The notes under the pieces were generated by a model that saw nothing but the letters and a program-made list of their open reading frames with translations, searched no databases and had not been told where the DNA came from. DNA of 37,204 nucleotides from Psychromonas sp. (GTDB taxonomy: Bacteria > Pseudomonadota > Gammaproteobacteria > Enterobacterales > Psychromonadaceae). The DNA is taken from contig JABXKR010000041.1 in the NCBI GenBank assembly GCA_013619145.1, positions 1-37,204 on the forward strand, written 5' to 3'. Positions 1 through 37,204 of this stretch are shown piece after piece; position 1 is the stretch's first letter, and each line of letters starts with the position of its first letter. Position numbers and translations under genes: made by a program.

Positions 1-1
1 G

Positions 2-1060
2 CTAAGAATGACCGGCGTACGAATTCCTGAAAATTCATGGGATATTTCAGCTTTAGCGACGCATCTTAAAATGAAATTTAATGTTATTAATGATCAGGGA
101 AAAAGTGTCGCAGTGGGCACGGAGCTGAGTTTACTGCAGCATGAATTAAAAGGTGAAGTAAAACAGACGCTTTCAAAAGTATCCAAGCAGGGCATTGAAA
201 AAACAGACTTAACAGAGTGGAATTTTGGTAAATTGCCAAAATCATTCAGTAAAGATCATGGTGGTTATGAAGTTAAGGCCTTTCCTGCTCTGGTTGATAA
301 AAACAAAAGTGTTGCTATTGAGCTCTTTGACAGTGAAGAAAAAGCATTGCGTATTAACCGGACTGGTCTGCGTCGCTTAGTGTTATTAAATGTGCCGTCA
401 CCGATAAAATACCTGCAGCAGAGCCTGCCTAATAAAGCTAAATTAGGGCTTTATTTTAATCCGTTCGGGCAAGTTAAAGATCTTATTGATGATTGTATTG
501 CCTGCGCGGTTGATTCTATTTTAGATGGTCAACAAACAGCACAAACTGCAGTTGAGTTTGAATCTCAAAAAGAGAAAGTCAGAGCTGAGCTTGCCGATCG
601 CACACTGGTTATCACCCAATTAGTGGAAAAGATATTAACGCTTGCACATGCGGTTAATAAGAAGCTCAAAGGTAAAGTTGATTTAACCATGCTAGTGGCG
701 CAGGGCGATATCAAATCACAGCTGCAGCGCCTTATATTCCCAGGTTTTGCCTGCCAGGTCGGGGAAAAAAAGCTGCCTGATATGAAACGTTATCTGCAGG
801 CATTAGCCAAACGATTAGAGAAGTTACCTGTCAATCCCAATCAAGATCGTTTACACACGATAGCGTTGAATGAGCTCGAAGGGCGTTATAGCGCATTGTG
901 TAAAACATTAATGAGCAGTGAAAAAGATAATACGGATTTAGCTGAAATCTACTGGATGTTAGAAGAGCTGCGCGTTTCACTGTTTGCACAGCAACTCGGC
1001 ACTGCGTATCCGATTTCAGAGAAACGTATTAAACTAAAGCTGGCCGAATTAAAAGGTTAA
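2..1060 (+). CDS. hrpA: ATP-dependent RNA helicase HrpA, C-terminal part (5' end outside window)
   Basis: This is the C-terminal DUF3418 region of the DEAH-box helicase HrpA, which acts on RNA and on stalled ribosomes; the helicase core lies upstream of the window. The frame is open from base 2, so the ATG at 8 is internal and not a start. Recognition rests on blocks shared with E. coli HrpA: VPSPIKYLQQSLPNKAKLGL near residue 130, LIDDCIACAVD, KRLEKLPVNPNQDR near 270, and the ending LFAQQLGTAYPISEKRI. The C-terminus looks complete, with its TAA at 1058-1060. It converges on the next gene with one base between the two stop codons and no clear terminator hairpin. Identification is firm; only the partial status limits it. 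Confidence 0.93.
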   Translation, partial: LRMTGVRIPENSWDISALATHLKMKFNVINDQGKSVAVGTELSLLQHELKGEVKQTLSKVSKQGIEKTDLTEWNFGKLPKSFSKDHGGYEVKAFPALVDKNKSVAIELFDSEEKALRINRTGLRRLVLLNVPSPIKYLQQSLPNKAKLGLYFNPFGQVKDLIDDCIACAVDSILDGQQTAQTAVEFESQKEKVRAELADRTLVITQLVEKILTLAHAVNKKLKGKVDLTMLVAQGDIKSQLQRLIFPGFACQVGEKKLPDMKRYLQALAKRLEKLPVNPNQDRLHTIALNELEGRYSALCKTLMSSEKDNTDLAEIYWMLEELRVSLFAQQLGTAYPISEKRIKLKLAELKG

Positions 1061-1061
1061 T

Positions 1062-2699
1062 TTACTTTGCAGCTTTGAGTTCACTAAGCTCATTTTTGAG
1101 CTCATTGTATCGTTTAGCGTGATCCTCTGGTAAGCGGGTATTACTCAACAGCTTAAAGCTGTTTTGGCAATTTCTTAATAGTTCCTTTTTCTCATCATTG
1201 GCAGCTTGTTTTAGTAACTGAATATAAACCTGAATACTGTTAAGTAATGCGCCAGAGTTAAGAGGTTCAAGCTGGATCGCCTGTTCAAAATGGTCAAGCG
1301 CACTGCTATATGATTTTTGAGAAAATGCTTGGATGCCTAATTTATTATGCGCTTTAAAGGTCTGTATGCGTGATTCCAACTTCTCTCCTGTCTGTTTTTT
1401 TATTGAAGTCTGCATGGTCGCATCCATAATATCGCGATGCTTTAACTCCTCTAAATAAGGCTCCGCATAATCAAACTCGCCAATATCTAATAATGAGAAA
1501 AGGCTTTCGCATAATAAGGTGCTGTCAAACTCAGTAATTGGGTTTTCATTACTTTGTAAGGTGCTCAAGATTCTGCGTTTTGCTTTTAATGGTTCATCCA
1601 GTGCAAACAATACTTTTGCCTGGCAGATCTTATCAAAGTTATTGAAATCAAAGTTTTTATTTTGCCCCTCTTCAAAGCGGCTTTGATACAGTGCCGAGTT
1701 CACCTGTTTTAATATTGTTTTTCGTTCACTGATATCTTCTTGAACCATGGCGTAATCAATAATGCTGCGAATATAATTTGCTAAATGGCAGGGGTCAGGA
1801 TAAAAAGAGTTGCGGCTGAGTTGTAATATTGCCGAGTAACTAGAAAGCATTATTTTATGTTCATTCATCTCATTGGCGAGTAGTGCAACCTCTTGATGGC
1901 GTTCAATACTGTGGTGGGTAATATTGGCCGAATGGGTGAGCATATTTAATGCTTTGTTAAGCTTGCCTGTTTTTTGGTATGCGCGTGCTAACCATTGATA
2001 TGCTTCCATCTGCAGGGGAGAGTTATCAATAACCGTTTTTAAAAGTTTAATCGCTTCCGGGTATTTATTTTGTAAATAGTAGGCTTTACCTAAACTGATG
2101 CTTGCTCTTACTAACGGGCGCTGATCGACCAGTGGCTTTAATATTCTCTCTGCAGCGTTGTACTGCTCTGTCTGGATAAAAATATCAGCTAATAAGTTTT
2201 TACATAATGCTCTAAATTTCGGTTCTGTTTTAATTTTTTCCTTACACAGAGAGATTGCTTGAGGGTACTCTTTTTCCTGTAAGGCATCAAAAATATCGGC
2301 TAAGACCATTTTTTTTTGAGCGGCTTTGCTTAGTCGATTAAATAGTTGAGTTTGTGAAAAAGGCTTCATTAAATAATCATCTGGTGATTTTTCAATGGCT
2401 GTCAGCACCATCCCTTTATTATTATCACCTGTGATAATAAAGCATAATGAAGCGTTTGGAATAAGCTGATTATTACGCAGGTAATCAATTAGCTGAGATC
2501 CGTTTTTCCCTGAACCTAGATTGTAATCTACAAGGTATATATCAAATACTTTGCGGTGAGCGAGTTTAACTGCACCCTCAGCGCTATCCGTAAAACTGAT
2601 ATTTTTGGCGCCTTGACTGGAGAGCATCGTTTTGAGCATGATATGAAATGCTTTTTGATCATCAACAATCAGAATGCTTTTATTCTTGTAGCTAAACAT
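1062..2699 (-). CDS. Response regulator: receiver domain plus TPR-like repeats
   Basis: A 545-residue cytoplasmic protein. Residues 7-125 form a CheY-like receiver domain: the acidic pair is in ILIVDD (13-14), the phosphoacceptor is Asp58 in YLVDYN, followed by Thr90 in FIITGD and Lys112 in LMKPF. The rest is helical with TPR-like units, for example around residues 165-270 and again near 450-485 (NKLGIQAFSQKSYSSALDHF). There is no DNA-binding or enzymatic output domain, so it probably signals through protein-protein contacts. No partner histidine kinase is adjacent. It stands alone between hrpA and tRNA-Tyr. Similar receiver-TPR proteins occur in Vibrio and Shewanella, but I know of no firm function. 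Domain calls are secure; the role is unknown. Confidence 0.85.
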   Translation of the reverse strand: MFSYKNKSILIVDDQKAFHIMLKTMLSSQGAKNISFTDSAEGAVKLAHRKVFDIYLVDYNLGSGKNGSQLIDYLRNNQLIPNASLCFIITGDNNKGMVLTAIEKSPDDYLMKPFSQTQLFNRLSKAAQKKMVLADIFDALQEKEYPQAISLCKEKIKTEPKFRALCKNLLADIFIQTEQYNAAERILKPLVDQRPLVRASISLGKAYYLQNKYPEAIKLLKTVIDNSPLQMEAYQWLARAYQKTGKLNKALNMLTHSANITHHSIERHQEVALLANEMNEHKIMLSSYSAILQLSRNSFYPDPCHLANYIRSIIDYAMVQEDISERKTILKQVNSALYQSRFEEGQNKNFDFNNFDKICQAKVLFALDEPLKAKRRILSTLQSNENPITEFDSTLLCESLFSLLDIGEFDYAEPYLEELKHRDIMDATMQTSIKKQTGEKLESRIQTFKAHNKLGIQAFSQKSYSSALDHFEQAIQLEPLNSGALLNSIQVYIQLLKQAANDEKKELLRNCQNSFKLLSNTRLPEDHAKRYNELKNELSELKAAK

Positions 2700-2871
2700 C
2701 GGTAATTAGATTTCACTCTTTAGTTTATTTTGATGACTAAGTGTAGGTAATCGTGAATAAGAATGCAGTAATAATAATAATTGGATCACTAAGTTGTGAT
2801 ACTGAATTAAATTTGTAGACTTGAATATTAGAATTAAAGAGGTAGTGGCCGAAGTAAAGAGAAGATTGAAA

Positions 2872-2955
<84 letters not shown>

Positions 2956-3079
2956 TTCATTTCGCGGAGAATAATATCAGATATTTTCCACTTGTGAAGC
3001 CTAAAAAAGAAAAAAACATTAAATAAAATCAGTTTGTTGCCGATAACTCTAAATATCTAGCATAAATAAACAAAGTCGT

Positions 3080-3628
3080 ATGAATATTAAACAAACTGAA
3101 AGTGGATTATTGATTAACGAGTGGCAATTAGGGCTGCAGCTAAACAGTGCTGTGCATAATGGCACGCGTGATAAATTTAATCTGTTACTTAGTTTGTTAT
3201 CAGATGATGCTCGAGATTTTGCTGAATTTACTTTCAGGCAAGCTAAAGAAGATGTTTTACCTGAACAAGCATTACGTGAAACTCTGTTTTTACCTGAAGC
3301 TCAGCCTTTGCTAAATAAAGGTATTTCGCTGCAGCAAGCTACAAGTTTAAATGAAGATTTGCACAATAAGGATTTCACCAGCATCCGTTTAAAACAGCTA
3401 TTAAACAACGAAGCACTGTTATCTCGCAATGTAACAGGCGATATCCCTAGTGATATAATAGATAACTTACCATTATTGTCACAAAATCGCTTAACGGCTC
3501 AGCAGGGAACAACGGAGACGATTAAGCAGGTTGAGTCTCAGACAGCAGAAGGGGTTGGTGTTGATTTAATGGCGCAATATAAAGCCTTGGATCTAGATAA
3601 TAAGCCAATTAAAGTGACTTATATGTAG
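3080..3628 (+). CDS. Conserved hypothetical protein, VC2046/SO_2500-like
   Basis: A 182-residue soluble protein without a signal peptide or membrane segment. The N-terminus (LLINEWQLGLQLNSAVHNGT) and the segment LLSDDARDFAEFTF resemble, from memory, an uncharacterised family in Vibrio and Shewanella labelled VC2046/SO_2500. The C-terminal third is low in hydrophobic residues and probably less ordered. It starts at an ATG preceded by AT-rich DNA with no strong ribosome binding site (AAACAAAGTCGT). It stands alone between tRNA-Tyr and the DUF808 gene on the same strand. No function can be assigned. That it is a gene is likely from its length and codon pattern; the family name is less sure. Confidence 0.6.
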   Translation: MNIKQTESGLLINEWQLGLQLNSAVHNGTRDKFNLLLSLLSDDARDFAEFTFRQAKEDVLPEQALRETLFLPEAQPLLNKGISLQQATSLNEDLHNKDFTSIRLKQLLNNEALLSRNVTGDIPSDIIDNLPLLSQNRLTAQQGTTETIKQVESQTAEGVGVDLMAQYKALDLDNKPIKVTYM

Positions 3629-3797
3629 TGAGGAGTTGCTCCTTATAATAAAGCTGAAAATGATTGATAGCAGCTCTTTCGTTTATACAATTAATAAAAA
3701 TCCCTTCTAGTAATAGTTCCGTAACTATTTCAATTCTATATAAAATATCTTCTTTTTGCTTTGACTCTAGCTTTTACCGTCGTTTAATATGGCTATT

Positions 3798-3838
3798 TAT
3801 ACCCAAACCACTTTCAGAGGCTCGGACGGATGTTAGGA
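3798..3838 (+). repeat. Degraded MITE end, related to the element at 24994-25259
   Basis: TATACCCAAAC at 3798-3808 matches the first 11 bases of the MITE terminal repeat at 24994. After a short divergent stretch, TTCAGAGG and then CGGATG match the same element in the same order (25021 onward). About 12 bases are missing relative to the other copy. No partner end is visible before the DUF808 gene at 3913. The 3629-3912 gap otherwise holds only an unsupported 78-codon ORF and a plausible ribosome binding site (AAAGGAAT) before 3913. Confidence 0.45.
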
Positions 3839-3912
3839 TAAAGCAAGACGCAACCATCTTCTGGTCGCTTGACTATCTATTTAAAAACACAAATTGGTAA
3901 AAAGGAATATTT

Positions 3913-4773
3913 ATGGCGATTGGTTTTTTTGCTGTATTTGATGATATCGCTGCCTTGTTAGATGATGCAGCGATGATGAGTAAGATCGCCACCAAAAAAA
4001 CAGCAGGCGTGTTAGGAGACGATCTTGCTGTTGGTGCTGAGAAAGCATCTGGTTTTCCTGCCACTAGGGAGTTACCGGTATTATGGGAAATCACAAAGGG
4101 CTCACTGCGCAATAAACTTATTATCTTGCCCATCGCTTTTCTGTTAAGTGCGTTTGCATCTTGGATTATCATTCCGATCTTAATGGTCGGCGGGCTTTAT
4201 CTTGCATTTGAAGGAGCCGAAAAAATATATGAGTACTTTGTGCCTGAACAGCACACAATCGCAGAAGTTCAGTGCTTATCAGAGCAAGAAATATTGCACT
4301 ATGAGGCTAAAAAAGTTAAATCGGCAATTTTTACCGATTTTATCTTATCAATTGAAATTATTGTTATTGCCTTGGGGACAGTATTGGGACAACCACTTGT
4401 ACTGCAAGTCATCGTTGTGTCATTTGTTGCGCTGTTAGCAACAATAGGGGTTTATGGCTTTGTTGCGTTGCTGGTCAGAATGGATGATCTAGGTTTTAAA
4501 ATAATCGCCTTCTCAAAGAAAAGAAGTCGGTTCTTAATGGTTATTGGTGAGATGCTAGTAGCTGCGTTGCCTAGGGTGATTAGATTGTTAACGATTATTG
4601 GTACGTTAGCTATGCTGCTCGTTGCTGGAGGTATATTTGTCCATAATGTCCATTTTATTCATCAATCCTTACTATTTATGCCGAGTATGCTCGCTGAGTT
4701 AGTAACAGGCTTAGCGATAGGTATACTGGTTTTATTTTTTGAAAAGTTGTTTATAAAAATTAAAAATAAGTAG
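3913..4773 (+). CDS. yedI: DUF808 family inner membrane protein, YedI-like
   Basis: A 286-residue integral membrane protein matching E. coli YedI along its length. The N-terminus has the family motifs DDIAALLDDAAMMSKIATKK and TAGVLGDDLAVGA, followed by RELPVLWEITKGSLRNKLI. Four or more hydrophobic segments follow, near residues 75-100, 140-160, 165-185, 215-235 and 255-275. The 5' ribosome binding site AAAGGAAT is well placed before the ATG. The biochemical role of the family is unknown to me. It is a single-gene unit, followed by two candidate hairpins. Identification as DUF808 is firm; function is open. Confidence 0.9.
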   Translation: MAIGFFAVFDDIAALLDDAAMMSKIATKKTAGVLGDDLAVGAEKASGFPATRELPVLWEITKGSLRNKLIILPIAFLLSAFASWIIIPILMVGGLYLAFEGAEKIYEYFVPEQHTIAEVQCLSEQEILHYEAKKVKSAIFTDFILSIEIIVIALGTVLGQPLVLQVIVVSFVALLATIGVYGFVALLVRMDDLGFKIIAFSKKRSRFLMVIGEMLVAALPRVIRLLTIIGTLAMLLVAGGIFVHNVHFIHQSLLFMPSMLAELVTGLAIGILVLFFEKLFIKIKNK

Positions 4774-4795
4774 CAATAGCATTGCGTTGCAATTG

Positions 4796-4815
4796 CAGCC
4801 GTCAGATAACGGCTG
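4796..4815 (+). terminator. Candidate hairpin after the DUF808 gene
   Basis: CAGCCGT at 4796-4802 pairs perfectly with ACGGCTG at 4809-4815 around a six-base loop, 22 bases after the stop codon. Only a weak T-rich tail (TTATTTA) follows, so termination is likely partial. Confidence 0.4.
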
Positions 4816-4990
4816 TAAAGATGTTATTTAGGCAAGTTAATAATTGGAAAACATTTGAAGAAGCCATTATCTGCACAGTTCAGCAGGCCAATTTGCACAC
4901 CTTTAATGTGCTTTTGATTATAAAAAATTATTCTCTATTACAAGTTTAAGGCTGTATATACTCAATCTGCCTTAAGGTGTAAGAATCAGT

Positions 4991-5026
4991 AATGCGTTAA
5001 CTGTCACGAGCGATTAACGCATTTTT
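4991..5026 (+). terminator. Intrinsic terminator between the DUF808 gene and purU
   Basis: AATGCGTTAA at 4991-5000 pairs perfectly with TTAACGCATT at 5014-5023 around a 13-base loop. A short T run follows on the plus strand. It sits between the convergent DUF808 and purU genes and would end plus-strand transcripts. Confidence 0.6.
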
Positions 5027-5056
5027 ATCAGTTTTCAAAATAGTGCTGGATAGGCG

Positions 5057-5893
5057 TTATTTAAAAACAACGGTTCGGTTAGCGTATACAAACACTTTAT
5101 CACTCAATACCTGCTGCAATGCACGGCTTAATACAGACCTTTCAACATCTCGGCCTGCTTTAGCAAGATCGCTTGCACTGTAAGCATGATCAATATGCGC
5201 GACATCTTGGGTGATAATTGGACCTTCATCGAGATCATTATTAACAAAATGCGCTGTTGCACCAATGATTTTTACACCACGATCAAATGCTTGCTGATAA
5301 GGTTTCGCACCGATAAAAGCCGGTAAAAATGAGTGATGGATATTGATTAGTTTATTTTCATATTTCTCAACAAATGTAGGCGTCAATATACGCATATATT
5401 TTGCAAGAATTACATAATCAGGCGTATATGGCGCAATTGTATCTAATACCTTTTGTTCATGCTCTTCGCGCGACAAACCTTCATGGCTTACCGTGTGATA
5501 AGGGATATTAAATTTAGTTACTAACTCTTCAAGTGTATCGTAGTTGCCGATAACCGCTGCGATTTCAACATCAATGCCACCGTAAGTGCTTTTCATTAAA
5601 ATATCACCAAGGCAGTGTGCTTCTTTAGTGACCAAAATTACGATGCGTTTACGTTGTTGTGAAACTAATGAACGATGAGAGCCATTTGGCAGATTAAAGT
5701 CAAGATCAGCCAGTAAAGTTTGATCGTTAAAGTAACCTTCAATCTCCGTTCGCATAAAGAAGCGGCCATGTTGATGATCTACAAATTCATTGTTTTTAAC
5801 AATATTTAGCTGATGCTTTTGACAGATATTGGTAATCTGTGCAATCAGACCTTTGCTATCAGGGCAATCGGTCAGTAGTATTTTCTTTTCCAT
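5057..5893 (-). CDS. purU: Formyltetrahydrofolate deformylase
   Basis: PurU hydrolyses 10-formyl-tetrahydrofolate to formate and tetrahydrofolate. It balances the one-carbon pool and supplies formate for purT-type purine synthesis. An N-terminal ACT domain (about residues 3-80; TDCPDSKGLIAQITNICQKH, HGRFFMRTE) is followed by a formyltransferase fold. The catalytic elements are visible: NIHHSFLPAF with the Asn/His pair, and GATAHFVNNDLDEGPII with the family Asp. I place the start at the ATG at 5893 because the family begins directly with the Lys-Ile-Leu-rich strand and a GAG lies just upstream; an in-frame TTG at 5908 is less likely. It follows ychJ by 18 bases, the same pairing as in E. coli, so the two are probably co-transcribed. 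Confidence 0.95.
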   Translation of the reverse strand: MEKKILLTDCPDSKGLIAQITNICQKHQLNIVKNNEFVDHQHGRFFMRTEIEGYFNDQTLLADLDFNLPNGSHRSLVSQQRKRIVILVTKEAHCLGDILMKSTYGGIDVEIAAVIGNYDTLEELVTKFNIPYHTVSHEGLSREEHEQKVLDTIAPYTPDYVILAKYMRILTPTFVEKYENKLINIHHSFLPAFIGAKPYQQAFDRGVKIIGATAHFVNNDLDEGPIITQDVAHIDHAYSASDLAKAGRDVERSVLSRALQQVLSDKVFVYANRTVVFK

Positions 5894-5911
5894 GTTTATC
5901 TCGATCAATAA

Positions 5912-6388
5912 TTAATTAGCGCAACATTTTTTATATTTTTTGCCACTACCACAAGGGCAGGGATCATTGCGTGATATCTTACCTGATTTTGGCTCAGGAT
6001 AAATATCTCCATCACAATAAAGCCATTGTTGATGATCTTTTACAAAATTAGAGCGCTCATGATGGCAACCTAACAGACCATTATCGACAAACCAGGCTTT
6101 AAATTCGACAAAACCCGTTTTATCTAAGCTTTCTGTGGCAATTATTTGTAAGTTTTTCCAATCCACGGTTTTTGTCGCTAACTGTGCTGCAGTTAGCTCA
6201 CCTCGGTAATTTGGATGATAGGTATCAAAAAGATAATCACCTAACTGCAAAACAAACGCACTAAAACGAGATCGCATCAGTTGTTCACATGTGCTTGGTT
6301 TGGTTTTTCTATTATGAAAAGGTAAGCAACATTGTTGGTAGCCTTTTCCACTTTTACAGGGGCAAGTTTGTAGATTTAAATCAGTCAT
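5912..6388 (-). CDS. ychJ: YchJ family protein with two SEC-C zinc motifs (UPF0225)
   Basis: A 158-residue protein with a SEC-C zinc-binding motif at each end: [13 protein letters not shown] at residues 9-21 and [15 protein letters not shown] at the C-terminus. The central part has the YchJ signature ([10 protein letters not shown] near residue 40, then the Tyr-rich segment around DTYHPNY). Length and layout match E. coli YchJ. The molecular role is not established; SEC-C motifs in SecA bind zinc and help partner contacts. It lies just upstream of purU, as in E. coli. Its ATG is only about 20 bases beyond the asnB terminator, so little room remains for its own promoter; expression by readthrough or a very short leader is possible. 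Confidence 0.93.
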
Positions 6389-6407
6389 TATTATATTTCA
6401 GTTATAA

Positions 6408-6433
6408 AAAAAGCGTTCATTTGAACGCTTTTT
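6408..6433 (-). terminator. Intrinsic terminator of asnB
   Basis: A 12-base perfect inverted repeat (AAAAAGCGTTCA at 6408-6419 and TGAACGCTTTTT at 6422-6433) lies between the asnB stop and the ychJ start. A further T run follows on the minus strand. It is A-flanked on both sides, so it could work in both directions. Confidence 0.85.
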
Positions 6434-6454
6434 ATTGATTAATAATCAAAGCGA

Positions 6455-8125
6455 TTATTTTGTTTGGTAAGCATCATGATGGATGCCGGCAGCACGACCG
6501 GAAGGATCTGCATTATGTTGGAAACTTTCATCCCAAGCTAATGCTTCAACTGTTGAACAAGCAACAGACTTACCGTGCGGTACACATTCTGCAGCACTAT
6601 CAAGTGGGAAGTGATCAGCAAAAATAGAGCGGTAGAAGTACGCTTCTTTGGTATCAGGCGTATTGATTGGAAACTTAAACTCAGCGCTTGCTAATTGTTG
6701 ATCCGTTACTTGAGTTTCGATATGTTCTTTTAGCGAATCAATCCAGCTATAACCAACACCGTCAGAGAATTGTTCTTTTTGACGCCATAACACTTCGCTT
6801 AACAGCTGCCCATCAAACGCTTCACGTAGAATATTTTTCTCAATACGACCATCTTTGATCATTTTAAGTTCTGGGTTAGTACGCATTGCCACATCTAAGA
6901 ACTCTTTATCTAAGAATGGTACACGCGCTTCAACACCCCAAGCTGACATTGATTTGTTCGCTCGTAAACAGTCAAACATATGCAGTTTGTTTAGTTTACG
7001 GTTTAACTCTTCATGAAACTCTTGCGCATTGGGTGCTTTGTGGAAGTATAAGTAACCACCGAAGATTTCATCCGCGCCTTCACCGGAAAGTACCATCTTG
7101 ATGCCCATCGCTTTAATCTTACGTGCCATCAGGTACATAGGAGTAGAAGCGCGGATCGTTGTTACATCGTATGTTTCTAAGTGATAAATTACTTCACGTA
7201 GTGCATCGATACCATTTTGCTCAGTAAAGATAATCGGGTGATGTACTGTACCTAACTCATCAGCTACTTTTTGTGCAGCTGCTAAATCAGGAGAACCTTC
7301 AAGACCTACAGAGAACGAGTGCAGTTGTGGCCACCAAGCGCCAGATTGATCATCATCTTCAACACGTTGTTTAGCAAATTTCTGCGTGATTGCAGAGATA
7401 ACTGAGGAGTCTAAACCACCAGAAAGTAATACGCCGTATGGCACATCACACATAAGTTGACGTTTAACTGACTCTTCAAGCGCTTGACCGATTTCAGCTG
7501 CGCTACCGTCGTTATCTTTTACCGCATCATATTCCATCCAATCACGAGTGTAATATTGAGTGATTTCACCGATCTCGCTGTCTAAGAAATGCCCTGGTGG
7601 AAACTCTTGAACTTTTGAACAAACAGGCGTTAATGCTTTCATTTCTGATGCAACGTAAAAGTTACCGTGTTCATCCCAACCCATGTAAAGTGGAATGATA
7701 CCCATATGGTCACGACCAATCAGGTATTTATCTTTTTCTGCATCATATAAGCAGAATGCGAAGATACCGTTCAGGTCATCTAAAAAGGTATTACCTTTTT
7801 CTTCGTATAAACCAAGAATAATTTCACAATCAGATTTTGTTTTGAACTGGTAACCGCAGGTTAATTCAGCAGCTAATTCTTTATGATTATAGATTTCACC
7901 ATTAACCGCTAGGATATGTGTATTATTTTGATTGTATAGTGGCTGTGCGCCTGTATTTACGTCGACGATTGAAAGACGTTCATGGACGAGGATAGCTTTA
8001 TCAGACGAGTAAACACCAGACCAATCCGGGCCACGGTGACGAAGCAGTTTAGACATTTCAATTGCTTGCTGGCGCAATGCGATAGGATCGCTTTTAATGT
8101 CGAGCACACCAAAAATAGAACACAT
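6455..8125 (-). CDS. asnB: Asparagine synthetase B, glutamine-hydrolysing
   Basis: Makes asparagine from aspartate, ATP and glutamine in the cytoplasm. The N-terminal glutaminase domain starts with the catalytic Cys2 (MCSIFGV), followed by RHRGPDWSG and VNGEIYNH. The synthetase domain has the ATP pyrophosphatase P-loop LLSGGLDSSVISA near residue 235 and LSGEGADEIFGGYLYFHKAP near residue 350. At 556 residues it matches E. coli AsnB (about 554). It is a single-gene unit: a terminator lies directly downstream, and 208 bp of AT-rich DNA upstream probably hold its promoter, though I could not place convincing -35 and -10 boxes. No odd features. Confidence 0.97.
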   Translation of the reverse strand: MCSIFGVLDIKSDPIALRQQAIEMSKLLRHRGPDWSGVYSSDKAILVHERLSIVDVNTGAQPLYNQNNTHILAVNGEIYNHKELAAELTCGYQFKTKSDCEIILGLYEEKGNTFLDDLNGIFAFCLYDAEKDKYLIGRDHMGIIPLYMGWDEHGNFYVASEMKALTPVCSKVQEFPPGHFLDSEIGEITQYYTRDWMEYDAVKDNDGSAAEIGQALEESVKRQLMCDVPYGVLLSGGLDSSVISAITQKFAKQRVEDDDQSGAWWPQLHSFSVGLEGSPDLAAAQKVADELGTVHHPIIFTEQNGIDALREVIYHLETYDVTTIRASTPMYLMARKIKAMGIKMVLSGEGADEIFGGYLYFHKAPNAQEFHEELNRKLNKLHMFDCLRANKSMSAWGVEARVPFLDKEFLDVAMRTNPELKMIKDGRIEKNILREAFDGQLLSEVLWRQKEQFSDGVGYSWIDSLKEHIETQVTDQQLASAEFKFPINTPDTKEAYFYRSIFADHFPLDSAAECVPHGKSVACSTVEALAWDESFQHNADPSGRAAGIHHDAYQTK

Positions 8126-8333
8126 AACGTTACCTTTTATTTGAATACCAATACTTAGCGTATTTAGTATCTTTTAATATTTATTAATGCTTTTCCGTTT
8201 GCTTAAACACAGCAAAAAGAGAACGAATATTTTTTGAAAAATTTAGTTGCACGATTTTTGCAGAATATTGAAGAAAAGTCACACTAAATCCGTGTAATTA
8301 AGTCACAAATACATGGATTAGGTGATTTTTTTC

Positions 8334-9950
8334 CTATAACTCTTGTTTATGAGGGTTTTTTGTTAAAACGGGGTGTAACTCAGAACAAACATGGCGTGCA
8401 AAACCGGATCCCGCTTCCACATACATATTATAAACGGGGTTTACACCAAGTGCGTTTAACTCATTTTCATCCTCTTTATAGTGTGCAAGTGCCGCCACTT
8501 CAAAGCTGCAAAATTTGATTTTATTTAGTTGTTCTGCAGCATAACGATTACCGTTATGGTCGGGCATTGCTAACAAAATAAGTTTTATATTATCGGTCAG
8601 TTGTAGTTTACTCCAAAAATCAGAGTCAAGTGCATCACCGGTAATTACTCGTCGTCCTAACTCGCGGTGTTTAATGGTTGTTTGATGATCATAATCGACA
8701 CCCATTACCTTTTCGCCATAAGTCAGTTTTAAAGCATCATAAGCTCCTGCGCCAATGCGGCCCATTCCCATCACTAATATTTGCGCATCGCCAACCCGAA
8801 CGGGGCGATCATCTTTATGTAAGCGTGTAGATTGGAAACGTTTTAATGACAGTGTAAAACGTGTGTAAACAGTATCGGCATATTTATTTAATAGTGCGGC
8901 AATAATAAAACTTAAAGAAACTGCAAGTGCTGTAATGATTAACCAGTCTTGTGTTAACCAGCCTTTATAGGTTGCAAGAGAAGCAACAATCAAACCAAAT
9001 TCACTGTAATTGGCTAATGTAAATGAGGCAAAAAGCGAGGTACGGGAACGCAATTTAAATTTTGTTAAGGTAATAAAATACAGTGCAATTTTTCCTAATA
9101 AGAGTAGCGATAAAACAGCTGCAATCATGAGGTGATCAAGATTTGGTAGTCCGCCTAAACCTATGTTTAAAAAGAAGCAGATTAAAAATAGCTCTTTCAT
9201 ATTAAACAGTGATTTAGCCATATTTTTAGCGCTAGGATGTCCGGCCAGTAACATACCGGCAATCAAGGCACCTAAATCTGCTTTCATGCCGACAGATTCA
9301 AATAATCCAGCGCCGATCACCAGTGCCAGGAAAAAACCATATAAGACCAGCAGTTCACCGTGACCTGCTCCGTCTAGAAGTTTGAACAGCAGGGGCCTGA
9401 TAAGTGGCAATGCAAGTAATGTAAATGCCCAAATAGAAGGAATTTCACCAACAGAAATGGTTAAGAAAAGTACGGCAAAAATATCCTGCATAATCAAGAT
9501 ACCGATCGCGATGCGGCCGTAAAGGGAGTTTGTTTCACTTTTTTCTTCAAGAATTTTTACTGCAAAAACGGTGCTGGAAAAACTCAATGCAAAGGACACC
9601 AGAAGCAAAGCTGGCATATCGAGGGTGGTAAAAAAAGAGAGGCCAATCTGTTTTAAGGAAAATAAAAGTAGCGCGTAAAAAATAATACTGCTAACTATAT
9701 GGATACTTGCGCCCCCCCAAACTTCTGCTTTGAAAAGGGTGCGAAGATCTAATTTCAAGCCGATTGAGAAGAGTAAGAGGGTGACACCTAAATTAGCAAA
9801 GGTGATTAAACCTTCTGTGGATTCAAAACCAAAAAAATTCAGGGCAAAACCGGCCAATAAAAAACCAACCATTGGCGGCAAACCGGTGAAGTTAATTAGC
9901 ATCCCAAAGGTAAATGCGGTGCCAATAAAAAGTAATAGCGTAGTATCCAT
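8334..9950 (-). CDS. Cation:proton antiporter, KefB/YbaL type, with TrkA-N domain
   Basis: An inner membrane antiporter of the CPA2 family. About 11-12 hydrophobic helices fill the first 380 residues, including the family segments GLPPMVGFLLAGFALNFFGF and ADLGALIAGMLLAGHPSAK. The C-terminal TrkA-N (Rossmann) domain starts at ILVMGMGRIGAGAYDAL and binds nucleotide to gate transport. Transport is probably of K+ or Na+ against protons; the sequence alone does not say which. It is closer to YbaL/Kef-like proteins without the extra ancillary KefF/KefG partner genes nearby. I prefer the ATG at 9950 (MDTTLLLF) to that at 9974, which adds eight polar residues and sits against an inverted repeat. Family call firm, substrate unknown. 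Confidence 0.88.
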   Translation of the reverse strand: MDTTLLLFIGTAFTFGMLINFTGLPPMVGFLLAGFALNFFGFESTEGLITFANLGVTLLLFSIGLKLDLRTLFKAEVWGGASIHIVSSIIFYALLLFSLKQIGLSFFTTLDMPALLLVSFALSFSSTVFAVKILEEKSETNSLYGRIAIGILIMQDIFAVLFLTISVGEIPSIWAFTLLALPLIRPLLFKLLDGAGHGELLVLYGFFLALVIGAGLFESVGMKADLGALIAGMLLAGHPSAKNMAKSLFNMKELFLICFFLNIGLGGLPNLDHLMIAAVLSLLLLGKIALYFITLTKFKLRSRTSLFASFTLANYSEFGLIVASLATYKGWLTQDWLIITALAVSLSFIIAALLNKYADTVYTRFTLSLKRFQSTRLHKDDRPVRVGDAQILVMGMGRIGAGAYDALKLTYGEKVMGVDYDHQTTIKHRELGRRVITGDALDSDFWSKLQLTDNIKLILLAMPDHNGNRYAAEQLNKIKFCSFEVAALAHYKEDENELNALGVNPVYNMYVEAGSGFARHVCSELHPVLTKNPHKQEL

Positions 9951-9980
9951 GGACTCAACTTCTATGAAAAGCATTGTTTA

Positions 9981-10076
9981 TACCAATTTGAAAGGGAGTA
10001 ACCATCCCTAAATCGATACGCCTAGAACTGAAACAGCACAGCGCCTTGAGTGGGAACTTAATTATTCAATTTGGTA
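9981..10076. repeat. 96-bp element with inverted ends, upstream of the antiporter gene
   Basis: TACCAATTTGAA at 9981-9992 and TTCAATTTGGTA at 10065-10076 are inverted copies matching at 11 of 12 positions. Inside, GGGA and TCCC near 9993-10008 can form a small hairpin. There is no ORF. It resembles the short palindromic intergenic repeats common in marine gammaproteobacteria, but only one copy is present in this window. Confidence 0.45.
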
Positions 10077-10163
10077 TTAGTATGTGGTTGATTTTATGGT
10101 AAGAAAGCAAGTAGAACAAATGTTTTTAAATTATTTACCAAAGTTGCAGTTTTATGGCGAATT

Positions 10164-11840
10164 TTATTCAGGCTTATATTCTTTATTTGTTGATTGTGTT
10201 TGTTGTTTTTCCAATAAAGACCGGTTTTCGGGAAAAGAGTAAGTAACAAAGGTCGTTGTATCAGGCCATTCGCGATTAACTGATAATTCAATTCCATCGC
10301 CCAAGAACCATTGGAAGCTTGCTTTACCCTGATTGATATCACCCGACTGATTGTGAGGATCACCATGTTTTTGGCTGAGTTTGTTTTTAATGCGGGCGAT
10401 CAGTTCCGGCTTGCTGCGACCCACAAAGGTATATTTTGCGCTGACAAATAGATCCTCTCTTGTGTATGTGACCTCGAGTTCACTGCTTCCTCGTATAACA
10501 GCCCCTGTAAAATAGGTGTCCGACCAGCTGTTGATATTTTCATCAATAGCAGTAATGTTTTGTGCTTTAATCTGTTGACGTAATATTTCACGGTTGGTAC
10601 AAGCAATGGCGACTGAAAATAACTTGGTTGTTGCCGTTGCGAAACAGTTTAGTTGTTTAGATAGTGCTTTAAAACGAATTTTTGCCCACTCCTCCGTAGA
10701 TTGCTGATAAAGAGAAATAGCAAGCTTTAGATCAGCGGGTAAACCTAAGCCATTTTCATATAGATAAGCTAATCGTGCATGGGCTAAATTATAATCAAGC
10801 TTGGATGCGTTTTGGTAGAATTTTGCCGCTTTTGGGGGATTTTCTTTTATTTTCTGTGCGCCATTTTTATCAACAACACCCTGCTCATAAATAACACCGA
10901 GTTGATAAAATGCTTGTGCATGGTTCTGTTGAGCGGCGCTGTTATACCATTCGATGGCTGTGTGGATATTTTGAACTACTCCAGTGCCATTTTGATACAT
11001 AAGACCCAGTTTAAATTGAGCCGCATGGTTTCCCTTACTAGCTGCCTGTTTATACCATTTTAATGCTTTTTCGAAATTGATATCGCCCCCTTTACCTAAC
11101 TCATAAAACTCAGCCAGTTTATAGGCTGAAGGTGCATAATAGTTATTTGCTGATTTTAAGTAGAGAGATTTTGCAAGTTGATAATCTTGAGGGGATCCTC
11201 GTCCATATTCATGCATACGGGCGAGATGAAACTGTGCTAAGGCATCCCCTTGGGTCGCAGCTCTTTCATACCACTGTATTGCCAGACGGTAGTCTTGTTT
11301 AGTACCTTTTCCAGATTGGTATATTTTCCCCAAATTAATTTGTGCTGTGAGGTGACCTTGTTTGGCCGCTTTCTGAAACCAAAGCAAACTTTCACTATCA
11401 CTTTGTTCAACCCCTAAGCCTTTTTGGAAGTGTACTCCTAATTGGAATTGTGCGATGGCATCACCTTGGTTGGCTGCTTTTAAAAACCACTTTACCGCTT
11501 CCTGTGGATTTATAACTACACCAGTACCTTTATCATACATAGTTGCAAGTACGTATTGTGCTGCCACGTCACCTTGAACTGCCGATTTTTCATACCAATA
11601 TGCCGCTTGCTGAAAATTTTGTGAAACCCCCTGACCACTTTCATACATCCAGCCTAATGTGTATTGTGCCGCAGGATCTCCTTCATCTGCCAGTGGTCGC
11701 CACAGCTGTATCGCGCGTTCATAATCACCAGCTTGCGCAGCTTCATAGCCTTGGGTAAATTCAGAACTAGCAAAAACGACCTGACTGCTTAAAACAGTTA
11801 GTAAAATTGGCAAAGGAGATAATCGAAAAAGGTTTAACAT
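10164..11840 (-). CDS. Exported Sel1-like repeat protein
   Basis: A 558-residue protein. The first 24 residues form a signal peptide (hydrophobic PLPILLTVLSSQVVFA followed by SSE), so it is exported to the periplasm. Residues 28-360 hold about nine Sel1-type repeats of 36 residues, with the recurrent pattern A-x-W-[FY]-x-K-A-A-x-Q-G-[DN]-x-x-A-Q-x-x-L-G-x-x-[YF]-x-x-G-x-G. The C-terminal 180 residues have no repeat and contain four scattered cysteines or fewer. Sel1 proteins act as scaffolds in envelope stress, secretion and polysaccharide systems; the partner here is unknown. It stands alone on the minus strand, with a CRP-like palindrome about 110 bp upstream of its start. Confidence 0.85.
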   Translation of the reverse strand: MLNLFRLSPLPILLTVLSSQVVFASSEFTQGYEAAQAGDYERAIQLWRPLADEGDPAAQYTLGWMYESGQGVSQNFQQAAYWYEKSAVQGDVAAQYVLATMYDKGTGVVINPQEAVKWFLKAANQGDAIAQFQLGVHFQKGLGVEQSDSESLLWFQKAAKQGHLTAQINLGKIYQSGKGTKQDYRLAIQWYERAATQGDALAQFHLARMHEYGRGSPQDYQLAKSLYLKSANNYYAPSAYKLAEFYELGKGGDINFEKALKWYKQAASKGNHAAQFKLGLMYQNGTGVVQNIHTAIEWYNSAAQQNHAQAFYQLGVIYEQGVVDKNGAQKIKENPPKAAKFYQNASKLDYNLAHARLAYLYENGLGLPADLKLAISLYQQSTEEWAKIRFKALSKQLNCFATATTKLFSVAIACTNREILRQQIKAQNITAIDENINSWSDTYFTGAVIRGSSELEVTYTREDLFVSAKYTFVGRSKPELIARIKNKLSQKHGDPHNQSGDINQGKASFQWFLGDGIELSVNREWPDTTTFVTYSFPENRSLLEKQQTQSTNKEYKPE

Positions 11841-11949
11841 CCTGTAAATTTAAAATCCCTGATTGTTATTGGATAAACAAGCAAGTATAGATCATTTAAA
11901 AGTGAATTAAATAAAAGCTAGGTTTGTTAGGAAGAGTAAGTTAATCATT

Positions 11950-11965
11950 TGTGAGTAAACTCACT
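11950..11965. promoter_or_regulatory. CRP-like binding site
   Basis: TGTGA-GTAAAC-TCACT matches the CRP consensus TGTGA-N6-TCACA at nine of ten conserved positions. It lies 110-125 bp upstream of the start of the Sel1-repeat gene, a plausible activator position. The next gene on the other side is the broken yfaE tail, so the Sel1 gene is the likelier target. Confidence 0.4.
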
Positions 11966-12038
11966 GTCGAAGGTTTTTTAAGCTGTTGCGTTAATAAAAT
12001 AAAGCGTTTCTTAGTAAGTAGAAAGCAGTAAGTTTAAT

Positions 12039-12168
12039 GCTCGTACTGCAGCAAGTTAAAACATCATCCTCACGTAAATATGCCATAGGGAAGTTTGTAT
12101 AATCTATTTTTCCGCTGATTAGTTGGCATCAGGAGGTATCGGCCACATTAACCATATTGTTAGCTGTT
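12039..12168 (-). repeat. 130-bp repeat, copy 1: displaced 3' part of the yfaE gene
   Basis: This 130-bp block matches 12218-12347 at 127 positions. On the minus strand it holds a 38-bp leader of unknown origin (12168-12131), the 54-bp core of the ferredoxin gene (12130-12077), then 38 bp of its C-terminal coding sequence up to the cysteine pair (12076-12039). It breaks off there into unrelated DNA. One codon differs from copy 2 (Asp for Gly). Confidence 0.9.
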
Positions 12169-12184
12169 TGAAAATAATATCAGT

Positions 12185-12309
12185 TTATTGATAAGTGCTA
12201 ATCTTAATATCCTCTTTGCTCGTACTGCAGCAAGTTAAAACATCACCCTCACGTAAATATGCCATAGGGAAGTTTGTATAATCTATTTTTCCGCTGATTA
12301 GTTGGCATC
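12185..12309 (-). pseudogene. Detached C-terminal coding end of the YfaE-like ferredoxin
   Basis: On the minus strand, codons from 12256 read LREGDVLTCCSTSKEDIKIS and end at TAA (12187-12185). This is the natural tail of a YfaE ferredoxin (compare E. coli ILPCCC followed by KGDIEIEM) and holds the fourth cluster cysteine. It is preceded by a second copy of the 54-bp core (12309-12256) that joins in frame. It has no start codon of its own. Joined to the upstream fragment without the 92-bp insertion, the protein would be 84 residues, the same length as E. coli YfaE. Confidence 0.85.
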
Positions 12310-12347
12310 AGGAGGTATCGGCCAGATTAACCATATTGCTAGCTGTT
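12218..12347 (-). repeat. 130-bp repeat, copy 2, abutting the truncated yfaE gene
   Basis: Second copy of the 130-bp unit: leader (12347-12310), 54-bp core (12309-12256), 38-bp coding end (12255-12218). It directly adjoins a third, partial copy, the 54-bp core still inside the gene (12401-12348), which is identical to 12309-12256. The repeat unit between the two cores is 92 bp. Confidence 0.92.
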
Positions 12348-12531
12348 AATATGCCATAGGGAAGTTTGTATAATCTATTTTTCCGCTGATTAGTTGGCAT
12401 CGGCAGGCGCCGCAATGACCGTCTCGGCAGTGAAATTCCACTTTAAGCGCATGTGCTTCTAAATTTTCAAGCAATGTTTTTTGGGTGTTTAAAGGGTATT
12501 CAATACCGTTGACGGTTAATTTTTTGCTCAC
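12346..12531 (-). pseudogene. yfaE: Truncated YfaE-like 2Fe-2S ferredoxin of the nrd operon
   Basis: YfaE donates electrons to assemble and maintain the diferric-tyrosyl radical of NrdB. The 61 codons give a plant-type ferredoxin start with three of four cluster cysteines in CRDGHCGACRC (residues 35-45) and end abruptly after FPMAY at a TAA created by the repeat junction (12348-12346). The family continues about 23 residues further and supplies the fourth cysteine; that tail lies detached at 12256-12185. The gene starts six bases after the nrdB stop, as expected for the last gene of nrdA-nrdB-yfaE. As it stands the product should not hold a normal [2Fe-2S] cluster. Loss of a 92-bp direct-repeat unit would repair it, so it could be a reversible or recent lesion. 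Confidence 0.9.
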
Positions 12532-12537
12532 TAAAGG

Positions 12538-13584
12538 TTACAACTCAAATGAGCTAAGGTCGTCACTATCAACCTTACTGTTAATTTGTCCAACAAGATA
12601 TGAACTGATTTCCGCCTCTTGCGGTGCGACTTGGACGTTGTCGCTGACTAACCAATGGTTAATCCATGGGATAGGATTTGATTTCACTGCAAATGGTGCT
12701 TCGTAACCGATCGCCTGCATACGCTGGTTAGAAATATATTCAACATATTGGCATAAAATCTGTTCATTAAGACCGATCATTGAGCCATCTTTAAACAGGT
12801 ATTTTGCCCACTCTTTTTCCTGCTCTGCCGCTTGCAGGAATATTTCACGACCTTCGCCAAAACATTCAATGGCAACTTCGGCCATCTCCGGATCATCTTT
12901 ACCCCGCTCTGCGAATGCAAATGAACAAGCAAAAGAAACATAAAAACGAATCGCTTCTAATGCGTTGATTGAGCAGATACAAAGATACAATTTTTTCTTT
13001 AGCGAGCGCAGTGTCAGTTTTTCTTTGCTGCCGTGCAGGTTGATGTAATCAATCTCTGTTTGTTCTAAACCATGCAGTTGAGAAAACTGCGTCGCATGGA
13101 TCAGTTGATCATAATAACCGGCAATATCGGAAGCCCGCTTTTGAATCTCTTCATTGGTGACGATATCTTCAAATACTTCACTTGGATCGGTAAACAGATT
13201 ACGTAAAATATGTGTGTAGCTACGACTGTGAATTGTTTCAGAGAATGACCATGTTTCGATCCATGTTTCCAGCTCTGGTAATGAAACAATCGGAAGCAGG
13301 GCGATGTTCGGGCTGCGACCTTGAATTGAATCAAGCAATGTTTGATATTTTAAGTTGGAGATAAAAATATGCTGCTCATGATCTGGCAAGTTTGAAAAAT
13401 CGATACGATCGCGACTGACATCAATCTCTTCAGGACGCCAGAAGAAGCTTAGTTGTTTCTCAATCAGTTTTTCAAATACTTCAAAACGTTGTTGGTCATA
13501 ACGGGCAACATTAACCGGATTACCAAAAAACATCGGTTCTTTAAGTGCATTATTGGCGATTTTTGAGAACGTTGTATAAGCCAT
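12538..13584 (-). CDS. nrdB: Class Ia ribonucleotide reductase beta subunit, with in-frame internal deletion
   Basis: NrdB carries the diiron-tyrosyl radical that starts ribonucleotide reduction in NrdA. Most of the protein is very close to E. coli NrdB: Trp49 in FFWRPEE, iron ligands Asp85 (LLDSIQG), Glu116 and His119 (SETIHSRSY), radical Tyr123, and Glu210 (NALEAIRF). However FAFAER is followed at once by GKDDPEMAE (junction near 12903/12904). The 33-35 residues that E. coli has there are gone, including Asp237, Glu238 and His241 (E. coli mature numbering). The product is 348 residues against 376, the difference including a five-residue insertion near 180. The reading frame is kept. The protein probably cannot form a normal Fe2 site. 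Ribosome binding site GGAGAGG is good. Confidence 0.93.
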
Positions 13585-13609
13585 TTTACCTCTCCATACT
13601 GAATTAGTT

Positions 13610-13668
13610 CCTCAATTATATTGAGGGTATAAAATATGATTAAACTGAAAGCCCACCTAATAATGGGC
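13610..13668 (-). promoter_or_regulatory. Two hairpins in the nrdA-nrdB intergenic space
   Basis: The 109-bp gap between nrdA and nrdB contains two perfect inverted repeats: CCTCAAT/ATTGAGG (13610-13616, 13620-13626) and GCCCA/TGGGC (13651-13655, 13664-13668). On the minus strand the second is followed by TTTC only, so it is at most a weak terminator. Such hairpins often set the ratio of the two subunits by partial termination or mRNA protection. Confidence 0.45.
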
Positions 13669-13693
13669 TAAATAACAAATTGTTAATCGTTAC

Positions 13694-15961
13694 TTAAATT
13701 TTACATGCACCGCCGGCACAATCATCTTCGATGACTTTTTCATCGTCTGCACCGTCACGTGTATTATGGTAATAGAGTGTTTTCACACCCATTTTATAGG
13801 CAACCAGCAGATCTTTTAACAGATTGGTCATCGGCACTTTACCATCATCAAAACGTTTAGGATCATAGTTGGTATTGGCTGATATTGCCTGGTCGACAAA
13901 TTTCTGCATGATACCGACTAGTTCTAAATATCCCTGGTTATTTGGAATATCCCATAACAGTTCGTAATTTTCTTTATACTTTTCAAACTCAGGCACAACT
14001 TGTTTTAAAATACCGTCTTTACTCGCTTTAACACTGATAAAACCGCGTGGTGGTTCAATTCCATTGGTTGCGTTAGAGATTTGACTTGATGTTTCTGACG
14101 GCATTAATGCTGAAAGTGTGGAGTTACGTAAACCATCTTTAACAATATCTGCGCGCAGCGTTTCCCAGTCTAAGTGGTACTGTTCATCACAGATATCATC
14201 TAATGCTTTTTTGTAGGTATCGAGCGGTAAAATACCCTGTGAGTAACGTGTCTCATTAAATTTAGGGCAGGCACCGCGCTCTTTAGCAAGCTTGTTTGAC
14301 GCTTTTAACAGATAAAATTGAATCGCTTCAAATGTTTTGTGGGTTAAGTTATTGGCACTACCGTCTGAGTATTTAACGCCATTTTTAGCTAAGTAATAAG
14401 CGTAGTTGATAACCCCTATGCCGAGTGTGCGGCGCGCCATACTGCTGTTTTCAGCTGCTTTAATCGGGTAGTCCTGGTAATCTAATAAGTTATCTAATGC
14501 GCGAACCGCCAGCTCTGAAAGCTCTTCTAATTCATCAAGTGAATCAATGGCACCTAAGTTCAGCGCTGAAAGGGTACATAAAGCGATTTCACCCTCTTCG
14601 TCCATAATATGCTGCAGAGGTTTAGTCGGCAGGGCAATTTCTAAACATAAGTTACTTTGGCGAATCGGCGCAACTTTACTGTCAAATGGGCTGTGTGTAT
14701 TGCAGTGGTCAACATTTTGAATATAGATACGTCCTGTACTGGCACGCTCCTGCATCAGTAATGAGAATAACTCAACAGCAGGAATTGAACTTTGACGGAT
14801 ACTCTTATCACCTTCATATAAGGTATATAAACGTTCAAATTCATCTTGATCTTCAAAGAACGCATCATATAAACCGGGTACATCAGATGGACTAAATAGG
14901 GTAATTGATTTTCGGTCAATCAGGCGTTGATAGAATAAACGACCTAACTGCACACCATAATCTAAATGGCGAACACGGTTTGAATCGATGCCACGGTTAT
15001 TTTTGAGAACTAATAAAGATTCAACTTCAAGATGCCAAATCGGATAGAAAACCGTTGCCGCACCACCCCGAACACCACCTTGCGAACATGATTTCACAGC
15101 TGTTTGGAAGTATTTATAAAATGGAATACAACCGGTATGGAATGCTTCACCACCACGGATTGTGCTACCTAATGCACGAATTCGTCCTGCATTGATACCG
15201 ATACCTGCACGTTGGGATACATATTTTACAATTGAGCTTGCTGTCGCATTGATTGAATCTAAGCTATCACCCGTTTCAATCAATACACATGAGCTAAATT
15301 GACGAGTAGGTGTACGAACGCCTGCCATAATAGGTGTTGGTAGTGATATTTTAAATTGAGAGGCTGCGTCATAAAAACGTTTAACGTAATCTAAACGTAC
15401 CGATTTATCGTAATCTGAAAATAAGCAGGCAGACACTAACAGGTAAAGAAATTGTGCACTTTCGTAAATTTCACCTGTTACGCGGTTTTGAATCAGGTAT
15501 TTACCTTCAAGCTGTTTAACTGCACCATATGAGAAGTTTAAATCACGATTATGAACGATGAATTTCTCCATCTCTTCGAATTCTTTCTTGCTGTAGTCTT
15601 CAAGCAGGTGTGCATCATACTTACCTTTTGAACACATTTTACTGACATGTTCAAAAACGCTTGGTGGTGTAAACCGTTGATACGCCTTTTTACGCAGATG
15701 AAATACAGCGAGGTGAGCCGCAAGATACTGGTAGTCGGGGGACTCTTCTGAAATGAGATCTGCAGCCGCTTTGATAATTGTCTCATGAATATCTTCGGTA
15801 CGAATACCATCATAAAACTGAATATGTGAATTTAACTCAACCTGTGAGACCGAAACATTGCTCAGACCTTCCGCCGCCCAAGTGATAACACGGTGAATTT
15901 TTTCAAGATCGATACTTTCTCTCTTACCATTACGTTTGGTGACAAACAGGTTTTTATTCAT
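13694..15961 (-). CDS. nrdA: Class Ia ribonucleotide reductase alpha subunit
   Basis: The catalytic subunit that reduces ribonucleoside diphosphates, 755 residues (E. coli 761). An N-terminal ATP-cone (about residues 5-95; VTKRNGKRESIDLEKIHRVI) controls activity by ATP/dATP. Catalytic residues are all visible: the redox Cys in RQFSSCVLIE (E. coli Cys225), SNLCLEIALPT (Asn437, Cys439, Glu441), ALCTLSALNLG (Cys462), the radical-path Tyr pair in TLYYHNTRDGA, and the C-terminal swinging cysteines in DDCAGGACKI. The gene looks fully functional, unlike its partners nrdB and yfaE downstream. NrdR-like and DnaA-like boxes lie 65-170 bp upstream, as expected for cell-cycle and dATP-linked control. Confidence 0.97.
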   Translation of the reverse strand: MNKNLFVTKRNGKRESIDLEKIHRVITWAAEGLSNVSVSQVELNSHIQFYDGIRTEDIHETIIKAAADLISEESPDYQYLAAHLAVFHLRKKAYQRFTPPSVFEHVSKMCSKGKYDAHLLEDYSKKEFEEMEKFIVHNRDLNFSYGAVKQLEGKYLIQNRVTGEIYESAQFLYLLVSACLFSDYDKSVRLDYVKRFYDAASQFKISLPTPIMAGVRTPTRQFSSCVLIETGDSLDSINATASSIVKYVSQRAGIGINAGRIRALGSTIRGGEAFHTGCIPFYKYFQTAVKSCSQGGVRGGAATVFYPIWHLEVESLLVLKNNRGIDSNRVRHLDYGVQLGRLFYQRLIDRKSITLFSPSDVPGLYDAFFEDQDEFERLYTLYEGDKSIRQSSIPAVELFSLLMQERASTGRIYIQNVDHCNTHSPFDSKVAPIRQSNLCLEIALPTKPLQHIMDEEGEIALCTLSALNLGAIDSLDELEELSELAVRALDNLLDYQDYPIKAAENSSMARRTLGIGVINYAYYLAKNGVKYSDGSANNLTHKTFEAIQFYLLKASNKLAKERGACPKFNETRYSQGILPLDTYKKALDDICDEQYHLDWETLRADIVKDGLRNSTLSALMPSETSSQISNATNGIEPPRGFISVKASKDGILKQVVPEFEKYKENYELLWDIPNNQGYLELVGIMQKFVDQAISANTNYDPKRFDDGKVPMTNLLKDLLVAYKMGVKTLYYHNTRDGADDEKVIEDDCAGGACKI

Positions 15962-16025
15962 TCGGGTTACCTTCTTTACTGCGACAACAATTTGCGTTAA
16001 ATAGATTTATGCTTGCTTACTTGAA

Positions 16026-16073
16026 ACACAACATATTGTGCTTGGTTAAGCGGTGAGGCACAAGATAAAGCTT
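16026..16073 (-). promoter_or_regulatory. Paired NrdR-box-like sites upstream of nrdA
   Basis: ACACAACATATTGTGC at 16026-16041 resembles the NrdR box (consensus about ACACWATATATWGTGT, from memory). A weaker copy, GCACAAGATAAAGCTT, starts 32 bases further (16058-16073), three helical turns away, the usual spacing of paired NrdR boxes. They lie 65-112 bp upstream of the nrdA start. NrdR would repress the operon when dATP is high. Confidence 0.6.
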
Positions 16074-16109
16074 TTTAAGTTTTTATCAAGTGAATATTTA
16101 ACCTCTTAA

Positions 16110-16130
16110 AGTGGATAATTTTGTGGATAA
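16110..16130 (-). promoter_or_regulatory. Two DnaA-box-like sites upstream of nrdA
   Basis: TGTGGATAA at 16122-16130 is a perfect DnaA box (TTATCCACA on the minus strand). AGTGGATAA at 16110-16118 matches at eight of nine positions. DnaA boxes upstream of nrdAB are known in E. coli, where DnaA tunes transcription with the replication cycle. Confidence 0.6.
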
Positions 16131-16141
16131 AAAGCAGTATA

Positions 16142-16176
16142 AAAAAACAGGTTAGTATTAACTAACATCAACCTGT
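16142..16176 (-). terminator. Orphan intrinsic terminator on the minus strand
   Basis: On the minus strand ACAGGTT (16176-16170) pairs with AACCTGT (16153-16147) across a 16-base loop and is followed by seven T in a row (16147-16141 on the plus strand are A). The nearest minus-strand gene upstream is ubiG, which has its own terminator at 16872-16904. The hairpin may therefore end an unannotated short RNA starting within 16180-16640, or shield nrdA from readthrough. Confidence 0.5.
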
Positions 16177-16493
16177 AAGTCAGCTCTGTTTTTTGTGAAA
16201 TGCAATGGTTATTTGTAAAAATATTTAACAGGAAATAGGGAGTTGTTAAATAGATGAAACATTTACAGAATTTAGATTTAGCTCATGTTTTACCTGTTTA
16301 TTGGTTAGCAATCTCTTTATTTACCCGATAACTGGCATTATTTATGCTGGTTAAGAGTTGTTAATAGTTATATCGGTGCTATCAAAACAGCCTGTTTATA
16401 TTCATTATTAATTACGATTGCTTATAAACTAAGTGCTGATGATCACAAATAAAATGCAACAAGTTTGTTACAAATCGTTAACTTGAGCCGAGA

Positions 16494-16507
16494 TTGATCT
16501 AAATCAA
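16494..16507. promoter_or_regulatory. Perfect FNR-box palindrome
   Basis: TTGAT-CTAA-ATCAA is an exact match to the FNR consensus TTGATNNNNATCAA. An AT-rich -10-like stretch (TTTTATAGC, about 16530-16538) lies about 32-35 bases downstream of its centre, close to the spacing of an FNR-activated class II promoter. This points to the small gene at 16650. The site is symmetric, so a minus-strand transcript is also possible. Confidence 0.65.
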
Positions 16508-16649
16508 TGTAGTTGGGTTATTTATCAGGTTTTATAGCAAAACAGACAAGTTAATGGGTTGTTAATGAAATTATTGACTAACATTAAATTAATATTAAAA
16601 AGTGCTTTAATAAAATGCACTTGAATTTCAATTAAAAAGGGGGGCTATT

Positions 16650-16844
16650 ATGAAATTACTTATGGAACCTAAGTGTTATACCGATATTTGCCTGCATGGT
16701 AAGTGGTTTCATCATGATCACGGCGAGACCAGTGCTTATATGCTAGGTTCTCGAATGATATTTGATTTAGGTATGATGCCAACCACAGATGAAGAGCTTG
16801 AAGCATGTCTTGAACCAATTGCGATACGTCAGCTTTTTGCTTAA
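16650..16844 (+). CDS. Small conserved-looking protein, 64 residues, behind an FNR site
   Basis: A short soluble protein without a signal peptide. It starts at an ATG preceded by a strong purine-rich ribosome binding site (AAAAAGGGGGGC). Striking features are the histidine-rich patch CLHGKWFHHDHGE (residues 14-26) with two cysteines (9 and 14) nearby and an acidic segment TTDEELEACLEP. The Cys/His cluster could bind a metal, but that is inference. I do not recognise the family. The gene is monocistronic, with a perfect FNR box upstream and a strong terminator downstream, so it looks like a real, oxygen-regulated unit. It lies between the nrd operon and ubiG. Confidence 0.7.
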   Translation: MKLLMEPKCYTDICLHGKWFHHDHGETSAYMLGSRMIFDLGMMPTTDEELEACLEPIAIRQLFA

Positions 16845-16871
16845 TAGCTTTTTGGTTAATCTGAAGGCGAT

Positions 16872-16904
16872 AAAAAAGCGCTAACCTTTGTTTAGTGCTT
16901 TTTT
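16872..16904. terminator. Bidirectional terminator between the small gene and ubiG
   Basis: AAAAAAGCGCTAA (16872-16884) pairs with TTAGTGCTTTTTT (16892-16904), with one G-T pair and a seven-base loop. A and T runs flank both sides, so it can end both the plus-strand small gene and the convergent ubiG. Confidence 0.85.
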
Positions 16905-16933
16905 ATATACGCAATAAATTGATCTTTTCTCTG

Positions 16934-17650
16934 TTAAAGTTTCTGGCAACGTAACATATAATTTACATTCACATTATTGGTGATTACAAACTCACCAGCC
17001 AAAACATTAAATTCTACGCCACACAGATCTTCACAGTTTAATGCGGTTTTATCGATTGCAGATAAAAGTTGTGACGGGCGAATAAATTTTTCATATTCAT
17101 GTGTGCCTTTCGGTACCCACTTTAACAAGTGCTCAGCACCTAAAATCATCATTAAATAGGCTTTAAAGGTTTTATTAATTGTTGAAAAATAGACAAAACC
17201 ACCTGGTTTGACCATATCAGAGCACGCTTGAATAATAGAGGCAGGATCTGGAACATGTTCCAACATCTCCATGCAAGTGACAAGATCAAACTGCCCCGCA
17301 TGTTGCACAGCAAACTCTTCTGCTGTTATTTTTCGATAATCAACTTCGCTTTGTGTTTCTAAAGCATGTAAACGTGCAATTTGTAATGAAGCATGCGCCA
17401 TATCGATGCCAATCACTTTTGCGCCTTGTTTGGCCATGCTTTCTGCGAGAATGCCGCCACCACAACCGACATCAACAACTGATTTTGCAAATAAACCGTC
17501 AACGCCTTGCTCTATATATGCTAAACGGGTTGGATTAAGCATATGTAACGGTTTGAAGTCTCCTTCGGGATCCCACCATTGTTCGGCCATTGCTGAGAAT
17601 TTTTCAATCTCTTTGGGATCGACATTATGTGATGTTGTATTTGCAGGCAT
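16934..17650 (-). CDS. ubiG: Ubiquinone biosynthesis O-methyltransferase
   Basis: UbiG performs both O-methylations in ubiquinone synthesis using S-adenosylmethionine. The SAM-binding motif is VVDVGCGGGILAESMAKQG, followed by the acidic end of strand 2 (VIGID) and the family segment VTCMEMLEHVPDP. The N-terminal SHNVDPKEIEKFSAMAEQWW matches the family start. I choose the ATG at 17650 (238 residues) over the ORF start at 17713, because the extra 21 residues are not family-like and contain a TATAAT -10 sequence. It is divergent from gyrA, as in E. coli, and converges on the FNR-linked small gene. No odd features. Confidence 0.94.
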   Translation of the reverse strand: MPANTTSHNVDPKEIEKFSAMAEQWWDPEGDFKPLHMLNPTRLAYIEQGVDGLFAKSVVDVGCGGGILAESMAKQGAKVIGIDMAHASLQIARLHALETQSEVDYRKITAEEFAVQHAGQFDLVTCMEMLEHVPDPASIIQACSDMVKPGGFVYFSTINKTFKAYLMMILGAEHLLKWVPKGTHEYEKFIRPSQLLSAIDKTALNCEDLCGVEFNVLAGEFVITNNVNVNYMLRCQKL

Positions 17651-17958
17651 GCTATTTACCAAATTTTCTAAAGTGGGCGCATTATAACCTGATAATTTTA
17701 ATAATAAATTCATTTTAGCAATTGCAGGAATAGTGCTCTTTTCATAATCTATTTATCTGCTGACGATACTCGCTTGAACTTTGTTAGATACAGGCATTTA
17801 AAAGCTGCTATTAGCTTCTTTTAACAACAGATTGACAGTTATCTCATATTCATACGAACATTTGCTGTGAATGCGTTTATTCGTCACTATTTTATGCTAG
17901 TATGCGCAACTCACTAAAATTCAGTCGATATTCTAATAAATTAAGGATTTAGGTCTCT
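17651..17958. promoter_or_regulatory. Divergent ubiG-gyrA promoter region
   Basis: This 308-bp stretch has no gene. For ubiG (minus strand) a perfect -10 TATAAT lies at 17686-17681, 31 bases before the chosen ATG, without a good -35. For gyrA an extended -10 (TG-C-TAGTAT, 17895-17903) lies 56 bases before its ATG, with a weak -35. A TTGACA at 17832-17837 has no matching -10 at the right distance. gyrA has a fair ribosome binding site (AAGGA) at 17943. Confidence 0.4.
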
Positions 17959-20490
17959 ATGAGCGAATTTGCCTCTGACGTTTCTCCAATCAACATTGAA
18001 GATGAATTAAAGAACTCTTATCTTGATTATGCAATGAGCGTAATTGTCGGGCGTGCATTGCCTGACGTGCGTGATGGTCTTAAACCGGTTCACCGCCGTG
18101 TCTTATTTGCAATGAGTGTATTGCGTAATGACTGGAACAAACCCTATAAAAAATCAGCACGTGTTGTTGGTGATGTAATTGGTAAATATCACCCGCATGG
18201 TGATACTGCGGTATACGATACCATTGTTCGTATGGCTCAGCCTTTCTCTTTACGCTATATGCTGGTTGACGGACAAGGTAACTTCGGTTCTGTCGATGGT
18301 GATAGTGCTGCGGCGATGCGTTATACGGAAATCCGTATGGACAAAATCGCGCATGAGATATTAGCCGATTTAGATAAAGAAACGGTCGATTTTGTGCCTA
18401 ACTATGACGGTACAGAATTTATTCCTGAAGTAATGCCAACGAAAGTGCCTAACTTGCTAGTTAATGGTTCATCAGGTATCGCAGTCGGTATGGCAACCAA
18501 TATTCCACCACATAATTTGGGTGAAGTGATCGATGGTTGTTTAGCATTAATTGAAAATCCCGAACTAACCATTAATGAACTGATTGAATACATTCCAGGA
18601 CCCGATTTCCCGACAGCTGGTATTATTAATGGCCGTAAAGGCATTGTTGATGGCTACCATACGGGGCGCGGTAAAGTAAAAATTCGTGCTAAAGCGGATA
18701 TTGAAGTTAATGATAAAACAGGTCGTGAAACCATTGTTGTTCATGAGCTGCCTTACCAGGTTAATAAAGCACGTCTAATCGAAAAAATTGCTGAGCTGGT
18801 AAAAGATAAAAAAATTGAGGGGATCAGTGCCCTGCGTGATGAGTCAGACAAAGACGGCATGCGCATGGTGGTTGAAGTGAAACGTGGTGAAGTGGGGGAG
18901 GTGATTTTAAATAACCTTTACGCACAAACACAGATGCAGGTTTCATTTGGTATTAATGCGGTGGCATTAGATCACGGTCAACCAAAACTGTTTAACCTCA
19001 AAGAGATGTTAGAAGCGTTTATCTTGCATCGTCGCGAAGTGGTGACACGCCGCACCGTATTTGAGCTGAAAAAAGCTCGCGATCGCGCCCATATCCTCGA
19101 AGGTTTAGCTATTTCACTGGCTAATATCGAACCTATCATTAAGCTTATTCGCCACTCGGCAACGCCAGCAGAAGCAAAAATCGCCCTGCAATCACAAGGT
19201 TGGGAACTCGGTAATGTAGCAGCGATGCTTGAAGCCTCTGGGGTTGATGCGGCTCGTCCTGATGGGTTGGCCATTGAGTTTGGCGTGCGTGATAACAGTT
19301 ATTATATGACTGAAGTGCAAGCACAGGCGATTCTGGATCTGCGTTTACATAAATTAACCGGTCTTGAGCACGAGAAAATCTTAAGTGAATATAAAGAGCT
19401 GTTAGATATTATCGCGGCACTGTTGTTCATTTTAGAAAATCCAGCGCGTTTAATGGAAGTGATTCGTGAAGAGCTAGAAGAGATTCGTGCTAACTTTGGC
19501 GATCCTCGTCGTACCGAAATTACCGCGAGTGAAGCTGATCTTTGTATGGAAGATTTGATTAACGAAGAAGATGTGGTGGTGACGCTTTCTCATGAAGGTT
19601 ACGTTAAATACCAACCGTTAACGGATTACGAAGCGCAGCGCCGTGGTGGTAAAGGTAAATCAGCAACTAAAATGAAAGATGAAGATTTCATCGAAAAACT
19701 CTTAGTTGCCAGTACCCACGATACGATTTTATGTTTCTCTACTCGCGGCCGTTTATATTGGTTGAAAGTATTCCAATTACCACTGGCTTCTCGTCAGGCT
19801 CGCGGTCGTCCAATCGTCAATATCTTGCCGCTGGAAGAGGGCGAACGTATCACTGCGATTCTACCTGTGCGTGAATATGAAGATGATAAGTTTGTGTTTA
19901 TGGCAACCGCCAACGGTACAGTTAAGAAAACCGCATTAAGTGCTTACAGCCGTCCGCGTGCAAGTGGTTTGATTGCCATTAACTTAAATGAAGACAATGA
20001 GTTAATCGGTGCGCAAATAACTAATGGTGAAAATGAGATCATGATTTTCTCTGATGCAGGTAAAGTTGTGCGCTTTAAAGAAGCGGAAGAAACTACCGTA
20101 ACTGATGAAGATGGTAATGTTGTTTTAGATGAAAATGGTACTAAGAGCCGTGCAACGCAAGGTGTTATCTCAATCAAAGTGAGTGAGCGTAACGGTAAAG
20201 TTGTTGGTGCCGTACAGGTTGATGATAATGATGAGATCATGCTTATATCTAATAAAGGTACATTAGTTCGTACACCTGTTGGTGGCGTGTCTGTGGTCGG
20301 ACGTAATACTCAAGGTGTAACACTTATCAAAACACGCGAAGATGAACAGATTGTAGCTTTGCAGCGCATTGATGAAATCAAAGATCTGCCTGTTTATGAA
20401 GAGGAAGGCGAGGCTGTTGAAAATCAGACGGAACAAGCGGTTTCTGAAAATGAGACCGTAACTGACGAATCCTCAGAATCCCAAGAATAA
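17959..20490 (+). CDS. gyrA: DNA gyrase subunit A
   Basis: The DNA-cleaving subunit of gyrase, which introduces negative supercoils with GyrB. It is 843 residues (E. coli 875). The winged-helix/tower part contains the active-site tyrosine in [10 protein letters not shown] (Tyr122 equivalent) and the quinolone-binding region [20 protein letters not shown]. The C-terminal beta-pinwheel begins near residue 530 and carries the GyrA box QRRGGKG needed for DNA wrapping. The tail is acidic, as usual. Residue 83 is Thr where E. coli has Ser; Thr is the normal state in some genera, so it is not proof of resistance. It is transcribed alone, ending at a strong terminator before serC. Confidence 0.98.
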
Positions 20491-20503
20491 ACAATTCAGA
20501 CAT

Positions 20504-20534
20504 TAAAATAAGCGGCCTTGGCCGCTTATTTTAT
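20504..20534 (+). terminator. Intrinsic terminator after gyrA
   Basis: AAAATAAGCGGCC (20505-20517) pairs perfectly with GGCCGCTTATTTT (20520-20532), 14 bases after the gyrA stop, followed by a T-rich stretch. Its A/T flanks could work both ways, but only gyrA precedes it. serC begins 20 bases later, so serC needs a promoter close to or inside this hairpin, or readthrough. Confidence 0.85.
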
Positions 20535-20554
20535 TTTAAGAGACAAGCAATATA

Positions 20555-21643
20555 ATGACTAAAATATTTAATTTCTGTGCAGGTCCGGCAATGTTACCGG
20601 AAGCGGTTATGCAAAAAGCACAACAAGAATTTTGTAACTGGCAAGGCCTGGGTGTTTCAGTGATGGAAGTGAGTCACCGTAGCCCCGAATATATCGAAAT
20701 GGCATTACAGGCAGAACAGGATTTACGTGATTTGATGGAAATTCCTGATAATTATAAAGTCTTATTTTGTCATGGTGGCGGTCGCGGTCAGTTTGCTGCT
20801 GTACCATTAAATCTTCTTGATGATAAATTAGACGCGGATTATCTATTAACGGGTCAATGGTCAAAAGCTGCGGTAGTTGAAGCTAAAAAACATGCTCGCA
20901 TCGCTGAAACTAATATCATGACTGAAACTGCGGATGGAAAAGTGAATGTTCAAGCCTGTGCTGATTGGCAAATCAACGCTGGCGCAGCTTATGTGCATTA
21001 CTGTCCAAATGAAACGATTGAAGGTATTGAAATCTTTGAAACACCGGAAACGGGTGTAGTGCCATTAGTTGCCGATTTCAGCTCTACAATTTTATCTCGC
21101 CCAATTGATGTTTCGAAATTTGGTATTATTTACGCAGGCGCGCAAAAGAATATCGGCCCATCCGGTTTAGCAATTGCGATTGTACGTGATGATCTGATTG
21201 GTAAAGCACGTAAAGTGATTCCATCAATTTTAGATTACAAAGTACAAGCAGATGCTGGCTCAATGTATAACACGCCGCCAACATATGCCTGGTACTTAGC
21301 TGGTTTAGTTTTTAAATGGCTTAAAGAGCAGGGCGGTTTAGTTGAAATTGAAAAGAAAAATATCGCTAAAGCGCAGCTGCTTTATGGTTTTATCGATAAA
21401 TCTGACTTTTATGCTAACAACGTTGATAACTGCGTGCGCAGCCGTATGAATATTCCCTTTACACTTAGCGATGACAGTTTAAATGAGACGTTTTTAAGCG
21501 AGTCTAAAGAAGCCGGTCTATTGACTTTAAAAGGTCACAAGTTAGTCGGCGGTATGCGTGCAAGTATCTACAATGCAATGCCAATTGAAGGCGTGCAGGC
21601 ATTAGTTGACTTTATGGCTGATTTTGAAAAAAAATACGCTTAA
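20555..21643 (+). CDS. serC: Phosphoserine aminotransferase
   Basis: SerC transfers the amino group from glutamate to 3-phosphohydroxypyruvate (serine synthesis) and serves the parallel step of pyridoxal phosphate synthesis. It is 362 residues, as usual. The start [20 protein letters not shown] is typical. The family block [17 protein letters not shown] and the phosphate-binding CHGGGRGQF are present; the PLP lysine is in [15 protein letters not shown]. It is the first gene of serC-hisC-aroA, 39 bp before hisC. In many gammaproteobacteria serC and aroA are cotranscribed. No oddities. Confidence 0.97.
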
Positions 21644-21682
21644 TAAAAACTTAAATTTCAATTAATGGATTAGGAATAACAG

Positions 21683-22786
21683 ATGAGTTGTGATTTTTTA
21701 AATATTGCCAATAGTGGTGTACAAAAACTACATCCCTATCAAGCTGGTAAACCAACTGACGAATTAGAGCGTGAGCTTGGTATTACCAATATTGTAAAAC
21801 TAGCTTCTAATGAAAATCCGCTCGGTTTAAGTGATTCTGTAAAAGTCGCTTTGCAGAAAGAATTGAGCGAGTTAACACGTTATCCTGATGCCAATGGTTA
21901 TTATCTAAAACAAGCGCTTGCTGAAAAATATGCCGTTGAGTTACAGCAGGTGACATTAGGTAATGGCTCTAACGATCTGCTCGAGCTAGTTGCGCGCGCA
22001 TTTGTAAGCTGTGAAAATGAAGTTATATTTGCACAATATGCTTTTGTAGTTTACCCAATTGTTACTCAAGCAATTGGCGCAAAAGCGGTTGTTGTGCCAG
22101 CTAAAGATTACGGTCACGACTTGGATGCAATGGCCGATGCTATTACAAATAATACCAAGCTGATTTTTATTGCTAATCCAAATAATCCTACGGGGACATT
22201 TTTAGAACAAGATGAGATTAAATCTTTCCTAACTAAGGTTCCTGAAAATGTTTTAGTGGTATTAGATGAAGCATATTTTGAATACGCATCAGCGGATCGC
22301 CGTGGTAATGCCATTGAGTGGATTAAAGAGTTTCCTAACCTGATTATTTTACGCACTTTCTCAAAAGCGTATGGTTTAGCTGGATTGCGCGTAGGTTACT
22401 CTATTTCAAATCCGCAAATAGCTGATATTTTAAACCGGGTACGTCAACCATTTAACTGTAATGCGTTAGCGCTTAAGGCTGCGGAAACTATTCTGCAAGA
22501 TGAAAAATACTTACAAGAAAGTATTAAATTAAATAATGCAGGGATGGCCGATTTAAGTACATTTTTCCGCGAGCATGAACTTGAGTATATCCCGTCAATG
22601 GGTAATTTTATTACCGTAAATGTTGCTACCTCCGGTGATAAGGTTTACCAGGAGTTATTAAAGGAAGGGGTGATTGTACGTCCTATCACAGGTTATGGTT
22701 TACCTAACCACCTTCGTATTAGTATTGGTACTCAAGCTGAAAACCAACGTTTTAAACAAGCACTGGTTAAAGTGCTTGAGCTGTAG
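21683..22786 (+). CDS. hisC: Histidinol-phosphate aminotransferase-type enzyme (HisC2-like)
   Basis: A fold type I PLP aminotransferase of 367 residues. Recognised from KLASNENPLGLS near the N-terminus, the substrate/PLP segment TLGNGSNDLLELVAR, FIANPNNPTGTF, and the PLP lysine in RTFSKAYGLAGLRVGY. It sits between serC and aroA and outside a his operon, a place where hisC2-type enzymes often act as aromatic aminotransferases on phenylpyruvate or prephenate as well as on imidazole acetol phosphate. Which role dominates here cannot be read from the sequence. A good ribosome binding site (AGGAAT) precedes the ATG. Confidence 0.9.
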   Translation: MSCDFLNIANSGVQKLHPYQAGKPTDELERELGITNIVKLASNENPLGLSDSVKVALQKELSELTRYPDANGYYLKQALAEKYAVELQQVTLGNGSNDLLELVARAFVSCENEVIFAQYAFVVYPIVTQAIGAKAVVVPAKDYGHDLDAMADAITNNTKLIFIANPNNPTGTFLEQDEIKSFLTKVPENVLVVLDEAYFEYASADRRGNAIEWIKEFPNLIILRTFSKAYGLAGLRVGYSISNPQIADILNRVRQPFNCNALALKAAETILQDEKYLQESIKLNNAGMADLSTFFREHELEYIPSMGNFITVNVATSGDKVYQELLKEGVIVRPITGYGLPNHLRISIGTQAENQRFKQALVKVLEL

Positions 22787-22851
22787 TTATTAATAGAGAT
22801 TATTAATTGAAAATTATTAATCTAGTTTTAAGTCAGAAAATAGAGAATATT

Positions 22852-24144
22852 ATGGAACAATTATTATTAAAACCAATTGCTAAAGTTGATGGTGAAATCA
22901 ATCTTCCTGGTTCAAAAAGCCTGTCTAATCGTGCGCTTCTATTAGCTGCATTAGCAAAAGGGACAACTACTTTAACTAACTTATTGGATAGTGACGATAT
23001 TCGTCATATGCTAAACGCGCTTAAAAAACTAGGCGTTAATTACCAACTTTCTGATGATAAAAAACAATGTGTTGTTGAAGGTTTAGGCCGAGCATTCAAT
23101 ACGACAGAGCTTGGTCAACTAGAGCTGTTTTTAGGTAATGCAGGTACAGCGATGCGTCCACTTTGTGCGGCGCTTTGTTTAGGCCAGGGTGAATATGTAT
23201 TAACTGGTGAGCCGCGTATGTTTGAGCGTCCAATCGGCAGTTTAGTCGATGCACTGCAACAAGCCGGTGCCGATGTTACTTATCTAAAAGATGAAAACTA
23301 CCCGCCACTTAAAATTAAAGGTACAGGCCTAAAAGGTGGAAAAATCGAGATTGACGGTAGTGTCTCAAGTCAGTTTTTAACTGCATTTTTAATGTCTGCA
23401 CCAATGGCAACAGAAGACACTACAATTGAAATTGTTGGCGAACTGGTTTCTAAACCGTATATCAAAATCACTCTGCAGATTATGCAGGACTTTGGCATTG
23501 AAGTTGATAATGAAAATGGTGAGTACCAACGTTTTGTTATTAAAGCGGGACAAACCTATACGGCTCCTGGTGATTACTTAGTGGAAGGTGATGCGTCATC
23601 AGCATCATACTTTTTAGCTGCAGCCGCAATCGGCGGCGGAAGTATTAAAGTGACTGGTATCGGTAAAAAATCGGTACAAGGTGATATTCAATTTGCTGAT
23701 GCATTAGAGGCGATGGGCGCAAATATTGAATGGGGCGATGATTATATCAAAGCCAGCAAAGGAGAGCTTAAAGCCATCGATATGGATATGAACCATATTC
23801 CGGATGCGGCTATGACGATTGCTGTCGCAGCTCTGTTTGCTGAAGGTACCACGAAAATTCGCAACGTTTATAACTGGCGTGTTAAGGAAACAGATCGTTT
23901 ATATGCAATGGCAACAGAGCTGCGTAAAGTAGGCGCAACGGTTGTTGAAGGTCATGACTTTATAGAAGTGACACCGCCGGCAAAACTTAACCATGCCGCT
24001 ATTGATACCTATGATGATCACCGTATGGCGATGTGCTTTTCGTTAGTGGCTTTAAGTGATACGCCGGTTACTATCAACGATCCTAAGTGTACATCCAAAA
24101 CATTCCCGGATTATTTTGAAAAGTTAGCTTCGGTTAGTTGCTAA
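22852..24144 (+). CDS. aroA: 3-phosphoshikimate 1-carboxyvinyltransferase (EPSP synthase)
   Basis: AroA joins shikimate 3-phosphate and phosphoenolpyruvate, the sixth step of the shikimate pathway. Signatures: [20 protein letters not shown] near residue 20, the family block [17 protein letters not shown] near 90, and the C-terminal [17 protein letters not shown] with HRMAMCF. I choose the ATG at 22852 (MEQLLLKPI, 430 residues), which has a GAG nearby; the longer frame begins at a TTG at 22807 and adds 15 non-family residues. It is the last gene of the serC-hisC-aroA operon and is followed by a strong terminator. The [13 protein letters not shown] region looks like the ordinary glyphosate-sensitive class I enzyme. 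Confidence 0.97.
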
Positions 24145-24159
24145 TCGATAGTAATAGCG

Positions 24160-24198
24160 AATAATAAAGCCTTGCATCGCAAGGCTTTATTATTTTTT
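24160..24198 (+). terminator. Intrinsic terminator after aroA
   Basis: AATAATAAAGCCTTGC (24160-24175) pairs perfectly with GCAAGGCTTTATTATT (24179-24194) around a three-base loop and is followed by four T. It ends the serC-hisC-aroA operon. Confidence 0.92.
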
Positions 24199-24622
24199 CA
24201 GAAAGATAATTCCTGAACATTTTTTTCTACCGTAAGAAAGAAACCTTCTAGGGAGGAAAGCAGGCCACTTTCTGAAAAGGTGGATCTTTAACTAAAGTTT
24301 GTTTATTTCAGAGTCTCTTTTGCCACCGTCGCCATGTGTTATTTTTTGTATATCCGTTCATTGAAATTCCAGCTAAAAAATTCCAGAGCAGCGCTAGACT
24401 TATAGTAAATGTATTAATGATGTGATCTTATATTGCATAAAATAAATTGATACTAACAAGGTATGGGTTTTAGCGGGGAAGTAGTCGCTTTAGCTTACCA
24501 GAGATGCTAAGAAATAATGCCAGAAATAAAACTCATAATGACCTTCATTTTAACCTGTTAGATTGATTGCTTATTTTATGTGTTTGCTACTATTGATAAG
24601 AGATTTAATTGGGAGGAATACA
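24199..24622. other. Gene-free stretch between aroA and the usp gene
   Basis: About 420 bp of AT-rich DNA. I see no ORF with coding character, no RNA gene and no clear repeat. The last 20 bases hold the strong ribosome binding site of the usp gene (GGGAGGAAT). The usp promoter must lie here, but I could not place convincing boxes. Confidence 0.5.
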
Positions 24623-25162
24623 ATGAGCTATAAGCATATATTAGTCGTTGTTGATTTATCTAAATCCAGTGAAGTAGTGATCAGTAAAGCGGTTTCATTA
24701 GCTAGAGGTGCTCAATCGAAACTTTCATTTATTTATGTTGATGCTAGTTATGTAAGTACCATAGGGCTAGTTAAAACAGCAGTTGATAAGGTCGAAGCTG
24801 AAGAAAAAGGTATATTGCAAAAAGAGTTGCAAGCATTAGCTGTTCAGGTTGATTATCCGATCACCAACACTTTGGTTGTAATGGGAAATTTGAACGATAC
24901 ACTAAAAACAACAGTTAAAGAAATGGATGTTGATCTATTAGTTTGCGGGCATCATCATGATTTCTGGAGTCGTCTATTATCTTCAGTGCTAACTATACCC
25001 AAACTACCTGAAGATGCAGATTCAGAGGAACGCGCGGATGCCAGAACAAGGCACAACATGAAGATAATGGTTATTCCCTTTTCAAATGTTGTAACGCAGA
25101 GCTGGCTTTCGAGCGTTCCTCCCACAGGGCAAGGCGGGAGGAAACTCTCTTCGGCGTTATGA
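24623..25162 (+). pseudogene. Universal stress protein UspA, C-terminus replaced by a MITE
   Basis: Starts at the ATG at 24623, behind a very good ribosome binding site; the longer ORF start upstream is not family-like. Residues 1-122 are clearly UspA: MSYKHILVVVDLSKSSE, and DLLVCGHHHDFWSRLLSSV corresponding to E. coli DLVVCGHHQDFWSKLMSSA. At 24994 the coding sequence enters a MITE, and the last 57 codons are MITE sequence ending at 25162. The family needs about 20 more residues here, including the final beta strand (VDMLIVPL in E. coli). A short reading after the element (25260-25298; SIANGAN) may be the old tail, but the match is weak. Probably inactive or altered. Confidence 0.85.
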
Positions 25163-25259
25163 AGTATTGATTTAGAACGACTAGATCTTCAACTTCATGC
25201 CTTGAATAGGGCCACCTCCCGACTTGCTGATTCCTGCATCTTCAGGTAGCTTGGGTATA
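24994..25259. mobile_element. 266-bp MITE with 27-bp terminal inverted repeats
   Basis: TATACCCAAACTACCTGAAG at 24994 onward and its inverted copy ending at 25259 match at 25 of 27 positions. The ends begin with TATA, so a TA target duplication, as made by Tc1/mariner or IS630-type transposases, is possible but cannot be separated from the repeat itself. There is no transposase ORF inside, so it would depend on one encoded elsewhere. It disrupts the usp gene. A decayed relative of its left end lies at 3798-3838. Confidence 0.88.
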
Positions 25260-25707
25260 AGCATTGCGAATGGGGCAAACTATGTGTGTGCTATATAGTG
25301 ACGGTACTGGCCCTGTTCGGATCGTCCTATTTAATCGCCATGCGGCTCTGTGCGTGAACACTGATGAGCGGAAAAAGGTGCCTGAAACTCACTTCTAGCG
25401 AATAAAATCCCCTACAAAAATGAAATGCCTACAAACCGGACATATATGGACGCCCCATTTTTAAATATCTCCCCCGACTTTTGTCGAGCATCGACGCCAC
25501 TTGAAAGTTGATGTTTTATTGCGCAAATGCCGTCAAAGTTCACGGCAATACCATGCTAAAATTAATATAAGGTTGCATATAGGCTGTGATGAAAACCTAT
25601 TCCCAGCATGAGTGACACCGTCTGAACATGTTTGAGGTCTATTTGGTAATTATTCGTAATAATATAAATGTTTAAAGCAACTTTTTTTGATAAAACAGGG
25701 AAATATT
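25260..25707. other. Gene-free stretch with a group II intron-like fragment
   Basis: About 450 bp between the MITE and the diguanylate cyclase remnant, with no ORF of coding character. 25341-25392 contains GTGCGTGAACACTGATGAG and, soon after, GGTGCCTGAAACTCAC, which resemble conserved domain I segments of bacterial group II introns (recalled, not searched). Further on are two small hairpins: CGAC/GTCG near 25480 and TGCCGT/ACGGCA near 25530. The end carries the AGGG ribosome binding site for the TTG at 25708. Confidence 0.35.
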
Positions 25708-27262
25708 TTGAAGATACAGTATAAGACAGCTTCCATGATAACTTTGTCCGGCGTTGTTATCGTACTCCTGCTTTCGATAGGTTATGACCAGTACAGTCAT
25801 AGGATAGTTAACGATAAAGAGATGGACAATATTACTAATATTTCTGAAGAGGTTGCCTCTCATTTAGAATCTCATCTTAGAGAAAAATCAGCAATCGCTA
25901 TTACTCTCTCCTCTGCCCCGCTATGGAGTCATGATTGCTACTACAGGCAAGCTGACCACTCTTGCGCATGCGAATAAGTACTGGTGGAAGGCTAGCTTTA
26001 ATGAAGGGCAAGGGCGAATTTTTTTGGATGATCGTGGTTTTGATTCCAGTGTAAAGGGATATGTGCTTGGAGTGGTTGTGCCAATTAAGGTGAATAATGA
26101 GATTATTGGCATAATGAAAAGCAATGTGAATATCATGGGGCCGCTGACTGATATTATCCATAATTTTGCACAGCGCCATTCAGGTAAGATAAAGATAGTT
26201 CGTACGGGTGGACTCATCGTAGCCGAACGTAGTGTCGCTCCACTATCAACTCGGGTAGATGATGCTCTTGTTGAAATATTACGAAAAAAAGAAAACGGCA
26301 GCGCAATCATTGTAGAAAACAACGAAAATCAGCTGGTGGCTTATTCCCCTGTGCGAATCACCATGGGGACAGAACAATTTGCTTTTGGAGGCAGTCAGGA
26401 ATCGATTGATCATATTAAAGGCAATATAGGTGATGCTTGGCATGTTGTTATCTCGCATAGTCAAAGCGAGATTATTGAAGTTGCCCATAAACTTACTTTA
26501 GTTATTACTTTTGTCGGAATTATCTTCACCTTGTTAACCGCATCTGTAGCTCTGCTTTTGGGGAAGTGGGCAGCTAAGCCAATCGTTGAGCTTGCAAATG
26601 CTGCCCAACTTATCGGTAAGGGGGATCTTGAAACTAGGGTTGCAGTGCACTCAAATGACGAGATAGGAGCTCTGGCAAAATCGCTGAACTTAATGGCGGA
26701 AAATCTGCAAAACACTATGACCTCCAGAGATAAGTTGCTCTATGAGATTGAGCAGCGCCAAAAGGTGGAAGAAAAGTTACGTCACCTTTCAACCATTGAC
26801 GAGTTAACTGATGTTTATAATCGAAGGGCATTCAACGAGAAGCTGTATACGAGCATTGGCAGGGCAAAACGCCATAATGAGCCTCTTTCAATACTCCTGA
26901 TTGATATCGATCATTTTAAAGTTATAAACGATTCACACGGTCATGATGTTGGCGATTTAGTCATAAAGGATTTAGCTTGTGTTGCAAATGAAAGTATTCG
27001 TCAGGAGGACATGCTGGCACGGTGGGGGGGCGAGGAATTTGCCATTTTGCTGCCACAAACCGGAAAAGATAGCGCCTTGCTATTTGCAGAACGATTACGG
27101 CAAAAAATATCTATGCATGACTTCCAACAAGTTGACCAAATTACAGTCAGTATTGGCCTTGCTGAATTTCAGGCTGATGATACTCCAGATTCGTTTGTCA
27201 AGCACGCTGACGTTGCGCTCTATCAAGCTAAAGACGGGGGAAGAAATATTGTGAAATCTTGA
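25708..27262 (+). pseudogene. Membrane diguanylate cyclase (dCache-HAMP-GGDEF) broken by internal deletion
   Basis: The first part (25708-25977, TTG start behind AGGG) encodes an N-terminal membrane helix (ITLSGVVIVLLLSIGY) and the start of a periplasmic sensor domain, to ITLSSAPL. The second part, in another frame (open to 27262), resumes at RYGVMIATTGKLTTLAHANK in the middle of the same type of sensor domain. It then has a second helix (LTLVITFVGIIFTLLTASVA), a HAMP linker and a GGDEF domain with the active-site motif RWGGEEF and an RQED inhibitory site five residues before it. In related dCache proteins some tens of residues separate the two parts, so an internal deletion near 25918 has shifted the frame. 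The C-terminal enzyme part is undamaged; an ATG at 25931 could in principle start it. Confidence 0.85.
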
Positions 27263-27267
27263 TAATG

Positions 27268-27351
27268 ATTGGCAAGTCAAGCCGCGGAGATAGCATTAAG
27301 ATTAAAGGCGAGCTATTGATTTAATATTTGTGAAAAAGGTGGCTTGCCAAT
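27268..27351. repeat. Inverted repeat after the diguanylate cyclase remnant
   Basis: ATTGGCAAG (27268-27276) and CTTGCCAAT (27343-27351) are perfect inverted copies, 66 bases apart, starting six bases after the stop codon. There is no T tract, so it is not a standard terminator. It may be the footprint of a small mobile element; nothing else supports this. Confidence 0.3.
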
Positions 27352-27427
27352 GTGTTAATTTGTCAATCATGTTTCATGAGTAGTCTCCTTTAGAATGAGG
27401 CGACATTATGTGTAAATTTTAATTTTA

Positions 27428-27691
27428 TTGGTATATGCGCTTAACTTAGCACTTACATTTCAACGTGCTTATGTTTCGATTTATAGAAAATATCAACTTC
27501 TGGATTCGGGGCGTTATTATCCAGATTCAACAAGTCGTGTAATTGCCGGAGTATTGCAAAATGGTATGTTTAAGCAATCGTTTATTGGGTTTAACAATCA
27601 ACAAAAGTATCTTATTGAAATCTGCTTTTATGATGCCCGGGTTCCGATACAAAGAGAGCTGTTATTGAAGAATAATCACTTAATATGGTGA
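27428..27691 (+). CDS. Small ORF of unknown nature upstream of mreB
   Basis: An 87-codon ORF that must start at TTG (27428). It has no clear ribosome binding site and no hydrophobic leader. The composition (LALTFQRAYVSIYRKYQLLD near the start, FNNQQKYLIEICFYDARVP later) looks moderately coding-like, and I do not recognise it. In several Vibrio and Shewanella genomes the DNA just upstream of mreB holds the MSHA pilus cluster, so it could be the remnant of a lost gene, but I see no MSHA signature. It may also be chance. Low confidence. Confidence 0.3.
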   Translation: MVYALNLALTFQRAYVSIYRKYQLLDSGRYYPDSTSRVIAGVLQNGMFKQSFIGFNNQQKYLIEICFYDARVPIQRELLLKNNHLIW

Positions 27692-27866
27692 TTATACCTG
27701 CATATTTTTTCTGAGTTATCTGTACAGACATGTGAAATCAGAGCTGGTTATTTAAGCTGATTATTAACCATTGATAATTTATTTGCAGTTTTGTTCGTTT
27801 TCTATGCAGTTAAGTGTAAATAATGGAATGAAAGCGACGATTCCTGATGCTATTTACTTTCTTCTC

Positions 27867-27895
27867 TTGCTGAAATTTAGGTGGGTTGCTAAAGT
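27867..27895 (+). promoter_or_regulatory. Candidate mreB promoter
   Basis: TTGCTG (27867-27872) and TAAAGT (27890-27895) are separated by 17 bases and lie 40 bases before the mreB start. Each box matches the sigma-70 consensus only partly. The surrounding 27692-27935 is AT-rich and gene-free. Confidence 0.35.
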
Positions 27896-27917
27896 ATGTT
27901 ATTAATTTATTTTTTAG

Positions 27918-28979
<1,062 letters not shown>

Positions 28980-28989
28980 TTTAGTGCAT

Positions 28990-29010
28990 CGTTACAAGTT
29001 GTTTGTAACG
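28990..29010 (+). promoter_or_regulatory. Hairpin between mreB and mreC
   Basis: CGTTACAA (28990-28997) pairs with TTGTAACG (29003-29010) around a five-base loop, without a T tract. It may act as an mRNA stabiliser or weak attenuator that lowers mreC relative to mreB. Confidence 0.4.
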
Positions 29011-29039
29011 AATGTCCTTCCCTTATTTGATCGGTAATA

Positions 29040-29921
29040 ATGAAACCTATTTTTACGCGCGGTCCCTCTTTTTTATTAAGGCTATCCATAGTGATAGCCT
29101 TTTCGCTTATATTGCTTTTATCAGACAGCCAATTTAATCTGTTTGCTTCTTTACGAATTTACCTTAACTCTTTAGTTAGTCCTGTGCAATATGTGGCAGA
29201 TGCACCGCAGAAATTATTTAGTGCATTGTCTGAAAATGTAATGACACGGCAAGCTTTAAAAGAGCGTAATCAACAATTAGAGAAAGATAATTTACATCTT
29301 AAAGCGGATCGCTTATTACTGACACAATTGCAGAATGAAAATAAACAGTTACGCGAGTTATTGAATTCAAAACGTGTATTTACTAATAAACGTATGATCA
29401 CTGAGGTAATGAGTTTACGCTCAGATCCTTTTACTCACCAGTTATTGATCGATAAAGGTGCGCTCGATGGAGTTTATTTAGGGCAACCTGTAATTAATGA
29501 AGATGGCGTTGTCGGGCAAGTTTCTCAAGTAGGCAGTACCACAAGTCGAGTTTTATTAATTGTCGATGCAAGTCATGGTATTCCAGTTCGGGTGCAACGT
29601 AATGATGTAGCCGCCATTGTGCACGGTAGTGGTGCCTGGAATAAGTTAAATGTGCCTTTTGTGCAGAGTAATGCCGATTTGCAAGAGGGTGACTTGTTGG
29701 TTACCTCCGGTTTAGGTGGTCGTTTTCCTGCTGGTTATCCGGTGGCAACTGTGACCCATTTTAACTATCAGGAAGGTGCGCTTTACGCCGAGGTGACGGC
29801 AACGCCCGTAGCACTCTTAGATAGAAGTCGTTATTTATTACTGTTGTGGAATGTTCACCAAGTTCAGGAATCTGATTTATCGCTTGATTCGTTGGAGTCT
29901 GAAGATGTCACTACTGAGTAA
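29040..29921 (+). CDS. mreC: Rod shape-determining protein MreC
   Basis: A 293-residue bitopic inner membrane protein that links MreB to periplasmic wall synthases. One membrane helix is near residues 13-30 (LSIVIAFSLILLLSDSQF). A coiled coil follows at about 70-110 (QLEKDNLHLKADRLLLTQLQ), then the beta-rich periplasmic part with family segments VVGQVSQVGSTTSRVLLI and DLLVTSGLGGRFPAGYPVA. Its last 17 bases overlap the start of mreD, so translation of the two is coupled. Confidence 0.96.
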   Translation: MKPIFTRGPSFLLRLSIVIAFSLILLLSDSQFNLFASLRIYLNSLVSPVQYVADAPQKLFSALSENVMTRQALKERNQQLEKDNLHLKADRLLLTQLQNENKQLRELLNSKRVFTNKRMITEVMSLRSDPFTHQLLIDKGALDGVYLGQPVINEDGVVGQVSQVGSTTSRVLLIVDASHGIPVRVQRNDVAAIVHGSGAWNKLNVPFVQSNADLQEGDLLVTSGLGGRFPAGYPVATVTHFNYQEGALYAEVTATPVALLDRSRYLLLLWNVHQVQESDLSLDSLESEDVTTE

Positions 29922-30387
29922 TTACCGAATTATCTACAGTACTTTTTTTCTAGGGTTAATTTGCGCCATTTTCCCACTTCCGATAATCCTTAATGCATTT
30001 CGCCCCGATTGGATGATGCTTATCATTTTTTATTGGGTATTAGCTTTGCCGCATAGGGTTGGTATCGTTCACGCTTTTATAGTCGGCCTATTACTTGATC
30101 TGTTATTAGGTTCAACCTTGGGTATGCATGCATTGGTTTTTTCTATTTTAGCTTATATTGTGAGTATAAATTATCAACGCATTCGTTATTTCACCATTGT
30201 GCAAACGACGTTATTAGTGGGTTTGTTTATTTTGATTTCTAAAGTTTCCCTGTATTTGATTGCATCAAGTTTACATGAGATTGTTTTACACAAGCATTAT
30301 TTTTGGTCGATATTTACCTCAATGCTAATTTGGCCGTGGTTTTTTCTATTCATGCGCTTTATTCGCATTCGTTTTAAGGTTGCTTAA
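29905..30387 (+). CDS. mreD: Rod shape-determining protein MreD
   Basis: A 160-residue polytopic inner membrane protein of the elongasome, with five or six hydrophobic helices. The family signature RPDWMMLIIFYWVLALPHRV lies near residue 32, followed by GLLLDLLLGSTLGMHAL. I choose the ATG at 29905 (MSLLSNYRI), which has a GGAG eight bases upstream and overlaps the mreC end by 17 bases. The longer ORF start at 29851 lies inside mreC and is not family-like. Three bases separate it from maf. Confidence 0.94.
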   Translation: MSLLSNYRIIYSTFFLGLICAIFPLPIILNAFRPDWMMLIIFYWVLALPHRVGIVHAFIVGLLLDLLLGSTLGMHALVFSILAYIVSINYQRIRYFTIVQTTLLVGLFILISKVSLYLIASSLHEIVLHKHYFWSIFTSMLIWPWFFLFMRFIRIRFKVA

Positions 30388-30389
30388 AT

Positions 30390-30950
30390 ATGATTTACCT
30401 TGCTTCTAATTCACCAAGACGTGCGGAACTTCTTGGGCAAATTGCAGTTCCATTTTCTCTGCTTAAAGTCTCAATTGAAGAAAAAATAAAAGAGGGCGAA
30501 TCGGCTGAAAATTATGTATTACGTTTAGCGCTTGAAAAAGCACAAGCTGGTTTTGCAAGCAGTAATAAAGACAGGCCTGTATTAGGCGCTGATACTATTG
30601 TGGTTATTGACCAGCAAATATTAGAAAAACCAGCTGATCAGGTTCACGCCAAAAAAATGCTACAACTATTATCGGGTCGTACACATCAAGTTTTTACGGC
30701 AATAGCTTTAGTTGACTCTGAGTTTTCAAAAACACGATTGGTAAAAACTGCTGTCAGTTTTAAAGTTCTAAGTGAACAGGAGATAGCTGAGTACTGGTTA
30801 AGTGGCGAACCTTTAGATAAAGCTGCGGGTTATGGTATTCAAGGTCTTGCTGGCAAGTTTGTTACAAATATCAGTGGCAGTTATAGCGCTGTTGTAGGGC
30901 TTCCTCTGTATGAAACGGAACAGCTCATTAAAGAATTTTATAGGGATTGA
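30390..30950 (+). CDS. maf: Maf family nucleotide pyrophosphatase
   Basis: A 186-residue house-cleaning enzyme that hydrolyses non-canonical or excess nucleoside triphosphates; this YhdE-type branch acts on dTTP and UTP. The signature SNSPRRAELLGQI is at residues 6-18, the catalytic Asp is in PVLGADTIVVID, and GRTHQVFTAIAL and GYGIQGLAGKF follow. It sits between mreD and rng, the usual gammaproteobacterial order. Its TGA overlaps the sequence just before the rng start, so coupling with rng is likely. Confidence 0.95.
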   Translation: MIYLASNSPRRAELLGQIAVPFSLLKVSIEEKIKEGESAENYVLRLALEKAQAGFASSNKDRPVLGADTIVVIDQQILEKPADQVHAKKMLQLLSGRTHQVFTAIALVDSEFSKTRLVKTAVSFKVLSEQEIAEYWLSGEPLDKAAGYGIQGLAGKFVTNISGSYSAVVGLPLYETEQLIKEFYRD

Positions 30951-30952
30951 AA

Positions 30953-32425
30953 ATGTCAGTTGAATTATTAATGAATATTACCCCAACCGAAACACGAGTT
31001 GCATTGATTGAAGGTGGGATTTTACAAGAGTTACATATCGAACGTCAGGCGACCAAGGGGATTGTTGGTAATATTTACAAGGGTAAAGTTAGTCGAGTAT
31101 TGCCCGGTATGCAGGCTGCCTTCGTTGATATTGGATTGGAAAAAGCGGCTTTTTTACATGCTTCTGATATTGTTCCGCATACAGAATGTGTTGCTCAGAC
31201 TGAAAAAGCACAGTTTAAAGTCGCTGATATTTCTGAATTAGTCCGTCAAGGACAAGATATTATGGTGCAAGTGATTAAAGATCCGCTGGGCACTAAAGGG
31301 GCGCGATTAACCACTGATATTACCGTACCTTCTCGTTATTTGGTATTTATGCCTGGTAGTGAACATGTTGGCGTTTCACAGCGAATTGACAGTGCAGAAG
31401 AGCGCGAACGTTTAAAAAGCATTACACAAGGTTGTGTTGATGAGTTAGGTGGCTTCATTATTCGCACAGCTGCTGAAGGTGCGCCTGAAGATGAGTTAGT
31501 TCATGATGCGGCTTTTTTACAACGTGTTTGGCGTAAAGTGTTGACCCGTCGTCAACGTACCAAAACAAAGAATAAATTACTGTACAGGGATTTAGGGTTA
31601 GCATTTCGTATTTTAAGAGATTTTGTAGGTAGTAAAATAGATCGCGTGCGTATTGACTCTAAACTTACCTTCACAGACCTTCAAGCGTTCACCCATGAGT
31701 TTGTACCTGAGCTTGAAGATAAAATTGAGTACTACTCAGGTGAAAGTCCAATTTTTGATCTCTTTGATGTTGAAAATGAAGTGCAACGAGCATTAGATCG
31801 AAAAGTTGAGCTTAAGTCCGGCGGTTATTTAATTATCGACCAAACGGAAGCTATGACCACTGTTGATATTAATACCGGGGCTTTTGTCGGTCACCGAAAC
31901 CTTGAAGAGACTATTTTTAATACTAATATCGAAGCGACACAAGCGATTGCACGACAACTGCGGTTACGTAACTTAGGCGGCATTATTATTCTTGATTTTA
32001 TCGATATGAAATCCACTGAACATAAACGTCGTGTGTTTACCAGTTTAGAGCATGCTTTAGCAAAAGATCGTGTTAAAACGCATATTAATGATTTCTCGCC
32101 GTTGGGTTTGATTGAAATGACACGCAAGCGTACCCAGGAAAGTTTGGAGCATATCTTTTGTAGTGATTGTAAGCAGTGTAATGGACGGGGTTATGTAAAG
32201 ACTGTCGAAACAGTGTGTTATGAAGTGTTACGGGAAATATTACGTGTAAATCGTGCTTATGATGTGGATCGTTTTGTTGTTTACACTGCACCTGCAGTGG
32301 CGGACGCTTTGCAGGGCGATGAGTCTCATAGCCTTGGTGAACTTATTTTGTTTATGTCAAAACAGGTAGAAATTCATGCTGAGCCTTTGTATGGGCCTGA
32401 GCAATTTGATGTTGTGATGATGTAA
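30953..32425 (+). CDS. rng: Ribonuclease G
   Basis: RNase G is an endoribonuclease that matures the 5' end of 16S rRNA and degrades some mRNAs. The protein is 490 residues from the ATG at 30953, which has an AGGGA ribosome binding site; the ORF also allows a TTG two codons earlier. An N-terminal S1 domain (GNIYKGKVSRVLPGMQAAFV, about residues 35-125) is followed by the RNase H-like/DNase I-like region. The catalytic Asp residues are in TTVDINTGAF and IILDFIDMKS. The Zn-link is CSDCKQCNGRGYVKT. Complete, part of the mre-maf-rng unit. Confidence 0.97.
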   Translation: MSVELLMNITPTETRVALIEGGILQELHIERQATKGIVGNIYKGKVSRVLPGMQAAFVDIGLEKAAFLHASDIVPHTECVAQTEKAQFKVADISELVRQGQDIMVQVIKDPLGTKGARLTTDITVPSRYLVFMPGSEHVGVSQRIDSAEERERLKSITQGCVDELGGFIIRTAAEGAPEDELVHDAAFLQRVWRKVLTRRQRTKTKNKLLYRDLGLAFRILRDFVGSKIDRVRIDSKLTFTDLQAFTHEFVPELEDKIEYYSGESPIFDLFDVENEVQRALDRKVELKSGGYLIIDQTEAMTTVDINTGAFVGHRNLEETIFNTNIEATQAIARQLRLRNLGGIIILDFIDMKSTEHKRRVFTSLEHALAKDRVKTHINDFSPLGLIEMTRKRTQESLEHIFCSDCKQCNGRGYVKTVETVCYEVLREILRVNRAYDVDRFVVYTAPAVADALQGDESHSLGELILFMSKQVEIHAEPLYGPEQFDVVMM

Positions 32426-32437
32426 TTGGATTTATAA

Positions 32438-35400
32438 TTGAAACATTTTACGTGTAGATGGTTGCAACGCTTTTCTGTATTGATTGCAATAAAGCTATTT
32501 ATTATTGCTACTTGCTTAACTGCATTACGTATCCTCTTTGTCAGTATTGAAGATTATAAAGAAGATTTAACAAGCTGGTTAGCAAGTGAATACAATATCA
32601 ATTTATCGGTTGCAGATATTTCTGCCGGTGTTGATTTCTCCGGGCTTATCTTAACCCTAAACGATATTGAGCTGGTAGACTCCGCAGATCTTCCTTTTGT
32701 ACTGACACTTGATTATCTTTTTCTACATCTTGATTTCTGGAACTCTGTCACAGAGCAAAATCTTAATTTTAACCGTATCTCATTACAAGGTGTCGAGTTA
32801 ACAGTAAAAAACTTGCAAGGAACTGAAAAAAAATCAGAACAATCGCTGCTTACCATCGATTCGCTACAAACTGTTTTTTTACAGCAACTCAATAAATTTT
32901 CAGTTAAAGATAGTCGTATTCATTTTAAAGATCACTTAGGTCGTAATAAAACCATTGTTATTGAAAAACTGCGTTGGTTAAATGACGGTGATTCTCACCA
33001 AGGTATTGGTAGTGCTTCATTGCCGGATAGTATGGGCTATAACTCTTTAGAGTTTGTTGTCGATCTGTTTGGAGAGCAGGGAAGTAAAGATACTCCGCTG
33101 CGAGGTGAACTTTATGCTGAAGCCGATAACCTCAATATCACCGATTATTTAACGGATCGTGTTAACCCTAATGCGCAGATACTTGATGCTGTTTTGGGTT
33201 TTCAAATTTGGGCTGAGTTTTCATTTGCTAAATTGCATCAAGTTCAGGTTGTTTTAAATGATAGCCAGCTTGCTTGGTCGCAGTCTAACAAACGGCAGAA
33301 ATGGCAATTAAACAGCGGCTTATTGCAATTAAGCAATAGTGAACAAGGCTGGTTATTTGATAGCTATGATCTTGATATAGAGCAAAATAATAAAAAATTA
33401 CAAGGTTTAACGTTTACTGGATATGGAACAGCTGACCATGCATCTTTTGATTTTAATGCATTAAATTTAAAAGATTTATTACCGTTTTATTTATTAAGGT
33501 CTGAATTAACAAAAGCACAGCTAGCTTCATTACGCGCATTTGATATTGATGCGGATATCAAGCATTTTTCAATTAAGAAGAATAAAGACAATAAATTACA
33601 GTTTAAAGCACAACTTAAGTCATTTAAAAACCGCCCAAAAGGCGGCGTTCCTGGGGTAAGTAATGCCAATATTGAGCTGATCGGAGGAACCTCTCAAGGT
33701 GAGCTAAACATAACCCTGCCTAAGCAGAAAATCTATTTTGATGGGCAGTTTAGTCGTGCTATGCCGGTTGAGTCCGGCTATCTTGCGCTGCAGTGGTTAG
33801 ATACGCCAGCGGGCCTTAAGTTATTTAGTGAGCAGAGTTTATTAAAAACAACTGAACTAGATACAGTCACTGAATTTTCGCTGCTTTTTCCAAATAAACA
33901 GGCCAAAAACCAAAGTCCTTTTTTAAGTCTTTATAGTTATGCCTCACTTAATGATGCCAGTAAAGCACAATATTATTTCCCAATAAAAGCGATGGGGGAT
34001 AATGTTTTTGGTTACCTTGAGCCAACCCTTAAGAAAGGCAAGGTAAAAGGGGCAAAAATATTATGGTATGGCGCATTTAATCATTACCCCTATAGCCAGC
34101 ATAACGGTATTTTCCAGGCATGGGTGCCACTGCGTGACGCGCAGTATGATTTTTACGGACAGTGGCAGGGGTTAACTGACTTAGATTTAAATCTGTTGTT
34201 TGAAAATGACTGGTTAACCATGGATGCACTGCAAGCTTCTTTAGGAGCAATAAATGTACAAAAACTAACTGCAAAAATCGATCATCTTAACCCTGACGGT
34301 ATCCTTACCATTAATGCAGATATCAGTGAAGATGCACAAAAAATAAGTAACTACCTTAAAACCTCGCCACTTAAAGAGAGTGTTGGTAAGGCATTGACGG
34401 TTATTGATGTGCAAAACGAGTTGTCTGGAAAATTGCAGTTAACTATTCCTTTTAATCGGCAGAAGCAGCAAACACAAACGGTCGGAGAAGTGACCTTAGC
34501 TAACAATAATATTAATATTGAATTCGCGGAGAACTTAGTACTACCTCTTAAAGCTGCACAAGGAAAGTTCGCTTTTATCAATGGTAACTTAACAGCAAAA
34601 AATATAGCTGCACAGCTATTTGAGCAAGATATACAAGTCTCCTTTGCCAGCACTGAAAAAAAAGCAAGCTATCAGGTTATTGCTGATATAGGTGGCGCTT
34701 GGGACTTGCAACACTTAACCAGTACCTTGCCTATGTTAGCCACTTTGCAACTGTCCGGTCTTTTAGATTGGACGGGCAATGTAAACTTTGAACATAGTCA
34801 TACAGGCGGCTATCAATCTACGACAAGTTTAAATTCCTCCACGCAGGGCGTGAAAATTAAGCTTCCTGAACCATTTCACAAAAACGCATTACAGTCATGG
34901 CCAACTGATATTTTAGTTTCCAGCGATCAGAACAGCAGTACACTTAGCCTTAATATCAAAGATAAATTAGATTTCACAGGTGAGCTTAATTATCAGGGGA
35001 AGCGACAAACCATTCCCTATTTTGCCCTGAATATCGGCGCTGATAAATTAGCCGATGTTAATAACAAAAAGCATGTGATTAAGGTTGATTTAGACAAGCT
35101 AGATATTGGCAACTGGTATAAGCAATGGCAAAAATTAAATGAGCAGGAAGAGCAGCCCGTTCAATATCAGAACTTTCCCCTTTTTGAGCTGGATCAGCTC
35201 CTTGTCGACATCAAACACGCCACTCTCTTTGAGCAACCTTTAACCGCTTTAAAAGTGAATGCAGTTAATGACAAGCAAAAATGGTCTGCGGATATTTACT
35301 CTGATAATTTGCAAGCAGATCTTGAATACCGTTTTGGTGTGCCAGTGCGACTTGATTTTGATATCAAAAAACTTAATTTCCAATCGATGGATTTATCGAC

Positions 35401-36346
35401 GCTCAATGAGCAGCAAGCATCTGTTAGCAATAAAAAAATGCAGCAAAGTAATAATTTGCTAGAAGATTACCCTGAAATTTTTGCTAAATGTGCAACATGT
35501 ATTTATGGTGATTTCGACTTTTCGCCACTTGAGTTACACCTTTATCCAACCAAAAGCAGACTTAATATTGATTATATTAACCTTGGAACGGAAAATGAGT
35601 TTACGCATATATCCGGGGTATGGGATCAACGTCGTACTAATATGATTGTTGATATGCGTGCCGATAAAAATAATAGCTTAATAAAACGTTTGGGCTTTGC
35701 CAGTCCTGTTGTTTATAAAAAAGCGGAAGCAAGTGGTGCTTTTAACTGGATAGGGGCACCTTGGCAGTTTAATTTTGACTCCTTAAACGGCGCTTTTTCT
35801 TCTCAACTAAAAGATGGCTCAATTACCGAGGTAAGCGATAGCGGCGCGCGATTATTAAGTATTTTCAGTCTTGATGGTATACGCCGTACACTCAATCTTG
35901 AGTTTAATAATGTTTTTGCTAAAGGCTTTAATTTTGACGATTTTACACTATCGGGCAATATCACAGATGGCATAATTAAAAATGAGGATTTTTATTTAAA
36001 TGGCTCTGCTGGCAAGATCACTGGTAATGGGCTGATCGATTTACCAAACAATGATACTAATTATAAATTTAATTACAGCCCAGCGGTGACATCAAGCTTG
36101 CCTGTATTGACCGCCTTTGCAATTAATCCATTGACTGGTGCTGCTGTCTTGCTGATGACAAAAATTCTAGAGCCGGTCGTCGAGACGATTATCCGTGTCG
36201 ATTTTTCTGTAAAAGGCCCGCTTAAGGATCCAGAGATAAAATTAATCAGCAGGCAGAAAGGTAAGGTTAAACTGCAAAATAGTGAAGTGCTTGAAGAGAT
36301 AAACGAGCGGCAGTTAAAAAGTGACTATGGTGATCCTCGTGATTAA
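32438..36346 (+). CDS. yhdP: YhdP family AsmA-like envelope protein
   Basis: A very large (1302 residues) protein with one N-terminal membrane helix (SVLIAIKLFIIATCLTALRI) and a long periplasmic beta-rich body, the layout of YhdP/TamB/AsmA proteins that carry phospholipids to the outer membrane. Family segments near the C-terminus are recognisable (GAFNWIGAPWQFNFDSLNG, RLLSIFSLDGIRRTL and GPLKDPEIKLI). The frame begins at TTG (32438), with a weak GGA upstream; the next in-frame ATG is more than 190 codons further on and would lose the membrane helix. So a TTG start is likely. It follows rng by 12 bases, the conserved order rng-yhdP-nitrilase. Confidence 0.93.
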   Translation: MKHFTCRWLQRFSVLIAIKLFIIATCLTALRILFVSIEDYKEDLTSWLASEYNINLSVADISAGVDFSGLILTLNDIELVDSADLPFVLTLDYLFLHLDFWNSVTEQNLNFNRISLQGVELTVKNLQGTEKKSEQSLLTIDSLQTVFLQQLNKFSVKDSRIHFKDHLGRNKTIVIEKLRWLNDGDSHQGIGSASLPDSMGYNSLEFVVDLFGEQGSKDTPLRGELYAEADNLNITDYLTDRVNPNAQILDAVLGFQIWAEFSFAKLHQVQVVLNDSQLAWSQSNKRQKWQLNSGLLQLSNSEQGWLFDSYDLDIEQNNKKLQGLTFTGYGTADHASFDFNALNLKDLLPFYLLRSELTKAQLASLRAFDIDADIKHFSIKKNKDNKLQFKAQLKSFKNRPKGGVPGVSNANIELIGGTSQGELNITLPKQKIYFDGQFSRAMPVESGYLALQWLDTPAGLKLFSEQSLLKTTELDTVTEFSLLFPNKQAKNQSPFLSLYSYASLNDASKAQYYFPIKAMGDNVFGYLEPTLKKGKVKGAKILWYGAFNHYPYSQHNGIFQAWVPLRDAQYDFYGQWQGLTDLDLNLLFENDWLTMDALQASLGAINVQKLTAKIDHLNPDGILTINADISEDAQKISNYLKTSPLKESVGKALTVIDVQNELSGKLQLTIPFNRQKQQTQTVGEVTLANNNINIEFAENLVLPLKAAQGKFAFINGNLTAKNIAAQLFEQDIQVSFASTEKKASYQVIADIGGAWDLQHLTSTLPMLATLQLSGLLDWTGNVNFEHSHTGGYQSTTSLNSSTQGVKIKLPEPFHKNALQSWPTDILVSSDQNSSTLSLNIKDKLDFTGELNYQGKRQTIPYFALNIGADKLADVNNKKHVIKVDLDKLDIGNWYKQWQKLNEQEEQPVQYQNFPLFELDQLLVDIKHATLFEQPLTALKVNAVNDKQKWSADIYSDNLQADLEYRFGVPVRLDFDIKKLNFQSMDLSTLNEQQASVSNKKMQQSNNLLEDYPEIFAKCATCIYGDFDFSPLELHLYPTKSRLNIDYINLGTENEFTHISGVWDQRRTNMIVDMRADKNNSLIKRLGFASPVVYKKAEASGAFNWIGAPWQFNFDSLNGAFSSQLKDGSITEVSDSGARLLSIFSLDGIRRTLNLEFNNVFAKGFNFDDFTLSGNITDGIIKNEDFYLNGSAGKITGNGLIDLPNNDTNYKFNYSPAVTSSLPVLTAFAINPLTGAAVLLMTKILEPVVETIIRVDFSVKGPLKDPEIKLISRQKGKVKLQNSEVLEEINERQLKSDYGDPRD

Positions 36347-37146
36347 TAATTTATCTGCCATTCAGATGGTCAGTGTTAGCTCTCCGGCAACGAATTTATC
36401 CTGTTTGAAAAAGTTGTTAGAGAAGTTGTCTCCAGCTGCAAATCAGTTAGTTTTATTACCGGAGAATGCGCTGAGTTTTGCAGATAAAAAGACCTATTTA
36501 TCATTAGCTGAAAACTTAGGAGATGGTTATTTTCAATCTCAATTAGGAAATTTAGCAAAACAGTATCAATGTTATTTAGTGTGTGGCAGTTTCCCGATTA
36601 AAAGCAGGCAAAGCGATAAGATCTTTACCACAAGTTTGGTTTTTTCACCGCAGGGTAAATTAATCAGCCATTATCATAAAATTCATCTGTTTGATGCCTT
36701 GGTTACAGATCAAAAAGGGCTGTATAAGGAATCTGATACCTTTATTGCCGGTCAGGATATTCAGCTATTTGATTATTGGCTCGATTCTTCAGTTTCAGTC
36801 AAAGTTGGCCTGGCTATCTGTTATGATTTACGTTTTCCCGCTCTGTTTCAAACGTTACGTGCACAAGGGGCTGATATTATATTATTACCCGCCGCTTTTA
36901 CTAAAGTAACTGGAGAGGCGCATTGGCTTCCTTTGCTGCAAGCTCGAGCGATTGAAAACCAATGTTATATTATCGCCGCTAATCAAGGTGGTTTACACCC
37001 GTGTGGCCGAGAAACATTTGGGCATTCGATGATCATTTCTCCGTGGGGAGAAGTGCTTAGCCAACTGCAATTAGGGGAAGGTGTTATTCAAGCTCCATTT
37101 GCAAAGCAACTCCTTGAAAAAGTTCGCCAGGCAATGCCTGTTATAT
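36339..37146 (+). CDS. Carbon-nitrogen hydrolase (nitrilase superfamily), 3' end cut by artefactual palindrome
   Basis: A Nit/YbeM-type amidase. Glu-Lys-Cys catalytic residues are all visible: Glu in LVLLPENALSF, Lys in HYHKIHLFDA, Cys in GLAICYDLRFPAL. The usual ending (FGHSMIISPWGEVLSQLQLG) follows. Start taken as GTG 36339, which overlaps the yhdP end by eight bases; GTG 36330 is an alternative. Family members after yhdP are probably omega-amidases or deaminated glutathione amidases, but the substrate is not shown. True sequence ends near 37146 (last natural residues QAMPV); the following 58 bases are an exact inverted copy of this gene, so the real C-terminus is not in the window. Confidence 0.9.
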
Positions 37147-37204
37147 GGCATTGCCTGGCGAACTTTTTCAAGGAGTTGCTTTGCAAATGGAGCTTGAATA
37201 ACAC
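37081..37204. repeat. Perfect 58-bp inverted repeat at the window end
   Basis: 37081-37138 is repeated exactly, inverted, at 37147-37204, with eight bases (TGTTATAT) between. Both arms are coding sequence of the nitrilase-family gene, and the right arm ends exactly at the window edge. A hairpin of this kind inside a gene at a contig end is typical of an inverted chimera from multiple-displacement amplification or of an assembly error, not of biology. Confidence 0.95.

Follow-up and report, generated by a model that had tools for sequence, protein, structure and literature searches.

An in-frame 99-bp gap in the nrdB gene of a Psychromonas draft genome, a probable technical lesion

We analyzed a contig of 37,204 nucleotides (hereafter the window; JABXKR010000041.1 of assembly GCA_013619145.1, Psychromonas sp.) in which nrdB, the gene of the beta subunit of the class Ia ribonucleotide reductase (RNR), lacks 99 bp. 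We consider this gap to be a technical lesion, which arose in the DNA that was sequenced or in its assembly, rather than an evolved R2 protein, with a probability of roughly 0.57. The deletion is directly observed, as are its absence from the parsed congeners, the lack of decay in the rest of nrdB, and the other lesions of the same genome. The nrdB gap would be one of several losses or replacements of 0.1-0.3 kb in otherwise pristine conserved genes of a draft assembly. We favor a technical origin because several conserved genes show such sub-kilobase losses with little point decay, and because the assembly is fragmentary.

The nrdB gene lies at 12538..13584 on the reverse strand and encodes 348 residues. 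It matches the family profile of class Ia beta subunits (NCBIfam NF006576, 616.7 bits for a cut-off of 346, over two stretches) and has nrdA as a neighbor, which together identify it as such a subunit. When aligned with the E. coli NrdB (7ai8_A), the match is broken into residues 1-228 and 226-348. At the junction (12901..12906, reverse strand), codon 227 (CGG, Arg) is directly followed by codon 228 (GGT, Gly), between window positions 12904 and 12903, and FAFAER runs into GKDDPEMAE. A reading of this DNA made from the sequence only had described this joint and a clean in-frame deletion removing two of the six metal ligands. The alignments with E. coli and with the congeners confirm this, but the size had to be corrected: instead of 35 residues, exactly 33 (99 bp) are missing relative to the 22 parsed congener NrdBs, of which 20 have 381 aa and 2 have 382 aa. 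The upstream neighbor nrdA, encoding the alpha subunit (13694..15961, reverse strand, 755 aa, 1526.1 bits with NF006578), is intact, as had been noted, since it aligns end to end with the E. coli R1.

Apart from the gap and a few residues inserted at about 170-185, the protein aligns with the E. coli class Ia NrdB over its full length, and it shares with it the nrdA partner and a downstream yfaE-like gene. The residues at 49, 85, 116, 119, 123, 210, and 329 match E. coli W48, D84, E115, H118, Y122, E204, and Y356, which agrees with the earlier observation that Asp84, Glu115, His118, Glu204, and Tyr122 are kept. The radical tyrosine is found after the EXXH motif of core helix 2 (E116-T-I-H119...Y123) and the C-terminal tail is retained. 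What distinguishes the protein is the loss of the 33 residues with D237, E238, and H241 (numbering without Met1), which we take to form the D-E-x-x-H motif of E. coli NrdB. Judging from presumed helix limits, the lost segment would correspond to one of the four core helices. Class Ia beta subunits, as we define them, have six metal ligands, supplied by a pair of D/E motifs and a pair of EXXH motifs; NrdB is left with 4/6 ligands and its fourth metal-binding motif is gone. The radical path W48/D237/Y356 is also broken: W49 and Y329 are present, but D237 lies in the deleted block. According to PMC8463856, the four core helices of a class Ia beta subunit supply one D/E or EXXH metal motif each. 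As the fourth motif is deleted, the short protein, as written, should not be able to form a normal diiron-tyrosyl radical cofactor, and the earlier structural reasoning to this effect, from the loss of two of six ligands, holds. The gene product would be inactive, the core helix with the EXXH motif (Glu238 and His241) and Asp237 having been lost.

One might still imagine that the short NrdB is functional, either as a smaller R2 whose metal site is changed or as an inactive beta-prime scaffold. The kept frame, Tyr122, Trp48, Tyr356, four ligands, and C-terminal tail would fit such a role, as would the purifying selection on the remainder of the gene (see below). Yeast Rnr4 is an inactive beta-prime subunit that partners an active beta. 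NrdB resembles it in being a beta-family protein that misses iron ligands, but we found no second chromosomal beta with which it could form a heterodimer, in a genome that is 85.6% complete, and it cannot be assigned to this type. The absence of what is presumably one of four core helices also argues against function. The metal-free R2 proteins of class Ie (VPK/QSK) have an incomplete set of metal ligands too. However, PMC11846895 describes these proteins as having three ligand glutamates substituted and not as lacking a helix, whereas NrdB loses a whole segment and keeps the remaining ligands (E116 and E210) unchanged, which places it outside class Ie. The unusual use of metals that had been proposed for this protein finds no support. 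Added to this, the exact joint was found in no R2 gene of a species-level collection (see below). We regard a functional R2 lacking the helix as very unlikely, and as the least likely of all the readings.

The rest of nrdB looks normal. Its dN/dS is 0.025 relative to the congener G002, compared with 0.023 between G002 and G007, and it departs from the other sequences at 1 of the 244 columns invariant among them, where congeners have 0 to 13 departures. Neither measure shows relaxed selection or decay outside the gap. Hence, the lesion either arose very recently or is absent from the living gene. This full constraint is expected if the lesion is technical and argues against a real loss of function.

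To assess whether the short form exists elsewhere, we compared the gene with its relatives, as the sequence-only reading had suggested, and found it in 0/22 of the parsed congener NrdBs, contrary to the idea of a form shared by close relatives. The genome of G020 (51% complete) had no NrdB match. We also searched a degenerate pattern of the exact joint in a collection of one genome per species (84,980 species, contigs of at least 3,000 bases; it may lack records close to that of the window). This gave 5 matches, 0 of them in an R2 gene upon translation; the pattern covers the exact joint alone and not R2 deletions with other ends. Searches of the assembly with the short NrdB itself, with a congener NrdB of full length, and with the Pfam R2 model found neither the missing 33 residues nor a second chromosomal nrdB. 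The full-length congener NrdB matched the two halves of nrdB and, weakly (24%), a phage-like R2, and nothing else, so that no other part of the assembly contains the missing piece. One congener, G009, has a second and divergent NrdB (C1, 244779-245906; L024), which is not among the 22 parsed. It is matched in two pieces, 66% and 57% identical, and it is not short, since these are 90 bases apart in a frame of 381 aa.

Several other conserved genes of this genome are affected in a comparable manner. Within the window, gyrA (17959..20490, forward strand, 843 aa) has an in-frame deletion of 180 bp near 20138-20143, which removes 60 residues of the C-terminal propeller; its open frame has 845 aa against 907-941 in 23/23 congeners. 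On contig C86 (L040, 8921-11086), an in-frame loss of 111 bp deprives ClpA of 37 residues, presumably directly before the Walker A motif of the second ATPase domain. Its frame has 722 aa, compared with 754-784 in the 21/23 congeners where it is continuous; it is fragmented in G022 and G020, and in G022, a single-contig genome, it spreads over three frames (C1, 258242-260499). Two further genes, whose names are our presumption, were hit elsewhere. Near 5472 of C38, a DAHP-synthase-like gene has lost some 283 bp out of frame (estimated relative to G010), and in a PTS EIIB-like gene (C33, near 7612-7695) the N-terminal part has given way to 79 bp copied exactly from the EIIC-like gene that follows it. 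Among the four explanations initially put forward for the nrdB gap, an assembly deletion therefore fits best, because gyrA, clpA, the DAHP-synthase-like gene, yfaE, and the PTS gene carry comparable lesions. The fact that 3/4 of the measured gene-internal deletions are in frame is, on the other hand, a point against a technical origin.

We then evaluated how common small lesions are in this genome by comparing 722 kb of it (a small part masked) with 1.2 Mb of G010, which resulted in 155 comparisons of orthologues (at least 40% identity and 80 bits), 134 of them with at least 60% identity. They revealed a single apparent small frameshift: near 3275 of C50, a G010 gene of 376 aa is matched (46% identity) in two pieces that are in different frames. 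The sole stop codon within a match is upstream of the start of gyrA and is also present in the controls. Natural pseudogenes accumulate small frameshifts and internal stops, and one apparent frameshift in 155 comparisons suggests that the lesions are not ordinary pseudogene decay, in line with a technical cause. Gaps of at least 8 aa were found in 0/103 control comparisons with at least 60% identity (253 kb in 13 congeners), which points in the same direction, although these controls come from one neighborhood and are not independent. The frameshift in C50, together with a weaker possible one in a 202-aa gene of C26 that falls below the later cut-offs, indicates in turn that some ordinary decay may exist. 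Not counted among the lesions are a 31-aa deletion on C41 and an 8-aa deletion on C43, both in matches with an identity of only about 40%, nor insertions that span 8-11 aa or additional pieces belonging to paralogues. A gene of C46, presumably GTPase-like, has an altered C-terminus and was also left out.

The state of the assembly is consistent with a technical origin. It comprises 336 contigs totaling 3.95 Mb and its completeness of 85.6% is lower than the 99-100% observed in 20/23 congeners. The window's contig ends with an exact inverted repeat of 58 bp around an 8-base loop (37081..37204). The second arm of this repeat extends to the contig's very end, which is what a fold-back chimera would look like. 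The match with G007 reaches as far as 37138, the base that immediately precedes the loop. Such structures are rare among the 98 contig ends examined (12 masked ends having been dropped), where we found one long fold-back, that of the window's contig, and one other match of 16 nt. We considered chimeras made by multiple displacement amplification as the cause of the gaps, but they are not well supported, because published short direct joins are rare: in PMC1855051, inversions make up 406/475 chimeras and direct joins of less than 10 kb just 11. The predominance of inversions and the single long fold-back thus count against this kind of technical lesion. A collapse of repeats was rejected, since the microhomology at the nrdB joint, predicted from the 22 congeners, is of 1-2 nt, too little for a simple collapse to explain the gap. 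An assembler working with k=55 was dropped as well, the sole measured end-to-end overlap between contigs being of 69 bp.

The joint nearly devoid of homology fits the second-ranked reading, namely that the deletion is real and that function was lost very recently, with an aerobic RNR that is dead or dispensable in the strain's habitat and dNTPs provided by the class III enzyme NrdDG. We regard this as possible but less probable than a technical lesion. Such joints are most easily made in real DNA molecules. The genes nrdD (frame of 736 aa) and nrdG are adjacent on C86, and a strain without aerobic RNR could thus presumably grow anaerobically. Except for a phage-like pair, the Pfam R2 and R1-barrel models revealed no other RNR (class Ib or II), but these two models do not include that of the NrdJ family, and in an incomplete genome such absences are weak evidence. 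A real loss would also be in agreement with at least one other gene being seemingly frameshifted (C50) and with the truncation of the ferredoxin that maintains NrdB. It is at odds with the unrelaxed constraint on nrdB, with the intact nrdA, and with the damage of the same type in gyrA. The latter gene is, as a rule, essential. The sequence-only reading had offered a strain relying on another RNR as one explanation, and had recommended to search for one: the presence of nrdD and nrdG makes this possible. No second chromosomal nrdB was found, and the one further class I pair detected lies on C210, which is short and resembles a phage. This contig (L039, 3,535 bp) has an R2 with the motifs ETIH...Y and RDESLH and the start of an R1 that runs off its end. 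One might suppose that this phage-type class I RNR stands in for a dead host R2. Yet, nothing ties C210 to the chromosome, its R1 is partial, and it is short and phage-like, with a best phage match of 51% identity (Cellulophaga phage phi14:2) and all of the 1086 matched records below 60%. It may be a contaminant of the bin or a co-sequenced phage, and we find a replacement of this type improbable.

The distinction matters. A real deletion in a protein that is still active would contradict the rule by which class I beta subunits make their oxidant in a core of four helices; a real deletion with an inactive product would mean that aerobic RNR had been lost naturally and recently. If it is technical, as we favor, it is mainly a warning that conserved enzymes can show clean in-frame deletions that stem from a draft assembly in which similar lesions are more widespread. 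Such artefacts are quickly exposed by inspecting the neighboring core genes.

The region downstream of nrdB is less easily ascribed to technical causes. The yfaE-like ferredoxin (12346..12531, reverse strand) is truncated to 61 aa and scores 60.8 bits with NF007985, below the cut-off of 75. It keeps C35, C40, and C43 (and C45) but has lost the C-terminal part with LTCC. In 18/22 congeners, the stop-to-stop frames of yfaE have 83-94 aa; in three others it was not found by motif and one reads N. The truncation falls among repeats of the gene's 3' end, tandem partial copies of which lie at 12038..12407 (reverse strand). The starts of the copies are spaced by 179 and 92 bp, and this difference points to a loss of 87 bp in the first unit. 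G002 has its own array at the same site, with a spacing of 149 bp, while G007 reads N there. Diverged tandem copies that also occur in G002 look like real biology, which speaks against a purely technical cause. One can conceive that all the lesions are real, and that this Psychromonas-like lineage is a rearrangement mutator, prone to deletions of 0.1-0.3 kb, tandem copies, and templated replacements, that has just lost its aerobic RNR. The process would be visible in the repeated gene 3' ends and in the fresh holes in nrdB, yfaE, gyrA, and clpA. We consider this unlikely. Tandem copies of gene 3' ends, some of them diverged, are also found on C14 (16330-16624 and 21999-22350), C86 (30241-30666), and C4 (9350-9560), after genes that we take to be fliG-, fliL-, rlmE-, and rpoD-like. 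Short local repeats are inside genes at 4/15 loci in the window's genome (G000), where 60% would be expected at random, and at 4/26 loci in G010, where 71% would be expected.
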